From an uncultured Bacteroidota bacterium (GTDB lineage Bacteria > Bacteroidota > Bacteroidia > 2-12-FULL-35-15): a DNA stretch of 64,000 nt. The position numbers were made by a program, and so were the translations under genes. The notes under the pieces were generated by a model, which saw only the letters and a list, made by a program, of their open reading frames with translations, was not told where the DNA came from and made no database searches. The DNA lies in contig CAIYIS010000015.1 of NCBI GenBank assembly GCA_903926385.1, positions 1-64,000 on the forward strand, read 5' to 3'. The stretch's first letter is position 1, and the number at the start of each line of letters is the position of its first letter. Of this stretch, positions 1 through 64,000 are shown in pieces.

Positions 1-131
1 AATCTAAAGTTCCAATCATTGTATTTGATAAAAAATTAGAAAAGTTTGGAAGTAAAGTATTGTTTCCCGAAAAACTAAAAAAAGCAAATGAAATATTAGC
101 TAAATCTGGTCTACCCAAATTTAAGAAGTAA
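1..131 (+). CDS. Small conserved protein, upstream copy, 5' end cut by window edge
   Basis: The window opens inside this gene. The visible 42 residues match residues 9-50 of the intact 50-residue protein encoded at 821-973, with only a synonymous change seen (tta for ttg at the Leu codon at 36-38). It is lysine rich and ends in LPKFKK. The function is unknown to me. By analogy with the downstream copy, a DUF6934-like gene should lie just outside the window. This copy is not degraded, which argues for a recent duplication of the whole module. Confidence 0.6.
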   Translation, partial: SKVPIIVFDKKLEKFGSKVLFPEKLKKANEILAKSGLPKFKK

Positions 132-169
132 CTTTATTTGCAATTACAGACTCATTTAAAAAATTAATT

Positions 170-306
170 TATACAGCCCGCAGGCGCGAACGTGTTTCCC
201 TCGTGCCGGATATTAGGTGGCGTCTCGCCACCAAGAGTATTAAATAAAAAATGTGGCGAGCCGCCACAGAAAAATAAACACGAGCGAAAAACGCTCGCGT
301 TTGCAG
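170..306. repeat. GC-rich multi-hairpin intergenic element, copy 1
   Basis: Three hairpins lie in otherwise AT-rich DNA. At 216-232 a perfect 7-bp stem has a TCT loop, at 252-268 a perfect 7-bp stem has an AGC loop, and at 281-297 a 6-bp stem has an A5 loop. The two inner hairpins share the same GTGGCG/CGCCAC stem. The outer sequence at about 182-205 is also roughly complementary to 280-305, so the element could fold as one long cruciform. A shorter relative lies at 1012-1112. It resembles a REP-type palindromic element, which is inference. Confidence 0.6.
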
Positions 307-332
307 ATAGCATATAGCAACAAAAAAATCAA

Positions 333-340
333 TATCTTTG
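333..340 (+). promoter_or_regulatory. Bacteroidota -7 box (TATCTTTG)
   Basis: The sequence TATCTTTG matches the TAnnTTTG -7 consensus of the Bacteroidota housekeeping sigma factor. It ends 10 bases before the ATG at 351, which implies a very short leader. I do not see a good TTTG -33 partner at the usual distance. Confidence 0.6.
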
Positions 341-350
341 CACCCATAAA

Positions 351-812
351 ATGAAGCATCCTAAATATCAATACCGTTCCGAAAAGCGTTTGCTTTATTA
401 TGAATTTATAAGCGAAGGACCTAAAGGATTAATTAAAAAAATTGTAGAATATACCGAAACAAGCACCGAAAACGTTTTCAATCTTGGCTTTGGAGATTAT
501 GATGAAGCTACAAAAAGTATAAACGACCTAACAGTTACTAACAATGGAGATAGCTTAAAAGTATTGGCAACCGTAGCATCCACTGTTTATGCATTCACAG
601 AGAAGCATCCAAAAGCGTGGATATTAGCCACAGGTAGCACATCAATCAGAACAAGATTATACAGAATGGGAATAACAAATAATCTTACCGAAATAGCAGA
701 AGACTTTATAGTATTCGGTTATAACTCCGAAGGAGACTGGGAAGAATTTGTTGTAGGCGAAGATTACGAGGCATTTTTAATAACAAAAAAAGAAAATAAA
801 TTCACAAAATAA
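351..812 (+). CDS. DUF6934-like protein
   Basis: This is a 153-residue soluble protein with no signal peptide or membrane segment. The pattern (EFISEGPKG near the start, then NLGFGD, TNNGDSLKVLATVASTVYAF and ATGSTSIRTRLYRMGI) fits my memory of the DUF6934 family found in Bacteroidota, for which I know no function. The 50-residue gene at 821 follows 8 bases downstream and is probably co-transcribed. The pair sits between two copies of a direct repeat, so the module looks tandemly duplicated. A toxin-antitoxin role is possible from the small two-gene layout, but nothing in the sequence proves it. Confidence 0.75.
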   Translation: MKHPKYQYRSEKRLLYYEFISEGPKGLIKKIVEYTETSTENVFNLGFGDYDEATKSINDLTVTNNGDSLKVLATVASTVYAFTEKHPKAWILATGSTSIRTRLYRMGITNNLTEIAEDFIVFGYNSEGDWEEFVVGEDYEAFLITKKENKFTK

Positions 813-820
813 AATTACAA

Positions 821-973
821 ATGAACATCAAAAAATTAAATCAATCTAAAGTTCCAATCATTGTATTTGATAAAAAATTGGAAAAGTTTGGAAGTAAAGT
901 ATTGTTTCCCGAAAAACTAAAAAAAGCAAATGAAATATTAGCTAAATCTGGTCTACCCAAATTTAAGAAGTAA
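821..973 (+). CDS. Small conserved partner of the DUF6934-like gene (50 aa)
   Basis: The protein has 50 residues, starts at ATG 821 and ends at TAA 971-973. It begins MNIKKLNQSKVPIIVFD and ends in a basic LPKFKK tail. It lies 8 bases after the DUF6934-like gene, so the two are likely one transcript. The reading frame is kept in the second copy at 1-131, where the only difference I see is synonymous, which supports a real gene despite its size. The function is unknown. A small basic protein paired with a larger acidic one could be a toxin-antitoxin or regulator pair, which is inference only. Confidence 0.65.
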   Translation: MNIKKLNQSKVPIIVFDKKLEKFGSKVLFPEKLKKANEILAKSGLPKFKK

Positions 974-1011
974 CTTTATTTGCAATTACAGACTCATTTA
1001 ATAAATTAATT

Positions 1012-1112
1012 TATACAGCCCGCAGGCGCGAACGTGTTTCGCTCGTGCCGGTTATTAGGTGGCGATACGCGACAGAAAGATAAACATGAGCGAAAAACGC
1101 TCGCATTTGCAG
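1012..1112. repeat. GC-rich hairpin element, copy 2 (shortened)
   Basis: The stretch 843-1112 repeats 1-306 at an offset of about 842 bases. This includes the end of the small gene, its trailer and the hairpin element. In this copy the paired GTGGCG hairpins are collapsed to a single imperfect remnant near 1059-1073, while the hairpin at 1088-1102 with an A5 loop is kept. The loss of a nested hairpin is the main difference between copies. Confidence 0.65.
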
Positions 1113-1146
1113 AAAAACAATCAACAAACAACAACAATTTCAACAA

Positions 1147-1365
1147 ATGAAAAACAACGCAATTCAACCGGAAGACCCAGATAACTGGATATGGGGAACA
1201 TTTTATTACAACAAAAACGACAAACGCATTTTTCCTCCTAAGCTAAACAAAATGATGGGTTGGACTATTAACTTTGCTAACCCGCGTTCTATAATTGCAT
1301 TCGTGGTGTTAGTGCTTGGTTTTGTATTGTTGGGTTTTGCTGTCTCTTATTTTTTCATAAAGTAA
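1147..1365 (+). CDS. DUF5808-like small membrane protein
   Basis: This 72-residue protein has an N-terminal soluble part and one C-terminal membrane segment (about residues 48-70). The soluble part carries the pattern DPDNWIWGTFYYNKND followed by FPPK and GWTINFANP. This pattern fits the DUF5808 family as I remember it, which often sits beside membrane segments. No lipobox or cleavable signal is seen. The start at ATG 1147 is the only sensible one. The function is unknown. It stands alone between the duplicated module and the TolB-like gene. Confidence 0.7.
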   Translation: MKNNAIQPEDPDNWIWGTFYYNKNDKRIFPPKLNKMMGWTINFANPRSIIAFVVLVLGFVLLGFAVSYFFIK

Positions 1366-1446
1366 ATCAGCCCCTGCCCTCCCCTGCCCTATTTATCCTT
1401 TAATCGCAAATAATGCAATAAATACCATTGTTTGTTAAATACTCTC

Positions 1447-1454
1447 TATCTTTA
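1447..1454 (+). promoter_or_regulatory. -7 box variant (TATCTTTA)
   Basis: TATCTTTA differs from TAnnTTTG only in the last base. It ends 17 bases before the ATG at 1472. Confidence 0.4.
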
Positions 1455-1471
1455 CCTCCAATTACTAGTGT

Positions 1472-2536
1472 ATGAAAAGAGTTTTAATAATTGCTTGCAT
1501 GGCGGTGGTTTTATCGTCCTGCAAAAAAGATACAGTACCCGATGCATTGCCCACTGTGGTTACTACCTTTCGTGCTCATGGCTTAGATGTAGGGTGGGAT
1601 CAGTCGGGTAGCAACCGAATAGCCTACTCTGCCAAAGAAAGCGATGGATATTACGACATTCATTTTGCCAACCCTGATGGTTCTAACGATGTATGTTTAA
1701 CTTGCAATCATCCGGCTTTGCCCAATAAACACATAGCTTGCCCTTACTGGCATCCTTCCGGAAAATGGTTATTAATGACAGTAGAAAAAGCTACACATCC
1801 GGGTTCGTCTACCGATGCTTTGCCCGGTTTTGGTGCTTACACCGACATTTGGATTATGAGCAGCGATGCCACCAAGGCTTATAAACTGGTAGATTTGGTA
1901 AACGATTACGACCATGGAGTAATAGCTCCCCGATTTTCTCACGATGGTAGACAGATAGTGTGGACCGACCGAAAAACTCAACCCAACCTGGCTGTTCCGC
2001 TTCAACAGGCCGGATATTGGACTATAAAAATTGCAGATTTTAAATTCAGAGCTTCCGATAGTGTTCCCGAAATAAGTAATATTCGCACCCTCGAACCGGT
2101 GGTGGATGCTTTTTACGAGAGTTATGGTTTTTCGCCTGACGACAGCAAAATTATTTTTTGCAGCGACCTGCATCAGGCTTCTTTTCTAGACGAACACATT
2201 TATACAATAGATACCTTAGGTAATAATCTGAATCAACTTACCGACAAAGATTATAACGAACATGCGTTTTACAAACCCGATGGCAGCAAAATAGTGTGGA
2301 TGAGCAGTACCAAAAGCACTTCGGGAGGCACAGACTGGTGGCGCATGAATCCGGACGGAAGCAATAAAGAAAGACTAACTTACTTTAACGAACCCAATAA
2401 TGCCCAGTATGCAGGTCATGCTGTGTGGGCTGGTTTAGGCTCCTTTGCTCCCGATGGTGTACATTTTATAGGTGGACGACAAGTGAGTTTGATTACTCAG
2501 GAAGGCGAAATAATGATGGTAACCATTTTGCATTAA
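1472..2536 (+). CDS. TolB-like / WD40-like PD40 beta-propeller lipoprotein
   Basis: The 354-residue protein starts with a lipoprotein signal ending in LSSC, so it is probably anchored in the envelope. Six blade-like repeats can be read, each with a turn such as HPSGKW, FSHDGRQ, FSPDDSK, YKPDGSK or FAPDG followed by a short strand and an (I/L)W or IY strand. This is the PD40 pattern of TolB-type propellers. Such domains bind protein partners or glycans, and no enzyme motif is visible. The M16-fold gene follows after about 30 bases, probably in the same transcript. Confidence 0.8.
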   Translation: MKRVLIIACMAVVLSSCKKDTVPDALPTVVTTFRAHGLDVGWDQSGSNRIAYSAKESDGYYDIHFANPDGSNDVCLTCNHPALPNKHIACPYWHPSGKWLLMTVEKATHPGSSTDALPGFGAYTDIWIMSSDATKAYKLVDLVNDYDHGVIAPRFSHDGRQIVWTDRKTQPNLAVPLQQAGYWTIKIADFKFRASDSVPEISNIRTLEPVVDAFYESYGFSPDDSKIIFCSDLHQASFLDEHIYTIDTLGNNLNQLTDKDYNEHAFYKPDGSKIVWMSSTKSTSGGTDWWRMNPDGSNKERLTYFNEPNNAQYAGHAVWAGLGSFAPDGVHFIGGRQVSLITQEGEIMMVTILH

Positions 2537-2566
2537 TGCAAAAAAAACAGATATAGATTGAATAGT

Positions 2567-3856
2567 ATGCAAACTTTAGACAGAACCACTCCTCCGGCAT
2601 TCAGAACGGTAGAGAAAGTAGAAATGATACATGCAAGCGAAAAACGTTTGCGAAACAATATTCCGGTTTATGCTGTAAATGCAGGAACTCAGGAGTTAAT
2701 TAAAATTGAGTTTTTGTTTTCGGCCGGAATGTATCAGCAAAAAATGCCTTTGCAAGCATCCACTGTTAATGCTATGCTCGAAGAAGGAACTTCTAAAATG
2801 AATGCGGCTCAGATAGCCGATGCGGTAGATTATTACGGAGCTTTTTTGGAAACCAGCGTTCAGCAAGACAATGCTTCTGTGGTGCTGTATACATTGAATA
2901 AGCATTTAAAAGCCACATTGCCGGTGGTTGAACAAATAATTAAAGATGCTGCTTTTCCTCAGGCCGAATTAGACACCCATCTTCAAAACAAAAAACAAAA
3001 ATTCTTTGTCAATAATCAAAAGGTGGCTAATCTGGCCCGCAAACGTTTTTCAGAATTAATTTTTGGAGCCAAACATCCGTATGGAATTAATGTGGTAGAA
3101 AAAGATTTTGATGCCATAACCATTGCTAAGCTGAAAGAATTTTATTCTACCTTTTACAAAGCCAATAGCTGCAAAATAATTATGGCCGGCAAAGTAAATG
3201 ATGATGTGTACACCCTGTTGGATGAACATTTTGGCGGAAACGACTGGACATCTGATGGAGATTTAGAAATAAAAAGCACACCCATCGATACCTTTACAGA
3301 CAGAGAACAACTCATCTACAGGGAAGATGCTGTGCAATCGGCCATTCGTATCGGAAAAGTAATGTTTAATAAAACACATCCCGATTATCAAAAACTCCTG
3401 GTGCTGAATACCGTTTTTGGAGGATATTTTGGTTCTCGCCTGATGGCAAACATTAGAGAAGACAAAGGTTATACTTACGGTATAGGTTCAGGAATGGTTT
3501 CGTTAAAAAACAGCGGCTATTTCTTTATTTCTACCGAAGTTGGAGTGGATGTTTGTAAAAAAGCCATTTCAGAAGTGTATTACGAAATGAACCTCTTGCG
3601 CACCGAATTGGTAAGCGAGGACGAATTGGAATTAGTTAAAAACTATATGCTGGGCACATTCCTGCGCAGTGTAGATGGCCCGTTTGCTATGGCCGATAGG
3701 TTTAAGGGAATTATGGAATATAATTTAGGGTATGATTATTACGATAAATATATTTCTACTATCAAGTCAATTTCTGCTATAGAATTAAAGGAATTGGCCA
3801 ATACACATTTTCAAGAACAAAATATGGTTGAATTGGTTGTTGGTAAAAAGAATTAA
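2567..3856 (+). CDS. M16 (pitrilysin) family protein lacking the zinc-binding motif
   Basis: The 429-residue protein has the two-lobe fold of M16 processing peptidases. In the N-terminal lobe the place of the HxxEH zinc motif is taken by S65-T-V-N68-A69, followed by the conserved MLxEGT, so both histidines and the glutamate are missing. The C-terminal lobe keeps the substrate-binding R/Y pattern in GSRLMANIREDKGYTYGIGSG. It therefore looks like the non-catalytic subunit of an M16 heterodimer. I chose the ATG at 2567 because the TTG nine bases upstream has no support. No signal peptide is seen. No active M16 partner lies in the window. Confidence 0.88.
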   Translation: MQTLDRTTPPAFRTVEKVEMIHASEKRLRNNIPVYAVNAGTQELIKIEFLFSAGMYQQKMPLQASTVNAMLEEGTSKMNAAQIADAVDYYGAFLETSVQQDNASVVLYTLNKHLKATLPVVEQIIKDAAFPQAELDTHLQNKKQKFFVNNQKVANLARKRFSELIFGAKHPYGINVVEKDFDAITIAKLKEFYSTFYKANSCKIIMAGKVNDDVYTLLDEHFGGNDWTSDGDLEIKSTPIDTFTDREQLIYREDAVQSAIRIGKVMFNKTHPDYQKLLVLNTVFGGYFGSRLMANIREDKGYTYGIGSGMVSLKNSGYFFISTEVGVDVCKKAISEVYYEMNLLRTELVSEDELELVKNYMLGTFLRSVDGPFAMADRFKGIMEYNLGYDYYDKYISTIKSISAIELKELANTHFQEQNMVELVVGKKN

Positions 3857-3888
3857 CAAATTTTTAAAAGCTAAAATCTTTATTTAAT

Positions 3889-3896
3889 TATCTTTG
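3889..3896 (+). promoter_or_regulatory. -7 box (TATCTTTG)
   Basis: An exact TAnnTTTG match ends 18 bases before the ATG at 3915. It overlaps the upstream in-frame TTG at 3894, which argues that this TTG is not the start. Confidence 0.6.
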
Positions 3897-3914
3897 CAAT
3901 CGAAAAAAAATAAA

Positions 3915-5996
3915 ATGTTTAAGAAACTTCTTTTTCTTGTTGTATTAATAGCTGTATATACTTCTGTGGCAATGGCTCAGGTACCTTCACCTCAACCTCG
4001 TTGTATCAGTGTACTGCCAGCTCCTAATCTTGGTGGAGTTACCATTACCTGGACCACTCCCCTCGACCCATTAAGTCAATTTGCAAGTTATTCCATTTAC
4101 AGATCCAGCACTTTTGCAGGGCCATATTCTTTAGTAGCTGGTATGCCTATCTTTGTTTACGGCCAAACAAGTTTTACTGATATTGGTGCCGGAGCAAATA
4201 CAGGAATAAAATATTACTATATTCAAACAACTTACAATGCACCAGGCCCATTAGTTTCTCCTCCGGTAGATACAATTAACACCATGTTCCTTAACTTGCC
4301 GGGTGGTGGTTCTACAGCAAACTTAAGCTGGAATCCAATTGATATTCCTGCCATCAACTCTTCGTCCGGTACTTACAACATTTACATGGAATTCCCTGCC
4401 AATGTGTGGACATTAACTGGCTCTTGCACTAATCTTAGTTATTTGGATACCATTTTTGCGTGCAATGCAACCATCAACTACCGTATAGAAGAAACGGACG
4501 CTAATGGATGTGTATCTGTGTCGTCTGTAAAAGGAAATGCATTTTCTAATACTATTCCTCCTGCCATTCCTGTAATGGATACCTTAAGTGTAAATACGAA
4601 CAACCACCCTATGTTGAATTGGAATGTTAATTCTGCTCCTGATGTGGCTGGTTATGTAGTTTACCAACTCAATGCAGGTGGTGCATGGGTAGCGGTAGAT
4701 ACCGCTTGGGGTATAAACAATGTTAGTTACACCTATTTGGGAGGAAACGCAGGTATAGACTCCTTACAATACAATGTAGCTGCTATCGATTCGTGTGGAA
4801 ATATTAGTCCCCTTGGTAATGCTAATCTACAGACTATTTACTTAACTTCATTAGCCGACATTTGCAATCACAGCGCCATCCTTACTTGGAGTGCTTATCC
4901 TAACATCGGTAGCGGGTTGGCCGGATATAGAATTTATCAGGCTACTGCTGTGGGCGGGCCATACACATACTTAGGAACAGTTGCACCCGGAGTACAAACA
5001 TTTACTGCTACAAGTTTAATTACTTCTACCACATATTTCTTTAAAGTAGAAGCTTACGATTTATCAGGGCATAAATCTGTTTCATCAAACAGAAGAAGTT
5101 TTTATTGCGCAGCTCCTATTCCTCCTCAGTTTCTTTATTGCGAATCTGCAAGTGTTGGTGGTACTAACAGAGTTGATGTAACAGCTTTTGTTGATACGTC
5201 TGCCTCCGTTTTAGGCTATAAAATTTACAGAGCAACCAATAATAGTTCTAACGGTTATTCAGAAATAGGGATGATTGCTCCACCTAACTATCCACTGATA
5301 ATGTACTCCGATTACACGGCAGACGCTTCTCAGCAATCATATTATTACAAAGTGGTGGCAGTAGACAGTTGTGGTTCGAATGGAATAAGTTCTAATATTG
5401 GACGAAGTATTAATTTAAGGGTAGCTGGAAATAGTGATTTCACAAACACGTTGACTTGGAATAAATACGAATCTTGGGAAGGTAATGTTATGGCTTATCA
5501 CATTCTTCGAGGAATAGATGGAATAATAAATCCAACTCCTATTTGGACAATTATTCCCGATTTAAGCGAATCGTACACATATTTAGATACAACTGTATGG
5601 AGAGAACCAAGAGGTGACGGGAACTTCTACTATGAAATAGAAGCCATTGAAGGTGCTGGTGTTTTGTTTAATTTTGGTGCTACAGCCCGCTCTAATATAG
5701 CTGTTGCAAAACAAGAACCTGAAGTTTTTATTCCGAATGCATTTACTCCTGATGCAGGGATGAATACAACTTTTGCCCCGGTAACCGTTTGGGCTGAATA
5801 TGCAAACTACCATTTCGATATATTTGACCGTTTTGGAGAAAACATTTTCACCTCATCTAAAATTGGTGAAGCATGGAATGGCTCGTATCACAGTGGAAAG
5901 AATTGCGAAACTGGAGTGTATGTGTATTTGCTTAAATACAGAACTGCCAAAGGAGAAGATATTCAGAGAAAAGGTATAGTTACCCTTATTCGTTAA
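3915..5996 (+). CDS. T9SS-secreted multi-domain fibronectin type III-like protein with CHU_C end
   Basis: The precursor has 693 residues and a clear signal peptide ending in AMAQ, using the ATG at 3915. The body is a row of about five fibronectin type III-like modules, each with a YxIYRSS/YRIYQA/YKIYRA strand and a YYYKV or FFKVEAYD strand. The last 95 residues carry the gliding-associated C-terminal (CHU_C) pattern: VFIPNAFTPD, then FDIFDRFGENIF, W.G and a final GVYVYLLKY..KGEDIQRKGIVTLIR. This is a type B sorting domain for T9SS export to the surface. No enzyme domain is visible, so adhesion or matrix function is the best guess. Confidence 0.85.
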   Translation: MFKKLLFLVVLIAVYTSVAMAQVPSPQPRCISVLPAPNLGGVTITWTTPLDPLSQFASYSIYRSSTFAGPYSLVAGMPIFVYGQTSFTDIGAGANTGIKYYYIQTTYNAPGPLVSPPVDTINTMFLNLPGGGSTANLSWNPIDIPAINSSSGTYNIYMEFPANVWTLTGSCTNLSYLDTIFACNATINYRIEETDANGCVSVSSVKGNAFSNTIPPAIPVMDTLSVNTNNHPMLNWNVNSAPDVAGYVVYQLNAGGAWVAVDTAWGINNVSYTYLGGNAGIDSLQYNVAAIDSCGNISPLGNANLQTIYLTSLADICNHSAILTWSAYPNIGSGLAGYRIYQATAVGGPYTYLGTVAPGVQTFTATSLITSTTYFFKVEAYDLSGHKSVSSNRRSFYCAAPIPPQFLYCESASVGGTNRVDVTAFVDTSASVLGYKIYRATNNSSNGYSEIGMIAPPNYPLIMYSDYTADASQQSYYYKVVAVDSCGSNGISSNIGRSINLRVAGNSDFTNTLTWNKYESWEGNVMAYHILRGIDGIINPTPIWTIIPDLSESYTYLDTTVWREPRGDGNFYYEIEAIEGAGVLFNFGATARSNIAVAKQEPEVFIPNAFTPDAGMNTTFAPVTVWAEYANYHFDIFDRFGENIFTSSKIGEAWNGSYHSGKNCETGVYVYLLKYRTAKGEDIQRKGIVTLIR

Positions 5997-6174
5997 TAAC
6001 TTCGTTTCAAATCAATTTTTTATTCTCATCCTTATTTAAACACAACTGTTCTATAATATATGTATAGTCTAGAGCTAATTGTTTTACACATCAGACATGG
6101 CTGAGGCAACATTACATATTACTATTAAGATCGCGATAGATAGCCTAAGGAATAAGAATTCATTTCACTGGACA

Positions 6175-6212
6175 ACAAAAAAGCCCCGCACTATGCGAGG
6201 CTTTTTTGTTAA
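6175..6212. terminator. Bidirectional intrinsic terminator
   Basis: A stem with one mismatch (AAAAAAGCC-CGC against GCG-GGCTTTTTT, loop ACTAT) sits between convergent genes. The A run and the T run serve both strands. Confidence 0.85.
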
Positions 6213-6242
6213 AGGTGTATTTTGAATTCTGAAACAGGGTAG

Positions 6243-6932
6243 TTAATCTTTAGTATAGATTACCCGGCAATGATAAGTAATATCCGAAACTTCGGTATAG
6301 TTAATGGTTATTTTAGTATGAGGAGCATTTACATTACTAATGGTGCCAGTTCCGGTAAATTTTCTGTCCATGGCAGGGTTACCGCAGTTAACGGTTTGCT
6401 CTGGAACTACCAAAGTGGTACCACTTGTAAGGTAAGAAGCTACAGCCCCTCCCATGTTATTACCAAAACCACTATAATTCAATTGACCTCCCATATCCCA
6501 AGATAAAAATAAATCATCAGTAAAATAAGTAGAATCTGCCGTTAGAATAGTTGGAAATGGTTTAATATTGAGAGCCAATGTTGGATTACCATACGTTCCT
6601 TCTACATCCACCACATAAACTGTGCGGGTTGCTGTTCCTGTATTTCCTGTAAAGTCTTTAGCTGTATAGGTAATAGTATATGTCCCTATAACGGAAGGAT
6701 TAACTGTTCCTGAAGAGGTTACTTTTAATGTACCATCCTGATCATCCAAAGCAGTTGCTTCAGCATCCACGTATGGACGGCCTTTCTGTAAATAGCAAGT
6801 TGGCAAACCTAGAACTGTTACAACAGGATTTACCGAATCAAGCTTATCCTTTTTTTTGCATCCTGAATAAACAAGCACAGATACACCAAAAACCATGAGT
6901 GCAGCGAAGGAAATGTATTTTTTCATTTTCAT
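6243..6932 (-). CDS. DUF5011-like immunoglobulin-fold lipoprotein
   Basis: The 229-residue precursor has a lipobox (VYSGC) after MKMKKYISFAALMVF and is probably an outer membrane lipoprotein. Residues about 35-110 form one Ig-like module with the DUF5011 pattern: P.VTV.G, a PYVDAEATALDDQDGT turn, V..S..G.YTITYTAKD and GNTGTATRTVYV. The C-terminal half (about 115-229) has no family I recognise and shows alternating strands. The gene stands alone, convergent with the T9SS gene upstream and separated from it by the terminator at 6175. A role in binding or display is likely but not shown. Confidence 0.8.
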   Translation of the reverse strand: MKMKKYISFAALMVFGVSVLVYSGCKKKDKLDSVNPVVTVLGLPTCYLQKGRPYVDAEATALDDQDGTLKVTSSGTVNPSVIGTYTITYTAKDFTGNTGTATRTVYVVDVEGTYGNPTLALNIKPFPTILTADSTYFTDDLFLSWDMGGQLNYSGFGNNMGGAVASYLTSGTTLVVPEQTVNCGNPAMDRKFTGTGTISNVNAPHTKITINYTEVSDITYHCRVIYTKD

Positions 6933-7026
6933 TTATTTAATTTCTGAGTGACAAAATTAATGTTTTTTATTTTACCTGATAAGCATTTGTCGCATATTTA
7001 TAAAGATATGACGAGTTAGGCTTTTG

Positions 7027-8043
7027 TTATTTCAGTTTTAACTTGCTTAATTTTTTAAAAGCTTGTTTTTCTATTTCGGCTATCTGCTCTAAAATATCAG
7101 CGCATACAATAAAATCTTCCTGACGATTATTTATTCTTCCTTTGTAAATACGCCCCATCTGAACAGCCGACTCTCTCCACAAATCGCCCGATTTGGTAAA
7201 CTCTTCCGAAATTTGAAGTAAGTTATCATTTGGTACAAATGCATTAGCTTGTTCTAAAAAAGCAGCGTACAAAAATCTAAATCCTCCACCACCGGTACCA
7301 ATTTCTTCTTGCATACGCACTATCTGGCCTAAGTATAAACCGGCTTTGCGAGGGCCTAATTTATCTCTCCATTTCAATATTTGACGAGAGGTGTAATTTA
7401 TTCCATCTGTTCCCACAATGCTTCCCGGCAAACGAAGCATCATTACCGATGTGCGCTTAATGCCTTTAATGATGGCTTGTTTCACCATCTGGTCGGTTAC
7501 ATTCTGAACATTTTCCGGAAAATAAACATGTCCTTTAGGTGCTAATGCTCCCTTCGAAAATCTTACTTTTATCATATCTGCTTCCGATATCGTGGTTACC
7601 GATTCCATCACAGGGTCGCTGATAAGGTAATGGTCGTTTTCTTTTCCATACACAATTAAATTATGTGCATTAAAATGAAAACGATATTCGGGTGGAAAAT
7701 AAGGCAGATTGTACACTCCCACCTGGCAGCCCACCGGCACACCTTCTTTTACTTTCTGATCCAGAAATTCTTTTGCCGCCTTTTGATTGCTGAATTTAGC
7801 TCGCGTTACTTTTATGCCTAATGATTTACAAGCCTGACTGAATATCCAGCCGGGCATGGTTCGGTAAGCCACAGCCGGGCCATTGTTTACTGTAACTACC
7901 GGAAGATGTAAATAAAAAATTCCCGACCCCATTCCGAACACCAATGGTTCGGTCATAAAGTCAACTCCGTGATATCGCATCAGGCTGGTAGCAACTCCGT
8001 TTTCGCAATGCGCGGCCTGTATATGTTTAAATTCTTTTTCCAA
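7027..8043 (-). CDS. BtrH N-terminal domain protein
   Basis: The 338-residue soluble protein begins with a BtrH_N-type domain: HCENGVATSLMRYHG, then LVFGMGSGIFY, an HFNAHNLIVYGKEN strand and an HYLISDP strand. The C-terminal half (about 190-330) fits the helical DUF4872-type extension. BtrH transfers an acyl amino acid side chain in butirosin synthesis, so an acyl or peptidyl transfer role is possible, but the substrate here is unknown. The start is TTG at 8043; no ATG precedes the BtrH motif. A TAGTTTTG box lies in the 80-base gap before it (minus strand, 8103-8110). It follows the 132-residue protein and the flavoprotein on the same strand. Confidence 0.75.
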   Translation of the reverse strand: MEKEFKHIQAAHCENGVATSLMRYHGVDFMTEPLVFGMGSGIFYLHLPVVTVNNGPAVAYRTMPGWIFSQACKSLGIKVTRAKFSNQKAAKEFLDQKVKEGVPVGCQVGVYNLPYFPPEYRFHFNAHNLIVYGKENDHYLISDPVMESVTTISEADMIKVRFSKGALAPKGHVYFPENVQNVTDQMVKQAIIKGIKRTSVMMLRLPGSIVGTDGINYTSRQILKWRDKLGPRKAGLYLGQIVRMQEEIGTGGGGFRFLYAAFLEQANAFVPNDNLLQISEEFTKSGDLWRESAVQMGRIYKGRINNRQEDFIVCADILEQIAEIEKQAFKKLSKLKLK

Positions 8044-8102
8044 ACTGTTTATTAATGTTGGTTGATTGTGTAATTGGTTATTATTGTATTGGTTTTATTT
8101 CA

Positions 8103-8110
8103 CAAAACTA
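8103..8110 (-). promoter_or_regulatory. -7 box (TAGTTTTG) before the BtrH-like gene
   Basis: On the minus strand TAGTTTTG matches TAnnTTTG and lies about 60 bases before the TTG start at 8043. It could give this gene a promoter of its own within the trio. Confidence 0.4.
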
Positions 8111-8123
8111 ATGTGAAATCGTT

Positions 8124-8522
8124 TTATCCTTTAAAGTTTTTTAATTCATCCACTGTTATTTCAAAAACTGAAGCGTAAATGTTCAGCTTTTTTTCGCTAA
8201 GCGATTTAAAAACGGATGTTTTTAAATGACGTTTGATGGTAAATTTCCAGAAACCTGTATAGCCCGATAGTAAAGTAAAATTCATCATTTTTAATTCCAT
8301 AAAATAATGAATCGGACTTTTTTCTCCTCTTGCCACTTCGGCTCTGGCTTCTTCGGCTCTTTCTTTTATATCATCCCATGCATTGTCCAGAGCGGCTACT
8401 TTTACCTCCCACCCTTTGCTTAATTCAGTAGTGTATTTTCCGTCCTTGTCTTTTACATACATCAGCTCCCTTGTCATCGAAGCTAAGGCACAATCGTCTT
8501 GAGGAAGTTCTTCTTTTTTCAT
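8124..8522 (-). CDS. Unknown 132-residue protein of the flavoprotein-BtrH trio
   Basis: I do not recognise a family. The protein is soluble, without a signal peptide, and looks mostly helical. An acidic and basic central stretch (WDDIKERAEEARAEVARGEK) is followed by a hydrophobic patch near LSGYTGFWKF and a final basic helix region. It starts 9 bases after the stop of the flavoprotein, so the two are almost certainly co-translated from one transcript. Its position between a halogenase-like enzyme and a BtrH-like protein suggests a small pathway subunit or binding protein, which is inference. Confidence 0.7.
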   Translation of the reverse strand: MKKEELPQDDCALASMTRELMYVKDKDGKYTTELSKGWEVKVAALDNAWDDIKERAEEARAEVARGEKSPIHYFMELKMMNFTLLSGYTGFWKFTIKRHLKTSVFKSLSEKKLNIYASVFEITVDELKNFKG

Positions 8523-8531
8523 CGTGTCAAA

Positions 8532-10205
8532 CTAATTTTTATTGGCTAAAACTATTGAATTAATGTCGGCAGCTATGCTAGCATCATAAGCCAGCCCGTG
8601 CAAATGTCGTTCTTTATTTTCATTTTCCAATGATATGGCATAAGGATCTACATTCATCCTAAGGTCAGTTCCTTTAACCTGATGACTTACTACACGAAAT
8701 ATTTCGGCTGCTATTTTCTCTAATGTTTTTACATTCTCCGAAATCTTTTCGGTTAGCTGTTTGGGGGCAAACTGTGTTTCCATTTCCAACTGAAAATTAC
8801 GAATACACGTTACATCAAACGGGTCGATATATGAGTTTTTAAAAATCTTGTTTTCGAAAGGATGCCAGGCAATAAACAGTTCCTGCATGGCTTTGTTAAG
8901 CTCTCCGAACTTTCGGCCAGTGCTATCATCAGCAGCAAATAATTCTTTGGCTACTTTTAAGTTTGTAAATCCTTTGTTGGTAAATAGCAAACACGGAACA
9001 GCCCAGTAAATAGCCCAATCCCAGCATATCTTTACAAGCATTATCTGAGCGCTATCCATCAATGCATATTTGTTTTGATAAATAGTAATCCAGTTTTCCA
9101 AATGAGAACGGTGAGACTGCTGATACACACTTGTACGAATGCTAATGTCTTCTCCGGCCAGTTCACGAAGTATTAAATCAGACAGCCAGGTATTATTCAT
9201 CGATATGAAATCTGAGCCCGGTGAGTAGAGCGGGTCGAGAAAAGCACCTGCCTCTCCTGTTACTCCCCATCTGTCGGTGGAATAGAACTCTCCCGAGTCG
9301 TGAGCAAAATGTTTAAGCACTCTAAAATCGAGCAACCCCTCCCCTTCTCCTCTTGGTTGAAGCATTTTGTAAGCCAATGGTTCGTTTTTTTGCAACCACA
9401 CCAAGGCTTTTTCGTAGGTATTGATATCTTCGAACGCATGAAAATCGGGATGAGCCACAATGCCAATACTTGTATTCTTCGACCCCAAGGGAATTACCCA
9501 AAGCCAATATCCCTTGTCCATAAAGTGAACGGTGGCGAGGTAACGAATTTTCGGTTCCAGAAAGGTTTTCCATTTCTCGTTTTCCGACCAATCGTTAATA
9601 TCTATTTCACCTTTTAGTCTCCACCAAACCGAATTAGTAGCATGGTCCATTGGTTTCTGAAACTTTAGTTTTCGCTTCAGCAAACTTGCTCTGCCGGTAG
9701 CATCAGCCACCCATCTTGTTTTGGCTGTATATTCCTTCCCATCTTTTTCGTATGTCACCTCGTGCATCTCTGCCTGCAAATCCACTTGCTTGGCTTTGGC
9801 TCCGGTTATCAAAGTGGTGCCTAACTCCTGAGTGAGTTTAGCCAAATAATTTTCGAGTGTTCCTCTGTCCAACTGATGGCTTGGTACTTTTAGCCTGTTA
9901 TAAGGCCCCAGTTCTACTCGTTCGGAAATATCTTGTTTGGTTTCTGTTCTGAAAAAAAATCGTAAACCCTGCTTGGGTAACTCAAATTCGTCCAAATAAT
10001 CCTTTATGCCCAACACCTCCCGCATATAATAAGTAGCGAGTTCTACTGTGGATTCGCCTACTTTATGAGCGGCAGTTGGTGCTGCTGCTGCCATACTTTC
10101 GAGTACGAGTATGCTAATTTCGGGTTTGGCTCTTTTGAGCTGTACCGATAGGGTTAGTCCGGCCAAACCACCCCCTGTGATGATTACATCGTATTCTTTT
10201 TGCAT
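8532..10205 (-). CDS. FAD-dependent oxidoreductase with flavin-halogenase motifs
   Basis: The 557-residue enzyme has the FAD-binding GGGLAG at residues 11-16, a VGEST motif at 49-53 and DATGRAS at about 168-174. Two features recall flavin-dependent halogenases: W234-L-W-V-I-P239 matches the WxWxIP signature, and K78 in PKQGLRF falls where the catalytic lysine of PrnA-type halogenases lies. A GEAGAFLDPLYSPGSDF stretch matches the second FAD region. I chose ATG 10205 because it directly precedes the FAD motif; the TTG further upstream is unsupported. Related halogenase-fold oxidases also occur in pigment clusters, so halogenation is a hypothesis. It heads the trio. Confidence 0.85.
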   Translation of the reverse strand: MQKEYDVIITGGGLAGLTLSVQLKRAKPEISILVLESMAAAAPTAAHKVGESTVELATYYMREVLGIKDYLDEFELPKQGLRFFFRTETKQDISERVELGPYNRLKVPSHQLDRGTLENYLAKLTQELGTTLITGAKAKQVDLQAEMHEVTYEKDGKEYTAKTRWVADATGRASLLKRKLKFQKPMDHATNSVWWRLKGEIDINDWSENEKWKTFLEPKIRYLATVHFMDKGYWLWVIPLGSKNTSIGIVAHPDFHAFEDINTYEKALVWLQKNEPLAYKMLQPRGEGEGLLDFRVLKHFAHDSGEFYSTDRWGVTGEAGAFLDPLYSPGSDFISMNNTWLSDLILRELAGEDISIRTSVYQQSHRSHLENWITIYQNKYALMDSAQIMLVKICWDWAIYWAVPCLLFTNKGFTNLKVAKELFAADDSTGRKFGELNKAMQELFIAWHPFENKIFKNSYIDPFDVTCIRNFQLEMETQFAPKQLTEKISENVKTLEKIAAEIFRVVSHQVKGTDLRMNVDPYAISLENENKERHLHGLAYDASIAADINSIVLANKN

Positions 10206-10229
10206 CCTGATTAGATTTTTTTTGAATGG

Positions 10230-10237
10230 CGAAAGTA
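10230..10237 (-). promoter_or_regulatory. -7 box variant (TACTTTCG) before the flavoprotein
   Basis: On the minus strand TACTTTCG differs from TAnnTTTG at one base and lies 25 bases before the ATG at 10205. Confidence 0.4.
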
Positions 10238-10286
10238 ACAATTTAAAGTGAGGGGTAGGGTTAGAAAGTTTAAAGTTTCGGGGAGA

Positions 10287-10389
10287 AATTTCAGATTTCA
10301 GATTTCAAATTGAGGGGCCGGAAAGTTAGCCACAGATTCACTGATTAAATTTTAGAATTTTGGGGTTGTAGAATTTCAGAATGAAAAGA
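10287..10389. repeat. Dispersed intergenic module D1, copy 1
   Basis: About 103 bases are nearly identical to 34931-35033. Shared blocks include TTTCAAATTGAG.GGCC, GAAAGTTAGC.ACAG and TTAAATTTTAGAATTTT. A fragment recurs near 35115. It lies just upstream of the 21-bp array and shows no coding signal. Confidence 0.8.
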
Positions 10390-10425
10390 AAGGGAAGAAA
10401 TGGCAGGAAATGGGGTTGGGGTGGT

Positions 10426-10796
10426 GAAAAACATGACATGGAATTAAAAAACATGACATGAAATTAAAAAAACATGACATGCTATTGAAAAAACATGACA
10501 TGCTATTTGAAAAACATGACATGAAATCAAAAAAACATGACATGCTATTTGAAAAACATGACATGGAATTAAAAAAACATGACATGGAAATGTTAAAACC
10601 GGACATGGAATTAAAAAAGTCGGACATGGAAAGTGAAAAGTCGGACATGGAATGATAAAAACCGGACATGCTATTAAAAAAGTCGGACATGGAATGTTAA
10701 AAGTCGGACATGGAAAGTGAAAAGTCGGACATGGAATGATAAAAACCGGACATGCGATTAAAAAAAACGGACATGGAATGTGAAAAGATGGACTTG
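10426..10796. repeat. 21-bp tandem array
   Basis: Eighteen units are recognisable by the word GACATG (last unit GACTTG). The first interval is 20 bases and the following sixteen are exactly 21 bases. Each unit also has an A tract of about 4-8 bases. The unit drifts from an AACATGACATG type (10431-10586) to a GTCGGACATG or ACCGGACATG type (10602-10796). Both strands stay open in one frame because 21 is a multiple of 3, but the predicted heptad peptides look like a by-product. No gene is supported here. Confidence 0.9.
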
Positions 10797-10875
10797 AACG
10801 CGAATTTTAACGAAATAGGACCACGCACAACCCGGCTCATAAGTCCACTGGACTTCTGCCCTGAATTTACGAAAG

Positions 10876-10959
10876 GGCGAGTTCGGAGTGATATCCTAAT
10901 GGTAACAAAGCGAGATGGACTGACTAACTGCACCCGACCCGTGCGAAGTATCCTTTTTT
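10876..10959. repeat. Dispersed intergenic module M, copy 1
   Basis: This block shares GCGAGTTCGGAGTGA, GACTAACTGC.CCCGA and ATCCTTTTT with 25271-25358. Both copies follow a 21-bp-phase array by 80-180 bases. The rest of the gap up to the lpdA terminator (about 10960-11160) is low-complexity sequence with repeated GATTGTTGATTG words and no gene. Confidence 0.7.
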
Positions 10960-11165
10960 TTGGTTCGATGTAAGGAGAAGGAAATGGCACTTCGGCTCCG
11001 CTCAGTGACCGAAGGGGCTAATGGGGAGAGAGAAAAAAAAGATACCGCGCGAGGGCGGGAGAAAGGATTACGAAGGGAGATAAGGTTGGTGCCCGAATGA
11101 TTGTTGATTGGCGATTGTTGATTGATTATTGAGATTTGAGATGGGTTATTGCTGAAAGAAGGAGC

Positions 11166-11200
11166 AAAAAAAACCACCAGAACTAAGTTCTGATGGTTTG
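11166..11200 (-). terminator. Terminator after lpdA
   Basis: On the minus strand a stem (CAAACCA-CAGAAC with GTTCTG-TGGTTTG, small bulges) is followed by a run of T residues. It ends the lpdA transcript. Confidence 0.8.
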
Positions 11201-11222
11201 AGGGATGGATGAAAATATGATT

Positions 11223-12611
11223 TTAAATATGTATAACCTCTCCGTAAGCAGCGGCAGCGGCTTCCATGATGGCTTCGCTCATGGTAGGGTGAGGATGTAC
11301 GGTTTTGATGAGTTCGTGTCCGGTGGTTTCCAATTTACGAATGGCCACAATTTCGGCAATCATTTCGGTAACGTTAGCGCCTATCATGTGTGCTCCGAGC
11401 AACTCTCCGTATTTGGCATCGAAAATAAGTTTTACAAAACCATCTTTGGCACCGGCAGCACTGGCTTTGCCACTTGCCGAGAAAGGAAATTTACCAATCT
11501 TGAGTTCGTATCCTGCCTCGCGAGCTTTGGCCTCGGTGTAGCCTACAGAAGCTATTTCGGGCTGACAATAGGTGCATCCGGGAATGTTATTATAGTCTAA
11601 AGGCTCGGGAGAGTGTCCTGCAATTTTTTCGACACAGATGATACCTTCGGCACTTGCCACATGAGCCAGGGCCTGGCCCGGAATGCAGTCGCCAATGGCG
11701 TAATAGCCGGGTATGTTGGTTTGGTAATAGGGATTGGTCAGAATTTTCCCTTTGTCGGTAGCTATTCCGGTTTCTTCTAATCCAATGTTTTCGATATTGG
11801 CCTGAATACCCACAGCCGAAAGAACTACTTCGGCATCGATAATTTTTTCGCCCACTTTGGTCATCACTTTTACTTTACATTCTTTTCCGGAAGTGTCGAC
11901 ACTCTCTACAGTGGATTGTAACATTACATCAATTCCGATTTTTTTGAAAGAGCGTTCTAATTGTTTGGAAACCTCTGCATCTTCGAAAGGAACGAGAACG
12001 GGTAGAAATTCTACCAAGGTAACTTTGGTTCCCATGGTGGAATAAAAATAAGCAAACTCGCTGCCTATGGCTCCTGAACCAACTACTACCATTGTTTTTG
12101 GTAATTTGGGTATTACCATAGCATCGCGGTATCCAATTATTTTTTTGCCATCGATAGGCAAGTTGGGCAACTGACGAGAACGAGCTCCGGTAGCAATAAT
12201 AATGTGTTTGGCATCGTAGGTGGTTACTTTGCCATCGGCATCTGTAACATCAACTTTTTTGCCGGCCTTTACTTTTCCGCTTCCGGTAATTACATCTATT
12301 TTATTTTTCTTCATCAAAAACTGAACACCTTTGCTCATGCCTTCGGCCACATCTCTGCTGCGTTTTACGACAGCCGGGAAATCGGCTTCTCCGCCTTTTA
12401 CAGTAATACCATAGTCGGCAGCATGGTTTAGGTATTCGAACACCTGTGCGCTTTTGAGCAGGGCTTTGGTAGGAATGCAACCCCAGTTTAAACATATCCC
12501 CCCCAGATTTTCGCGCTCTACAACTGCTGTTTTTAAACCTAATTGCGATGCTCTGATGGCCGCTACGTATCCGCCCGGACCGCTACCTATTATTATTAAA
12601 TCGTAACTCAT
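11223..12611 (-). CDS. lpdA: Dihydrolipoyl dehydrogenase (E3)
   Basis: The 462-residue flavoprotein oxidises the dihydrolipoyl group of 2-oxoacid dehydrogenase complexes with NAD+. The FAD motif GSGPGG lies at residues 9-14. The redox disulfide is C40-LNWG-C45. The NAD motif is VVGSGAIGSEFA near residue 180. The C-terminal HPHPTMSEA region carries the catalytic His-Glu pair. Its length is normal for the family. It is a single gene with its own terminator. The E1 beta subunit gene (pdhB) is at 33891, so the complex genes are dispersed. A TACTTTCG box on the minus strand (12664-12671) may be its promoter. Confidence 0.97.
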   Translation of the reverse strand: MSYDLIIIGSGPGGYVAAIRASQLGLKTAVVERENLGGICLNWGCIPTKALLKSAQVFEYLNHAADYGITVKGGEADFPAVVKRSRDVAEGMSKGVQFLMKKNKIDVITGSGKVKAGKKVDVTDADGKVTTYDAKHIIIATGARSRQLPNLPIDGKKIIGYRDAMVIPKLPKTMVVVGSGAIGSEFAYFYSTMGTKVTLVEFLPVLVPFEDAEVSKQLERSFKKIGIDVMLQSTVESVDTSGKECKVKVMTKVGEKIIDAEVVLSAVGIQANIENIGLEETGIATDKGKILTNPYYQTNIPGYYAIGDCIPGQALAHVASAEGIICVEKIAGHSPEPLDYNNIPGCTYCQPEIASVGYTEAKAREAGYELKIGKFPFSASGKASAAGAKDGFVKLIFDAKYGELLGAHMIGANVTEMIAEIVAIRKLETTGHELIKTVHPHPTMSEAIMEAAAAAYGEVIHI

Positions 12612-12663
12612 TTTATTGAAATTATAAATTAGTAAAGTTGAATTTTAAATTATTTAAGAGTTG

Positions 12664-12671
12664 CGAAAGTA
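12664..12671 (-). promoter_or_regulatory. -7 box variant (TACTTTCG) before lpdA
   Basis: The minus-strand TACTTTCG is one base off TAnnTTTG and lies about 53 bases before the lpdA start. Confidence 0.4.
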
Positions 12672-12716
12672 GTAATTTATTTAATTCTTTTCCTTAAGAA
12701 TATTTTCGCTTAATCG

Positions 12717-12826
12717 CCTCACCCCTTAATCCCCTCTCCAAAGGAGAGGGGGAGAAACTTAATGAAACATAAGTATAGCTTGTTTTTAGTCCCCCCTCAC
12801 CTTTGGAGAGGGGCTGGGGGGTGAGG
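12717..12826. repeat. Long inverted repeat in the lpdA-M61 gap
   Basis: The arm at 12717-12744 (CCTCACCCC...CTCTCCAAAGG) is nearly complementary to 12800-12826 (CCTTTGGAGAGG...GGGGTGAGG). Each arm also holds a smaller CTCC/GGAG palindrome. Similar blocks occur at 25110-25215 and, shorter, at 49496-49522, so this is a dispersed palindromic family. The remainder of the 367-base gap between lpdA and the M61 gene shows no gene. Confidence 0.75.
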
Positions 12827-12978
12827 AGTTATTGTTTGTTTTAAATAATTTCAGTGTAATTGCAATTTATTTTGTTCCAAATAATGAAACTGTCGGCTAT
12901 TGTGAATTGAATTTGTATTTTCGCGCTTTGTAAATCTACAAGAACGATTTAAGTGAAACATCCAAAATTATATAATCA

Positions 12979-14727
12979 ATGAACTATTGCATATCCTTTA
13001 CCGAACCACACCGTCATTTTATCGACATTGAATTTATTGCCGATAAGGTAAACACAGACGAATTGACCATACAGCTGCCTGCCTGGCGTCCGGGCCGATA
13101 TGAGTTGGGCAACTTTGCAAAAAACATTCAGAAATGGGGAGCTTACGATGTTAAGGGAAATGCATTGGAGTTTCGCAAAACAACTAAGGATTGCTGGAAA
13201 GTAAACACAAAAGGCGTTTCGGAAGTACATATTAAATACAATTACTATGCTGTGGATTTGAATGCAGGCTCCACTTTTCTGGACCCTACACAGCTATATG
13301 TTAATCCGGTTAACTGCTGTGTGTATATTCCCGAAAGGATAAATGAGGAATGTAAATTATCGCTGGTGCTTCCGGCCGATTACAAGGTGGCTTCTTCGCT
13401 AAAAAAAATGCTTTGTGATGAAGTAAATAATTGTCATTGTTTTTTGATTAAGAACTTTCACGAACTGGCCGACTCTCCTTTTATAGCTAGTGCTGGGTTG
13501 CAACACGAAGTTATTACATGTAATAAAACAGATTTTCATTTGTGGTTTAACGGGGAGTGTAAACCTAATAGTGAAAAACTATCGAATGACTTCAGCAGAT
13601 TTTGTTCGCATCAGATGGAATTGTTTGGCTCTGCTCCTTTCGATGAATATCATTTCCTATTTCAAATATTGCCTTCGAGATTTTATCATGGGGTGGAACA
13701 TACCGCATCTACAGTGATTGCGCTTGGGCCAGGTTATAATTTAATGAAAGGCGATTTGTACGAAGACCTGTTGGGAGTGAGTTGCCATGAGTTATTTCAT
13801 GCATGGAATATAAAAACGATTCGCCCAGTAGAAATGCAGCCTTACGATTACACAAAAGAAAATTATTCGCGACTTGGTTATGTGTGCGAAGGTGTGACTA
13901 CTTATTATGGCGATTATTTGTTGTACCGTTCCGGAGTTTTTACCAGCGAACAATATTTTCAAACATTAAATGAACGATTGCAAAAACACTTTGATAATTT
14001 TGGTAGATTGAATTTGTCGGTTGCCGATTCTTCGTTTGATACATGGCTGGATGGTTATGTTCCGGGGATACCTAATCGCAAAACATCTATATATGACGAA
14101 GGAAATTTGCTTGCCTTTTGCACTGATATTTTTATTCGTAAAAATTCTGCTAATCAATATTCGTTGGATGATGTGATGCGCTATTTGTACACCGAGTTTG
14201 GTAAAAAGGGCATTGGTTATTCTGAACAAGACTATAAAAAAACTGTGGAGAAATTTGCAGGTGCTTCGTTCGATATACTATTTAATGATTACATCAATAA
14301 GGCATCTGAATTTACTTCCATTCTTCAAGATGCGCTGAACTATATAGGTTGCAACTTAGTTCTTCAATCTTCTGCTAAATTTCATGAACACGCACTGGGA
14401 TTGAAAGTGCATGAAGTGGCAGGGGTTACTAAAGTTCTGGCTGTGTATCCTTATTCTGTTGCCGATGTTTCGGGTATTGCTGTGAATGATGATATCATTA
14501 CTATAAATTCTATTCAAATAAAACCGGATGGTTCGGGAACTAATTTCAGTGAGTGGTGTTCGTATTTTGGTAATACAACTCTTGAATTAACTGTAATGAG
14601 CAATGGAATGAGTAAAACAATTAAACTGGTACCTGAACCAAATCAGTTTTATAAAAATGCTTTTGTAAGAAAACAGGATAATGCTACAGCAGAACAGGAA
14701 AAGAACTTTGCTTCGTGGAGTAAATAA
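12979..14727 (+). CDS. M61 family metallopeptidase with PDZ domain
   Basis: The 582-residue protein matches M61 glycyl-aminopeptidase-type enzymes. An N-terminal beta domain (about 1-170) holds the PAWRPGRYELGNFAKN pattern. The zinc motif is HELFHAWN at about residues 271-278, with the third ligand region YVCEGVTTYYGDY following about 30 residues later. A PDZ domain lies near residues 450-550 (VYPYSVADVSGI.VNDDIITINSIQI). No signal peptide is seen, so it may be cytoplasmic. The start is ATG 12979. It is monocistronic and ends in a strong bidirectional terminator shared with the opposite repeat protein. Confidence 0.93.
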   Translation: MNYCISFTEPHRHFIDIEFIADKVNTDELTIQLPAWRPGRYELGNFAKNIQKWGAYDVKGNALEFRKTTKDCWKVNTKGVSEVHIKYNYYAVDLNAGSTFLDPTQLYVNPVNCCVYIPERINEECKLSLVLPADYKVASSLKKMLCDEVNNCHCFLIKNFHELADSPFIASAGLQHEVITCNKTDFHLWFNGECKPNSEKLSNDFSRFCSHQMELFGSAPFDEYHFLFQILPSRFYHGVEHTASTVIALGPGYNLMKGDLYEDLLGVSCHELFHAWNIKTIRPVEMQPYDYTKENYSRLGYVCEGVTTYYGDYLLYRSGVFTSEQYFQTLNERLQKHFDNFGRLNLSVADSSFDTWLDGYVPGIPNRKTSIYDEGNLLAFCTDIFIRKNSANQYSLDDVMRYLYTEFGKKGIGYSEQDYKKTVEKFAGASFDILFNDYINKASEFTSILQDALNYIGCNLVLQSSAKFHEHALGLKVHEVAGVTKVLAVYPYSVADVSGIAVNDDIITINSIQIKPDGSGTNFSEWCSYFGNTTLELTVMSNGMSKTIKLVPEPNQFYKNAFVRKQDNATAEQEKNFASWSK

Positions 14728-14729
14728 AA

Positions 14730-14763
14730 AAGATTCACAGATTTTTTTCAATCTGTGAATCTT
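14730..14763. terminator. Bidirectional terminator
   Basis: A perfect 14-bp stem (AAGATTCACAGATT against its complement) has a T-rich 6-base loop. It separates two convergent genes. Confidence 0.85.
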
Positions 14764-14784
14764 AGTAAAAGTTTTTGTTAACTA

Positions 14785-15207
14785 TTAATTAAAGTGGAAA
14801 AAGAAAAACACTACAGCTGCATAAGCTTTAGGAATTCCGCTTGCACTGCCAATACTGCTTCCGGAACTGTTACGAACAGTACCATCTGATTCGATTTTAC
14901 CAATACTACTTCCCGATTCATTTCTTACAGTTCCGTCAGATTCTATCTTTCCAACGCTGCTTCCTGAACCATTGCGAATGGTTCCGTCTGAATCTATTTT
15001 ACCAATACTGCTTCCAGAAGAATTACGAATGGTTCCATCCGAATCTATCTTGCCCACACTGCTTCCGGAACTATTGCGGATTGTGCCATTTGATTCAATT
15101 TTCCCGGTACTGCTTCCACTCGAACTTCTTATATCCTGAGCTTTTAAATTAGTTACGCCAATGAATAACACAAACGATAACAATAAACTTGTTGTAATTT
15201 TTTTCAT
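14785..15207 (-). CDS. Secreted protein with 17-residue Ser-Gly repeats (beta-flower-like)
   Basis: The 140-residue precursor has a signal peptide ending in LKAQ, using ATG 15207. The mature part is six repeats of about 17 residues, each of the form NSSGSS(I/V)GKI(D/E)SDGT(I/V)R. The C-terminus is hydrophobic (AYAAVVFFFFHFN). The pattern fits the 5-fold beta-flower protein type seen in Bacteroidota as I remember it, in which each repeat makes a small beta blade. The function is unknown. It stands alone between the M61 gene and the patatin gene. Confidence 0.75.
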   Translation of the reverse strand: MKKITTSLLLSFVLFIGVTNLKAQDIRSSSGSSTGKIESNGTIRNSSGSSVGKIDSDGTIRNSSGSSIGKIDSDGTIRNGSGSSVGKIESDGTVRNESGSSIGKIESDGTVRNSSGSSIGSASGIPKAYAAVVFFFFHFN

Positions 15208-15297
15208 AATAATTTTGTTTAGGTGAATAATTTTGAAGAACAAATGTAAGGAAAGAAATGAATGAAATCACTTTTCTGTCAGGCAGAAAAGAATATG

Positions 15298-17595
15298 CTA
15301 ATCGAGTGCTCTTCTATTAAACATTATATATCCGAAGTGAAATAAAAAGGTAAAAGGAGTCGTCACCTGATCATAATAATTAACACCAAGGCTTAGTGGT
15401 CCGACAGGAGTAGTCCAAACAATAGCACTTGTTCCAATGTAATGCTGCAAAGTAAATGGTAGAGTATAATCAGTTTTGTTATCGGCTGTTTTAACAAGAG
15501 TTTGTACCGGTTGAAAAATATAAGCTTCTGCTCGAATTTCAACATTCTTGCGAATATTAAAAACCAGTTTTATTCCCCCAGCTAAATATTGTTGAGCTCG
15601 GTAGTTTTCAAGAAAGACAGTTTTACTATCAGGGGTTGGCTGAAAGGCCGGACAGGATAAAATAGACGAAGTGTAATTATGAAAGAGTGTTTGAGTAGAA
15701 TAAGCTCCCTCGCCAAACAGCCCGACTTTAAACGAACCTCTTCGGTTAAAATACCGTTCAGCTTTAAATTTTAAAACTAACCATTCATGATGTTTGGTGA
15801 AATTAGAATCAGTAATGGCGGCAGTTGAACCTGGAGTGTTCGTTTCCATGCCGTTTACATAGCGTACTTTCAAGTTCAAATATTCACCCTGATTAGCATA
15901 TTGCTTTCTGTTCAGTGAATTAATTTCGTAATAGGCTTGTGCGGTGAATGCATCAAAATCGGTACGGTCAGCAGTATCGCGTTCGGTGAAGTTAGAATTC
16001 TGATAATACTTGTCAGTAATTCTAGCACCTCCTGCACCTGTTACAATGCGGCCTTTACGACCTGTAGGAAAACCGATGTTCAAGTCACCATATTCTTCCG
16101 ACTGCAACAAATATAAAGGACGAATGTCTTTTGTAAATGCATTGGATGATTTATAATAATCCCAATGGTTCCAGGTAAAATTAGGCTCAATATACATAGG
16201 CGTTTTAAAAGGGAAATCGATACGTGCTTTTACTTGAGCCGAACTGTAAAGTTTTCCAAAATACCCATTCGCCATAAGGCTAGTTGCAATAGCTCCAAGG
16301 TAATTATACTTTATGCCTAAGTATCCTTCTGAAATAGGTCGGTTAGAAAAGTCGCCTCCGAAATCTGTAATAATATTTCTTTCTTTCTTTACTCTTAGAT
16401 ATAAATCGTAGAAACCAGTTAGAGGGTTAAACGTAGCCTTCGGATAAATATACTTAATTTTATTATCTGCAGATAACCGGAAATAGCCTTCCTTAATATC
16501 CTTGAGCGAAATTTTATCCTTTTTATGGCGCAAGATTTTCATTGCATACTCTTCCTGTTTCCAATTCAGTCCTTCAAAATAAATATTATCGAAAACAATT
16601 TCAGGTTGTTTTGCTTTAAATTTTGCACGTTTGGTATTTATTGCATCAGGGGCAACTCTGCGTTCGGTGTAGAGTTTAATCATTTCCATCTGTCGCATAG
16701 CCGAAGCATAACCACTATCGATTAGCGGTTGCACATTTTTAAAATTAAATAATGCAACATCTGTTTTAGGTTCTATAACAATACCGTTTTCGCACTGAAC
16801 TTTAAAATCGGATTTACTCTGAAGCATACTTTTTATTTGCGAAAGGATATTGTCTTCATCGGGAGGTGGGTTATTCGCACTCACATTCGAACCAATAATA
16901 AAGTCGGGATAAAAATCATCATACATTACATTAGATGGAAAATTATTATATAATCCACCATCGAATAATAGTTTTCCATCCACTAAGATAGGTCTAATGT
17001 AAAATGGATATGACATGGAAGCTCGCACCGCCTGAGCTAAATCGCCTTTTCTAAATATAACAGATTCTTTTTTCTCTATATCCGAAGCCACACATCGAAA
17101 TGGTATAAACAAACTGTCAAAATTATATCCTGCCGCTGCTGCTGCAGGGCCAGCTAGTTCCATCATCCCGAAATCCATAGCAATTGGTGAAATTACGTTG
17201 GTGGGCAATGTTCGAAGTATTGTTGAATCAAAAAGTCTAAGAGTTATCCAAGATGCATCATCATCTCCGCGTTTGAAATAGTATGCATATTTCACATCAA
17301 TCATTCCTTCCGACATATTCCGAAATTGCTCAGTTTTTACTATGCCTTCTATTTGAGTTGGCGAAAATCCCATAGCATACAAACTGCCCACCAGAGCGCC
17401 CATAGAAGTTCCGGTTATGAAATCAATCGGAATGTGATTTTCTTCGAGAGCTTTGAGAACACCAATATGTGCCATGCCGCTTGCAGCACCGCCACTAAGA
17501 ACTACTCCCACCTTTTGGGCTTGAGTATTCAAATTGGCAAACAAAAACACCGCCAGTAACAATAAAGACAGGAATGTATGTTTTGTAATGTTCAT
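15298..17595 (-). CDS. Patatin-like phospholipase fused to an outer membrane beta barrel
   Basis: The 765-residue precursor begins with a signal peptide ending in NTQAQ. The patatin domain follows: oxyanion region SGGAASGMAHIGVL, nucleophile S64 in GTSMG, and the aspartate in DGGLYNN. The oxyanion loop reads GGAASG, with Ala where the third Gly is usual. After about residue 340 comes a POTRA-like segment (EIVFDNIYFEGL...) and then a beta-barrel region to the end, ending in GYIMFNRRALD. This is the PlpD (type Vd) plan, in which the barrel carries or displays the lipase at the outer membrane. Nothing around it suggests an operon. Confidence 0.92.
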   Translation of the reverse strand: MNITKHTFLSLLLLAVFLFANLNTQAQKVGVVLSGGAASGMAHIGVLKALEENHIPIDFITGTSMGALVGSLYAMGFSPTQIEGIVKTEQFRNMSEGMIDVKYAYYFKRGDDDASWITLRLFDSTILRTLPTNVISPIAMDFGMMELAGPAAAAAGYNFDSLFIPFRCVASDIEKKESVIFRKGDLAQAVRASMSYPFYIRPILVDGKLLFDGGLYNNFPSNVMYDDFYPDFIIGSNVSANNPPPDEDNILSQIKSMLQSKSDFKVQCENGIVIEPKTDVALFNFKNVQPLIDSGYASAMRQMEMIKLYTERRVAPDAINTKRAKFKAKQPEIVFDNIYFEGLNWKQEEYAMKILRHKKDKISLKDIKEGYFRLSADNKIKYIYPKATFNPLTGFYDLYLRVKKERNIITDFGGDFSNRPISEGYLGIKYNYLGAIATSLMANGYFGKLYSSAQVKARIDFPFKTPMYIEPNFTWNHWDYYKSSNAFTKDIRPLYLLQSEEYGDLNIGFPTGRKGRIVTGAGGARITDKYYQNSNFTERDTADRTDFDAFTAQAYYEINSLNRKQYANQGEYLNLKVRYVNGMETNTPGSTAAITDSNFTKHHEWLVLKFKAERYFNRRGSFKVGLFGEGAYSTQTLFHNYTSSILSCPAFQPTPDSKTVFLENYRAQQYLAGGIKLVFNIRKNVEIRAEAYIFQPVQTLVKTADNKTDYTLPFTLQHYIGTSAIVWTTPVGPLSLGVNYYDQVTTPFTFLFHFGYIMFNRRALD

Positions 17596-17666
17596 GAATG
17601 ATGAAATTTTCTGATTACAAAACTAATAAGAATTAAGGGAGTGCAAATAAACATTTATTTATTTAT

Positions 17667-18458
17667 TCACATTACTGTTTGAATAAGTCCGGTATAATAG
17701 TCAGGTGCTTTCAATAGTCGTGAACCATACCAAGAAAACAATTCCCCATCTACTAATACAATCTTTGCTTCTGGACAAATGGATTGGAACTGTTGAATGT
17801 GTTTTTCAGAAAAAGGAAATGGTTCGGAAGAAAGAAAAATTACCTGAGGATTAGCCTTGGTGATCTGCTCTGCGCTTACTTCAGGATAACGCATATTTAC
17901 TTCAGATGCGAATACATTTATCAAACCACATCGGGTAAGCATATCATCAATAAAGGTATTTCGGGCTGCTACCATAAAAGGGTTTTGCCAGATAAAATAA
18001 GCAATTTTAATCTGCGATGCCTCGCGTGTTGCAAATTGATTAAACAAAAACTCTATTTCCAGCTTAAGGTTTATTCCTTCCTTGTTTTTACCTACCAATG
18101 CTCCAACGTATACCATCATTGTGAAAGCATCTTTGAGGTTATTACAATCACTCATCCATACGTTATAATGTTTAGACAATTCCTCAATTTGTTGCTGATC
18201 GTTCTCTTCTTTGTTTCCAATAATTAAATCAGGATTCAATTCTTTTATTTTTTCGAAATCAATCGTTTTTGTCCCACCCACCTTTGTCTTGCTCTCATAC
18301 CATTCCTTTGGATGAATACAAAATTTGGTTATTCCAATCACTTCGTTTCTTAATCCTAAATCATAAAGCAATTCAGTTTGCGAAGGCACAAGCGAGATAA
18401 TTCGTTTGGGTGTTTCTGCAAGCTCCACTTTTCGGCCTAACTGGTCGGTGTAAATCAT
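17667..18458 (-). CDS. BtuF-like helical-backbone metal receptor without signal peptide
   Basis: The 263-residue protein has the fold pattern of cobalamin or siderophore binding proteins: RIISLVPSQTELLYDLGL, VGGTKTIDFEKIKELNPDLII and IAYFIWQNPFMVAARNTFIDDML. No signal peptide or lipobox precedes the fold; it begins MIYTDQLGRKVEL. A periplasmic solute-binding role would need export, so a cytoplasmic role is possible. It starts 3 bases after the stop of the SNF2 helicase, so it is in the same transcript. No ABC permease is nearby. Such signal-less copies occur in Bacteroidota. Confidence 0.85.
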   Translation of the reverse strand: MIYTDQLGRKVELAETPKRIISLVPSQTELLYDLGLRNEVIGITKFCIHPKEWYESKTKVGGTKTIDFEKIKELNPDLIIGNKEENDQQQIEELSKHYNVWMSDCNNLKDAFTMMVYVGALVGKNKEGINLKLEIEFLFNQFATREASQIKIAYFIWQNPFMVAARNTFIDDMLTRCGLINVFASEVNMRYPEVSAEQITKANPQVIFLSSEPFPFSEKHIQQFQSICPEAKIVLVDGELFSWYGSRLLKAPDYYTGLIQTVM

Positions 18459-18461
18459 AAA

Positions 18462-20987
18462 TTATTTTTGTTTGTTGGTTTGAATAAATTCCGGAAGCTT
18501 GTTACCATCTATTAATTCGATTTTATGTGTGCCGGCATAAGTTATCGCTTCTTTGCTAAACTCCCCGTTGCTTATCAATATGGCTTTTCCAATTCTTTTG
18601 TTCAGTAAGAGTAGTTGGTGGAGTTTTTTTAACTGTGGTAATTGCACTGTCTCCAAGGCATTATCCTGCCACAAGGATTGAATAACTACTTCTATAATAC
18701 TTGCAGAGGTGATTCGTTTGGCTGACATAAACACACCTCCTTCGTAACTTCTTTTATGGTGATTGAGATGATATCCCGACTTTGATAACAAATCGGAAAC
18801 GAAATTTTCAAACTTCTTTTCATCCATGCCGTGAAAATTGCTTGAAACAGGATGTTCAGTTAGTGTAGCAGAACTTCTCCTTTTTTTCAATCCAAACAAT
18901 CCGAAAATTTCCTCTTCCGACATTAATTTATCAAGATTAATTTCCTCGCTCAGTTCGTCCACCACCACATTGAATAAACTTTTCTTCGACTCCAGGATAT
19001 CAAATATTCTTCGCTCTATGGTATCTTCAGCAAGTAGCATGGTTTCAAAAACAGTTTTATCCTGTCCGATGCGGTGAGCTCTTCCAGCCGCCTGTGACGA
19101 AATAGAAGGGTTCCACCACAAATCAAAATGAAAAACATAATTAGCTCGTGTCAGTGTAATTCCCGAATTACCGGCCTTAAGTGAAAGTAGCATTATTTTA
19201 TTCTCCGTATTATTTACATCTTGAAACTGGCGCACCATAACCTCCCGCTGACTTAAGTTGAGTTGACCATGATAATACAAAGGATTAAATTCTTTCAAAT
19301 GTGGTAAAAGTGGTTCCAGTGTTTTTTTCGGAAACTGAGAAAAGATTAAGGCCTTATCGCCCTGCGATGTGAGTTCTTCCAGTTTTTCTTTCAGATAATC
19401 CAGTTTCGAACTCTCTTGTGTTTCCGGGTCAATATTGCAGAGCTGTTTTAATTTTGTTATCAATGCAAAAACGTGTTGAATCGTAGCCTCGTTTCCTTTT
19501 CCTTCCAAATCGAGCACCCCTGTTGCTTCTGCATGGTCGTACTTCCTTCTTTGACTTGGCGAGAGTTCCAGCCACTCATAATGTTGCTGTATGGGTTGCA
19601 AATCTTTCAGCACATCATCTTTTTTTCTTCTGATAAAATTAGCTCGATAGGTATCTATCACATCTTGTGTGCTCGTTTTGTTTTTATCCTTAAACATATC
19701 TGCATTCAAAGTTTCGCACACGGTCACCAAATCTTTCAATTTGTTTTCCATCGGAGTGCCCGAAAGGGCCCATCTGTGTTTGGCATACACCACCCTCACA
19801 GCCTTTGTCATTTTCGTTTTCGGATTTTTTGTTTTTTGAATCTCATCAAATATCAACACATCAAAATGCGTTCTCGCTCTGTCATCTTTGAGCGGATAGA
19901 AAAATGTATGACCACATTTCGGACACGCTACTTCTGAATAATGCAATTCAAAAGGCACATCTATTTCTCCTTCACATTCCGGAACCGGGCAATAAAAATG
20001 ATGTCCATGCTCATCCACTTTCAATCTTTTTAATTCAATCGTTTTCTCCAAATCTTTTTGCAACGATTCGTATACGCAGATATAGATATGTGCCCCTGTG
20101 CTCCACAATATTTTTCTGAATTCAGGGCTTCCCTCTAGTTTCAATGCTTTCAGTTCTGGAGCCCATCTGCACAATTCGTTATACCAGTTGGTGAGTAAGG
20201 CTTTTGGACAAACAATACAACACGAAGTAATCTTTCCTGTTGTAAACAGTACTTTTAAAGCTACTATTGCTTGAATTGTTTTGCCCAGCCCCATTTCGTC
20301 TCCTAATAACGCTGCTGGGTTTTCGAGTAAAAATTCTATTCCTTCGGGCTGAAATGCTAGTAATGGTCGCGGAAAAACAATGGGGTTATCAAAGTTTTTT
20401 CCGAGTGGGGGCTGTAGAGCCGGAAATATTAAATCAAAAACATCAAATTCATCAAACCTGTTTTCTTTCTTGTATTGTACCTTGATGCTTGGTTTTTCAA
20501 ATTCATCATTTTCTTCTGTCTCGACTTGTTCTTCCTCAGGTATGGCCTTCTCTCTTGTCTTCCTAAATTTGGGTTCTTCTTTTTCTTTTGGTTTTTCTCT
20601 TATATAAATCTTTCCCTTTATCAATGGCTTTTTAAATTGTACCGCAAAATTTTCTATTGCAGGAAACAGGTCAAGTGTATCCTGTATGTTTCCCAAATCA
20701 TGCACAGTAACCGTATCGAATGTAAAACCCACAATTGAATTTTCTCCTATTTCTGTTTCAAACAATACAGGAAAGTTGCTTATGGTAAGCGATTGGGGAG
20801 AGTAACAGTAATTCTGACTGATGGTAATATCCGGAAAGCCCAGATTACTGAATGACTTAAAGCCAAGCGGAGGAAGGTAGAAATCCACTTCGCCCAGGGA
20901 GGCTGTGCTTTTTTCTTTCACAGGAACCAGCTTCTTGGCGATGCTCAATTTGGTTTTCTGAAAAAACGAAAGCTTATAATCGGTCAT
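18462..20987 (-). CDS. SNF2-family helicase with zinc ribbon and degenerate Mrr-like domain
   Basis: The 841-residue protein has an N-terminal region of about 215 residues that I do not recognise. The SNF2 motor follows, with motif I GDEMGLGKT at 229-237, DEIQ at 381-384, SGTPMEN at 409-415 and QAAGRAHRIGQ near 633-643. A four-cysteine ribbon (C333, C338, C355, C358) is inserted before motif II. The C-terminus (about 722-841) resembles an Mrr-type restriction nuclease, but the usual GGVD reads GGVF (F753) and the QxK step reads Q770-S-L772, so cleavage is unlikely. It lies between a 183-residue partner and a BtuF-like gene with 2-3 base gaps. Confidence 0.93.
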   Translation of the reverse strand: MTDYKLSFFQKTKLSIAKKLVPVKEKSTASLGEVDFYLPPLGFKSFSNLGFPDITISQNYCYSPQSLTISNFPVLFETEIGENSIVGFTFDTVTVHDLGNIQDTLDLFPAIENFAVQFKKPLIKGKIYIREKPKEKEEPKFRKTREKAIPEEEQVETEENDEFEKPSIKVQYKKENRFDEFDVFDLIFPALQPPLGKNFDNPIVFPRPLLAFQPEGIEFLLENPAALLGDEMGLGKTIQAIVALKVLFTTGKITSCCIVCPKALLTNWYNELCRWAPELKALKLEGSPEFRKILWSTGAHIYICVYESLQKDLEKTIELKRLKVDEHGHHFYCPVPECEGEIDVPFELHYSEVACPKCGHTFFYPLKDDRARTHFDVLIFDEIQKTKNPKTKMTKAVRVVYAKHRWALSGTPMENKLKDLVTVCETLNADMFKDKNKTSTQDVIDTYRANFIRRKKDDVLKDLQPIQQHYEWLELSPSQRRKYDHAEATGVLDLEGKGNEATIQHVFALITKLKQLCNIDPETQESSKLDYLKEKLEELTSQGDKALIFSQFPKKTLEPLLPHLKEFNPLYYHGQLNLSQREVMVRQFQDVNNTENKIMLLSLKAGNSGITLTRANYVFHFDLWWNPSISSQAAGRAHRIGQDKTVFETMLLAEDTIERRIFDILESKKSLFNVVVDELSEEINLDKLMSEEEIFGLFGLKKRRSSATLTEHPVSSNFHGMDEKKFENFVSDLLSKSGYHLNHHKRSYEGGVFMSAKRITSASIIEVVIQSLWQDNALETVQLPQLKKLHQLLLLNKRIGKAILISNGEFSKEAITYAGTHKIELIDGNKLPEFIQTNKQK

Positions 20988-20989
20988 TG

Positions 20990-21541
20990 TTATTTGAATT
21001 TCTGATCGGTTTTGCCCAATATCTCTACCGATTTTTTCATCCGTTCAAACGGTTCTGTTAGGTCGAAATTTTCGAAAACAGTTTTTACTGATTCGCTTGT
21101 GTTCTTAACATCCTTCGGAAAGTCGGGATTGTAGCTTATTTCCACCGGTTCAAATGTATTGTATTCATGAGCTAAAATTATTTTCCCTTCCGATGTTTCT
21201 CCTGTTTTCTGTTCTTCATCTTTTTGTTCCGCTTTGTTTATAAGCACCACAGCGGTATTTACTTTAGTCCGCATCGACAGTAGATAAGGTGCATTTACAA
21301 ACAAGAAATCAGGAACATTAATTACTGATTTCATAAGCGGCACACCGCACAACTCAATGCCTATGTAAGGTTGCAGTCGTTCTCCATAAAGTGCTCTCTG
21401 AATTGCAGTGGCCTTTACCGAATGTGTGCATTTAAATTCGAGAGGAATTCCGTAACTGTCGGTTATTAGCAGTGTACCAACAAAACTGTCTTTGGTGTCG
21501 GTTTCGTATAGCGAGTAGAAACCTATTTTTAATTTTGACAT
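20990..21541 (-). CDS. Unknown protein coupled to the SNF2 helicase
   Basis: I do not recognise a family for this 183-residue soluble protein. It starts at ATG 21541 (MSKLKIGFYSLYETDTKDSFVG) and its stop lies 2 bases before the helicase start, which strongly implies translational coupling. The first 100 residues look like a compact alpha/beta domain (LLITDSYGIPLEFKCTHSVKATAIQRALYG, LCGVPLM). A charged linker (EQKDEEQKTGE) follows, then a helical tail. Its job is probably tied to the helicase. The linkage is seen in the sequence; the role is inference. Confidence 0.78.
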   Translation of the reverse strand: MSKLKIGFYSLYETDTKDSFVGTLLITDSYGIPLEFKCTHSVKATAIQRALYGERLQPYIGIELCGVPLMKSVINVPDFLFVNAPYLLSMRTKVNTAVVLINKAEQKDEEQKTGETSEGKIILAHEYNTFEPVEISYNPDFPKDVKNTSESVKTVFENFDLTEPFERMKKSVEILGKTDQKFK

Positions 21542-21712
21542 GAGGCTACAATTAATTGTGTTTATTAATCCTAATTCTCTATAATGCAAAATTAAGAAAT
21601 AATAAACTACAAGATGTTGCCTTCTTGGTAATTATTTTTTTTTGAAATCTTTTAAATATTCAGGAAACGTATTTGTTTTGACTTATCAAATACGTTTCCT
21701 TAAAAATTTCAC

Positions 21713-23089
21713 CTATTTAGTGAGGGCATTAATTATATCGTGACGGGTGATGATATAAGTATTATCCAATTTGAAATCGCGAACCAAAACTGCCGGATTG
21801 GTATCTGTAATCATAGCCGAAAGCGAATCGATAGGAGCCGAAATATCTACAAACGGGAATGCAGGTTGCATTATGGTTTCCACTTTATTGTTTTTTATCT
21901 CCGGATTAGCCACCACTTTTGCATACAACAAACTTTCGTTCAACGAACCCACAATACGTTTATCTGTCGTAACCGGAATTTGCGATATATCCATTTTGCT
22001 CATTACCTTAACGGCATTGCCAATCGTATCCGAACTTTCGATGGTAATCAGTTTGCCATTGGTGTTATTGTTTACCAAATCTTTTGCTACCAAGCCCTGT
22101 TTATCAAAAAATCCTTTTTCCATCATCCAGTCGTTATTAAACATTTTGCCTAAATAACGAGTTCCATGGTCGTGAAAAATAACCACCACCACATCTCCTT
22201 CTTTCAGTTCGTTTTTCAGCTGAATCAATCCTGCCATAGCCGAACCTGCCGAGTTACCTGCAAAAATCCCTTCCTGCTTGGTAATTTCTCTTGTCATGAT
22301 GGCTGCATCTTTATCCGTTACTTTTTCAAAACGGTCGATGATATTAAAATCAACATTAGCTGGCAAAAAATCTTCCCCAATTCCTTCGGTTATGTATGGG
22401 TATATTTCATTTTTATCAAATATTCCGGTTTCCTTGTATTTCTTAAAAACCGAACCGTATGTATCAATTCCCCATATTTTCACATTCGGATTTTTTTCTT
22501 TCAGGTAGCGCCCGGTTCCGCATATCGTTCCTCCTGTGCCCACTCCCACTACGAGATGGGTTATTTTACCTTCCGTTTGTTCCCATATTTCGGGGCCGGT
22601 TTGTTCGTAATGTGCCTGAGAGTTGCTCAAGTTGTCGTATTGATTCGGTTTCCACGAATTCGGAATCTCTGCCACCAGGCGTGACGACACCGAATAATAC
22701 GAACGTGGGTCTTCTGGGTCAACATCCGTAGGACATACAATAACATCCGCACCAAACGCCCTCAATGCATCCACTTTTTCTTTCGATTGTTTATCGGTTG
22801 TTGTAAAAATACAATTGTATCCTTTAATAATAGCCGCTATAGCCAGCCCCATTCCTGTGTTTCCGCTCGTACCTTCTATTATGGTTCCGCCCGGTTTCAA
22901 ACGTCCGTCTTTCTCCGCATCTTCTATCATTTTCAAAGCCATTCGGTCTTTAATGGAATTGCCGGGGTTAAACGTTTCCACCTTTGCATACACTGTTGCC
23001 TTTAAATCTTTGGTCAAATTATTTATACGAACCAATGGAGTATTTCCTATCGTTTCTAAAATATTGTTGCTTGCTTTTCTGAATGTCAT
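21713..23089 (-). CDS. PLP-dependent cystathionine beta-synthase / cysteine synthase with CBS pair
   Basis: The 458-residue enzyme belongs to the fold type II PLP family. The PLP lysine is K47 in NPGNSIKDRM, and the phosphate loop is GTSGNTG at 73-79. A second glycine loop reads GVGTGGTI. The C-terminal 120 residues form two CBS domains (ESSDTIGNAVKVMSKMDISQIPV and VDISAPIDSLSAMI). Cystathionine beta-synthase from serine and homocysteine is the most likely reaction, with cysteine synthase the alternative. The CBS pair probably regulates it by a nucleotide ligand. It is monocistronic with a TATTTTTG box at 23137-23144. Confidence 0.93.
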   Translation of the reverse strand: MTFRKASNNILETIGNTPLVRINNLTKDLKATVYAKVETFNPGNSIKDRMALKMIEDAEKDGRLKPGGTIIEGTSGNTGMGLAIAAIIKGYNCIFTTTDKQSKEKVDALRAFGADVIVCPTDVDPEDPRSYYSVSSRLVAEIPNSWKPNQYDNLSNSQAHYEQTGPEIWEQTEGKITHLVVGVGTGGTICGTGRYLKEKNPNVKIWGIDTYGSVFKKYKETGIFDKNEIYPYITEGIGEDFLPANVDFNIIDRFEKVTDKDAAIMTREITKQEGIFAGNSAGSAMAGLIQLKNELKEGDVVVVIFHDHGTRYLGKMFNNDWMMEKGFFDKQGLVAKDLVNNNTNGKLITIESSDTIGNAVKVMSKMDISQIPVTTDKRIVGSLNESLLYAKVVANPEIKNNKVETIMQPAFPFVDISAPIDSLSAMITDTNPAVLVRDFKLDNTYIITRHDIINALTK

Positions 23090-23136
23090 GATTTGAATTG
23101 TTGAATTGCTGAATTGTTAAATTGCTAATTGGGGCG

Positions 23137-23144
23137 CAAAAATA
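23137..23144 (-). promoter_or_regulatory. -7 box (TATTTTTG) before the CBS enzyme
   Basis: An exact TAnnTTTG match on the minus strand, followed by GCGCCCC, lies about 48 bases before the ATG at 23089. Confidence 0.55.
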
Positions 23145-23162
23145 CTAAAATAAGCGTACCTC

Positions 23163-24416
23163 TTAATCAATCGAAATTACTTTTATTTCCACTCTTCTAT
23201 TGGCCGCCATTTCCGATTCATCTCTGGCCAGTGGATACAACATATTCTGCGACCCAAACCCTTTTTTACTCATTCTTTCTTTTTCAATTCCTGAGGCCAC
23301 CAGCATATCAAACACCGTTTCGGCCCGTTGTTCCGACAGTTTTACATCATTCCATCCTCCTCCCGCCCCGTTTATATATCCTTCTATCATTATGTGCATG
23401 TTTTTATTTTTCTTCATCAGCTTACTCAAGGCCTCTACAGATGGCTCCGATTCGGGAAGCAGTTTGGCCATGTTTCCATAAAAGTTAATGGTACCCATTC
23501 TGTATTTCTTGCCTTTTTTAAGTCGGGGCAACACAGTTCGAATATCATTAAAAGCAGCACTTTTCTTCAGTTGACTGGTATTAATAGTTTTTACTTGTGT
23601 AAATCCACTGTCGTTCGTGTAGGTCAGGCTGTAGGTTACATTCGTTTTCATGTCTGCTTTAAAACCATATTTCCCGAAATTATCCGTCTCCACCTTCTTC
23701 ACTGTTTTCCCTTCGTTATCAAACAGCGACACCGAAGCCTTAACACCCACGCTGTCCTCATTCAGCACCACACCTTTTATTTCCACTTCCTTTTTATAAC
23801 CGAAATACAGCCTATGTCCTTTGCCATCGGCATACACATTATCCAGCACCAGCAGGTATTGTTCTCCTTTTTTTACAACCAAGGACGCGGAGTAAGAATC
23901 ATTAATTCCCTTGCCCACAAATTCCTTTTGTGACGAAACAGATAATCCAGTCCAGCCTTTCAGTGCAGCATTGGTGCGCGACAGATTACTTCTCTCTGGT
24001 CGTAATTTATGGTTCAGTATTTCATCGCAGGTAGCCGAGTCTTTATAGGGGTAAACCAAAAAATCATAATCGTTGCTGGAGTCGGCAGGAGCAATATCGA
24101 ATTCCAAATTACCATCCTGAATAACCGTTAGTAAATACCAGGCAGAATTATGTTCGTTTTCGAAAGCATTTTTGTCATAAGGCCCTGTGGCTTTTATCTC
24201 CTGCACATTTCCAAAACCATTGGGAGGCAAAGTGGGCCCGTAATGCCCCGTTTGTTTAACAGTTATTTTTATGGCCGATGCACAGTCGCACGAAGTTTTA
24301 GCAGGGCCGGCAGGTTTAGGAGGGTTAACTGTGTTCGGGGCTGTGTTTTTCTGAGCATAACCCGCCATGCTCCATATCAAAATACAAAATACCCTAAGCC
24401 ATGTTTTTTGTTTCAT
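23163..24416 (-). CDS. OmpA-family envelope protein
   Basis: The 417-residue precursor has a signal peptide ending in GYAQ. The N-terminal half includes a PPC-like or beta-sandwich domain (WYLLTVIQDGNLEFDIAPADSSNDYDFLVYPYKD) and a short carboxypeptidase-like module (GVVLNEDSVGVKASVSLFDNEGKTVKK). The last 110 residues form an OmpA peptidoglycan-binding domain, with INGAGGGWNDVKLSEQRAETVFDML and NRRVEIKV at the end. It is probably an outer membrane or periplasmic anchor protein. It is a single gene and lies divergently from the next plus-strand gene across a 1.2 kb gap. Confidence 0.88.
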   Translation of the reverse strand: MKQKTWLRVFCILIWSMAGYAQKNTAPNTVNPPKPAGPAKTSCDCASAIKITVKQTGHYGPTLPPNGFGNVQEIKATGPYDKNAFENEHNSAWYLLTVIQDGNLEFDIAPADSSNDYDFLVYPYKDSATCDEILNHKLRPERSNLSRTNAALKGWTGLSVSSQKEFVGKGINDSYSASLVVKKGEQYLLVLDNVYADGKGHRLYFGYKKEVEIKGVVLNEDSVGVKASVSLFDNEGKTVKKVETDNFGKYGFKADMKTNVTYSLTYTNDSGFTQVKTINTSQLKKSAAFNDIRTVLPRLKKGKKYRMGTINFYGNMAKLLPESEPSVEALSKLMKKNKNMHIMIEGYINGAGGGWNDVKLSEQRAETVFDMLVASGIEKERMSKKGFGSQNMLYPLARDESEMAANRRVEIKVISID

Positions 24417-24689
24417 AAAGTATCCTTTAAATTATTCTGCCAAATTACAATTTTTCGGGAAATGAAGTTTAAGGTTGGAAAGTTTAAGGTAGGAAAGTTT
24501 TGGTTCATCATTGCGATGGCAGGAAAGCTAACTTTATACTATTACTTCCTCCTCACCGTTACGTTTCGCCTCCTCACTTGTGGAAGGTAATTTTGACCGC
24601 ACTATATATTATAGTATGAAATGGAAGGAGGGAAAATGGAGATTTAGGGTTAAAAGGAAGGAAATGGGAAAAAACTGAACAGTGAAAAA

Positions 24690-25105
24690 AAACGTCAGTC
24701 TAAGAAAAAAACAGCCAGTCTGAGAAAAAAACAAGCAGTCTGAGAAAAAAACAGGCAGTACAGAGAAAAAGAAGAGTACAAAAACACGATCGTACGCTAT
24801 CAAACTACAATCGAAAGCTATCAAATAAGACTCGAAAGGCAGTACAATGAAAAAGAACGCTATCAAATGACAATCGAAAGCTATCAAATAAGACTTGAAA
24901 GGCGGTACAAGGAAAAAGAACGCTATCAAATGACAATCGAAAGCTATCAAATAAGACTTGAAAGGCGGTATAAGGGAAAAGAACGCTATCAGATGACAAT
25001 CGAAAGCAGTCAGAATGCAATCGAAAACTATCAAATAAGACTTGAAAGGCAGTACAAGGAAAATGAATGCTATCAGATGACAATCGAAAGCTATTAAATA
25101 ACAAT
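24690..25105. repeat. 21-bp tandem array with 63-bp higher-order unit
   Basis: Recurrent words GCTATCAAAT, GACAATCGAAAG and AGACTTGAAAGG recur at a mean of 21 bases. From 24796 the GCTATC start points fall at 24796, 24859, 24922 and 24985, exactly 63 bases apart, with sub-steps of 21, 22 and 20. One extra 21-base unit is inserted near 25006-25027, after which the 63-base step resumes (25069). The upstream part (24696-24760) is a related 20-base series of CAGTCT words. No gene is supported in the 24417-25618 gap. Confidence 0.88.
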
Positions 25106-25109
25106 CGAA

Positions 25110-25215
25110 GGGCCTCATCCCTGAATCCCCTCGTCGAAGGAGAGGGGGAGAAACGTGACGGTTGGGGTAAGACCTCACCCCAGGCCCCTCGCCTTGAAAA
25201 AAGGAGAGGGGGCGA
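25110..25215. repeat. Palindromic intergenic repeat of the CTCC/GGAG family
   Basis: CCTCATCCCTGAATCCCC and GGAGAGGGGGAGAAACGTGA, then CCTCACCCCAGGCCCCTCGCC, mirror the element at 12717-12826. It fills the space between the array and module M. Confidence 0.65.
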
Positions 25216-25270
25216 AAGGATGACAGTTGGAGTTTACTTATGAAAGAGAGAAACCTCCAAACTCGCAAAG

Positions 25271-25358
25271 GAGCGAGTTCGGAGTGAGAACTAAAAGGTT
25301 ATTAGAAGCTTGCGCTGACTAACTGCGCCCGATTGTACTGGAAATCCTTTTTCTTTGA
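25271..25358. repeat. Dispersed intergenic module M, copy 2
   Basis: It matches 10876-10959 in the blocks GCGAGTTCGGAGTGAG, GACTAACTGCGCCCGA and AAATCCTTTTT. Further on, 25498-25525 carries the GCTTCGCTGCGCTCGCAATGAC word that recurs as a palindromic repeat in many bacteria. Confidence 0.7.
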
Positions 25359-25592
25359 CCTTTTCGGGCAAAGAAAAAGATTGGAAGGGAAAGCGGGAGG
25401 ACAGGTGCGAACGAAGAGGTAAGGGTAAACGCCCAAATTAGATTTGAGATATTAGATGTGAGAATTGAGATGTGGGTTGTGAGATTGAAGTTTAGAGATT
25501 GCTTCGCTGCGCTCGCAATGACAACTTGAAACACGAAACTTTTAAATTTGAAATCTGATAACCGATACCGTTTAAAAAGCCGTTTGTCTCAT

Positions 25593-25626
25593 TTTGCTTT
25601 CGGCATAATTAAATACCTTAGCTTTG
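25593..25626 (+). promoter_or_regulatory. Full promoter: TTTG and TAGCTTTG boxes
   Basis: A TTTG -33 element at 25593-25596 and TAGCTTTG at 25619-25626 are 22 bases apart. The latter ends 24 bases before the ATG at 25651. Confidence 0.6.
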
Positions 25627-25650
25627 CAACCTAACTTAATAAATTATAAA

Positions 25651-26079
25651 ATGAAAAAAATAATGGTATTGGCTGTTGCAATGTTAACAATGGCTGTGGC
25701 GCATGCACAAAAGGTCAAAGAAGCAGATGTGCCAAGTGAGGTAAAAGCAGCGTTTGCAAAAAAGTATCCGGATATCAAGGCCGGTGAATGGGTTAAAGAA
25801 GATGGTAATTACGAAGTAGAGTTTGATTATAAAAAAGCCGAAATGACCTTGGTAATCGACCCTAAAGGAACAGTGCTCGAAACCGAAACGGAAATAAAAG
25901 TAAGCGAATTGCCAAAAACAGTTTTGGATTATTGCGCAAGTAAATATGCAGGGAAAAAAATTAAAGAGGCATCGCGCATAGAGGGTTCTGCCGGAGAGGT
26001 AACTTACGAAGCAGAAATAGAAAAAATGGATGTTCTGTTTGATGCAAACGGAAAATTTTTGAAAGAGTCGAAAGACTAA
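25651..26079 (+). CDS. Periplasmic PepSY-like protein
   Basis: The 142-residue precursor has a signal peptide ending in AHAQ, with ATG 25651 as start. Two similar modules follow: VKAAFAKKYPDIKAGEWVKEDGNYEVEF and TVLDYCASKYAGKKIKEASRIEG...TYEAEI. This is the PepSY-like (beta-lactamase inhibitor-like) pattern of small Bacteroidota periplasmic proteins. Their biochemical role is not established. It is a single gene with a good promoter just upstream and a hairpin after the stop. Confidence 0.85.
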   Translation: MKKIMVLAVAMLTMAVAHAQKVKEADVPSEVKAAFAKKYPDIKAGEWVKEDGNYEVEFDYKKAEMTLVIDPKGTVLETETEIKVSELPKTVLDYCASKYAGKKIKEASRIEGSAGEVTYEAEIEKMDVLFDANGKFLKESKD

Positions 26080-26093
26080 ACAAAATAAAACAG

Positions 26094-26118
26094 AGGGCAT
26101 GCCGATGAGGTATGCCCT
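26094..26118 (+). terminator. Hairpin after the PepSY-like gene
   Basis: A 7-bp stem AGGGCAT/ATGCCCT is followed by TGTTGTTTT. It is a weak intrinsic terminator. Confidence 0.55.
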
Positions 26119-26163
26119 TGTTGTTTTGCAACTATATTTATCATACCTATTACTTACCTAACA

Positions 26164-28323
26164 TTGAAACGCGTTAACTTTCTTGTGCTTTGTTTTGTGT
26201 TTGCCTCGTTTGGGGCAATGTCGCAAAATGTGTTTAAGGCTGTCGTGCACGATAGTGTTACGCACGAGGCATTGACGGGCGCAGTGGTTAATGTAGAAAA
26301 CCTAAACATAGCTGCTGGTTCGGATGCTAACGGAAATGTGGTATTGAATAATATCCCGAATGGTAAGCAGAAGTTGTTAGTTAGCATGATTGGATATAGA
26401 AAAATGATTCTGGCCTTAGAATTTCCTCTTTCCAACTCCACACCTATGCTTATTAATATGGCCAATGAGGATAATGAGTTGGATGTGGTAATGGTGAGCA
26501 CCATGCGCACCAATTCTCGCATTGACGACCTTCCTACAAAAGTGGAAGTACTCGGACAAGAAGAAATGGACGAAGAAAGCACGCTGGTGCCGGGTAATGT
26601 ATCCAGTATTTTAGGCGATTTATCCATCATTACCATACAACGCACCAATCAGATAAACGGGAATGATGCCATTCGTATGCAAGGGCTGGATTCGAAGTAC
26701 ACACAAATAATGCGAGATGGTTTGCCTCTGTATGGTGGGTTTTCGGGAAGTCTCGGAGTGTTGTCTATTCCTCCTCTTAACCTGAAACAAGTAGAGATAA
26801 TAAAAGGTTCGGCTTCTACTTTATATGGTGGCGGAGCCATAGGCGGATTGATTAATTTTATTTCGAAAACACCCGTGGATACTCCCAATGCTACCATTTC
26901 GCTAAATGCAACTACATTGAAAGAAGCCAACTTTAATGCATTTGCATCGGGCAAAAAAGGAAAAGTGGGTGCTACTTTGTTTGCCGGGGCCAATGTAAAA
27001 CAAGCGGTGGATATAAACGGAGATGGGTTTACAGAAGTACCTGCCAACGAAAACTACATGGTTAATCCTAGATTGTTTTTTTATATCAACAAACAAACTG
27101 ACCTTGTTGTGGGACTTTCGTCAAATTACAATAATAGCACAGGTGGCGACATCGCAGCGGTGCAACATGGAGCAGATACGGCACATCCGTTTTTGCAAAA
27201 GGAAAAAACATTTAGAAATACAGCTGATTTAGTGTTTACTCATCAGTTTTCGGAAAAGAATAACTTAACGTTTAAAACAGCTGGCAGTTCGTTTCAGAGA
27301 GATATTGACTACTCCGGTTTCATGTTTAACGGTACTCAGTATTCGAGCTACACTGAGTTAAATGATGCGCTGAAGATTAAAAACCATAACATCATTGTTG
27401 GTCTTAATCTCATTTCCGAAAACTTTATGTTGAGCAATAGCAATGCTCCTCTGTTTTCTAATTACAATTATTACACCGTGGGAAGTTTTGTTCAGGACGA
27501 CTGGCAGGCTTTTAAGAAGCTGTCGTTTCAGCTGGGTGTTCGTTATGATGTTCATAATACATTCGGTAATTTTTTCCTGCCCAGAGTTTCGATGTTTTAT
27601 AAACCAACTAATAAGTTTAGCGTAAGGCTTGCGGTGGGAAGCGGATACAAAACTCCCAACCTTTTTGATATTGCCGATCCTTCGCCAAATTTGAGTTCAT
27701 TGCCGAATACGATTCAGTCAGAAAACTCGTATGGAGTTAATGCCGATATAAATTATCACACGGTTATTTTTGAAAAACTGAGTATTCAAATCAATCAAGC
27801 ATTTTATTATTCTAACATCACCCACCCTGTGGTGATTGATACTTCGGGAGCATTGGTAACGGCACGAAACGGAAACTTTGTTGTGAATAGTTATGGTACG
27901 GATACCTATATCCGCTTTGCGTATGATGAGTTGGAGTTGTATCTGGGATACAACCACACAGAAGCAACACAAAACTATGATGCGGCTACTTATAATATGC
28001 CTTTCAATCCGAAGGATAAGTTTTCGGCTACATTGGCTTATAAAATAGAAGGAAAATGGAGAATGGGTGTTGAGTCATCAAATATGGCTAACCAATATAT
28101 TTATAACAATAAAAAAGTAAACAATATTTGGTTTATGGCTTTAATGGTGGAACGGAAGTTTAACCGAGTAGGAATCGTTTTGAATTGCGAAAATGTACTC
28201 GACACCCGACAGTCGAAATATTCACCTTCAATAGAAGGCACCACTAAAAAGCCTGTCTTTATGCCAGTATGGGGGCCTGTGGAAGGTAGGGTGATTAATT
28301 TATCTATTAGGATAGTGATTTAG
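26164..28323 (+). CDS. TonB-dependent outer membrane receptor
   Basis: The 719-residue precursor starts at TTG 26164, where the signal peptide MKRVNFLVLCFVFASFGAMSQ begins; I see no ATG that preserves it. A carboxypeptidase-D-like module (about 25-105) precedes the plug (about 120-225), which contains DAIRMQGLDSKYTQIMRDGLPLYGGFSG and GSASTLYGGGAIGGLINFI. The rest is a 22-strand-type barrel ending in GRVINLSIRIVI. TonB-dependent receptors import metal chelates or vitamins using TonB energy. The ligand cannot be told, and no SusD or esterase partner is nearby. Confidence 0.94.
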   Translation: MKRVNFLVLCFVFASFGAMSQNVFKAVVHDSVTHEALTGAVVNVENLNIAAGSDANGNVVLNNIPNGKQKLLVSMIGYRKMILALEFPLSNSTPMLINMANEDNELDVVMVSTMRTNSRIDDLPTKVEVLGQEEMDEESTLVPGNVSSILGDLSIITIQRTNQINGNDAIRMQGLDSKYTQIMRDGLPLYGGFSGSLGVLSIPPLNLKQVEIIKGSASTLYGGGAIGGLINFISKTPVDTPNATISLNATTLKEANFNAFASGKKGKVGATLFAGANVKQAVDINGDGFTEVPANENYMVNPRLFFYINKQTDLVVGLSSNYNNSTGGDIAAVQHGADTAHPFLQKEKTFRNTADLVFTHQFSEKNNLTFKTAGSSFQRDIDYSGFMFNGTQYSSYTELNDALKIKNHNIIVGLNLISENFMLSNSNAPLFSNYNYYTVGSFVQDDWQAFKKLSFQLGVRYDVHNTFGNFFLPRVSMFYKPTNKFSVRLAVGSGYKTPNLFDIADPSPNLSSLPNTIQSENSYGVNADINYHTVIFEKLSIQINQAFYYSNITHPVVIDTSGALVTARNGNFVVNSYGTDTYIRFAYDELELYLGYNHTEATQNYDAATYNMPFNPKDKFSATLAYKIEGKWRMGVESSNMANQYIYNNKKVNNIWFMALMVERKFNRVGIVLNCENVLDTRQSKYSPSIEGTTKKPVFMPVWGPVEGRVINLSIRIVI

Positions 28324-28555
28324 GTGAGGCTATTCTACTTTACAATTTTGTCTAACCCCAGAACAAGATTGGTTAAACTTTACTAATAAATTTTTCGATT
28401 TAATTTCACCTCAAAAATTAATGATTTATCGATAAATTATAATTCAATTTCAATTTTCGCTTGACTGTTAAATAAATATTATTACTTTAGTGCAACCATT
28501 TTTAAATTTTGTTCGTCTATTTATATATAAGACAACATAAAAATAAATTTATTTG

Positions 28556-28563
28556 TAATTTTG
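28556..28563 (+). promoter_or_regulatory. -7 box (TAATTTTG), nearly leaderless
   Basis: TAATTTTG matches TAnnTTTG. It ends only 5 bases before the ATG at 28569 and 11 before the in-frame ATG at 28575, so the second ATG may be the true start. Confidence 0.45.
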
Positions 28564-28568
28564 AAAAG

Positions 28569-28886
28569 ATGAGAATGAAAAAAATAATTACTTTATGCGT
28601 ATTGATTCTTTTATCAATAGGCATTACAATCGCTCAAACAGATAATAAGATAGTCCAGAAATCAGAACCTGTTGTTGAAGGAACCTATCAAATTCAAGTT
28701 GTCAATTCAAGAAATCAGCCAAACATTCCTGGTAATATTAAACAATTGGTCCTGGAAAACAGAGCGACCAATGAAGTAAAATATGTTACTTTGGGTACAG
28801 AAGTAAGAATTATGATTCTGCCAACATCCGAAATAACCAAACCGGATTTTAAGCCAATAAAAATGATTGCTCATGTAGCTAAATGA
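28569..28886 (+). CDS. Small secreted protein upstream of the giant adhesin
   Basis: The 105-residue precursor has a signal peptide ending in TIAQ. I choose ATG 28569, with ATG 28575 as an alternative because of the promoter position. The mature part of about 85 residues (VEGTYQIQVVNSRNQPNIPGNIKQLVLENR...) looks like one beta-rich domain and has no family I recognise. Its stop lies 19 bases before the adhesin start, so the two are probably one transcript. A chaperone or surface partner role for the adhesin is possible, but only from position. Confidence 0.7.
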   Translation: MRMKKIITLCVLILLSIGITIAQTDNKIVQKSEPVVEGTYQIQVVNSRNQPNIPGNIKQLVLENRATNEVKYVTLGTEVRIMILPTSEITKPDFKPIKMIAHVAK

Positions 28887-28905
28887 TTTCTTAACCATTA
28901 AAACT

Positions 28906-31900
28906 ATGAAAAAACTTTTACTCCTTCTTTCCATCTTTATTTTTAATTTTACTTTTGGACAAGCTCCGGCTAACGACAATTGTACAACGCCTCAGGTTAT
29001 AGTCATTCCGTCATCAGGAAATGTTTGTATTAACTCAACAAATATTAATGCAACCAGCGACAATTTTACGAACACATGTGATACCGGTGTTCCCGGAGAT
29101 GAAGTGTGGTTTGCTTTTGTTGCTACAGGTACTCAGAACACTGTAACAATTACTCCAAATGGTGGTACACCTGCACAACAAGTGGTTGTTTCGATGCAGA
29201 ATACAAATTGCGCTTCAGGTTCGTATAATGTTTGTAATGCCAGTGCTACTGCCGGAGGGACAGCTACTGCTACTTATTCTTACACTCCCGGTTCTCAAAT
29301 TCTATTTTCTGTTGAAACCAATGGTACGGATGGCACTTTTCAGGTATGCATCACTTCAACCACCCCACCACCTTCTCCGGGAAGTTCATGTGGAACAGCA
29401 TCTACTTTATGTAATTTAAATAGTTTTACTGTAAATCCCATGCCATCGAATATTTCGGCATTGCTTCCTTCTTGTTTTTTGGTAAATCTACAGCAACCCG
29501 TTTTTTATCAGTTCACAGTCGGTGTCACTGGAACATGTGCTTGGTCGGCAACTCCTCTAGGGGCCACGGAATACGACTGGGCGATGTATAATATTTCTGC
29601 TGGTTGCCCTGGAAGCGAAGTCGCATGTAATTATGATTACGATTTTGGTTTAGGTGATCCAGTTGGAATGACTCCCGGTTCGCCTACCATTTGCCCAACA
29701 AGTTCAATATCTGTATCCGCTTCAGATGAAATGTGTCCTTCCATAACTGTTGTCGCTGGGCAAACATATCTAATCGTTATAGATAATTTTGATGCGAATA
29801 ATGTGGGTTTTAACTTTTCATGGGCAGGAAGTACTTTTCAGATGGCTAGTTCTGCATTTACAGTTACCCCAACTAATGCATGTAACTCTGCCAATGCAAC
29901 CTTTGTAAATAGTAGTGTGCCAGCAGTAGCGGCTTCATCATGGAGTTTTGGCGATGGCACAACCTCAGTTCTACATAATCCACCTGCACACAGTTATCCT
30001 ACACCAGGTACTTATTTGATTTCGTTAACTACAACTACAGCCAGCGGTTGTGTTAGTGTAGCTTCCGGAAGTGTCACTGTAAATGCTACTCCCACAATGA
30101 CCACACCAGCTAATATTTCTGTATGTGCAGGAACAGCCATTGCGGCAAGTAACTTTGTAAGTAATCCCACCGGAGCAACTTTTGCATGGACCAACTCAAA
30201 CACAGCAATAGGACTCGGGGCGAGCGGTACTGGAAACTTTCCCGGATTTACTGCTGTTAATGGGACAGGAGTAAATATTGTTTCTACAATAACGGTAACT
30301 CCAACTGAGAATGGATGTGCAGGAACTCCGATTAATTATACAATAACAGTTACACCCGGAGCCACAGTTGCGAATGCAGGTGCAGCACAAAGTGTTTGTG
30401 GAACAACTGCTACTTTGGCTGGAAACACCGCCACCAGCGGAACGGGAACATGGACATTAGTCAGCGGAGCGGGGACAATTACTAATCCTGCTTCACCTAC
30501 CTCCACAGTTACGGCATTGGGAGTTGGCGCAAATGTATTTCAATGGACAATTACGAGTCCGCCATGTCCTCCCTCTACAAGTCAGGTAACTATTACAAGT
30601 ACTGCGATTCCTACTGTAGCAACAACAGGGCCTAATCAAACTATTTGCGGAACAACAGCTACATTGTCTGGTAATACCGCTTTGGTTGGCTCAGGAGTAT
30701 GGACATTGGTGAGCGGAGCAGGCACCATCACTACACCCGCTTCGGGAACATCAGGCATTACAGCTCTAGGAACAGGAGCCAATGTATTTCAATGGACCAT
30801 TTCCAATGCGCCTTGTCCTTCTACGTCAAGTCAGGTAACAATAACAGGCGGAACTGCTTCTACTGTTTCTATTGCAGGAACAAATCAAACAGTGTGTGGA
30901 AATGCGGCCACCCTTGCAGGTAACACTGCCCTGGTAGGTACCGGAACATGGACATTGATTAGCGGAGCAGGAACCATTACTAATCCTAATTCGCCAACCT
31001 CCGGCATTACCGGTTTAGGCGTGGGGCCAAATGTTTTTCAATGGGAAATAGATAATCTCCCTTGTCCACCTTCCACAAGTCAGGTAACCATTACGGGTGT
31101 AGCTGTTCCTACAGTTGCTTCTGCCGGACCTAATCAAACAGTTTGTACCGGAAGTACAACCATGGCCGGAAATGCTGCGACTATTGGTGCAGGATTATGG
31201 ACATTAGTGAGCGGAAGCGGAACTATTACAACTCCTTCCTCCGAAGTTACTGGAATAACGGCCATTGGAGTTGGAGCCAATATTTTTCAATGGACCATTT
31301 CGAATGCTCCATGTCCTTCCACATCAAGTCAGGTAACCATTACAGGAGGTAATCTTACCACGATAGCTAATGCAGGAACTAATCAAACGGTTTGCGGAAC
31401 TAACGCAACTTTAGCCGGTAATGCTCCTGCTGTAGGAGTAGGAACATGGACACTGATAAGCGGAGCAGGAACCATAACAAATCCTAATCTTTCTAACTCG
31501 GGTATTACTGGTTTAGGTGTTGGGCCAAATGTTTTTCAATGGGAAATAGATAATTTACCTTGTCCCCCATCAACCAGTCAAGTAACTATTACAGGTGTCG
31601 CAGTGCCAACAGTGGCAGCAGCCGGACCTAATCAAAACATTTGCGGAGCAACAGCTACATTGGCAGGAAACATAGCTAGTGCAGGTTCAGGATTATGGAC
31701 TTTGGTTAGCGGAAGCGGAACCATTACCAATCCTACATCAGAGTCGTCAGGTATAACGGCAATGTCGAGTGGTGCCAATGTATTTCAATGGACCATTTCA
31801 AATACTCCTTGTCCTTCTACTTCAAGTCAGGTGACTATTACGGTAGGTTCAATACCAACAGTGGCATCAGCAGGAAGTAATCAAAGTGTATGTGGTGCTA

Positions 31901-33867
31901 ATGCTACATTAGCAGGAAATCAAGCGGTGACAGGTGTTGGAACATGGACACTTGTTAGCGGAACCGGAACGATTACCAATCCTTCGCTCCAAAACTCAGG
32001 TATAACGGGTCTAGGAACGGGAGCTAATGTTTTTCAATGGGAAATAGATTTACTGCCTTGCCCTGCCACAACGAGTCAGGTAACGATTAATTCGGTGGCT
32101 GTACCTACTGTTGCTGCTGCCGGAACCAATCAAACGGTTTGCGGTACTACAGCTACACTTGCCGGAAATACTGCAACAATAGGTACAGGTCAATGGGCAT
32201 TAATTTCAGGGAGCGGAACCATTACTAATCCTTCTTCACCTACATCAGGAATAACAGGGCTTGGAGTTGGTCCTAATGTTTTTGAATGGACCATATCAAA
32301 TCTTCCTTGTCCATCTACATCCAGTCAGGTAACCATTACAGGTGTGGCTGTTCCTACAGTGGCTTCAGCCGGACCAAACCAAACTGTTTGCGGAACTAAC
32401 GCTACACTTGCAGGAAATAATGCTGCTGTGGGTAGCGGGTTGTGGACTGTGGTAAGCGGAACAGGAACCATAACCACACCTTCTTCCGAAACATCAACCA
32501 TCACCGCTCTTGGAGCCGGAGCAAATGTATTTCAATGGACCATCTCTAATGGTATATGTCCTTCTACCAATAGTCAAGTTACTATTAATGGTGTAACTCC
32601 ACCTACAGTTTCTTCAGCCGGACCAAACCAAACGATATGTTCAACAACGGCAACTTTAGCCGGAAGTGCGGTAACATCGGGAACAGGAGCATGGTCATTG
32701 GTAAGTGGTACAGGAACCATTACCAACCCTAGTTCTCCAACATCTGGTTTAACCGGATTGGGTATAGGTAACGATGTATTTGCATGGACTATTTCGAATG
32801 CTCCATGTCCGGTTTCAACCAGTCAGGTGACTATAACAGTAGGAGCGCCTACCACAGTATCTAATGCCGGACCTAATCAAACGGTTTGCGGAACAACCGC
32901 TACACTTGGAGGAAATATAGCTTTAGTGGGAACAGGTACATGGTCTCTTATTAGTGGAAGCGGAACGATTACTAATCCATCTTCGCCTACATCAGGAGTT
33001 ACAGGTTTGGGTGCCGGAGCCAATGTTTTTCAATGGAGCATTAGCAGCGCCAATTGTCCTCCATCTACCAGTCAGGTAACAATAACAGCTAATCCTTATC
33101 CTCTGGCTCCGGTGGTGGCAAGTCCTATAAATTATTGTGAAAACGACTTGGCATTTCCATTAACTGCTGCCGGAAGTAACTTACTTTGGTACACAGTTCC
33201 AATGGGAGGAACAGGAAGTAATATTGCACCTACACCATCCACTTATCCGCCCGGAACTACATTTTATTATGTAACACAAACGGTAAATGGTTGCGAAAGT
33301 CCTACATCTGCAGTTCAGGTAGTGGTTACTGCATTGCCTATAGCGGCTTTTTATGCTCCATTACAAAATAGCATCGAAAATCCGGTTATACATTTCAGTA
33401 ATCAATCAATAGGAGCTACTTCCTGGTTCTGGAATTTTGGTGATAATTTATCTTCTTCCACGAATACAAGCACAGAGCAAAGCCCGGTTCATACTTACAG
33501 CAATGTGGGAACTTACTGCGTAGAACTGGTTGTGGCCAATGGAGTTTGTTTGGACAGCACAAACATTTGTTTGGTTATCAATCCTCAGTTTACATTTTAT
33601 ATTCCTAACTCATTTTCTCCAAACGGAGATGGAGTAAATGATGAATTTTTTGGAAAGGGGCAATACATCAAACAATTTGATATGTCCATTTACGACCGTT
33701 GGGGAAATCTATTGTTTTACGGTGCTGATATTGCCGATCATTGGTTAGGAGATACCAAAATGGGGAGCGAAATAGCTCAGGAGGATGTTTACGTTTATGT
33801 AATCAATATAAAAGATAACATGAACGAAGACCACAAATACATTGGTCGGGTTACATTGGTTCAATAA
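28906..33867 (+). CDS. Giant T9SS-secreted repetitive adhesin (1653 aa)
   Basis: A signal peptide ending in TFGQ is followed by a beta-sandwich domain (APANDNCTTP...VWFAFV), further beta domains and a PKD module (SWSFGDGTTS). About residues 485-1398 hold eleven repeats of about 83 residues, each with AG.NQTVCGTTATLAGN, W.L.SG.GTI..PSS and the end PCPPSTSQVTIT. Middle repeats alternate between WEIDNLPCPP and WTISNAPCPS ends, so the true unit may be about 166 residues. Then come an Ig-like module, a PKD module (WFWNFGDN) and a CHU_C domain (FYIPNSFSPNGDGVND). It should be exported by T9SS and anchored on the surface. Confidence 0.9.
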   Translation: MKKLLLLLSIFIFNFTFGQAPANDNCTTPQVIVIPSSGNVCINSTNINATSDNFTNTCDTGVPGDEVWFAFVATGTQNTVTITPNGGTPAQQVVVSMQNTNCASGSYNVCNASATAGGTATATYSYTPGSQILFSVETNGTDGTFQVCITSTTPPPSPGSSCGTASTLCNLNSFTVNPMPSNISALLPSCFLVNLQQPVFYQFTVGVTGTCAWSATPLGATEYDWAMYNISAGCPGSEVACNYDYDFGLGDPVGMTPGSPTICPTSSISVSASDEMCPSITVVAGQTYLIVIDNFDANNVGFNFSWAGSTFQMASSAFTVTPTNACNSANATFVNSSVPAVAASSWSFGDGTTSVLHNPPAHSYPTPGTYLISLTTTTASGCVSVASGSVTVNATPTMTTPANISVCAGTAIAASNFVSNPTGATFAWTNSNTAIGLGASGTGNFPGFTAVNGTGVNIVSTITVTPTENGCAGTPINYTITVTPGATVANAGAAQSVCGTTATLAGNTATSGTGTWTLVSGAGTITNPASPTSTVTALGVGANVFQWTITSPPCPPSTSQVTITSTAIPTVATTGPNQTICGTTATLSGNTALVGSGVWTLVSGAGTITTPASGTSGITALGTGANVFQWTISNAPCPSTSSQVTITGGTASTVSIAGTNQTVCGNAATLAGNTALVGTGTWTLISGAGTITNPNSPTSGITGLGVGPNVFQWEIDNLPCPPSTSQVTITGVAVPTVASAGPNQTVCTGSTTMAGNAATIGAGLWTLVSGSGTITTPSSEVTGITAIGVGANIFQWTISNAPCPSTSSQVTITGGNLTTIANAGTNQTVCGTNATLAGNAPAVGVGTWTLISGAGTITNPNLSNSGITGLGVGPNVFQWEIDNLPCPPSTSQVTITGVAVPTVAAAGPNQNICGATATLAGNIASAGSGLWTLVSGSGTITNPTSESSGITAMSSGANVFQWTISNTPCPSTSSQVTITVGSIPTVASAGSNQSVCGANATLAGNQAVTGVGTWTLVSGTGTITNPSLQNSGITGLGTGANVFQWEIDLLPCPATTSQVTINSVAVPTVAAAGTNQTVCGTTATLAGNTATIGTGQWALISGSGTITNPSSPTSGITGLGVGPNVFEWTISNLPCPSTSSQVTITGVAVPTVASAGPNQTVCGTNATLAGNNAAVGSGLWTVVSGTGTITTPSSETSTITALGAGANVFQWTISNGICPSTNSQVTINGVTPPTVSSAGPNQTICSTTATLAGSAVTSGTGAWSLVSGTGTITNPSSPTSGLTGLGIGNDVFAWTISNAPCPVSTSQVTITVGAPTTVSNAGPNQTVCGTTATLGGNIALVGTGTWSLISGSGTITNPSSPTSGVTGLGAGANVFQWSISSANCPPSTSQVTITANPYPLAPVVASPINYCENDLAFPLTAAGSNLLWYTVPMGGTGSNIAPTPSTYPPGTTFYYVTQTVNGCESPTSAVQVVVTALPIAAFYAPLQNSIENPVIHFSNQSIGATSWFWNFGDNLSSSTNTSTEQSPVHTYSNVGTYCVELVVANGVCLDSTNICLVINPQFTFYIPNSFSPNGDGVNDEFFGKGQYIKQFDMSIYDRWGNLLFYGADIADHWLGDTKMGSEIAQEDVYVYVINIKDNMNEDHKYIGRVTLVQ

Positions 33868-33890
33868 ATAATTGCCCGAGGGCAGATTAT

Positions 33891-34874
33891 TTATTTTCTT
33901 ACATACATTACTTCTTTTACCGCTTTTACCACTCTGGCTATATTGGGTAACGAAGCTTCTATTAAAGTGGGAGCATAAGGTAGCGGAACATCGGCACAAG
34001 TAACTCTTGATACAGGTGCATCCAGATAATCGAAAGCATCTTTCTGAACACGGAATGCTATTTCGGAAGAAATAGATGCCAGAGGCCATGCTTCTTCTAC
34101 TATTACCAGTCTATTTGTTTTCTTTACAGAATTAATTATACAATCGAAATCGATAGGGCGCACAGTGCGCAGGTCTATCACTTCGGCATGTATTCCTTCT
34201 TTTTCGAGTTCGGCAGCTGCTCCCAAGGCTTGTTTCATTATTTTTCCAAATGATACAATGGTTACATCTTTTCCTTCTTTCTTAATATCTGCCACACCTA
34301 TCGGAATCAAGTATTCTCCATCAGGCACTTCGCCTTTGTCGCCATACATCTGCTCACTTTCCATATATATTACAGGGTCGTTGTCGCGAATGGCCGACTT
34401 TAATAATCCTTTAGCATCGTATGGATTAGAAGGAACAATTACTTTAAGGCCGGGAGTGTTGGCAAACCAGTTTTCGAATGCCTGAGAGTGTTGAGAACTC
34501 AGCATACCTGCCGAAGCAGTTGGGCCACGAAAAACCATAGGGCAGGAAAATTGCCCACCACTCATGCTCATCATCTTTGCAGCGCTATTTATTATCTGGT
34601 CGATGGCTACGAGCGAAAAGTTAAATGTCATAAACTCTACCACAGGGCGCAAACCATTCATGGCAGCTCCCACAGCTATACCAGCAAAACCAAGTTCGGC
34701 AATGGGCGAATCGATTACTCGCTTGGCACCAAACTCGGTAAGCATACCTTTACTTACTTTATATGCTCCGTTATATTCGGCAACTTCTTCGCCTATCAAA
34801 AAAATCTTTTCATCCCTGCGCATTTCTTCGTTTAATGCTTCTCTTAGGGCTTCTCTAAATTCTATTACTCTCAT
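33891..34874 (-). CDS. pdhB: Pyruvate dehydrogenase E1 component, beta subunit
   Basis: The 327-residue protein belongs to the transketolase C-terminal family. Key patterns are IGEEVAEYNGAYKVSKGML, SPIAELGFAGIAVGAAM, SGGQFSCPMVFRGPT and the phosphate region PVIYMESEQMYG. The C-terminal domain has VSFGKIMKQALGAAAEL and VIDLRTVRPID. E1 beta pairs with E1 alpha to decarboxylate pyruvate using thiamine diphosphate. The alpha subunit gene is not in the window. It is monocistronic, with a TATTTTTG box at 34895-34902, and converges with the adhesin gene with only 23 bases between the stops. Confidence 0.96.
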   Translation of the reverse strand: MRVIEFREALREALNEEMRRDEKIFLIGEEVAEYNGAYKVSKGMLTEFGAKRVIDSPIAELGFAGIAVGAAMNGLRPVVEFMTFNFSLVAIDQIINSAAKMMSMSGGQFSCPMVFRGPTASAGMLSSQHSQAFENWFANTPGLKVIVPSNPYDAKGLLKSAIRDNDPVIYMESEQMYGDKGEVPDGEYLIPIGVADIKKEGKDVTIVSFGKIMKQALGAAAELEKEGIHAEVIDLRTVRPIDFDCIINSVKKTNRLVIVEEAWPLASISSEIAFRVQKDAFDYLDAPVSRVTCADVPLPYAPTLIEASLPNIARVVKAVKEVMYVRK

Positions 34875-34894
34875 CTGCTGGTTTTATTAGGGCG

Positions 34895-34902
34895 CAAAAA
34901 TA
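34895..34902 (-). promoter_or_regulatory. -7 box (TATTTTTG) before pdhB
   Basis: An exact TAnnTTTG match on the minus strand lies about 20 bases before the ATG at 34874, followed by GCGCCC as in the CBS enzyme promoter. Confidence 0.6.
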
Positions 34903-34930
34903 GTATTTTTTATCGGTACAAGGAGTTTCA

Positions 34931-35033
34931 AATTTCAGATTTCAAGATTTCAAATTGAGAGGCCAGAAAGTTAGCAACAGATTCACTGATTAAATTTTAG
35001 AATTTTAGGGTTGTAGAATTTTAGAATGAAAAA
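34931..35033. repeat. Dispersed intergenic module D1, copy 2
   Basis: It is close to identical to 10287-10389 over about 103 bases. Fragments of the same text (TTTTAGAATTTTA, AGCCACAGATTAAATTTTAGA) continue to about 35130. Confidence 0.8.
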
Positions 35034-35171
35034 ATGGAAGTTTTGCCTCAGATTGACAGATTAATTTTAGAATTTTATGATTATAGAATTTTAGTTTGAA
35101 AAAGTGGAAGTTTAGCCACAGATTAAATTTTAGACTTTTTTTGAGTTCGGAACATTACGATAGGGGGCTAT

Positions 35172-35310
35172 GTAAAAGTTTCCAGTATATGGCTAGCTTG
35201 CCAACAGCCTATTGCAAAAGTTTCCGGTATATGGCTAGCTCGCCAACTGCCTATTGCAAAAGTTTCCGGTATATGGCTAGCTTGCCAACCACTTATTGCA
35301 AAAATTTCCG
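35172..35310. repeat. 42-bp tandem array
   Basis: Three full units and a partial one share CAAAAGTTTCCGGTATATGG and CTAGC(C/T)(T/C)GCCAA blocks. The GTATAT word starts at 35185, 35227 and 35269, and the next CCG falls another 42 bases on at 35308, so the spacing is exactly 42. The units are near identical, which suggests recent expansion. The region 34875-35392 otherwise holds no gene. Confidence 0.88.
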
Positions 35311-35392
35311 TTCTCGCCCTTGTTTGTAGCGAGGGCGAACGAGAAAGGCGTTTACAACGCATATTACTCTCCCAAAAGAGTGAGACCAAAAA

Positions 35393-35425
35393 AAAGAGGA
35401 ATCAGTTCAGCACCGATTCCTCTTT
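35393..35425 (-). terminator. Terminator after the triple-FKBP gene
   Basis: An 11-bp stem (AAAGAGGAATC against GATTCCTCTTT) is followed on the minus strand by a T run, just after the stop at 35446. Confidence 0.85.
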
Positions 35426-35445
35426 TAATATAAATTTAAGTCAGA

Positions 35446-36630
35446 TTAATGTACGTCCACCAACTCCACATCAAAGGTTAAGTCGGCCTTTGCCGGAATT
35501 TGAGGAGGTCGGCCCTGCTCTCCGTAAGCCAAAAAGTAAGGAATTACCAAACGTAATTTATCGCCCATATTCATAAGGGCAATGCCTTCTTCCCAACCCG
35601 GAATTACTTGTCCTCTCCCAAGTGGAAACTCAATAGGTTCTCCTCTTTCTATTGACGAATCGAACATTTTGCCATCGGCCAGATATCCCGAATAGTGAAC
35701 TTTAACCGTTTTTCCGGCTTCAGCTTTCGCTGGATTGTTGCTTTTGCTCACTACATAATATTTAATACCCGAAGCAGTAGTTTCTTCTTTTAGTCCTTTG
35801 ATATTATAAGGTACAGCCGAAACAGCTGCTGTAACATCCACAATTTCTACATCGAATACCAAATCAGATTTGGCAGGAATAACCGGTGGACGACCCGCTT
35901 CGCCATAAGCTAACAAATAAGGAATGATTAGTTTTGCTTTATCTCCTTTGTGAAGCAAAGCCAAACCTTCGTCCCATCCCGGAATAACTTGTCCGGCCCC
36001 CACTTTAAGTGTAAACGGTTTCCCTCTTTCTACCGAAGAGTCGAACATTTTTCCATCCAGAAAAAATCCGCTGTAATGCACCGTTACTTTAGATGCGGCA
36101 CATGATGGTGCATCTTTGTGAGTTTCGTACATAATGTATTTAAGTCCCGATGGAGTTTTCATGGTGTCTTTTCCTTTTGCACTCCATGGGCGCAAACCTT
36201 CAGTAACTTTCAGTAATTCGATATCGAAAATCAATGTCGCATTAGCCGGAATTTTACCCATTGCTCTGTCGCCATAAGCTATAGAAGGAGGAAGTTTAAT
36301 GGTAGCTTTGTCGCCTTCCTGAAGTAAAGCAAAAGCTTCGTCCCATCCTTTGATAACCTGTCCGGCACCAAGTTTAAATTCGAAAGGCTGCCCGCGAGGA
36401 ATAGAACTGTCGAACACAGTGTCGTTGGTTAATTTTCCTGTGTAGTTAACGGTAACTTTGTCGCCCGCAGAGGCCGTTTTTCCATTTCCTTTTTCGGTAA
36501 TGGTGTATTCAAGTCCGGAAGCGGTAGTAATGGTTTTAGGATTTTTCACTTTTACAGAAGTTGTTTTTTTATCTTGAGCCATAGCCGTAAAAACGGTTAA
36601 ACTCAAAACAAAGGTGATTACTTTTTTCAT
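35446..36630 (-). CDS. Periplasmic peptidyl-prolyl isomerase with three FKBP domains
   Basis: The 394-residue precursor has a signal peptide ending in AMAQ and no lipobox. Three FKBP domains occupy about 45-140, 175-265 and 295-393. Each carries the VTVNYTGKL or VKVHYSGYL strand, an FDSS turn, a GAGQVI.GWDE or GRGQVIPGWEE helix start and an AYG..A or AYGEQGRPP loop. FKBP enzymes catalyse proline cis-trans isomerisation and help fold exported proteins. It is the first of four adjacent FKBP genes on the minus strand by position but the last in the transcript. An inverted repeat lies before it at 36657-36690. Confidence 0.93.
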   Translation of the reverse strand: MKKVITFVLSLTVFTAMAQDKKTTSVKVKNPKTITTASGLEYTITEKGNGKTASAGDKVTVNYTGKLTNDTVFDSSIPRGQPFEFKLGAGQVIKGWDEAFALLQEGDKATIKLPPSIAYGDRAMGKIPANATLIFDIELLKVTEGLRPWSAKGKDTMKTPSGLKYIMYETHKDAPSCAASKVTVHYSGFFLDGKMFDSSVERGKPFTLKVGAGQVIPGWDEGLALLHKGDKAKLIIPYLLAYGEAGRPPVIPAKSDLVFDVEIVDVTAAVSAVPYNIKGLKEETTASGIKYYVVSKSNNPAKAEAGKTVKVHYSGYLADGKMFDSSIERGEPIEFPLGRGQVIPGWEEGIALMNMGDKLRLVIPYFLAYGEQGRPPQIPAKADLTFDVELVDVH

Positions 36631-36656
36631 TTTATTTAGTTTTAGTATTCATTAAT

Positions 36657-36690
36657 TACCCCTGTCGATGCATTAACATTGACAGGGGTA
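36657..36690 (-). other. Inverted repeat between two FKBP genes
   Basis: A perfect 10-bp stem (TACCCCTGTC against GACAGGGGTA) has a 14-base loop. It is not followed by a T run on the minus strand, so it is probably not a simple terminator. The stem core TACCCCTG/CAGGGGTA recurs at 54039-54073. Confidence 0.55.
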
Positions 36691-36714
36691 TAAAATTGAT
36701 TGTTGTATTAAAAA

Positions 36715-37722
36715 CTATTTTCTTACAGGTGCTTCTTGCGGTGGTGCTGCTTTTTCGGTAACAAAACTTACCAACTCCACATCAAAAACCAATGAAGAGT
36801 ATGGAGGAATTGGACCTCCGCCTTGCTCACCATAAGCCAATGTTGCAGGAATAATTAATTGTCCTTTCGAACCCGGGCTCATTAACATGATACCTTCGTC
36901 CCATCCTGGAATAACCTGACCCATTCCTAAAGGAAACTCGATAGGCTCATAAGGTCTTTTTTCGTCAAACAAATTAGCTTTTTTTGCTGCTTCTTTATCC
37001 GAAGTGTCGAACACAGTTCCATCTAACAAACGACCGGTATAGTTAACTTTTACAGTACATCCTTTACTTGGGTGTGCACCTTTACCTTTTGTTTTTTCAG
37101 CGTAAATTAAACCGGATGCAGTTGGTTTAGCAGTAATTTTATTATCGGCTAAATATTTTGCAAGGTTAGCTGCATCTTCGCCTTTTCTTTTTTCGAGCAT
37201 AGCAGCACGCTCTTCCATTTTCTTTTTCTTTTCTGCTTCCACGTCAGCTTTAGCAGTAACTTTTAATAGTTTTGCTTCGAAGGTTAACATAGTTCCTGTT
37301 TGAATATATTTAGGAAGTTCTTTTACTTTAAATGTTTTTAAGTAAACCGAATCAGCAGGAATCATAAAGCTTGCGCTATCGCCTACAGACATCATACCCA
37401 AAGCATCTTCAAAACTTCCTTTGAAAGTGGTTTTGCTAAGCGGAAACTCAATGTATTTATTTTCGCTTCTTGTAAATTTAGTATCTTTAGAATCGAACAA
37501 AACCGAATCTTTATTATTTTTATAAGATAAGATAACTCTTACCATATCGCCTTCACTTGGCTTTACACCTTTTTCATCGTGGGTATAAAATTTAGCGTAC
37601 ACACCATTTTCGTTAGCATCATATCCCGGGTAAGGAGATTTATGACACGAAGAAAGCGTTACTACAGATAAAACAACCCCTACGGCTGCAGTTGTAATCG
37701 TTTTGTTAATCGACATTTTCAT
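36715..37722 (-). CDS. FKBP-type peptidyl-prolyl isomerase lipoprotein
   Basis: The 335-residue precursor has a lipobox (LSSC) and is probably a membrane-anchored periplasmic isomerase. The C-terminal FKBP domain (about 200-320) is complete: KVNYTGRLLDG.VFDTS, GMGQVIPGWDEGI, LAYGEQGGGPIPPYSSLVFDVEL. The N-terminal part (about 45-150) looks like a degenerate FKBP-like fold (DMVRVILSYKNNKDSVLFDS, GSFEDALGMMSVGD) without the GWDE motif. A charged helical linker (AEKKKKMEERAAMLEKRK) joins them. The next FKBP gene ends 9 bases upstream, so they are one operon. Confidence 0.9.
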   Translation of the reverse strand: MKMSINKTITTAAVGVVLSVVTLSSCHKSPYPGYDANENGVYAKFYTHDEKGVKPSEGDMVRVILSYKNNKDSVLFDSKDTKFTRSENKYIEFPLSKTTFKGSFEDALGMMSVGDSASFMIPADSVYLKTFKVKELPKYIQTGTMLTFEAKLLKVTAKADVEAEKKKKMEERAAMLEKRKGEDAANLAKYLADNKITAKPTASGLIYAEKTKGKGAHPSKGCTVKVNYTGRLLDGTVFDTSDKEAAKKANLFDEKRPYEPIEFPLGMGQVIPGWDEGIMLMSPGSKGQLIIPATLAYGEQGGGPIPPYSSLVFDVELVSFVTEKAAPPQEAPVRK

Positions 37723-37731
37723 TGTTTTTTT

Positions 37732-38634
37732 TTAATTGTTGTATTTAGTTAAACTTAGTAATTCTATTTCGTACACCACCGTAGTAAAAGGAGGAACAAT
37801 CCCGGTGGATGACCCTGTTTCTCCAAAAGCAAGTTGCGAAGGTATAATAAATTTTGTTTTCGCACCTTCATTCATTAATCTAATTGCAGATTCTAATCCG
37901 GAGATAATTTGACCTTGCGTACCCACAACCATTTCCAATGGCTCTTTTCGGTCGTATGTAGACTCAAAAACTTTTCCATTCAGGAAAGTGCCTTTGTAAT
38001 GAATCTTGATTGTATTTCCACTTTCGGCATTATCACCCGCTCCTTGTTTGATGGGTAAATAAAACATTCCGTTGTTAAGCGGATAGAATTCGGTTTTGCA
38101 AGTATCCAGAAAAGTTTTCAGTTTACGTTGTTCTTCAATATCGCGGTCTTCAACTATCTGAGCATAATTTTTCAATTCTTCCTGATACTGTTCGGGAGTA
38201 AGAATATTAAACAACTTCACATCCATTTTCACAAAGCTACCTTTTGGCAAAAAGATTGGCAAATCAGCATTAAAGAAACGTTTGAAAAGTGAATCGGAAT
38301 TGACCATAAACGATACACTATCTCCGGCATTCATGGTAGAAAGTCCTTCTTCAAAACTTCCTTCAAAAGAAGAATGTTTGAACGGAAGAATTACTTTACC
38401 TGTTTCGTTGTTGGAGTAGGTATCAAGAAAAACAGAATCTTTTTCGGTTTTGTAAGTAATTATTAATTGAAGATACTCCCCTTCTTTAGGCTTATGTTTC
38501 CCATCTCCTATCACCTGAAGTTTGTAATACAAACCAGAGTCGGTAAGAGTGTAGCCTTTGAATTTTGACTTCCGGAAACAGGAAGAAAATGCAAAAACAA
38601 AAAGTAGTAGGTATATTATTCGTCTATGGTTCAT
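37732..38634 (-). CDS. FKBP-type lipoprotein, second paralogue
   Basis: The 300-residue precursor has a lipobox (FSSC). Its plan copies that of the gene at 36715: a degenerate N-terminal FKBP-like domain (YLQLIITYKTEKDSVFLD, SFEGSFEEGLSTMNAGDSVSFMV), a charged linker and a C-terminal FKBP domain (IKIHYKGTFLNGKVFESTYD, TQGQIISGLESAIRLM). In the C-terminal domain the usual GWDE is GLES and the FD turn is FEST, so activity may be weak. The two genes look like paralogues from a duplication. It starts 56 bases after the stop of the single-FKBP gene at 38691. Confidence 0.88.
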   Translation of the reverse strand: MNHRRIIYLLLFVFAFSSCFRKSKFKGYTLTDSGLYYKLQVIGDGKHKPKEGEYLQLIITYKTEKDSVFLDTYSNNETGKVILPFKHSSFEGSFEEGLSTMNAGDSVSFMVNSDSLFKRFFNADLPIFLPKGSFVKMDVKLFNILTPEQYQEELKNYAQIVEDRDIEEQRKLKTFLDTCKTEFYPLNNGMFYLPIKQGAGDNAESGNTIKIHYKGTFLNGKVFESTYDRKEPLEMVVGTQGQIISGLESAIRLMNEGAKTKFIIPSQLAFGETGSSTGIVPPFTTVVYEIELLSLTKYNN

Positions 38635-38690
38635 TCTTTATTCTTTCTCATCAGTACTTACTCTTAAGCGTGATGTTATTCTATATTTTT

Positions 38691-39233
38691 TTATCTTACG
38701 GACAATAATTCTAATTCATATAACAAAGAAGCATGAGGCGGAATTTTGTGTTCATCTCCCACAAGTCCATAGGCCAAATGAGAAGGAAGTATAATAACTG
38801 CCTTATCTCCCACATGCATATATTTTACACCTTCGTGCAAACCGGTTTCAACATTATCCTGACCAATGAGAAACTCCTTGGCTCCTGTTGAGTCGGACGA
38901 ATAACACAAAGTGCCATCGAGCAAACTGATTTTAAAATTCAATCTGGCTCTTTCCGATTCTTCGGCCTGTTTTCCTGTTCCTTTTTTAGTAATCATATAG
39001 CGTAATCCTGTACCAGTGGTTATCATTTTCCAATTATGGTGTGCCACGTATTGGTCTATTTCATCACTTTCCTGTTTTACATATATCTTATTAGCATCAA
39101 TGAGTTTTTCTTTAAACGCTGAACTCTCTATGTTCACCTGTTTAGCATGTGTATTTTCGCTATGATGGCAACCTGCTGAGAAACCAGAGGCAACTATAAC
39201 AAATACAAAAATATTAATTTTACTAAACATCAT
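38691..39233 (-). CDS. gldI: Single-FKBP lipoprotein, probable gliding protein GldI
   Basis: The 180-residue precursor has a lipobox (FSAGC) and one FKBP domain from about 85 to 180 (ARLNFKISLLDGTLCYSSD, DNVETGLHEGVKYMHVGDKAVIILPSHLAYG). The GWDE position reads GLHE. Its size and its position next to a DHH phosphoesterase match the gldI neighbourhood I know from Flavobacterium. GldI is needed for gliding and works with the T9SS lipoproteins. The name rests on length and context, since FKBP paralogues are hard to tell apart. It could be an ordinary FKBP lipoprotein. Confidence 0.6.
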   Translation of the reverse strand: MMFSKINIFVFVIVASGFSAGCHHSENTHAKQVNIESSAFKEKLIDANKIYVKQESDEIDQYVAHHNWKMITTGTGLRYMITKKGTGKQAEESERARLNFKISLLDGTLCYSSDSTGAKEFLIGQDNVETGLHEGVKYMHVGDKAVIILPSHLAYGLVGDEHKIPPHASLLYELELLSVR

Positions 39234-39260
39234 CTGCTTTCGATAACCGGATGCTCCGAT

Positions 39261-40280
39261 TTATTTCTTTTTATTTAATTGCTTTTTGTATTCCGGCAAA
39301 ACAGAAACAAATTTAATTACAGCCTCGTCAAGAGTTAAATCGCTTTCGCCTCCTGCGGCATGCGCATGCCCTCCCCCATTGAAATTTTTACGAGCAAAAA
39401 GATTAACATCAAAACTACCTTTCGAACGGAATGAAGTTTTGATAGCTTCGTCTCTTTCCACAAAAAATGCAGCAAAACAAATTCCTTCGATAGAAAGAGC
39501 GTAATTTACCACTCCTTCGGTATCTCCTTTTTTATAATTAAAACGCTTCAATTCGTCAGAACGCAAACTAAAAAATGCGGTATTGTATTCTTTGAGCACA
39601 GTTAATTTTTCGGACAAACAATAGCCTAGTAACCTTAATCGGCCTTCGGTGTTGTCGTCATATATCCTGTTATGAATTTCCGAATTCTCTGCTCCTGCTT
39701 TTATCAAATCAGCTACGATGGCATGTGTCCGCTCGGTAGTAGACGGAAATCTAAATGAACCGGTATCGGTCATCATGCCTGTATAAAGACAGTTTGCAAT
39801 GTTTTTGTTTAGTTTCTTACCATCATCCATCAGATGAATAAAGTCGTAAACAAGCTCGCAGGTGGAACATGCTTCGGTGGTATGCAACATGTACTTTGCA
39901 AAATCTTCGGGTTGCAAATGGTGATCGATAATAAACTTGGCAGCTTTAGATTTGGCAACTTCAATTCCCAAATCGCTTATACGTTTTAAGGAATTAAAAT
40001 CGAGGCAAAATATAAAATCGGCTTTTGCTACCAATGGCTTTGCCACTTTAGGTTTTTTAGAAAAATCAATAACCTTATTGTTTCCGGGCAACCAGTTAAG
40101 AAATGCAGGGTAATCGTTAGGTGTTATTACTGTTACCTTATGTTTTTTGAGCAAAAAGTAATTATAAAGCCCCAAAGAGGAACCCATTGCATCTCCATCG
40201 GGAGACCAATGTGTTACTATCACAATGTTTTTGGGAGTCGATAAAAGGCTTTTTACTTCTTTAATTTGAGCTTGATTCAA
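39261..40280 (-). CDS. DHH-family phosphoesterase, NrnA-like
   Basis: The 339-residue soluble protein has the DHH/DHHA1 plan. Motifs are HWSPDGDAMGSS near residue 25, FIIDHHLQPEDF near 115 and GGGHAHAAGG near 305. The family includes bifunctional oligoribonuclease and PAP phosphatases (NrnA) and c-di-AMP-type phosphodiesterases. I favour NrnA-like activity on short RNA or pAp. The start is TTG at 40280; an overlapping out-of-frame ATG upstream gives only eight codons. A TAAATTTG box lies at 40304-40311. The FKBP genes follow on the same strand. Confidence 0.9.
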   Translation of the reverse strand: MNQAQIKEVKSLLSTPKNIVIVTHWSPDGDAMGSSLGLYNYFLLKKHKVTVITPNDYPAFLNWLPGNNKVIDFSKKPKVAKPLVAKADFIFCLDFNSLKRISDLGIEVAKSKAAKFIIDHHLQPEDFAKYMLHTTEACSTCELVYDFIHLMDDGKKLNKNIANCLYTGMMTDTGSFRFPSTTERTHAIVADLIKAGAENSEIHNRIYDDNTEGRLRLLGYCLSEKLTVLKEYNTAFFSLRSDELKRFNYKKGDTEGVVNYALSIEGICFAAFFVERDEAIKTSFRSKGSFDVNLFARKNFNGGGHAHAAGGESDLTLDEAVIKFVSVLPEYKKQLNKKK

Positions 40281-40303
40281 GATTCATTTTTTTTAATGGG
40301 CTA

Positions 40304-40311
40304 CAAATTTA
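40304..40311 (-). promoter_or_regulatory. -7 box (TAAATTTG) before the DHH gene
   Basis: An exact TAnnTTTG match on the minus strand lies 23 bases before the TTG start at 40280. It probably drives the DHH and FKBP genes. The 360-base gap 40281-40640 otherwise holds only the promoter and small peptide of the exporter gene; nothing else is seen at 40320-40535. Confidence 0.5.
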
Positions 40312-40540
40312 CTATAATTTTTCACTTGGCATAGTAATCGATTTGTGAACGAATGTTAAACAAAAAGACAGGAAACTGTGCATTAGGGTAAACACCTTTA
40401 GTTTCAGGACATCCGTTTACAATAATAATTATGAAGGGTTTTAAATAAGCATTAAAAGAAAGAGAACTGCCAAAGCAAAAATAGTTTTATCACTACCTTT
40501 TGTCATATAATATTGTTGCATGATTTCTGAAAATTAAACA

Positions 40541-40548
40541 TACCTTTG
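40541..40548 (+). promoter_or_regulatory. -7 box (TACCTTTG) before the exporter
   Basis: TACCTTTG matches TAnnTTTG, followed by CGCCC. It gives a leader of about 90 bases before the ATG at 40641. Confidence 0.55.
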
Positions 40549-40602
40549 CGCCCTTAAAAATGATATGAAAAGATAATAACGGGGCATGATACATTAATTT
40601 TT

Positions 40603-40641
40603 ATGAAAACCTCAATACTAATTTTCCAAATAACTAAATAA
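40603..40641 (+). other. Possible 12-residue leader peptide overlapping the exporter start
   Basis: A 12-codon frame starts at ATG 40603 (MKTSILIFQITK) and its TAA overlaps the ATG of the exporter as TAATG. Such overlap can couple translation. The peptide is too short for proof by itself. Confidence 0.3.
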
Positions 40642-42440
40642 TGGCACGCAAAGCTAAAGAAACAGACGATTTACCAAAAGCAAAAATCAATAAGACAACA
40701 TTAAAGAATGCCATGCGCATATTTGAATACACAGGCAAACATCGCTGGAAGTTGTATGTAGGTCTTGTGTTTTTATTATTAACCAGCGCCACTGCTCTTG
40801 GCTTCCCAAAACTAATGGGTATGCTAGTGGACACTGCCGACCCTAAAAAGATAGTAGCACTCACAGCTAATGAAATTGGATTGTTTCTATTAGTAGTGCT
40901 GGTTCTGCAATCGGTGTTTTCCTTCTTCCGAGTTTATCTTTTTGTTAATTACACCGAAAATACATTAGCCAATTTGCGTCAGTCGGTATATTCGCATCTA
41001 ATCAAATTGCCGATGTCGTATTTTGCTCAAAACCGAGTGGGCGATTTGAATAGCCGTATGTCAAGCGACTTGATACAGATTCAGGATACATTAACTACGA
41101 CCATTGCTGAGTTTCTTCGTCAGTTTGTAATCATTTTAGGAGGTATTGGTTTTCTGGCTTACACATCACCCCACTTAACAGTACTGATGCTTTCCATTGT
41201 TCCGGTAGTAGCTGTGGCCGCTGTGTTTTTCGGACGTTTTATTCGTAAAACATCACGTAAAGTTCAGGAAAAAATTGCTGAATCGAATACCATCATTGAA
41301 GAAACTTTGCAAGGAATAGCCAGTGTTAAAGCTTTTGCCAATGAATTTTTTGAAAACAGACGTTACAGAAAAAGCACTGAGATTATTGTCGAAAACGCCA
41401 TTCTTGGTGGGAAATACAGAGGTGGGTTTGCATCGTTCATTATTTTCTGCTTGTTTGGGGCCATTGTATCGGTGGTATGGTATGGAGTTGTACTTGCCAC
41501 TCGGGGAGAACTGTCCATCGGTGAATTGATGCAGTTTTTATTGTATTCCATTTTTGTAGGAGCATCTATTGGAGGTATTGCCGAGTTATATGCTCAACTT
41601 CAGAAAGCCGTTGGAGCAGTAGAAAGAGTATTCGAAATACTGGAAGAAACACCGGAGCTAATTGAAATTAATGAGCAAAGACTGGTAGAAAACAGAATAA
41701 AAGGAAATGTAGTATTTCAGGATGTGGCTTTCACTTATCCATCCAGAAAAGAAATTCAGGTTTTGAAAGGTGTTAACGTAGTTGCCGAAAAGGGAGAAAC
41801 GATTGCCATTGTCGGGCCATCGGGTTCCGGTAAATCTACATTTGTTGCTTTACTTCTGAGATTCTACGACCCTGAAAGCGGGAAAATATTAATTGACGGT
41901 AAAGATGCACGCGATTTTCCTCTTACCGATTTAAGAAATAATATGGCCATTGTACCTCAGGATGTATTGTTGTTTGGCGGAAGTATTAAAGAAAACATTG
42001 CTTACGGAAAACCATCTGCCACTATTGAAGAAATAGCCGAAGCAGCTCGTAAAGCCAATGCATACGATTTTATTGAAAGTTTTCCTGAAAAATTCGAAAC
42101 ACTGGTTGGAGAACGTGGTATAAAATTATCGGGAGGTCAGCGTCAACGAATAGCCATAGCACGTGCGGTATTAAAAGACCCAAGCATCTTAATTCTTGAT
42201 GAAGCTACTTCTTCTCTCGATTCAGAATCGGAAAGAGTGGTGCAGGAAGCATTGGATAAACTAATGGTTGGCCGTACATCATTTGTTATTGCCCACCGCT
42301 TGTCCACCATTCGTAAAGCAGATAAAATTATAGTAATCGATAAAGGAACGGTTACTGAAAGCGGCTCTCACGATGAGTTGATGAAGATAGAAAACGGACT
42401 TTACCGTTCGTTGAGCAAAATGCAAACAGAAAACTTTTAG
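40641..42440 (+). CDS. MsbA-type ABC exporter, permease-ATPase fusion
   Basis: The 599-residue half-transporter has an N-terminal membrane domain of six segments (about 35-325) and a C-terminal nucleotide-binding domain. Walker A is GPSGSGKST near residues 391-399. The signature LSGGQRQR lies near 495 and Walker B ILILDEATSS near 517. The D-loop and H-loop (IAHRLSTIRKAD) follow. It dimerises in the inner membrane to flip a lipid or drug outward. MsbA exports LPS core-lipid A, and LptD is in this window, but the substrate is not shown by sequence. It is a single gene. Confidence 0.92.
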   Translation: MARKAKETDDLPKAKINKTTLKNAMRIFEYTGKHRWKLYVGLVFLLLTSATALGFPKLMGMLVDTADPKKIVALTANEIGLFLLVVLVLQSVFSFFRVYLFVNYTENTLANLRQSVYSHLIKLPMSYFAQNRVGDLNSRMSSDLIQIQDTLTTTIAEFLRQFVIILGGIGFLAYTSPHLTVLMLSIVPVVAVAAVFFGRFIRKTSRKVQEKIAESNTIIEETLQGIASVKAFANEFFENRRYRKSTEIIVENAILGGKYRGGFASFIIFCLFGAIVSVVWYGVVLATRGELSIGELMQFLLYSIFVGASIGGIAELYAQLQKAVGAVERVFEILEETPELIEINEQRLVENRIKGNVVFQDVAFTYPSRKEIQVLKGVNVVAEKGETIAIVGPSGSGKSTFVALLLRFYDPESGKILIDGKDARDFPLTDLRNNMAIVPQDVLLFGGSIKENIAYGKPSATIEEIAEAARKANAYDFIESFPEKFETLVGERGIKLSGGQRQRIAIARAVLKDPSILILDEATSSLDSESERVVQEALDKLMVGRTSFVIAHRLSTIRKADKIIVIDKGTVTESGSHDELMKIENGLYRSLSKMQTENF

Positions 42441-42456
42441 AAAATTGCAACATATT

Positions 42457-42486
42457 TTTGCAGTAACAATTAATAAACTATTTTTG
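42457..42486 (+). promoter_or_regulatory. Promoter: TTTG and TATTTTTG boxes
   Basis: TTTG (42457-42460, itself within another TATTTTTG at 42453-42460) and TATTTTTG (42479-42486) are 18 bases apart. They precede the ATG at 42516 by 29 bases. Confidence 0.6.
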
Positions 42487-42515
42487 TACCAAGCTAAACC
42501 TAAAAAAAACAAATT

Positions 42516-43310
42516 ATGAAAATGAAAAAATTACACGTATCAGCAGTTATGCTTTTTGTATTGCTAATTTCTTATTCTTCTTTCGGGAGGAATTTTGAAT
42601 TGCCTGCAAGAAAATTAAATTTCAATAAAACATTTAGAGGAGATGGTGGTGATAAAAATGTTATCAGCGGAGGTTTCTTTGTTTTAATTGGTATAGGCAC
42701 ACCTTCTTTCAAATACAATGATCTTGGATACGCATCAAGCAGCCGTGTCGGAATGGGAACACAATTTAGCGTTGAAATTGGAAATCAATTTATGATTTAT
42801 AAACAGGAAGGTAAATTTGGAATTGGAATTAGTTCCAGCTGGTTTACATTTGGGTATAGTTCGGTTGAAAGATCGTATACATTTCCATACGATAATTACT
42901 ATTCTAATGGTTCAACATATACATCCTATTATACGACCCAATCCAAGTTTTTTAATTACGATTTCCGCTTTTTAAAATTCGGGCCAATGGGAACAGTAGC
43001 AGTTGGCCCTTTGGCCATTGATGCAAGTTTTGATATCATCCCTCTCACACTTTTTGTTGGAGGAACAAGTACTCCTACCACTATAAATAACTACAATAGC
43101 TACTATACAGGCAATGTATCTCATACCATGGTTTACACTCAGTATGGGATTTTCTCGAACTTTGATGTTTGTGTTAAAGCAAGGTACAAAATATTTACAG
43201 CCGGAGTTGATGTGCTTTTTGGACACAACAATTATGCGGACTCGGATGTTTCAGGTACTTACCACACTTCAACCTTTACTCCAAAAGTAGTTTTCGGGTT
43301 CAGATTTTAA
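42516..43310 (+). CDS. Putative outer membrane beta-barrel protein
   Basis: The 264-residue precursor has a signal peptide ending near SYSSFG. The mature part shows alternating aromatic and small residues typical of membrane strands (FGIGISSSWFTFGYSSVERSY, YDFRFLKFGPMGTVAVGPLAI, FTPKVVFGFRF at the end), and it ends in phenylalanine as outer membrane barrels do. I do not recognise a family. Strand count is roughly ten to twelve. It stands alone between the ABC exporter and the next surface protein, with a promoter of its own and a terminator. Confidence 0.72.
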   Translation: MKMKKLHVSAVMLFVLLISYSSFGRNFELPARKLNFNKTFRGDGGDKNVISGGFFVLIGIGTPSFKYNDLGYASSSRVGMGTQFSVEIGNQFMIYKQEGKFGIGISSSWFTFGYSSVERSYTFPYDNYYSNGSTYTSYYTTQSKFFNYDFRFLKFGPMGTVAVGPLAIDASFDIIPLTLFVGGTSTPTTINNYNSYYTGNVSHTMVYTQYGIFSNFDVCVKARYKIFTAGVDVLFGHNNYADSDVSGTYHTSTFTPKVVFGFRF

Positions 43311-43332
43311 TTAGAAAGTAATTCTTAAATAG

Positions 43333-43367
43333 GAGGCTTCGTTCAAAATGAACAAAGCCTCTTTTTT
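43333..43367 (+). terminator. Terminator
   Basis: A GAGGCTT/AAGCCTC stem with an inner GTTC/GAAC pair is followed by six T residues. Confidence 0.85.
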
Positions 43368-43381
43368 ATTCCAAAATGTTA

Positions 43382-43389
43382 TACTTTTG
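43382..43389 (+). promoter_or_regulatory. -7 box (TACTTTTG)
   Basis: An exact TAnnTTTG match ends 59 bases before the ATG at 43449, leaving a leader for the dockerin-type gene. Confidence 0.55.
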
Positions 43390-43448
43390 ATGCAACCTAT
43401 TCAGAATTTTAAACATCTATTATATAAACAACATTTAATATTAGTGAA

Positions 43449-45314
43449 ATGAAAAAAAAAATCTTCGTTACAACCATCTTCTCTATACTTTTTCTTCTCA
43501 TCACTTTTGGGGAAAAGGCAATTGCCTGCAATGCTAATTTTACACACACCAATGCTTGCGCGGGCGATACTGTTTGGTTCACAGCTATTGACCAATATGC
43601 CATTTATACCTGGGACTTTGGCGATAATACCTCACAAATAAACATCAACCACGACACAACCACTTTTCATGTTTACAACACACCCGGAAATTATTATGTA
43701 CAGTTGTTTGTTAATGTTGGTGCCGAATGGGATTATCAAACGCAACTTATCACCATAGGCAACACCTGCTTTAATGCCGATTTCACGTATGTATGCGCAG
43801 GCAGCAATTATATTAATTTTACAAGCCAGAGTCCGGGAGCTATTTCGCAAACATGGGATTTTGGCGACCCTTCCTCAGGAGTGAATAATGCAAGCACCAC
43901 TCAGAACCCTACTCATGGCTTCACATCTGCAGGAACGTATACGGTAACTTTAATTGCCAATAACGGCACCGTGGCAGATACCAGCATTCAATCGGTGGTA
44001 GTTTCAGCAACATGTATTGGAGCCAGTTTCAACTCTGGTATGTTTGGCAATTGTTATCAGGATTCAACTATCTTTTATGTTTACTATACTGGCTCCATAA
44101 CTACTTATAACTGGAATTTTGGAGACCCTGCTTCGGGCAGTAACAATACTTCCACTCTTGCTAATCCAAAACACATGTTTTCGGCAATAGGATTTTACAT
44201 GGTGACTTTAACGATTTCGAACGGTGCCGACACACAAACCATTTTGTATTGTTTACAGGTTGAAGACTGCACCACATGGCCGGGCGATTGCAATGGAGAC
44301 GGAGAGGTAAACGAGGATGATATATTCCCAATTGGAATGTTTTATGGCGACCACGGCAATCAGCGAATGGGTGCTACCACGAACTTCACTTCACAACCCG
44401 GAATAGACTGGCCAAACTTTAATAATTTCATGTACTTGCAAGCTATGCGAAATAAAAAGATGGCCGATTGCAACGGAGATAGCACAATTAATTTTTCTGA
44501 TTTAGCTGTGGTGTTGGCCAATTACGGAATGAGCCATACCACACATAATAATATAAGTGGAATGCCGGAGGCTACCATTGCCGACCCAACTTTGTATATC
44601 CAATTACCATCCGGTTCTGCATTGGCAGGAACCATCGTTACTGCTCCGATTTACCTAGGCACATCGTCTATTCCATGTACAAATCTGTATGGCTTTTCAT
44701 TCAGTATTAATTATAATTCTGCTTTGGTAGTGCCAGGTTCTGTTTCTATTGATTTATTATCGAACTGGCTTGGAAATAATACCAACGAATTAACTTTGAC
44801 ACACGATAATTATGCAGCAGGAAAAATAGATGCAGCAGTAGTTAGGTATGACAAAACACAAATACCTTCTGGCTATGGACAAATCGGAACCATTACATTT
44901 CAGTTGCAAACAGGGGCTAACGGAAACTTCCATCTTTCGTTTAGTCCATCTGCTAAGGCTTTAAGTACAACAATGTGGTCGAGCTCACTTTCTAGCAATA
45001 TGGAAATATTCAGACCTATTAATCTGGCAACTGCCGATTTGAACGTGAGTGTAGGTGTGCAAGAGTTGAACGAAAACAACACTATTGAGGTTTTCCCTAA
45101 TCCTTCTAACGAAATCATAAACGTGAAATTAAATTCATCTGAAGTTTCTGAAGTTACACTAATGAATGCCTTAGGTCAAGTGGTATATAGTCATTCAGGA
45201 GTATTGACAGATGTCTTGAAAATAAATTCTGCAACCTTTGCTCAGGGATTATATACCTTGTCGTACAAAACGAACAATGGTATATTTACAAAAAAAATTA
45301 ATATTGTTCATTAG
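43449..45314 (+). CDS. T9SS protein with PKD, dockerin-like and cohesin-like modules
   Basis: The 621-residue precursor has a signal peptide ending near KAIA. Three PKD modules follow (YTWDFGDN, QTWDFGDP, YNWNFGDP). Then comes a dockerin-like calcium-binding pair: DCNGDGEVNEDDI and DCNGDSTINFSDLAVVLANYG. After it lies a cohesin-like beta domain (GTIVTAPIYLGTSS..., YGFSFSINYNSALVVPGSVS, GQIGTITFQLQTG). The last 80 residues are a T9SS type A sorting domain (VEVFPNPSNEIINVKL..., GQVVYS, LYTLSYKTNNGIFTKKINIV). Having dockerin and cohesin types in one chain suggests self-association or a shell complex, which is inference. Confidence 0.83.
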   Translation: MKKKIFVTTIFSILFLLITFGEKAIACNANFTHTNACAGDTVWFTAIDQYAIYTWDFGDNTSQININHDTTTFHVYNTPGNYYVQLFVNVGAEWDYQTQLITIGNTCFNADFTYVCAGSNYINFTSQSPGAISQTWDFGDPSSGVNNASTTQNPTHGFTSAGTYTVTLIANNGTVADTSIQSVVVSATCIGASFNSGMFGNCYQDSTIFYVYYTGSITTYNWNFGDPASGSNNTSTLANPKHMFSAIGFYMVTLTISNGADTQTILYCLQVEDCTTWPGDCNGDGEVNEDDIFPIGMFYGDHGNQRMGATTNFTSQPGIDWPNFNNFMYLQAMRNKKMADCNGDSTINFSDLAVVLANYGMSHTTHNNISGMPEATIADPTLYIQLPSGSALAGTIVTAPIYLGTSSIPCTNLYGFSFSINYNSALVVPGSVSIDLLSNWLGNNTNELTLTHDNYAAGKIDAAVVRYDKTQIPSGYGQIGTITFQLQTGANGNFHLSFSPSAKALSTTMWSSSLSSNMEIFRPINLATADLNVSVGVQELNENNTIEVFPNPSNEIINVKLNSSEVSEVTLMNALGQVVYSHSGVLTDVLKINSATFAQGLYTLSYKTNNGIFTKKINIVH

Positions 45315-45331
45315 GGATAAGTAGTCATTAT

Positions 45332-45367
45332 AAAAAGAAAAGCTCCTTAACAGGAGCTTTTCTTTTT
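45332..45367 (+). terminator. Terminator
   Basis: A perfect 16-bp stem AAAAAGAAAAGCTCCT with its complement, loop TAAC, ends in a T run. Confidence 0.88.
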
Positions 45368-45389
45368 ATAATAAATCCCATTCTTTTCA

Positions 45390-45397
45390 TACTTTTA
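45390..45397 (+). promoter_or_regulatory. -7 box variant (TACTTTTA)
   Basis: TACTTTTA is one base off TAnnTTTG and ends 14 bases before the ATG at 45412. Confidence 0.4.
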
Positions 45398-45411
45398 CAC
45401 AAAAATATACA

Positions 45412-45897
45412 ATGAAATATCTTTTCTATTCTGTGTTGTTTCTGTTTGCTTCTTGTAATAAAACATCAAAATCCATTACTGTTCCTCAACAAAAACAGGA
45501 TGTGAGCGGAGTTATTATTTCCTATCAGGCAACAGCTTGTTTTGGCAAATGTCCGGTATTTAACATGACCATTAACGGAAGTGCTCAAACCATAACCTAT
45601 TCCGGACGAATGAATGTTGAAAAGATTGGAGTATACACTAGACATTATGAAGCCGACTCGATAGCGGCATTGGTTACAGCCTTTGAAAGCGCGCATTTTT
45701 TTGAATTAAACGAAAAGTATTTGGGCAAAGTTGTCGATTACCCTTCGGTAATCACCTCCTACTCCAACAATGGAAAATCGAAAACAGTTACCGACCGTGT
45801 AGACGGACCTCCACAACTGAAAGCATTAGAAAATAGATTATACATCCTTTCGAATAGCCAAGGATGGACTAAAACCGAAAAACCGGAAGAGAAGTAA
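45412..45897 (+). CDS. DUF6438-like lipoprotein
   Basis: The 161-residue precursor has a lipobox (FASC). The mature part shows the pattern ISYQATACFGKCPVFNMTI.GSAQTITYSG, followed by a helical part (DSIAALVTAFESAHFFELNEKY) and PSVITSYSNNGKSKTVTD. This fits the DUF6438 family as I recall it, with the CFGxCP cysteine pair as its hallmark. The function is unknown. The two cysteines four positions apart could be a redox or metal site. It has its own promoter and is isolated. Confidence 0.75.
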   Translation: MKYLFYSVLFLFASCNKTSKSITVPQQKQDVSGVIISYQATACFGKCPVFNMTINGSAQTITYSGRMNVEKIGVYTRHYEADSIAALVTAFESAHFFELNEKYLGKVVDYPSVITSYSNNGKSKTVTDRVDGPPQLKALENRLYILSNSQGWTKTEKPEEK

Positions 45898-45946
45898 TAA
45901 CCCTTATTAGTGATTACGATTTACAATCGATAAATCAATTTGTATT

Positions 45947-46426
45947 TTAAAGCACTCTGCCATGCCAGCTTTTGGCTACAGGCACTTCCCATTCGTTATC
46001 AAAAGCATATTTAGTAGTTACCATATTATTAAAAACAATGGTAGTAGAATTGACTAATCCCTCTGTTGCTAACTTTTCGAACTCACCGAGTTTACAAGTT
46101 TCTATATCATCACCTTTTCGGTAAGCTACCTGCATTCGGTCGAGCAGAAGAAGATTAAAATGTTCGTCCAGACTTTTAATGAATTTCAACAATGTATCCT
46201 GACTGCATCCACTGGCCATAGTTTGTTGTTCGTCCACTGCAATAACGATAAAACGATTGTAAAATATATCAATGCTGGCTTTTAATCCCGCTCCGTGAGC
46301 CGACCAGTGAGCTATAAACTCTCTTCCGGCACTTGTAATTAGTTCAATTTCGTTAGCTGATAATGTTCTTTTACTTTGATACACCCACACTTTGGCTGCC
46401 GGGGGCATGTTATTGATTGAATTCAT
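45947..46426 (-). CDS. Conserved Bacteroidota protein, often labelled ABC transporter ATPase
   Basis: The 159-residue protein has no Walker motifs, so the common database label is misleading. Notable patterns are PPAAKVWVYQSKRTL, EFIAHWSAHGAGLKA, RFIVIAVDE and MASGCSQDTLLKFIKSLDEHF, which I recall from a conserved protein in this phylum. It is soluble with no signal peptide. Its activity is not known to me. A TACCTTTG box at 46443-46450 directly precedes it, so it has its own promoter. Confidence 0.78.
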   Translation of the reverse strand: MNSINNMPPAAKVWVYQSKRTLSANEIELITSAGREFIAHWSAHGAGLKASIDIFYNRFIVIAVDEQQTMASGCSQDTLLKFIKSLDEHFNLLLLDRMQVAYRKGDDIETCKLGEFEKLATEGLVNSTTIVFNNMVTTKYAFDNEWEVPVAKSWHGRVL

Positions 46427-46442
46427 TGGTTTATTTTTTTTG

Positions 46443-46450
46443 CAAAGGTA
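46443..46450 (-). promoter_or_regulatory. -7 box (TACCTTTG)
   Basis: An exact TAnnTTTG match on the minus strand ends 16 bases before the ATG at 46426. Confidence 0.6.
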
Positions 46451-46473
46451 AAATATTATTTATTTAAGTAATA

Positions 46474-47529
46474 TCAATAAAAAACATCGGCCATTAATGC
46501 GGAGGAACTAGAGGCATCTGAACCTTCATAAAATGGTGCGTTTCCGGCAATATCTTTCGCTCTAACATCAAAAATGTAATTTCCTGCAGGAAGATTTAGA
46601 AAGGTTGAAACAGACCAAGTTCTTCTTTCAACATAGTTGAATATTTGTGTTACATTTGTTTGAATTGCTGTTGAAATAGGTACATTATTATTAAAAATTT
46701 GAATCGAAAATGCAATTACTCCAGATCCCAAGGAAGTTTCAACTATTGCACCGTAAGTAGTAAGATTTACTTTTGCTGGGCCATTAAGAGTTATGTTAAG
46801 TGTTAACCCTGGAACATTTTGATATGTTGAAGTAGCTGCAACAGATCCCGTTCCAATCGCTCCATACGTCTGTACATTCATATTTCCGGTTGGCCCGGTT
46901 GGCCCGGCAGGTCCACCACTTGGTCCTGTTGGTCCCACTACTCCGGTTGCTCCTATTATACCTTGTATTCCTTGTGTACCTGTTGCTCCGGTTACCCCAA
47001 TTGGCCCTATTGGTCCGGTTACGCCATTTGCCCCTATGTTACCTTGTATTCCCTGCACTCCCTGCAAACCTGTGGCACCTGTTACGCCAATCGAGCCTGT
47101 AGCCCCAGTAGGACCAGCAATAGAACTACCAGAATTTTCGGCATACAAGGCATACGGAACACTAAGTAGTTGACTCACAGTGGTTATACTATAAAGTATT
47201 CCCCCTGTAGGGTCTGTTTCTGTTTTAATAAAATAAGGACCTGCCCCCCAGTTGATACCTGCAAAACTACCCGAAACAACAGTTCCGGTGCCTATTTCGA
47301 GTGTTACCAATCCATTTACATTACTAATTATGTTTTGTGTTTCAGTATAAACAGAATTACCGGAAACCGAACCTTGCAAAATACTTACTCGCATACTTAC
47401 TAAATGAGACACGATAAGATTATTACCAGCATCGTGTACAACAGCCTGAAAAGTCATTTTCTGTGGGGCTTGTGCCAATACCGTTATAGCAAGTATCAAC
47501 GAAATGAAGAAAGCGAGTGATTTTTTCAT
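46474..47529 (-). CDS. Secreted protein with collagen-like Gly-X-Y region
   Basis: The 351-residue precursor has a signal peptide ending in VLAQ. Residues about 20-135 form a beta-rich N-terminal domain (FQAVVHDAGNNLIVSHLVSMRVSIL) seen in Bacteroidota surface proteins. A collagen-like region of about 85 residues follows, with G-X-Y triplets such as GPTGATGSIG and GPIGPIGV. It contains one break, GGP. A beta-rich C-terminal domain (about 230-351) ends the chain, perhaps a trimerising head. The gene starts directly after the stop of the small T9SS gene, with no base between. Collagen-like stalks on bacteria usually mediate adhesion. Confidence 0.85.
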   Translation of the reverse strand: MKKSLAFFISLILAITVLAQAPQKMTFQAVVHDAGNNLIVSHLVSMRVSILQGSVSGNSVYTETQNIISNVNGLVTLEIGTGTVVSGSFAGINWGAGPYFIKTETDPTGGILYSITTVSQLLSVPYALYAENSGSSIAGPTGATGSIGVTGATGLQGVQGIQGNIGANGVTGPIGPIGVTGATGTQGIQGIIGATGVVGPTGPSGGPAGPTGPTGNMNVQTYGAIGTGSVAATSTYQNVPGLTLNITLNGPAKVNLTTYGAIVETSLGSGVIAFSIQIFNNNVPISTAIQTNVTQIFNYVERRTWSVSTFLNLPAGNYIFDVRAKDIAGNAPFYEGSDASSSSALMADVFY

Positions 47530-47997
47530 TTAATTCTTAATTATTTTAAAACTTTTTATGTAAGAAAATGCATTTTCAATTTCAATTAAATAAGCCGCAT
47601 CGGCCAGTAATTGTACCGGAATTGAGGTTTGTTTATCAAGTATATTTTCCGATTTTATTAATCGTCCTCTTTCATCAAAAATGGTATATTTTAAATCTTT
47701 TAATTCTGTCTTACCTATGTCTAGAATTACGAAAACGGAAGCTAGGGTTGGCGACAATGTAATATCGGTTATCGAATCGTCTATTATCTTTAAAACAGGA
47801 TGTTGAACACCTTGATTTAAATTTCCGCCTGTGCCGGAGGTATTGAGATAGTCTATTTGTCCTATTGTATAATTTATAGTTCCGCCTGCACCTGTTCCAT
47901 CCTTACCCGAAGCAAAAACGCCCTGCTGCGCTTGCAAACAAGGTGTGAAAGCCATTGTAAGATTTACTATAAGAAGTATATTTAAATATTTTAGCAC
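47530..47997 (-). CDS. Short secreted protein with T9SS-type tail
   Basis: The 155-residue precursor starts at GTG 47997 and has a signal peptide ending in LQAQ. The pattern QQGVFASGKDGTGAGGTINYTIGQIDYLNTSGTGGNLNQGVQHP is common at the head of Bacteroidota T9SS cargo. The final 75 residues resemble a type A sorting domain (LKYTIFDERGRLIKSENI, AYLIEIENAFSYIKSFKIIKN). There is little between the two parts, so it may be a small surface subunit. It ends exactly where the collagen-like gene begins, so they form an operon. Confidence 0.75.
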   Translation of the reverse strand: MLKYLNILLIVNLTMAFTPCLQAQQGVFASGKDGTGAGGTINYTIGQIDYLNTSGTGGNLNQGVQHPVLKIIDDSITDITLSPTLASVFVILDIGKTELKDLKYTIFDERGRLIKSENILDKQTSIPVQLLADAAYLIEIENAFSYIKSFKIIKN

Positions 47998-48234
47998 AAT
48001 ATAAAGATAATTACTATTCCAATATTTATTTTATCATACAAATATACACTTCTTTTTTTCTGAAAATTAAGAAAATAAAAAAACAACAAATTAGTATATA
48101 TCGCTTATCTGCTATGGTCAATTACCATCCAATATTCTAAAAATTATTCAAAAGAGTTAGTTTCGTTAACTTGGTTGGTCTTTTTATACCTAGATTAAAA
48201 GTCAGATGGATTAACACAAGTAGTATTTAACCTA

Positions 48235-48490
48235 TTCCAAATTTTTGGAATATATGTTATACGTGTATTTCCCTTATTCCAAATTTTTGGAATATATGTT
48301 TTACTTGTATTTCCTTTATTCCAAATTTTTGGAATATATGTTTTACGTGTATTTCCCTTATTCCAAATTTTTGGAATATATGTTATACGTGTATTTCTCT
48401 TATTCCAAATTTTTGGAATATATGTTTTACGTGTATTTCCCTTATTCCAAATTTTTGGAATATATGTTTACCGTGTATTTGGCCTATCCA
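48235..48490. repeat. 42-bp palindromic tandem array
   Basis: Six units carry the inverted repeat ATTCCAAATTTTTGGAAT, followed by ATATGTTNTACGTGTATTT. The TTCC start points are 48235, 48277, 48319, 48361, 48403 and 48445, a spacing of exactly 42 each time, and a decayed seventh unit follows at 48487. No gene is supported in the 47998-48615 gap; the rest is AT-rich with no clear signal. Confidence 0.92.
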
Positions 48491-48615
48491 AAACTTTCCG
48501 CATTGAACTTTTCGGGTAAATTAAAGGTTTATGGGGAATAAGTAATTCGCTTTAACGGAAAATTTTTCAGTACTAATTATTAGTGAACAATTAAACTAAT
48601 TCACTAATACACCAA

Positions 48616-49398
48616 CTATAAATTCTGGGCAATCAGTTCGGCCACATCCAGCACTTTTACAGATTCTTCTTTGTTAAAATGTTTAACACCATCTGTAATC
48701 ATGGTATTGCAGAAAGGACAACCAACGGCTATAATGTTGGGGTTTGTGGCCAAAGCCTGTTCGGTACGTTCTACATTTACTTCCTTATTTCCTTTCTCAG
48801 CTTCTTTAAACATTTGCGCACCACCGGCACCACAGCAAAGTCCATCGGCACGGTTGCGCTGCATTTCCACTAGTTGAGAATCGAGGTCGATTAAAATCTG
48901 ACGAGGAGCTTCATACACATCGTTGGCACGGCCAAGGTAGCAAGGGTCGTGAAAAGTGACTTTCTTTCCTTTAAAACTTCCGCCTTCTATTTTAATAAGG
49001 CCATTGCTGATGAGTTGCTGAATAAACTCGGTATGATGTATTACCTCGTAATTTCCGCCCAAAGCAGGATATTCATTTTTAAGAGTATTGTAACAGTGAG
49101 GACAACCTGTAATTATTTTTTTTACTTCGTACCCGTTGAGAATAGTTATGTTTCCCATGGCCTGCATCTGAAAGAGAAATTCGTTACCTGCGCGTTTTGC
49201 CGGGTCGCCTGTGCAACTTTCTTCAGTGCCAAGCACAGCAAATTTCACATTAGCATGGTTCAATATTTTTACAATCGAACGGGTTATTTTTTTTGCTCTA
49301 TCGTCAAAACTACCTGCACATCCCACCCAGAATAATAATTCCGGAGTTTCGCCTTTAGCAAGGTATTCGGCCATCGTTGTTACGTTTAATTTTTCCAT
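48616..49398 (-). CDS. Fe-S oxidoreductase, HdrB-like CCG-domain protein
   Basis: The 260-residue protein carries two cysteine-rich CCG domains. The first has GCAGSF and later CPHCYNTLKNEY; the second has DPCYLGR, CCGAGG and CPFCNTM. This is the pattern of heterodisulfide reductase subunit B/D-type and LutA-type proteins that bind Fe-S clusters. It is soluble. The membrane ferredoxin-type gene at 49530 lies 131 bases upstream on the same strand, so the pair probably forms one electron-transfer complex. The electron donor and acceptor cannot be deduced. Confidence 0.9.
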   Translation of the reverse strand: MEKLNVTTMAEYLAKGETPELLFWVGCAGSFDDRAKKITRSIVKILNHANVKFAVLGTEESCTGDPAKRAGNEFLFQMQAMGNITILNGYEVKKIITGCPHCYNTLKNEYPALGGNYEVIHHTEFIQQLISNGLIKIEGGSFKGKKVTFHDPCYLGRANDVYEAPRQILIDLDSQLVEMQRNRADGLCCGAGGAQMFKEAEKGNKEVNVERTEQALATNPNIIAVGCPFCNTMITDGVKHFNKEESVKVLDVAELIAQNL

Positions 49399-49495
49399 AA
49401 GTCTATTGACCCTAATAACCTCTAATAGGGGAGGTATTGAGCCTAATTTAAGTTAATATATTATTAGTTTCTTTAAATAAAATCTATCACCCTCA

Positions 49496-49522
49496 GCAAG
49501 CCCTCCCTTTGGGAGGGTTGGG
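49496..49522. repeat. Short palindrome in the Fe-S gene gap
   Basis: CCCTCCCTTTGGGAGGG is a perfect palindrome with three central bases. A second imperfect one (CCTCTAATAGGGGAGG) lies near 49415. Both resemble the dispersed CTCC/GGAG family at 12717 and 25110. Confidence 0.6.
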
Positions 49523-49529
49523 TGGGCCA

Positions 49530-50846
49530 TTATTCCGCCCACTTCAATCGATCTGCCTGGCTGAATTGCCATGGAGCACCGTTGTTTTCAATGTTATTAA
49601 ACATTGAGTTTAATTCGGCAGGAGCAGAACTTTGCTCCATTACCATAAATCTACGCATTTCAATAATGATACTCAATGGGTCTATGTTTACAGGGCATTC
49701 CTGAACACAAGCATTGCATGTGTTACATGCCCATAACTCTTCCGGAGTTATGTAATCGTTTAGCAAACTCTTGCCATCATCTTTAAATGTACCGTTGTTT
49801 ACATCCATGTTTTTACCCACTTCTACCAAACGGTCGCGTGTGTCCATCATTATTTTTCGTGGAGACAAAACCTTTCCGGTAATATTGGCAGGACAGGAAG
49901 ATGTGCATCGTCCGCATTCGGTGCAGGTGTATGAATCGAGCAATTGTTTCCAGGTTAAGTCCATTACATCTTTAGCACCGAAACGCATCGGAGTCCCGTC
50001 ACTGGGAGGAACCACGGCACTTGGGTCGAACATTAATTTTACTTCGTTAGTAACACTGTCCAGATTGGTAAATTTTCCTTTTGCCAAAAGATTGGAAAAA
50101 TAAACATTCGGAAATGCCAATAAAATATGGAAATGCTTAGAGTAAGGAAGGTAGTTCAAAAAGGCAAGAACCATGGTAACGTGTCCCCACCAGCCTATAC
50201 GTTCAATGACATGTAATGCCGACTCCGACATTCCTCCGAAAATCATTGGCCCTAAATGAGCACTGATGGCAAAGCCAAACGACCCTTGACTTTCGGAAAC
50301 ATGCGACCATCCGTTGCGGTACAAAACTTCATCAGCCCCGTTCATCATAAATATAAAACAGATTAACGTTATTTCTCCGAGCAAAATAAAATTAGCATCC
50401 AGTTTAGGCCAACCGTTCAATTCGCTTTTAACAAGGCGGGGTACTTTTAGCAAATTTCTGCGGGATAAAAAGGCAATGGTTCCGATGAAAGCTAGTATCG
50501 ATAGTATTTCGATAAAACTTATAATAAATGTATAGAAACCTCCCAACGAAGAAGCAAACATACGATGACTGCCAGAAACACCATCAGCAACAATTTCAAT
50601 CAGCTCTATCTGCGTGATGATAAATGCCACATAAAGGAACAAATGCAAAAGAGCAGGAATGGGGCGTTCGAACATTTTTTTCTGGCCCATAGCCACCAAT
50701 GCCATTAGTTTCCAACGTTGGGATGAATTGTCCTTTCGGTCAATGTCTTTTCCGATAAGAATATTGCGTCTTACTTTACGGCAATTAATAGTAAACCATA
50801 CTGCACCTCCGGTGAAGAAAATGATGAAAATAAGTATTGAAATCAT
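49530..50846 (-). CDS. Membrane-bound Fe-S protein, HdrC/NarI-like fusion
   Basis: The 438-residue protein begins with about five or six membrane segments of a NarI-like cytochrome b type. The C-terminal part has two 4Fe-4S motifs: CTECGRCTSSCP and CNTCNACVQECP. It matches the large subunit of Bacteroidota Fe-S reductase pairs. It would pass electrons between a membrane carrier and the HdrB-like partner encoded at 48616. The start is ATG 50846. The MCE gene lies upstream with 70 bases between, and a functional link to it is not evident. Confidence 0.9.
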   Translation of the reverse strand: MISILIFIIFFTGGAVWFTINCRKVRRNILIGKDIDRKDNSSQRWKLMALVAMGQKKMFERPIPALLHLFLYVAFIITQIELIEIVADGVSGSHRMFASSLGGFYTFIISFIEILSILAFIGTIAFLSRRNLLKVPRLVKSELNGWPKLDANFILLGEITLICFIFMMNGADEVLYRNGWSHVSESQGSFGFAISAHLGPMIFGGMSESALHVIERIGWWGHVTMVLAFLNYLPYSKHFHILLAFPNVYFSNLLAKGKFTNLDSVTNEVKLMFDPSAVVPPSDGTPMRFGAKDVMDLTWKQLLDSYTCTECGRCTSSCPANITGKVLSPRKIMMDTRDRLVEVGKNMDVNNGTFKDDGKSLLNDYITPEELWACNTCNACVQECPVNIDPLSIIIEMRRFMVMEQSSAPAELNSMFNNIENNGAPWQFSQADRLKWAE

Positions 50847-50916
50847 AATTTAAAATTTGCGACCGACTTCTGCTGAAAGATAAAGAGATTTAGTTTTTAT
50901 CGTCCTTCAATAGTTG

Positions 50917-51882
50917 TCAATCTTTATAAGGCTTTCGTTTGTTTCTGATATTGATGTACCGGTTGGGATTAAGGCGAACATCTTTTAGTAATTTATCTAA
51001 ATCGTCTGCTGTTTTATCCAGTTTCTTATACAAGCTGTCATTATTTACAAGCATTCCCATGGTACCTTCTCCTTTATTTATTTTTGTAAAAATATCTGAT
51101 GCTTGTTTTAAGGTAACATCTGCATTATTGATGGCCGAAGTTAGATTTGATTTGGCAATACTGTCGCTGATGTTGGAAAAATTATTGATTACATTTCCTA
51201 GTTTATCGCTGTTGTCGGCAAGTGTGGTCGCTATTTTGTTTATCTTGGTTAAGATGTTCGAAATTTTTCCTTTTTCTGTTCTTACCAATGTATCTAATCG
51301 GAACGAAGTAGTTTCTAAAGAAGCAATAGCATCTTTAATACTTTCGAAACTCTTAGATAAATTTTTCTGAGTATTTTCATTAAACACCTGCTTAAAGGCA
51401 ATCATCAAAGAATCGAGAGAGGAAAGCAAAGCCTGAGCTTTTAATTGCAAAGGAGCAATGGTTTTATTTACGGCCTGTTTCAGGTTATCTTCCTGAGAAG
51501 AAATAAGTGTGTCGCCTTTGAGGGCTTGATTTGGAGAACTACCCAAAAGTATATTTACAGCCTTAGAACCTAAAATATCTGAACTTACCACTTTTGCAAC
51601 GGAATTGTAGGGAATAGCAATATCATCTTGAATAATCAGATTAACGACTACTTGCCCTTTGGTATCAGGAAGAAAGTTGATTTTACCTACCATACCTACA
51701 CGTTTTCCGCTTATCAGAATAGGGTTTGCTTCGGCTAGTCCGTCAATATCGTTGTAAATAGCAAAAAACTCACGTTGGGAGGAGAAGAGATTTTTACCTT
51801 TAAGGAAATTAAAGCCATACAGAAAACATGCTATGGCAATGGTGGTAATAATCCCAATCTTAACTTCTTTTTTTATTTTCAC
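50917..51882 (-). CDS. MlaD/MCE family lipid-transport protein
   Basis: The 321-residue protein has one N-terminal membrane anchor (IGIITTIAIACFLYGFNFL), then the MCE domain (about 37-115: FFAIYNDIDGLAEANPILISGKRVGMVG). A long helical or coiled-coil tail follows. MCE proteins bind phospholipids between inner and outer membrane with an MlaEF-type ABC partner, which is not present here. The start is GTG at 51882. It lies between the Fe-S pair and the amidase on the same strand, 49 bases after the amidase stop, so it may be co-transcribed with the amidase. Confidence 0.88.
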   Translation of the reverse strand: MKIKKEVKIGIITTIAIACFLYGFNFLKGKNLFSSQREFFAIYNDIDGLAEANPILISGKRVGMVGKINFLPDTKGQVVVNLIIQDDIAIPYNSVAKVVSSDILGSKAVNILLGSSPNQALKGDTLISSQEDNLKQAVNKTIAPLQLKAQALLSSLDSLMIAFKQVFNENTQKNLSKSFESIKDAIASLETTSFRLDTLVRTEKGKISNILTKINKIATTLADNSDKLGNVINNFSNISDSIAKSNLTSAINNADVTLKQASDIFTKINKGEGTMGMLVNNDSLYKKLDKTADDLDKLLKDVRLNPNRYINIRNKRKPYKD

Positions 51883-51931
51883 TATTGTTTTTGCAGTATC
51901 TTATGGAGGCAAATTTAATGAATTATTGCAA

Positions 51932-54001
51932 TCATTTCATAGGAATTCTTTTATTGTCCTGCATAGAAATTACAAAAGCATCTTTAAATCCGTTTTTACG
52001 CATTTCGTTTTGCAAGTCCACTGCCTCTTTTTTAGAAGTGAACTCACCTGAAGTGTATTTAAATACCCCATTATCTTCATACATTCCCGGCTTGGTAACA
52101 CCTTTTATTTTATCCGATGTGAGTGCTAGTTTTTTGTCGGAACACAAAAACTGAACTTTATATACTATTGTTGAGCTCGAAGCAGGTTCACTGGTTGTAG
52201 GTTGTTTTGTTTCCGGTTCAATTGCCTTTTTAACTTCTTCTACCTTTGTTTTATCAGCTACTATTACTTTTTTCTCTTCTTTTGGCTTTTCAGCAGCAGG
52301 TTTTGGTTTTTCTGTTTTCTTCGCTTCAGCCTCTACCGATTTTTTCACTTCTTTGGTTTCCTTTACCACAGGTTGCGGCTTCTCTTCTTTTGGTTTTTCA
52401 ATCATCGGAAAAGGCTTACTATCGTCCGTATTTTCTTTTACTATTTCCTTTTTCTCTTCCTTGGGTAGTTCTACGGCAGGTTGTGGTTTCTCTTCTTTAG
52501 GTTTCTCAATGATTGGTTGTGGCTTCTCTTCCTTTTTAACTTCAACTGCAGCTACTTTTTTCTCTTCCTTCGGTTTCTCAATGATTGGTTGTGGCTTCTC
52601 TGCCTTTTTAAATTCAACTGCTGCTATTTTTTTCTCTTCCTTTGGTTTCTCAATCAAAGGTTGTTGTTTCACTTCCTTTTTTGTTTCAGAAGGAACAGGC
52701 TTTTTGTCTTCCTTCTTGTCATTGCTTGCTACAGGTAATGTTTCTTCCACAGGTGTGTCCACAAATGGTTGAGTTCTGTCCACTTTGCGGTATTTATCAT
52801 CCACTACGTCCTTTTTATCGTCCTTGTTTTTATCAGTGACTGGAGTCACCTTATTGTCTTTCTTCTTGTCTTTGGCTGTCGGTTTTTTCTCTTCCTTTTT
52901 GGATTCTTTTTTAACCTCCTTTTTTACATCTTTAGGTTTCTCAACAGGCGGAGCAGTTTTGACATCTTCCTTTTTTTCTGAAATACCTTTCGACCCGGTA
53001 TCATCTTTTTTCAATACCACATCATCCAACACTGTGTCGGCCTTTTTTTCTTTCACCTGCAAGGTTTCAGTAACAAGTGTATCGTCATTGGATGGAAGCT
53101 TTTCAGATGCTATCATGTCCAGGCTATCTTCTTTTGTCAGATGATAAGGTTCCTGGTTTTCGATATCATCATTGTACTTTTTTGAGGTGCCCTCTATGTC
53201 GTCTTTATATTCTCTGAACGCTCTGAACAGACTGGAGGAAATATAATCCTGTCCTTTGTCGGAACCCAGAAAGAGTTCCTCTCTCTTATTAGTTAGATAC
53301 CCGATTTCGGTGAGTACCGAAGGCATATAAGTGCGCCATAATACCCATAAACTGGCTCGTTTTACACCATGGTCATCTCTACCAGCTTTGGTTGAATATT
53401 GTTTTTGTGCTTTGGAAGCAAAACTCAAACTCTGATTGAGGTAGGTATCGTTAAACATACTCATTATAATATACGACTCATCAGAGTTCGGATCGAACCC
53501 CTGATACTTCTGCACATAATTATCCTCTAGTAAAATGGAAGCATTTTCGCGTTTAGCTACATCCAGCTTTCCTTTTTCGTTTTTAATACCCATCACATAG
53601 GTTTCGGCCCCATGAACCTGATCGCGACAAATATCTTTTTTCTTTACTTTATCACGAACACATGCAGAGTTGCAGTGAATACAAATAAATAAATCAGCTT
53701 TTGCTCGATTGGCTATTTCGGCCCTTTCCTGTAATTCAACAAAAATATCTGTTTTTCTGGTGTAAACTACTTTTACATCTTTTAAATTATCTTCAATATA
53801 TTTACCTAATCGGAGTGCTACCGCCAAGGCTATATCCTTCTCTTTATAAAGGCTTCCGTGACATCCGGGGTCTTTTCCTCCATGTCCGGCATCTATCACC
53901 ACCGTCTTGATGCCAAATGTTGGCTTGAATTTTGGAGTAAACGAACTCGAAATAAAAATAATGAAGGAAATAAGAAAAAAATAAATTGTTTTGGTTAACA
54001 T
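51932..54001 (-). CDS. N-acetylmuramoyl-L-alanine amidase with SPOR domain
   Basis: The 689-residue precursor has an N-terminal signal or anchor, then an Amidase_3 domain (about 30-255). The zinc ligands are the His in DAGHGGKDPG, the Glu in YKEKDIA and the His in CIHCNSA; the catalytic Glu is in LTEIGYLTN. Next comes a very long charged linker of KPKEEKK-type repeats (about 310-610). The last 75 residues are a SPOR domain (YKVQFLCSDKKLALTS...GFKDAFVISM), which binds denuded septal glycan. It cuts the amide bond between sugar and peptide in peptidoglycan, for cell separation. It is divergent from lptD. Confidence 0.93.
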   Translation of the reverse strand: MLTKTIYFFLISFIIFISSSFTPKFKPTFGIKTVVIDAGHGGKDPGCHGSLYKEKDIALAVALRLGKYIEDNLKDVKVVYTRKTDIFVELQERAEIANRAKADLFICIHCNSACVRDKVKKKDICRDQVHGAETYVMGIKNEKGKLDVAKRENASILLEDNYVQKYQGFDPNSDESYIIMSMFNDTYLNQSLSFASKAQKQYSTKAGRDDHGVKRASLWVLWRTYMPSVLTEIGYLTNKREELFLGSDKGQDYISSSLFRAFREYKDDIEGTSKKYNDDIENQEPYHLTKEDSLDMIASEKLPSNDDTLVTETLQVKEKKADTVLDDVVLKKDDTGSKGISEKKEDVKTAPPVEKPKDVKKEVKKESKKEEKKPTAKDKKKDNKVTPVTDKNKDDKKDVVDDKYRKVDRTQPFVDTPVEETLPVASNDKKEDKKPVPSETKKEVKQQPLIEKPKEEKKIAAVEFKKAEKPQPIIEKPKEEKKVAAVEVKKEEKPQPIIEKPKEEKPQPAVELPKEEKKEIVKENTDDSKPFPMIEKPKEEKPQPVVKETKEVKKSVEAEAKKTEKPKPAAEKPKEEKKVIVADKTKVEEVKKAIEPETKQPTTSEPASSSTIVYKVQFLCSDKKLALTSDKIKGVTKPGMYEDNGVFKYTSGEFTSKKEAVDLQNEMRKNGFKDAFVISMQDNKRIPMK

Positions 54002-54037
54002 TTTTCTGAAATTATTTTTATCATAGTTTTATAATTT

Positions 54038-54074
54038 GTACCCCTGTTTAGCTTTAAAAGTTTCTCAGGGGTAC
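54038..54074. other. Inverted repeat in the amidase-lptD gap
   Basis: A perfect 9-bp stem (GTACCCCTG against CAGGGGTAC) has a 19-base loop. It shares its core with the hairpin at 36657-36690. It lies between divergent genes and could be a binding site. Confidence 0.45.
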
Positions 54075-54199
54075 ATCTTTTAATATTTAACAACAATTAA
54101 ATGTTTGCAATCTGTGAATAGCATTCAGTCAGTATTACTTTTTTTGGTTAGTTTTGAGCCTTTCAAAAGTAGCTGACATCACAAAATTAGTTTTAAAAG

Positions 54200-56743
54200 T
54201 TGCGTATAGTTCCGGTTAAATTTATTTTTATTCAATTCTGTTTGTTAATAACTGTAGCAAGCGCTGGTCAAACTATTGCAAAAAAAGAAAAAACAGATTC
54301 CCTTCAAGCTAAAACGGATACTCTCAAAAAATCAGCTGACACTGATTCGTTCCTCTCTGAAAAAGTAACCTATGATGCTCATGATTCCATGCGTGTGGAC
54401 ATGGATAAACAAAAAGCGTACCTATATAATAATGCTCATGTAAAATACGAGGATATAAAACTTCAGGCAGGATATATTGAAATAGACTTCGGTAAGAATC
54501 TGGTTTATGCTACAAGTATTAAAGATAGTTTAGGTAAAGATAGCCAATTACCAGTATTCGAGCAAGCCGCTGATAAATTTACAGCAGGGAGAATTACCTA
54601 TAATTTTAAAACTAAAAAAGGAAAAATAAATGATGTAATCACTCAGCAAAATGAAGGATTTATTCATGGTCGAGATATTAAAAAGGATACCAACAATGTA
54701 TATTATGTGGCTCATGGTAAGTACACCACTTGCGACAAAGAAGATCCCGATTATTATATAGGTGCGAAAAAAATAAAGGTTATTCCGGATGATAAAATTA
54801 TTACCGGGCCGGCTTGCCTTTATATTGCCGATATTCCAACTCCTTTGGTTATCCCGTTTGGTTATTTCCCGAATAAAAAAGGAAGAAGAAGCGGTATCTT
54901 AATACCTTCGTATGGCGAATCTACTAATCTGGGCTTCTTTCTGAAAGATGGAGGTTTTTATTTTGGAGGAAGTGAGAAAGTGGATTTAGCATTGCGTGCG
55001 GATATATATGGAAACGGAAGTTTCGGTGCAAAAGCCGCAAGTAATTATAAAAATATTTACAAATATTCAGGAGGACTAAATATCAGTTTCTCTCAAATAT
55101 CTGATGGAGATAAAGTGCTGCCAACTACTTCCACGCGCAATGATTTTTTCGTTAGATGGAGCCATTCACAAGATCCGCGCTCTCATCCTTCAAGTCGCTT
55201 TTCGGCTGATGTGAATGCAGGTAGTAGTTCTTACAACAAGTACAATGGTAATGTAACAGGAGATTATTTACAAAACACTTTTTCTTCCAACATTGCGTAT
55301 GCAAAATCCTTTACCGGAACTCCTTTTAATTTTTCAGCTAACTTAAGACACAATCAAAATACTCAAACAAAAGTGATAAATGCGAGTGTGCCGGAGTTGG
55401 CTTTAACTATGAACAGAATATATCCGTTCAAAAATAAAGAAGCGGTTGGAAACAAATGGTACGATAAAATAGGGTTGTCGGCCACAGCAAATGCACGAAA
55501 TGAAGTATCTGCATACGACTCCACTTTATTTACCAATCGTACTGTTCAGCAAATGAAAAATGGAGTTCACTTTGCTGTTCCTATTTCTACCTCGTTGAAC
55601 TTATTGAAAATATTTACGCTTACACCTTCCATCAATCTTGGAAGCAGTGTGTACTTTCAGTCCATTCGTCAAAACTACGACACCACAACCACCAATCTGA
55701 CTCATATAAAACAAGACACTGTTCGTGGTGTGTCGATGGCTAATGATTACAGTGTTTCGGCAGGTTTGAGCACCCGGTTGTATGGAGATTATTTTTTCAA
55801 AACAAAACATTTAAAACAAATTCGTCATGTGGCCACTCCAACCATTTCGGCTTCTTATCGTCCCGATTTCAGTGAAGGGCAATATGGCTATTATCAGCAT
55901 GTGGCTGGAGACGAATCGCATTCTTTGCCTCAGTATTCCATTTATCAATATGGTATTTATGGTGCACCTGCCAAAGGAAGGTCGGGATTGATTGCTTTTA
56001 GTTTGAATAATACTCTTGAAGCAAAGACAAAAAAACAAAGTGATTCGGGAGCTGTTTTCAAAAAAATCAACCTGATAGATAATCTTGGAGTTGCCTTTTC
56101 ATACAATGCTGCTGTAAGTAATTACAACTGGTCGCCTATTAATTTTACGGGTCGCACTCAACTCTTCAAAAAACTTGATGTTACCGGCTCGGTAATACTC
56201 GACCCTTATAAAATTGACAATACAGGAAATCATATAGAACAGTTTGAATGGAGTAATAGTCGTTTGGGCCGTCTCACCTCTTCAACTCTTTCACTCAGCA
56301 CATCCTTGCGAAGTCAGGTGAAAACAACTGACCCCAAAGCGGCAGCTGTTCCACCTCCTCCTTCTGACGAATTAGATTATATCAACTCACATCGCAATGC
56401 CTATGTTGATTTTAATGTACCCTGGAATCTTAATGTTTTTTATAATTTGAATTATTCCAAACCGGGGTTAACCAAATCCATCACTCAATCGGCCACATTT
56501 AATGGCGATTTGAGTGTAACAAAAAAGTGGAAAATCAGTTTGACTTCGGGTTACGACTTCACTTCAAAAAAACTTACACTTACTTCTATTAATATCTATC
56601 GTGATTTGCATTGCTGGGAAATGCGATTCAATTGGGTTCCTTTTGGTTTCCGTCAATCATATTCGGTGGATATTTCTGTGAAATCAGCGATGTTAAAAGA
56701 TTTGAAACTGAGCAGAAGAAAAGATTGGTATGACTATAATTAA
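54200..56743 (+). CDS. lptD: LptD-like LPS assembly outer membrane protein
   Basis: The 847-residue precursor starts at TTG 54200 with signal MRIVPVKFIFIQFCLLITVASAGQ; an in-frame stop lies 12 bases upstream and no ATG keeps the signal. An OstA/LptA-like N-terminal domain (about 50-150: KAYLYNNAHVKYEDIKLQAGYIEIDF) is followed by the LptD barrel (IPTPLVIPFGYFPNKKGRRSGILIPSYGES, later aromatic strands). LptD, with LptE, inserts LPS into the outer leaflet. The Bacteroidota form differs from the E. coli one in length and cysteine pattern. It is divergent from the amidase. Confidence 0.9.
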   Translation: MRIVPVKFIFIQFCLLITVASAGQTIAKKEKTDSLQAKTDTLKKSADTDSFLSEKVTYDAHDSMRVDMDKQKAYLYNNAHVKYEDIKLQAGYIEIDFGKNLVYATSIKDSLGKDSQLPVFEQAADKFTAGRITYNFKTKKGKINDVITQQNEGFIHGRDIKKDTNNVYYVAHGKYTTCDKEDPDYYIGAKKIKVIPDDKIITGPACLYIADIPTPLVIPFGYFPNKKGRRSGILIPSYGESTNLGFFLKDGGFYFGGSEKVDLALRADIYGNGSFGAKAASNYKNIYKYSGGLNISFSQISDGDKVLPTTSTRNDFFVRWSHSQDPRSHPSSRFSADVNAGSSSYNKYNGNVTGDYLQNTFSSNIAYAKSFTGTPFNFSANLRHNQNTQTKVINASVPELALTMNRIYPFKNKEAVGNKWYDKIGLSATANARNEVSAYDSTLFTNRTVQQMKNGVHFAVPISTSLNLLKIFTLTPSINLGSSVYFQSIRQNYDTTTTNLTHIKQDTVRGVSMANDYSVSAGLSTRLYGDYFFKTKHLKQIRHVATPTISASYRPDFSEGQYGYYQHVAGDESHSLPQYSIYQYGIYGAPAKGRSGLIAFSLNNTLEAKTKKQSDSGAVFKKINLIDNLGVAFSYNAAVSNYNWSPINFTGRTQLFKKLDVTGSVILDPYKIDNTGNHIEQFEWSNSRLGRLTSSTLSLSTSLRSQVKTTDPKAAAVPPPPSDELDYINSHRNAYVDFNVPWNLNVFYNLNYSKPGLTKSITQSATFNGDLSVTKKWKISLTSGYDFTSKKLTLTSINIYRDLHCWEMRFNWVPFGFRQSYSVDISVKSAMLKDLKLSRRKDWYDYN

Positions 56744-56774
56744 TTATCAGAACTAATAGATTCCTCTTTAATAT

Positions 56775-56782
56775 TACATTTG
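56775..56782 (+). promoter_or_regulatory. -7 box (TACATTTG)
   Basis: An exact TAnnTTTG match ends 36 bases before the ATG at 56819, giving ridA its own promoter. Confidence 0.55.
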
Positions 56783-56818
56783 TATCACAAAAAAAATAAA
56801 TCAATAATTCTTAAAACT

Positions 56819-57202
56819 ATGAAAAAAATTATCACAACAAAAGATGCACCTGCACCAATTGGGCCTTATAGCCATGCTGTAATGGTTGGCAATATGCTTT
56901 TTGTAAGCGGGCAAGTTTGCAAACACCCCGAAACAGGAGAACTCATGACAGGAGATATTAAAACCGAAACTCATCAGGTAATGAAAAACATCCAAGCTAT
57001 TTTATCTGAAGCAGGATTAACGTTTGCTCATGTTGTAAAAACTACCATTTTCCTTACCGATTTCAACGATTTTGCTGCCGTAAACGAAGTGTATGGTTCT
57101 TATTTGTTGAGTGGGGGATACCCTGCTCGCGAAACTGTTCAGGTTTCTAAACTTCCGTTAGGGGTTAATGTCGAAATAAGTGTTATTTCTATTAATGATT
57201 AA
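56819..57202 (+). CDS. ridA: RidA family enamine/imine deaminase
   Basis: The 127-residue protein matches RidA (YjgF/YER057c) in length and motifs: APAPIGPYSHAV, GNMLFVSGQV, VVKTTIFLTDFNDF, and PARETVQVSKLPLGVNVEISVI at the end, which holds the conserved arginine. RidA hydrolyses reactive enamines made by PLP enzymes. I chose ATG 56819 since the upstream start gives an odd N-terminus. It is a single gene with a terminator shared with the convergent gene. Confidence 0.94.
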   Translation: MKKIITTKDAPAPIGPYSHAVMVGNMLFVSGQVCKHPETGELMTGDIKTETHQVMKNIQAILSEAGLTFAHVVKTTIFLTDFNDFAAVNEVYGSYLLSGGYPARETVQVSKLPLGVNVEISVISIND

Positions 57203-57283
57203 AACAGATTTCAAAGACGAAGCCATTCGAGACTAAAATCCTTTTTTTTTAATCCAATCAACTATCCATTTACTCATAACATA

Positions 57284-57319
57284 AAAAATCCCGGTTCGAA
57301 TTCACGAACCAGGATTTTT
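57284..57319. terminator. Bidirectional terminator
   Basis: A stem AAAAATCC-GGTTCG against CGAACC-GGATTTTT with one mismatch and a 6-base loop, flanked by A and T runs, lies between convergent genes. Confidence 0.85.
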
Positions 57320-57336
57320 AGTTAGAGAGCAGAATA

Positions 57337-57852
57337 TTATTTCAGATGCTTTAAGTTGAGCGCATATAATATAATGAATAGTATATCGAATATGATAACC
57401 AATGCAATCATTACATTAATTATCATTGCACCTTTTTCGCCCATTACAGCTGTACCGGCATACATGGCAGCCAATCCGTGGGTTAAAAAAATAGTAAGAT
57501 AAGGTAATAATTCGCCTAACAAATAAAGATAGAACCCAGCTTTTTTCAATTTCCACATATATATAACTCCTGTTAACGAAATTATAGGTAAGAATAAATT
57601 GATTATGGCACTTATGTTTTTATAATCCATGCTTTCCATCATTGCCTGATAAGCCTCGGGATTATTTTCCTGTAATGAGTTCATGTAAGGGTTATTTCCC
57701 ATAATTTCTTCAGGCGAAAGAAACAAGTTCTTTAAACCCAATAATGCCATTAGTATTAATATACCGCACATAATAAAACTCAAGATGCACAGTACTTTTA
57801 AAAATTGAGGTCGAGGGTTAATTTCTTCTACGTCAAATGTGGATGTTTCCAT
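57337..57852 (-). CDS. Unknown four-segment membrane protein
   Basis: The 171-residue protein has about four membrane segments: near residues 18-45, 80-98, 105-130 and 140-166. A cytoplasmic-type N-terminus (METSTFDVEEINPRP) and a soluble loop (EEIMGNNPYMNSLQENNPEAYQAMMESM) stand out. I do not recognise a family. It lies 11 bases after the stop of the gene at 57864, in a run of three small membrane genes that share a promoter region upstream of 58864. Confidence 0.75.
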   Translation of the reverse strand: METSTFDVEEINPRPQFLKVLCILSFIMCGILILMALLGLKNLFLSPEEIMGNNPYMNSLQENNPEAYQAMMESMDYKNISAIINLFLPIISLTGVIYMWKLKKAGFYLYLLGELLPYLTIFLTHGLAAMYAGTAVMGEKGAMIINVMIALVIIFDILFIILYALNLKHLK

Positions 57853-57863
57853 TATATTATAAA

Positions 57864-58343
57864 TTAAATAGTTTTAGTTTGTTGAAGTTTGGTTTTATAT
57901 CCTGCTATTTTAACCCAGTAAATAATCCAACATACAATTCCTCCCATAACAGCAAGCGAACCTAATATTGGAATAATAGAACAGCACATCAGAATGCAAT
58001 AGGTAAGTCCGATGGTGTATCCCGGACGATCTTCTTCTACTACCACATTTCTTTTGGCAAATTCAGCTTTTAAAGAATCAGCCATTCTGTTTATAACAAT
58101 GAAAGCCCAAACCATTCCAAAAAGAGGAATCAAAATAAGCCACACGTTTGATGGCGGCATTTTTTGATTTTCAGGACTAACTTCTTTCAACGTGTTTTGA
58201 AGAGTAAGTAAATAAAATATTTGAGGGATTAAACCGATGGCAATTGCAAGTATTATTATTAATACAATGCCCATACCTAAAAAAGCACCCGCAGCACCAT
58301 CGTTAAAACTAGATGAAAATTGTAATAAAATTGAGTTTGTCAT
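57864..58343 (-). CDS. Unknown small membrane protein
   Basis: The 159-residue protein has about three or four membrane segments (GMGIVLIIILAIAIGLIPQIFYLLTL, NVWLILIPLFGMVWAFIVI, LTYCILMCCSIIPILGSLAVMGGIVCWIIYWV). I do not recognise a family; the layout recalls DUF4234-type proteins but the match is weak. It lies between the other two membrane genes; the DUF4190-like gene upstream ends in the terminator at 58374. Confidence 0.72.
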   Translation of the reverse strand: MTNSILLQFSSSFNDGAAGAFLGMGIVLIIILAIAIGLIPQIFYLLTLQNTLKEVSPENQKMPPSNVWLILIPLFGMVWAFIVINRMADSLKAEFAKRNVVVEEDRPGYTIGLTYCILMCCSIIPILGSLAVMGGIVCWIIYWVKIAGYKTKLQQTKTI

Positions 58344-58373
58344 GTTTGAGATTTTTTAAAGGTTTATAAAAAC

Positions 58374-58411
58374 AAAAAAACATCTTGATTTTTTTGTCAA
58401 GATGTTTTTTT
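58374..58411 (-). terminator. Terminator after the DUF4190-like gene
   Basis: A perfect 14-15 bp stem (AAAAAAACATCTTGA against TCAAGATGTTTTTTT) separates the gene at 58427 from the two downstream. The A and T runs serve both strands. Confidence 0.85.
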
Positions 58412-58426
58412 GTCGAAGAGAAAAGA

Positions 58427-58864
58427 CTAGTGCATATTAGTTGTATCCAAAGCTTTTTCTGTAGCTTTAGTTAAAGAGTCTAAACTTTGGTTCAAACCTT
58501 GTTCCATTGCATCTTTAAATTTGTCTCCAAATTCGCCACCAGCTTGTTGTGCTTTACTGATTCCCAATACCAATAGTATTGTAAAAATAAGTGCGATCAA
58601 ACCAAGAATCATCCCGGTAATTGCCAATCCTTTTTTTCCACCTGTTTTTCCTAATTTCATCATTCCCATTACGCTTAAACCTGTACCGGCTAAAGCTAAA
58701 AGTAACCAGAAAATACCTAACCCATAACCACCACCCAAAGCAGCTTGAATTAATACGATAGGTGAAACGATAAAATAAAATACTAATGCTACTAATGAGA
58801 GTACGAATCCCGCTACTGCCATACCTTTTCCTTCAGGCTTTTGTGTTGTGTTTGTTTGCTCCAT
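58427..58864 (-). CDS. DUF4190-like membrane protein
   Basis: The 145-residue protein has a short proline and lysine-containing N-terminus (TTQKPEGKGMAVAGFVLSLVALVFYFI), which fits DUF4190-type small membrane proteins, and about three membrane segments. A charged helical tail follows. No lipobox is seen. The function is unknown. It begins the run of three small membrane genes and is terminated separately. Confidence 0.75.
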   Translation of the reverse strand: MEQTNTTQKPEGKGMAVAGFVLSLVALVFYFIVSPIVLIQAALGGGYGLGIFWLLLALAGTGLSVMGMMKLGKTGGKKGLAITGMILGLIALIFTILLVLGISKAQQAGGEFGDKFKDAMEQGLNQSLDSLTKATEKALDTTNMH

Positions 58865-59045
58865 GCTTTTTAGTTTAATTGTTTTTAAATTTGTTTAAAT
58901 TGTTTATAGTTTTATGACCGCTAAATAAGTTAAAAATGTCCCTCCATTTTTCTCTTTTAATAAAAACTTATTAACAAATTTAAGTATTAAGAAAGCAGAT
59001 TTAAAACAATAAACAAGTGTCGAATCATTTAAAAATAAATTATTC

Positions 59046-59053
59046 TATCTTTG
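59046..59053 (+). promoter_or_regulatory. -7 box (TATCTTTG) with long leader
   Basis: An exact TAnnTTTG match ends 84 bases before the ATG at 59138, so the DUF349 gene has a leader of about 80 bases. Confidence 0.6.
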
Positions 59054-59137
59054 ACACCTTTTTAAACCAAATCAGTAACTTTATTATTTCTTTTTAAAGA
59101 ATCAAAAAATAAGAAAGAGTACTAAAAACAAACGACA

Positions 59138-61132
59138 ATGGAAAACACGAATGAGTCGGCTGCAGTGCCGGAAAGCACAGCGACAAATGAAGAGAAACAA
59201 ACTATCGTAACTGAATCGAGTTCGGAGTCTGTGGTACCTGCACCCGAAATGGTATCGGAACCTGTAACGGAACAAACCGTTGAAGAACCCGCTATCGCTG
59301 CAGAAACTGAAGTTGCCCCTCAGGCCACCGAAACATCTATGCCTGTTACCGAACCGGAAATAATGGCCGAACACGATGCACCTCTTGAAATAAACGAAGA
59401 ACCGATAGAAGAACTTGAGCCTATTGAAAATTTCGGTAGTTATTCCAAAACCGAACTAACCGAACGGATGGAGGCGCTTAGTCTGGAAACGGATGTGAAT
59501 GCAATTAAAAACAAAGCCAATCAGGCTCGCGAAGCATTTAATCAGATAGTAGCACACGAAAAAGCCACTGCCCTTTCGGCCTATCTGGAAGAAGGTAATA
59601 AAGAAGAAGAATTCGAATATCATCCGGACAGTCTGGAAGAGCGATTCCGCAAAGCTTATTCTAAATACAGTAAGCACAAAGCCGATTTTATACTTGGTCA
59701 GGAAAAACTGCGTGAAGAAAATTTAAAGACTAAACTTGAAATTCTGGCTCAGATGAAAAATTTGATTCAGAACGAAAATAACATGTCGAAAGCATTCAAC
59801 GAGTTTCACGACTTGCAGGCAAAATGGCGCAATACAGGCGCTGTTCCTCAACAAAACGTGAGAGACTTATGGATGAACTATAAACTGTACATCGACCGTT
59901 TTTATGATTTCATTAAAATAAACCGCGAACTTCAGACACTTGACCAAAAGAAGAATCTGGAAATGAAACTGCACCTGTGCGAGCTTGCCGAAGGATTGAT
60001 TTTGGAAACGTCATTAAACAGAGCCATTCAGGAAGCGCAGGCAATGCAGAACAAATGGAAAGAGATTGGTTTTGTTTCGCGCGAACTAAGCAACGAATTG
60101 TGGTCGCGTTTCAGAACTGCGCTCGACAAGGTGTATGAAAACAAAAAACAACATCTGGAAGAGTTGCAGAAAAAGCATGCTGGTAATTTTGAAGAAAAAG
60201 AAAAATTGTGTCAGCAAATAGAAGTGATTGCCAATGGCACTTACGAGCAGCACAATCAGTGGCAGGATGCATTGAAAGCACTTATCGAATTACAAAACAC
60301 GTACAAGAAAGTTGGTCCTGCTGATAAAGTAAGGAACGAAGAATTATGGAAACGTTTTCGATTAATTTCAGATAATTTTTTCAAAAGAAAAGACGAATAC
60401 TATAAGAAAAAGAAACAAGAATTTGCTGCCAATTTACAGGCGAAAACCGAAATCTGTATTCAAGCCGAAGGACTTCAGGAGAATTCGGACTGGAAAACCA
60501 CAGCTGATGAACTTATCCGACTTCAACAAGAATGGAAGAAAATTGGACAGGTAGGGTCGCAAGATAGAAATAATAAAATCTGGGCTCGCTTCAAAGCTGC
60601 ATGTGATGTTTTCTTTAATCGCAAAAAAGAACATTTTGCAAGTAAAGATAATGAGCATGAAGAAAACCTGAAAAAGAAACGCGAACTAATTGAAAGAGTC
60701 GAAAAGTTTGAATTGAACAAAGACGATGCAGCCGCAAGTCTTGAACAGTTAAAAGCATTTCAGCGCGAATGGAGCGAAATTGGTTTAGTGCCGATTAAAC
60801 AGAAAGATAAAATATGGGACTTGTTCCGTACTGCTATCAAAGTTCATTTCGATGCATTGCAAATTCGTCCTGACTTTAAACAAGGCTTTAACAACACCAC
60901 TGATTTGAGTCGTGGCCCAGTAAAAACTAACTCATCTGACGAACGCGACATCACTCATAAGATGAACAAGCTTACCGAAGAGGTTACTCAGCTCGAAAAC
61001 AATATCGAGTTTTTTGCAAAGACAAAAAGCACTAATTTAATTAAGCAACAATACGAGCAAAAAATTCAGGAGTCGAAAAAAGAAATAGCCAAACTAAAGG
61101 CCAGACTTAAGGAACTGAAAAATGCGAATTAG
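59138..61132 (+). CDS. DUF349 repeat protein
   Basis: The 664-residue soluble protein has an acidic low-complexity N-terminus (about 1-105, rich in E, P, T and V). About five DUF349 repeats of 70 residues follow, each with a W(K/R)xIG.V or W...G.VPQ turn and an LW.RFR.A.D.F or LW.RFR motif. A coiled-coil C-terminus (ITHKMNKLTEEVTQLENNIEFFAKT...AKLKARLKEL) ends the chain. DUF349 proteins are all-helical and of unclear function; some are linked to ribosome or nucleoid matters, which I cannot confirm. It is monocistronic with a terminator just after the stop. Confidence 0.92.
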   Translation: MENTNESAAVPESTATNEEKQTIVTESSSESVVPAPEMVSEPVTEQTVEEPAIAAETEVAPQATETSMPVTEPEIMAEHDAPLEINEEPIEELEPIENFGSYSKTELTERMEALSLETDVNAIKNKANQAREAFNQIVAHEKATALSAYLEEGNKEEEFEYHPDSLEERFRKAYSKYSKHKADFILGQEKLREENLKTKLEILAQMKNLIQNENNMSKAFNEFHDLQAKWRNTGAVPQQNVRDLWMNYKLYIDRFYDFIKINRELQTLDQKKNLEMKLHLCELAEGLILETSLNRAIQEAQAMQNKWKEIGFVSRELSNELWSRFRTALDKVYENKKQHLEELQKKHAGNFEEKEKLCQQIEVIANGTYEQHNQWQDALKALIELQNTYKKVGPADKVRNEELWKRFRLISDNFFKRKDEYYKKKKQEFAANLQAKTEICIQAEGLQENSDWKTTADELIRLQQEWKKIGQVGSQDRNNKIWARFKAACDVFFNRKKEHFASKDNEHEENLKKKRELIERVEKFELNKDDAAASLEQLKAFQREWSEIGLVPIKQKDKIWDLFRTAIKVHFDALQIRPDFKQGFNNTTDLSRGPVKTNSSDERDITHKMNKLTEEVTQLENNIEFFAKTKSTNLIKQQYEQKIQESKKEIAKLKARLKELKNAN

Positions 61133-61157
61133 CATTTAGCTTAAATTATAGAAAACT

Positions 61158-61193
61158 AAAATCCCGTTATGAAACTCATAACGGGATTTTTTT
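61158..61193. terminator. Bidirectional terminator
   Basis: A perfect 15-bp stem AAAATCCCGTTATGA with its complement, loop AAC, ends in a T run, between convergent genes. Confidence 0.88.
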
Positions 61194-61217
61194 ATTTTCA
61201 CAAACATGGAGTAATCG

Positions 61218-64000
61218 TTATTTAACCACTGTTACTTCGCCCAAAATATCGTGCATCAAATCTACATTATCTTTAAAGGTAACTTTGTATACATACACAT
61301 CCTGAATAGTAGCTTCAATACTTCCGTTCACTCTTCCATCCCAGGCTTTTGTTATATCATCTGAATAGAAAACCTGCACTCCCCATCTGTCGAAAACACG
61401 CATTTCAAATTCCTTTATGTTTGTTCCTTTGCAAAAGAAAAAATCATTCGTTCCATCATCATTAGGTGTAAATGCATTTGGAATATATAAAGTATACACA
61501 CCTGCTATTTGCAAACAAACCTCAGCTGTATCGAAACACATACCCTCATTTCCGGTAATTAACGTAACACAATAATTTCCTTCAAGAGAATACGTGTGCG
61601 AAGGATATTGCAAATGGCTGGTATCTGACGAAGGATTCTGCGCATCACCAAACTCCCAGAACCATGAAGTAGCCGAATGAGATGAATCAGTAAAACTCAC
61701 AACAGGATTTTCTATGCTTGTAGCCATAGGTGCACCAAAGTTTGCAACCGGCATATCGATTACATTAATCATATCTGTAACTAATAGGGACGAAGCACAA
61801 CCAGCAGCAGAGGTAGCACTGAACGAAACGGAATAAGTACCGGCAGTGGTGAAACAATGCAAAGGAGGATTCTGATTTGTTTGCGATGGGGAGCCATCTC
61901 CAAAATTCCAACCCCATGTTACCAGTGACGAACTTCCCGGAGATTGATCAGTAAATGTTACGCAAAGCGGAACACAACCCGAAACAACATCTGCGGAAAT
62001 ATTTAATACTGGTAGCGCATTAATGGTAATGTTTGTGGTGGTAAGCAATGGAGGACAACTTCCGGATGCCGGAATGGTATAGGTAACTGTGTATATTCCG
62101 GGAGTACTTAAATCGGGGGTTACTGCACCGTTTGTGGTGTTAATAAATAACCCAGCAGGACTTGCTGAATAAGTGCCTCCGGGCGTGCCGGTTTGAACTA
62201 CATTTTGAACTGCAGTATTAGACACACAATAAGATGGTGAAGAATAATTAATAGCTGAAGTAGGAGTTGCATTCACAACAATACTCATTGTGGCTGTGGT
62301 GGCACATTGTCCGGCTGTTGGTGTAAATGTATAAACAGTTGTGCCGGCTGTTGCAGTGCTTATAGCAGGCGACCAGGTTCCTGTTATTACCGGAATATTG
62401 GTTGAATTTACAGGCATTACCGGAGGTGCCGAATTTTGACACAATGGCCCTATCGGAGCAAATGTAGGTGTAATCAATGGGTCAATGGTTACACTAATAG
62501 TAGTCGGAATGGCACATTGTCCGGCATTCGGTGTAAAGGTATAGGTGTTCGTGCCGGCATTAGCTGTGTTCACAGTGGAGTTCCACACACCTATTATGGA
62601 TGGAATATTAGTTGAACTGGTTGGCAAAACAGGAGCAACGGCATTCTGACATACATTCGGAATCGCAGTAAACGTAGGAGTAATTTGAGTGGTAATATTC
62701 ACAATCATGGTTGCGGAGGACGCACACTGACCTGCAGAAGGAGTGAATGTATAAGTTGTGTTTCCAAGAATTGCAGTGCTTATTGTATCGTTCCACGAAC
62801 CTGTTATTGCCGGCAAATTAGTTGAATTTGCAGGTAATAGCTGAGATGCCGAATTCTGACATAACGGACCGATTGTAGTAAAGGTCGGAGTTATCAATGC
62901 ATCTATGGTCACATTTATTGTAGTTGGTATGGCACACTGTCCGGCAGCAGGAGTAAAAGTATAAGCCACAGTTCCGGCTGCTGCCGTATTTATTACAGCA
63001 GGCAACCATGTTCCTGTGATAGCAGGAAGATTGGTAGAAGAAAGCGGCAATGAAGGAGCCACTCCCCCTTGACAAATATTGGGAATAGCGGCAAAGGTTG
63101 GTACTATTTGATTGGTCACGTTAATGGTCATGGTTGTGCTTGTTGCACACTGACCGATTGTTGGTGTAAATGTATAAACCGTGTTACCCGGAACTGTTGT
63201 ACTTACCAATGTATTCCATGTTCCTGTTATTGCAGGAATATCGTTTGAACTTGCAGGTAATAAAGGAGGAACTGAGTTCTGACACAATTGACCAATTTGA
63301 GTGAATGCAGGAGTTATCTGCGGATCCACAGTTACACTTAAGGTTGTTATAGAAGCACATTGTCCAGCTGTTGGTGTAAACGTATAAACGGTTGTGCCGG
63401 CGGTGGCAGTGCTTACTGCAGGTGACCAGGTGCCTGTGATTGCAGGGATATTGGTTGAACTAGTTGGTAATACAGGTGCTACTGAAAACTGACAAACGTT
63501 TGCTATTGCATTAAACGTTGGTGTTATTTGAGGATCGACTGTGATACTTAATGTTGTTGTTGTTGCACATTGTCCTGCTGTGGGTGTAAAGGTGTAAACA
63601 GTAGTGCCGGCTGTAGCTGTGCTTACTGCCGGTGACCAGGTGCCTGTGATTGCTGGGATATTGGTGGAGCTCGTTGGTAATACTGGTGCTACTGAAAATT
63701 GACAAACGTTTGCAACTGCGTTAAATGTTGGTGTTATCTGAGGATCGACTGTGATACTTAATGTTGTTGTGGTGGCACATTGTCCTGCTGTTGGTGTAAA
63801 GGTATAAACGGTTGTGCCGGCTGTGGCAGTGCTTACTGCAGGTGTCCATGTGCCTGTGATGGCTGGGATATTGGTTGAACTGGTTGGTAATACCGGTGCT
63901 ACTGAAAATTGACAAACATTGGCGATTGCATTAAACGTTGGTGTTATTTGAGGATCGACTGTGATGCTTAATGTGGTTGTTGTGGCGCATTGTCCTGCTG
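61218..64000 (-). CDS. Giant T9SS adhesin with 70-residue repeats, 5' end beyond the window
   Basis: At least 927 codons are visible, and I read the frame open through the region I checked (63330-63540) beyond the first internal GTG. The chain has at least eight repeats of about 70 residues with the pattern TPTF..I..LCQNS, STN(I/L)P.ITG.W, YTFTP.AGQC(A) and T.T..V. In the left part A-type (IGPLCQNS) and B-type (IPNVCQ) units alternate, and the right part has near-identical 210-base units. Next come Ig-like and two PKD modules (WGWNFGDG, WFWEFGDA) and a CHU_C domain (LYIPNAFTPNDDGTND). It should be exported by T9SS to the surface. Confidence 0.85.
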   Translation of the reverse strand, partial: AGQCATTTTLSITVDPQITPTFNAIANVCQFSVAPVLPTSSTNIPAITGTWTPAVSTATAGTTVYTFTPTAGQCATTTTLSITVDPQITPTFNAVANVCQFSVAPVLPTSSTNIPAITGTWSPAVSTATAGTTVYTFTPTAGQCATTTTLSITVDPQITPTFNAIANVCQFSVAPVLPTSSTNIPAITGTWSPAVSTATAGTTVYTFTPTAGQCASITTLSVTVDPQITPAFTQIGQLCQNSVPPLLPASSNDIPAITGTWNTLVSTTVPGNTVYTFTPTIGQCATSTTMTINVTNQIVPTFAAIPNICQGGVAPSLPLSSTNLPAITGTWLPAVINTAAAGTVAYTFTPAAGQCAIPTTINVTIDALITPTFTTIGPLCQNSASQLLPANSTNLPAITGSWNDTISTAILGNTTYTFTPSAGQCASSATMIVNITTQITPTFTAIPNVCQNAVAPVLPTSSTNIPSIIGVWNSTVNTANAGTNTYTFTPNAGQCAIPTTISVTIDPLITPTFAPIGPLCQNSAPPVMPVNSTNIPVITGTWSPAISTATAGTTVYTFTPTAGQCATTATMSIVVNATPTSAINYSSPSYCVSNTAVQNVVQTGTPGGTYSASPAGLFINTTNGAVTPDLSTPGIYTVTYTIPASGSCPPLLTTTNITINALPVLNISADVVSGCVPLCVTFTDQSPGSSSLVTWGWNFGDGSPSQTNQNPPLHCFTTAGTYSVSFSATSAAGCASSLLVTDMINVIDMPVANFGAPMATSIENPVVSFTDSSHSATSWFWEFGDAQNPSSDTSHLQYPSHTYSLEGNYCVTLITGNEGMCFDTAEVCLQIAGVYTLYIPNAFTPNDDGTNDFFFCKGTNIKEFEMRVFDRWGVQVFYSDDITKAWDGRVNGSIEATIQDVYVYKVTFKDNVDLMHDILGEVTVVK

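Follow-up and report, generated by a model that had tools for sequence, protein, structure and literature searches.

Which small molecule do three adjacent genes of an uncultured Bacteroidota bacterium act on, and is the flavoprotein encoded by the first of them a halogenase? This question was raised by the window, a stretch of 64,000 nucleotides that is part of the 77-kb contig C15; the whole genome measures 4.27 Mb and comes in 85 contigs. The original prediction had placed a halogenase-like flavoprotein, an unknown 132-aa protein and a BtrH-like protein in one run and suggested that they could modify a small molecule, for example an aryl pigment. Three intact frames indeed follow one another on the minus strand, from 10205 down to 7027, at the predicted coordinates, and the flavoprotein carries VGEST (residues 49-53), WLWVIP and K78 where they had been located:

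8532..10205, minus strand: flavin-dependent halogenase-like protein, 557 aa; ATG at 10205, stop ends at 8532
10050..10058, minus strand: GES (residues 50-52) of VGEST, the reference point for the lysine register
9972..9974, minus strand: K78, at the register of the flavin halogenase catalytic lysine (GES Glu + 27)
9489..9506, minus strand: WLWVIP (residues 234-239), the WxWxIP motif
9216..9242, minus strand: FLDPLYSPG (residues 322-330), the Fx.Px.Sx.G motif as defined in PMC10377541
8124..8522, minus strand: darG, 132 aa, dialkylresorcinol/flexirubin biosynthesis protein (NF053545, NF053536)
7027..8043, minus strand: darH, 338 aa, TTG start at 8043, BtrH-related acyltransferase (NF053550, BtrH_N, DUF4872)

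The gap between the flavoprotein gene and darG measures 9 bases (8523-8531), that between darG and darH 80 bases. A scan for promoters and terminators at the locus gave no excess over shuffled sequences. Just upstream of the flavoprotein gene, at 10383-10802, lie ~16 copies of a 21-bp unit, AAAAACATGACATGGAATTAA, which is also arrayed on four other contigs (C22:5967-6120, C28:20-131, C41:601-859 and C62:3931-4147); the unit gave 39 matches compared to 0 for a reversed-pattern control, and the ORFs predicted at 10376-10990 are the array read as protein. A phage-defence role of the locus was rejected, since PADLOC gave no match, and a fold search of viral proteins returned superfamily-level matches only.

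Both partners of the flavoprotein could be assigned by NCBIfam. The 132-aa protein does start 9 bases downstream of the flavoprotein gene, as claimed, but can no longer be called unknown: it is DarG, with 182.8 bits against NF053545 (cut-off 170) and 171.7 bits against NF053536 (cut-off 70). In its model (pLDDT 83) a small helical bundle accompanies a long helix, and lambda-repressor-like domains were the only matches in a fold search with it, none of them significant (best E 0.12). The expected BtrH-like partner of the acyl-transfer type contains BtrH_N and DUF4872 domains and is DarH (NF053550, 452.4 bits, cut-off 300). Its Cys13, His127 and Asp143 are kept in at least 97% of 35 sequences, which fits a BtrH-like acyl transfer of the cysteine type, the presumed step. 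Because DarG and DarH both score above curated cut-offs, the trio belongs to flexirubin/dialkylresorcinol biosynthesis. Flexirubin is an orange pigment, and the guess of an aryl pigment was thus correct. The remaining pathway genes were located by a search for aromatic ammonia-lyases and by DarA and DarB profiles at two further places of the genome:

C57:13041-17932: FlxA, FlxB, ketosynthase, ACP and an acyltransferase-like protein
C59:38789-43511: DarA, DarB (together C59:38789-40984), FabZ-like dehydratase and ABC exporter

FlxA reached 846 bits (cut-off 700), FlxB 396 bits (cut-off 340) and DarB 585 bits (cut-off 550), while DarA was matched with E 1.3e-117. In the window and the rest of contig C15, DarG and DarH are the only dar/flx proteins; the earlier statement that the window holds no ketosynthase or carrier protein is therefore true for proteins of this pathway, and the genes in question lie elsewhere in the genome. 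Overall, the pathway genes are unclustered here, on three contigs, whereas they are clustered in close relatives. The dar and flx loci of Chitinophaga pinensis are likewise separate (PMC3992019). Since known pathways are also split, the scattering of the genes does not exclude pathway membership.

We then asked what kind of enzyme the flavoprotein is. The features listed for the halogenase RadH are GxGxxG, Fx.Px.Sx.G, WxWxIP and a catalytic lysine (PMC10377541). All four are present in the flavoprotein and nearly invariant in an alignment of 49 sequences: G11, G13 and G16 of GxGxxG are found in 49/49, 49/49 and 47/49, respectively, W234, W236, I238 and P239 of WxWxIP are identical throughout, and each position of the Fx.Px.Sx.G motif is kept in 47-49 of 48-49 sequences. 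K48-V-G-E-S-T-V, K78 and G80 are also identical in 49/49 relatives, and with this degree of identity chance is excluded as the source of the motifs. A lysine is found 27 residues past the Glu of GES in PltA, ChlB4, Bmp2, CmlS and FasV and in all 49 family members; the lysines at this place in CmlS and PltA are the catalytic ones. Gapped HMMER alignments bring K78 into register with the catalytic lysine of PltA only if a one-residue gap is allowed in the preceding helix; otherwise it is displaced by one residue. The register argument therefore rests on ungapped spacing, and it is by spacing, not by superposition, that the predicted lysine at the catalytic place was recovered.

A profile search against solved structures returned PltA first (4.8e-24), and the nearest sequence matches among solved structures are halogenases. 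Similarly, the best 45 PDB matches of the AlphaFold model (pLDDT 87) are flavin halogenases plus 3nix, a structural-genomics entry without assigned function that is named flavoprotein/dehydrogenase; they rank ahead of kynurenine monooxygenase. Motifs, lysine register and fold thus support the halogenase reading. A second halogenase-fold protein is encoded in the same genome on contig C9 (L031:8127-9368, 413 aa); it is close to 3nix, reaches 158.7 bits of the 900 demanded by the CmlS model and contains IGES, QKKFG, WIWVIP and FLDPVFSSG.

Halogenase-like features can also be found in enzymes of other function, and two such alternatives were considered. The flavoprotein might be a QhpG-like flavin monooxygenase with a halogenase fold that adds a hydroxyl group to the pigment's phenol or resorcinol ring. 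QhpG is halogenase-like in fold, resembles CmlS and retains Trp181, Trp183 and the channel, yet dihydroxylates tryptophan, so WxW is not exclusive to halogenases (PMC7876137). In the Pfam search with the single protein, FAD_binding_3 scored slightly higher (40.7 bits) than Trp_halogenase PF04820 (36.3 bits, cut-off 21), kynurenine monooxygenase comes after the halogenases in the fold search, and the curated cut-offs of both the CmlS model (52.4 bits of 900) and QhpG were missed. However, the complete WxWxIP, Fx.Px.Sx.G and the lysine at the catalytic register are all conserved, and the closest solved sequences are, as mentioned above, halogenases. Moreover, WxWxIP has been proposed to prevent hydroxylation (PMC10696468), which favours halogenation without proving it. 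We therefore regard a hydroxylase as unlikely. Still less likely, in our judgement, is that the flavoprotein belongs to the geranylgeranyl-reductase superfamily and acts on the polyene chain as a reductase or dehydrogenase. This superfamily is the top NCBIfam match and 3nix, with its dehydrogenase name, a close fold match, but the score of 56.8 bits is far below the cut-off of 158.8, and the digeranylgeranylglycerophospholipid reductase model NF041080 gave only 29 bits. In addition, most genomes with DarG have the pathway without a flavoprotein gene. Placement in a reductase clade had been named as a possible outcome; with the exception of 3nix, sequence and fold both place halogenases nearest among the solved structures.

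The link between the flavoprotein and the pathway was examined by a scan of 84,980 genomes, which yielded 47 clear homologues (52-74% identity), all of them in Bacteroidota and nearly all uncultured. At 24 of the 47 loci dar/flx genes occur in the flanks. For the other 23 loci DarG was found elsewhere in the genome in 23/23 cases, compared to 23/296 genomes across the phylum. Conversely, the flavoprotein is missing at E 1e-60 from the other 22 DarG genomes of this 296-genome sample, and from all 295 other phylum genomes at the same threshold. Within the window's own order it is present in 19/36 genomes and DarG in 25/36, and none of the 19 lacks DarG (Fisher p 2e-5, with no correction for relatedness). 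In 17/19 the two are adjacent and on the same strand, with 30 to 1345 bases between them by match coordinates; in 2/19 they lie on different contigs. Since the genome and locus sets overlap, the counts depend on one another. The flavoprotein is not part of the classical darG cluster, a candidate reading that we rejected: no homologue lies within ~10 kb of darG in 15 other Bacteroidota genomes. Taken together, every flavoprotein-bearing genome tested also has DarG or another dar/flx gene, even if unlinked, and most DarG genomes do without the flavoprotein. Therefore, it is an accessory tailoring enzyme, kept only where flexirubin genes exist.

Some relatives, L049, L053, L064 and L066 among them, have the flavoprotein gene within a single flexirubin cluster upstream of darG, in the order FlxA-FlxB-KS-ACP-acyltransferase-flavoprotein-(DUF1702)-darG-darH-...-darA-darB-dehydratase-ABC. 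A DUF1702 protein is encoded immediately after the flavoprotein in 16 relatives, among them L048, the nearest sister (L048:4065-4910; L064:11672-12475). It was dismissed as a required partner, since the window has none; its apparent absence from the genome is weakly shown, the search controls being equally silent. In clustered relatives, two related ~280-aa proteins that match neither Pfam nor NCBIfam are encoded between darH and darA (L064:14241-15071 and L064:15160-16005). One flexirubin cluster contains tandem flavoprotein copies (L049:6637-8340 and 8438-10126; 61% and 68% identity with the copy in the window); the two may differ in substrate or perform a double halogenation. Housekeeping neighbours in some relatives (SUF genes, a chorismate-binding enzyme, isocitrate/isopropylmalate dehydrogenase) give no functional hint. 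Two public MAG contigs titled Chitinophaga pinensis (L073, L084) bear the cluster or the gene. Since L084 coincides with genome G321, which belongs to the window's own order, the label of at least this contig looks wrong. More distant relatives (33-37% identity) occur on plasmids of Janthinobacterium lividum (L127:11989-13587, beside a type I PKS) and Gloeothece verrucosa (L128:11962-13770, beside hpaB). They keep K78, WxWxIP and YSPG or FSPG, and the family therefore extends beyond flexirubin makers.

A further reading is that the trio is unrelated to flexirubin in this organism and is a stranded remnant with a new role. The trio is unlinked to other pathway genes in the window, and the DUF1702 gene that separates the flavoprotein gene from darG in L048 is missing here. 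Against a remnant, all three frames are intact, FlxA, FlxB, DarA, DarB, ketosynthase, ACP and exporter are all encoded elsewhere in the genome, and the flavoprotein is always accompanied by dar/flx genes, as described above. We consider a remnant very improbable.

Based on gene identities, conservation, genome co-occurrence and the match in motifs and fold, we think it reasonably probable that the trio provides the tailoring and joining functions of a flexirubin pathway whose genes occupy at least three places in the genome, and that the flavoprotein is a two-component flavin-dependent halogenase of the polyene headgroup phenol. From the same evidence we infer a reaction, a halide, a substrate stage and a site. 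FlxA of C. pinensis was shown to deaminate tyrosine to 4-coumarate (PMC3992019). FlxA would do the same here, FlxB, ketosynthase and ACP would extend 4-coumarate to an aryl polyene, and DarA and DarB would provide the 2,5-dialkylresorcinol. DarH, as a BtrH-type acyltransferase, could then transfer the aryl-polyene acyl group from its carrier to a resorcinol hydroxyl to give the ester, assisted by DarG, and the ABC exporter would move the product. In the flavoprotein, reduced FAD and O2 would form the C4a-hydroperoxide, which would oxidise the halide to HOX; this would reach K78, which would steer it to the phenol ring of the polyene headgroup, an electron-rich target, with the position ortho to the hydroxyl as the most likely site. 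Some known flexirubins carry chlorine on the polyene ring, where members of this pigment class differ in chlorination (PMC3992019); this makes the phenol ring a likely target. Chlorination of the aryl polyene at its phenol ring is the most likely role of the flavoprotein.

In the open-access literature searched, the papers that name both flexirubin and halogenase assign no halogenase to flexirubin. Pathway and enzyme class are already known; their pairing is new. The predicted enzyme is real and conserved, and probably a flexirubin halogenase. The chances seem to us evenly balanced that it is the founding one, that is, the source in a subset of uncultured Bacteroidota of the chlorinated (or brominated) flexirubins described decades ago, possibly with carrier-bound or finished pigment, and not a free small phenol, as its substrate. 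A conserved, pathway-linked enzyme of the halogenase type makes the question of flexirubin chlorination directly testable. Its gene could serve as a genome marker for halogenated flexirubins, and the enzyme might be used as a biocatalyst on long polyene phenols or dialkylresorcinols. The finding is of specialist interest and no surprise in kind.

Compared to the flexirubin clusters of Flavobacterium johnsoniae and C. pinensis (PMC3992019), this genome shares DarG, DarH, DarA, DarB, FlxA, FlxB, ketosynthase, ACP and ABC exporter, but the genes lie on at least three contigs and a halogenase-like gene adjoins darG. A useful parallel is provided by the xanthomonadin-type aryl polyene clusters of Azoarcus and Xanthomonas, which also combine an aryl polyene pigment with a pathway-encoded halogenase (arcA) and unlinked clusters; in Azoarcus arcA goes with the xanthomonadin part of a dialkylresorcinol hybrid ester pigment (PMC3949708). 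These systems differ in their hydroxybenzoate starter, in the use of bromide (xanthomonadin) and in belonging to Pseudomonadota, and the comparison with arcA is one by description. QhpG, LodB and GoxB are members of the same superfamily as the flavoprotein but act on protein tryptophan, and their profiles gave weak matches (34-41 bits) below curated cut-offs of 240-400. The phenol and pyrrole halogenases PltA, ChlB4, CmlS, CtcP, RadH and PltM share the fold, GxGxxG, GES, WxWxIP and Fx.Px.Sx.G, with the lysine at +27 checked in PltA, ChlB4 and CmlS, at ~16-20% identity in fold alignments. In contrast to these enzymes, the flavoprotein has a conserved YSPG where PltA has FSSG, a C-terminal helical region of its own and an obligate link to dar genes.

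What the first reader, a model, noticed from the sequence alone, without database searches (positions are those of the whole stretch)
18462..21541. SNF2 helicase with a dead Mrr-like domain, coupled to an unknown protein
The helicase combines an unknown N-terminus, a zinc ribbon inserted before motif II and a C-terminal Mrr-like fold in which D becomes F753 and K becomes L772. A small unknown protein is coupled with a 2-base gap. A DNA-binding but not cutting Mrr domain could sense modified DNA. Defence is one possibility, but there are no neighbouring defence genes.
Basis: partly seen in the sequence, partly recalled or inferred. Interest (0 to 1): 0.5.

Follow-up and report, generated by a model that had tools for sequence, protein, structure and literature searches.

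The report
Conserved SNF2 protein–small protein pair
This is a pair of neighbouring bacterial genes, one for a DNA-tracking SNF2 motor whose attached DNA-cutting domain is dead and one for a small protein of an undescribed family, that stayed together in every relative examined, even where the motor has lost its own active site, which suggests the two work as one DNA-bound unit that neither cuts nor always needs to move.

Summary
In detail: an intact SNF2 ATPase with a four-cysteine insert before motif II and a C-terminal Mrr-like domain lacking its catalytic D (F753) and K (L772), 2 bases behind a small protein without a credible family match. The pair is real and old. All 7 carriers among 36 genomes of the genus keep both genes with the same 2-base gap. 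All 40 carriers found in a second class of the phylum also have the small gene directly before a SNF2-like gene. In family f80, 34 of 80 genomes have the large gene: 32 with the small gene, and two whose partial large gene near a contig start cannot be judged. No aligned large protein (0 of 41) has the full Mrr triad. In the second class motif VI is lost in 37 of 37 complete proteins, so the motor itself is dead there. In the genus, carriers form one side of a supported branch and 14 of 23 non-carrier loci show the site empty. The small protein has no relative in the plasmid, phage or viral collections, and ten neighbours scanned hold no defence genes. I favour a two-subunit DNA-bound complex with a chromosomal role over restriction. 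Defence by sensing is not excluded.

The parts
20990..21541 (-). small protein, 183 aa, first gene of the pair; family without a credible Pfam, NCBIfam, PADLOC or PHROGs match; core T-D-x(4)-P-[LVI]-E-F-[KR] ... Q-x(2)-L-Y-G
18462..20987 (-). SNF2-family ATPase with C-terminal Mrr-like domain, 841 aa, second gene of the pair
20277..20303 (-). motif I GDEMGLGKT (residues 229-237), intact in the window clade
19902..19994 (-). four-cysteine insert (residues 332-362; C333, C338, C355, C358), seen only in the window clade
19836..19847 (-). motif II DEIQ (residues 381-384)
19062..19094 (-). motif VI QAAGRAHRIGQ (residues 632-642); GRxxR lost in all 37 complete second-class partners
18474..18836 (-). 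Mrr-like PD-(D/E)xK-fold domain (residues 718-838), catalytic D and K replaced (F753, L772)
17667..18458 (-). BtuF-like periplasmic-binding-fold gene, 3 bases after the SNF2 gene; found in 35 of 36 genus genomes, with or without the pair; context, not part of the module
15298..17595 (-). patatin-like gene, conserved downstream neighbour in the genus; context
21713..23089 (-). cystathionine beta-synthase-like gene, upstream neighbour in 5 of 7 carriers; context (491.5 bits against a TIGR01137 cut-off of 510.25)
21654..21708 (.). inverted repeat (22-nt arms, 86% complementary, 11-nt spacer) between the upstream gene and the pair, possibly its terminator; the consensus scan did not call it one

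Best explanation
The two genes make one DNA-bound complex. The large protein wraps duplex DNA through its SNF2 core and grips it with a Mrr-like fold that can no longer cut. In the window's clade ATP lets it track along or strip proteins from DNA, in the manner of RapA- or Mot1-type SNF2 proteins (Mot1 recalled, not from a call). The small protein is its obligate adaptor, deciding where the complex sits or which protein it acts on. The constant output is binding and placement, not cleavage, because a second class keeps the pair after the ATPase site decayed. The role is probably a chromosomal one (transcription, nucleoid or repair). Shown: pairing, close spacing, purifying selection, dead nuclease site, intact ATPase motifs here, lost ATPase motifs there. 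Inferred: complex formation, DNA binding, adaptor role, type of process.
For: Pair kept in 47 of 47 carriers: 7 genus members, gap 2 bases each (window, others), and 40 second-class members, gap -37 to +28. In f80 the large gene occurs in 34 of 80 genomes at E<=1e-59, 32 of them with the small gene; in the other two (G933, G939) only part of the large gene is there, close to the contig start, and the gene in front cannot be judged. Neighbours differ while the pair stays (10 loci). GRxxR of motif VI kept in 7 of 7 window-clade and 0 of 37 complete second-class proteins. Mrr triad complete in 0 of 41 at the aligned site. dN/dS for the least diverged pair of genomes: large gene 0.034, Mrr domain 0.068, small gene 0.019. 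Site empty in 14 of 23 non-carrier loci and carriers on one side of a 98/92 branch. No relatives of the small protein in plasmids, phages or viral contigs. Precedents: inactive REase domain in the housekeeping SNF2 protein RapA and in BrxHII (PMC12839542, section 27 read); PriA as a pseudohelicase that still binds DNA and its partner (PMC4504706, abstract read).
Against: No direct evidence of complex formation or DNA binding. The small protein's model failed (pLDDT 36.7). Distribution is patchy and the large protein diverges fast (16-23% identity between classes), as in defence systems. 3 complete second-class proteins have no aligned Mrr-like region, so that domain is not essential everywhere. 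PADLOC's best hits are defence helicases, mainly over the shared SNF2 core, but two ZorD models also span the Mrr-like part. The trees of the pair and of the neighbouring BtuF-like protein place the window genome differently, so descent within the genus is not a perfect match.
Confidence: 0.5

Rival explanations
1. A two-gene anti-phage system: the large protein senses foreign or damaged DNA with its SNF2 core and dead Mrr domain, and the small protein is the effector, as HamB and HamA do in Hachiman.
For: Patchy presence (7 of 36, 32 of 80, 7 of 79), site empty in 14 of 23 non-carrier loci and filled by another gene in 3, architecture similar to type I ZorD (two PADLOC ZorD models span the Mrr-like part too, 373-839 and 432-836), and Hachiman's make-up of a helicase plus a formerly unknown partner (PMC12278908, abstract). 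Inactive REases next to NTPases are read as sensors in defence (PMC12839542, section 27).
Against: No defence genes among 10 neighbours scanned in the window, nor among 10 second-class neighbours scanned with Pfam. No HamA or other credible PADLOC hit for the small family, 14 members. No mobile copy of the small protein found. Constant within some genera (6 of 6 g152, 6 of 6 g201). Motor motifs lost in all second-class carriers that could be judged.
Confidence: 0.3
2. An ordinary SNF2 helicase that happens to sit behind an unrelated gene; the dead Mrr domain is a decaying remnant without function.
For: Mrr-like region not found in 3 complete second-class proteins; SNF2 + Mrr fusions are known (ZorD).
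Against: 47 of 47 pairings across two classes with changing outer neighbours; Mrr domain dN/dS 0.07 in the least diverged pair of genomes and 46 invariant columns of 132 in 7 genomes.
Confidence: 0.1
3. A modification-dependent restriction enzyme in which the small protein supplies the missing catalytic residues.
For: The fold resembles MspJI and AspBHI; the small protein has D28, E35 and K43 in 14 of 14.
Against: The small protein's D28 to E35 spacing is short, and residue 37 is K in the 4 window-clade but R in the 10 second-class members aligned; no credible nuclease family hit. Only weak sequence arguments either way.
Confidence: 0.05

Closest known systems
RapA (HepA), RNA-polymerase-associated Swi2/Snf2 ATPase
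   Same: SNF2 core followed by a degenerate restriction-nuclease-like domain (PMC12839542, section 27); housekeeping role
   Different: NCBIfam PRK04914 46.1 bits against a cut-off of 576; here the dead domain is Mrr-like and C-terminal; constant small partner; four-cysteine insert
BrxHII (type 3 BREX helicase)
   Same: SNF2 core plus inactive REase domain
   Different: no PADLOC hit, so no BREX gene, in 10 neighbours; no small partner of this kind mentioned in the section read
ZorD (type I Zorya)
   Same: SNF2 helicase with a Mrr-like domain
   Different: 114 bits against an NCBIfam cut-off of 1500; no ZorA, ZorB or ZorC hit in 10 neighbours; catalytic residues missing here
Hachiman HamAB
   Same: two genes, a helicase plus a protein of formerly unknown function (abstract)
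   Different: small protein has no HamA hit in PADLOC
Deinococcus PriA pseudohelicase
   Same: helicase kept for DNA and partner binding after loss of helicase motifs (PMC4504706 abstract)
   Different: PriA, not SNF2; partner is DnaB, not a small protein of this kind

Membership tests
SNF2 family ATPase (window protein) | two RecA lobes with motifs I, II, III and VI (GKT, DExx, SGTP, QxxGRxxRxGQ) | tested here: met
   PF00176 7e-38, PF00271 7.9e-22; motifs intact in 7 of 7 genus members
SNF2 family ATPase (second-class partners) | intact motifs I and VI | tested here: not met
   GRxxR of motif VI in 0 of 37 complete proteins; GK[TS] in 10 of 40 rows (L150 ends before the motif)
Mrr_cat / type IV restriction endonuclease | Mrr-like fold | tested here: met
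   PF04471 2.4e-14; model matches 1y88, AspBHI, MspJI
Mrr_cat / type IV restriction endonuclease | catalytic D...[E/Q]xK | tested here: not met
   0 of 41 rows at the aligned site, by eye; a loose pattern count gave 4 of 34 second-class rows, which I read as an earlier D plus an E-x-K in the hairpin turn, off the site
ZorD, type I Zorya | NCBIfam equivalog score over its cut-off | tested here: not met
   114 against 1500 bits
ZorD, type I Zorya | ZorA, ZorB and ZorC alongside | tested here: not met
   0 PADLOC families at E<=1e-10 in 10 neighbours
RapA | NCBIfam equivalog score over its cut-off | tested here: not met
   46.1 against 576 bits
RapA | binds RNA polymerase and is activated by it | not testable with these tools
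   needs biochemistry
Hachiman | HamA (DUF1837) next to HamB | tested here: not met
   small protein: no DUF1837 in Pfam and no HamA in PADLOC
DISARM DrmD / Dpd DpdE | NCBIfam equivalog score over its cut-off | tested here: not met
   75.4 against 610 and 61.5 against 500 bits

The most novel reading that the evidence does not exclude
An undescribed, obligate two-gene module of one bacterial phylum: a new small-protein family plus a SNF2 partner that is a live motor in one lineage and a pseudo-ATPase throughout another, always with a dead nuclease fold where that domain is kept. The selected function would then be DNA-bound scaffolding set by the small protein, with ATP-driven movement an optional extra.
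Probability: 0.55. Interest if true: 0.65.

Novelty: new variant of a known kind. Interest (0 to 1): 0.5.

Why it matters
SNF2 proteins are defined by their motor. A lineage-wide loss of the motor with the partner gene kept would be a natural separation of the motor role from the binding role, and gives both states to compare. The small protein founds a family with no credible match in the four libraries searched and sits next to its partner in all 47 carriers examined, so it offers a direct handle on what the complex does.

Tried and rejected
Structure of the small protein: AlphaFold with 7 close sequences gave pLDDT 36.7, not interpreted. The large protein's model was poor outside residues ~711-840 and short stretches of the core (mean pLDDT 37.9); its N-terminal fold stays unknown.

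Sequence search of the Mrr-like alignment against the PDB gave nothing credible; likewise the small family. Weak small-family hits in NCBIfam, PADLOC and PHROGs (best E 0.0029, at most 3 of 14 members for any one family) and in Pfam (best 0.019) were treated as chance. Three phylum hits at E 0.0015-0.007 and one at 0.0098 were dropped as partial matches and not counted as carriers.

Consensus promoter and terminator scans gave about as many sites as shuffles. A PD-ExK reading of the small protein's D28/E35/K37 was considered and not adopted.

A loose regular expression for the Mrr triad hit 4 of 34 second-class rows. By the sequences these hits use an upstream D and an E-x-K in the hairpin turn, so I do not count them as an intact site.

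Other phyla could not be searched with the family profile. The one whole-collection scan used patterns so close to the genus that it did not see even the second class, so absence elsewhere is not claimed. Papers: six text searches listed no paper on this pair; they cover open papers only. The Halomonas Snf2-nuclease paper cited in PMC11890865 was not held.

Full report
What is there. The window (64 kb of a 77-kb contig of a 4.27-Mb genome; six relatives of the pair in named records are all 'Bacteroidetes bacterium' MAGs) holds, on the minus strand, a 183-aa gene (ATG at 21541, stop ending at 20990) and, 2 bases on, an 841-aa gene (18462-20987). The large protein has an intact SNF2 core and a C-terminal Mrr_cat match. 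Between motif Ib and motif II lies an insert with four cysteines, invariant in 7 of 7 genus members. A second Mrr domain elsewhere in the same genome reads GID...VVQVK and lies beside a gene that looks like a type I methylase (the methylase is my reading of the sequence). Against it, this domain reads GVF...VIQSL. Structure prediction gave a usable model mainly for the C-terminal part, and that part fell on restriction-endonuclease folds (1y88 Z 13.6, AspBHI 12.1, MspJI 10.5, FokI 10.3). So the nuclease fold is real and its site is dead.

The genus. The order holds one genus with 36 genomes in the collection. The small protein is in 7 of 36 and the full-length large protein in the same 7; four further matches of the large protein, in three non-carriers and one carrier, cover the SNF2 core only. 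In all 7 the gap is 2 bases (window; six others). BtuF-like and patatin genes follow in 7 of 7. The cystathionine beta-synthase-like gene precedes in 5 of 7, counting the window itself; it was not found in the fetched stretches L012 and L013, the latter beginning 4.4 kb before the pair. The BtuF-like gene is in 35 of 36 genomes. Loci were given for 30 of these 35, 23 of them non-carriers. In 14 of the 23 the cystathionine beta-synthase-like and BtuF-like genes are neighbours without the pair; in 3 another gene lies between them (two 386-codon ORFs, one of 230 codons); in 6 the upstream gene is not in view. A tree of the BtuF-like protein puts the 7 carriers on one side of a 98/92 branch (30 rows). 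One gain, or one loss on the other side, followed by descent is the simplest reading. Against a clean story, the window genome groups with G034, G011 and G013 in the BtuF-like tree (94/89) but with G026, G004 and G014 in the tree of the pair (100/100; both drawn with midpoint roots).

A second class. A profile of the small family found ten relatives at E 4e-18 to 1.5e-26 outside own class, among 392 genomes of the phylum; all ten came back in a search of the class of one of them, where 15 of 293 genomes match a broader profile. Repeating the phylum search with the broader profile (394 genomes) added no third group. By family, f80 has 32 of 80 and f62 has 7 of 79, which with one f91 genome makes 40 carriers. 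In own class only own-genus genomes match, 4 of 396. Classes carry no names in this tool. In all 40 the next gene is the large partner: 15 of 15 and 25 of 25 (three partners are cut by a contig end). The reverse largely holds. In f80 the large gene is found at E<=1e-59 in 34 genomes, of which 32 have the small gene. In G933 the large gene runs off the contig start; in G939 only its later two thirds are recognisable, starting about 0.6 kb from the contig start, with no small gene in those bases; neither can be judged. Four more genomes, and a second place in carrier G938, match at 1e-40 to 1e-43 over the SNF2 core only, in ~1100-aa frames that I take for other SNF2 helicases. In ten carriers compared gene by gene the outer neighbours differ, apart from a shared FeoB/Fur block in f80 members.

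The motor dies, the pair stays. In a 47-row alignment the window clade keeps every SNF2 motif shown (7 of 7). Among the second-class partners the GRxxR of motif VI is gone in 37 of 37 rows that reach it. GK[TS] of motif I survives in 10 of 40 rows and DE of motif II in 20 of 40; L150 ends before motif I, and L146, L150 and L163 end before motif II. The D-x-W-W segment just before motif VI, or a near form of it, is kept in 35 of the same 37 rows, so the alignment is in register there. The four-cysteine insert is absent from the 15 second-class proteins compared. The Mrr-like region aligns in 41 of 47 rows. Seven second-class rows keep the D, several keep a K, and by eye none has D with [E/Q]xK at the aligned site; three complete second-class proteins have no aligned region at all. 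A loose pattern count gave 4 of 34 second-class rows, explained under Tried and rejected. A short basic, probably helical N-terminal segment seems to recur in both classes by eye.

Selection. For the least diverged pair of genomes (G013, G011) dN/dS is 0.034 for the large gene, 0.016 for the SNF2 core, 0.068 for the dead Mrr domain and 0.019 for the small gene; the other four comparisons are mostly near or beyond saturation at synonymous sites. The dead domain is therefore maintained in this clade, on the evidence of that one comparison and of 46 invariant columns of 132.

Mobility and defence. The small protein has no match in plasmids or phages at E<=0.01, a second-class member none in plasmids at E<=1, and the profile none in viral contigs. 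The large protein matches 293 plasmid and 15 phage records, none over 80% of its length in one place; the rows listed cover the SNF2 core at about 27-32% identity. PADLOC finds nothing at E<=1e-10 in ten neighbours. Its hits to the large protein are ZorD, DpdE, DrmD and others, mainly over the core; two ZorD models reach across the Mrr-like part (best 25 of 47 families shown).

Reading. The constant features are the pair, its order and its close spacing. The variable features are the ATPase motifs, the cysteine insert and even the Mrr-like domain. A part that can lose its motor and yet be kept with its partner is best seen as a DNA-bound scaffold, with the small protein as the specific element. 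RapA shows that a housekeeping SNF2 protein can carry a dead nuclease fold, and BrxHII that a defence one can (PMC12839542, section 27 read and other passages seen). PriA of Deinococcus shows that a helicase can be kept as a pseudohelicase (PMC4504706, abstract read). I therefore put a chromosomal, non-restriction role first (0.5) and sensing-type defence second (0.3).

Limits. No interaction or DNA binding has been shown. Motif loss is judged from alignments at 16-23% identity to the window protein.

Noticed in passing
L008:11783-12449 (G026, about 1.7 kb upstream of the pair, beyond the cystathionine beta-synthase-like gene): A CRISPR-like array: 10 units at an exact 66-base spacing, with a ~36-nt repeat and ~30-nt variable spacers. 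The 37-base form occurs only in L008 and L014 (same contig) of the 166 loci then held, and a 33-base form not in the window at up to 3 mismatches. I recognised no cas gene among the ORFs of 120 aa or more in the 18-kb stretch (by eye).
   Followed up: partly
window 24686-25109: Tandem repeats (20-bp and 63/84-bp units) in the gap beside the OmpA-like gene, open in several frames; a different 21/63-bp array lies at a similar place in L008 12668-12884.
   Followed up: no
window 14847-15118: 51/102-bp repeat inside a Bflower_2 (5-fold beta-flower) protein gene.
   Followed up: no
L093:307-1467, L100:320-1480 and L092:796-1488: In three non-carrier genomes of the genus a gene of another kind (386, 386 and 230 codons) occupies the same site between the cystathionine beta-synthase-like and BtuF-like genes, so the site has taken different inserts.
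   Followed up: no
L076 (G000:C23, reverse strand, 1-1686 of the locus): A second Mrr-like protein of the same genome with an apparently intact D...QVK, next to what looks like a type I methylase gene.
   Followed up: partly
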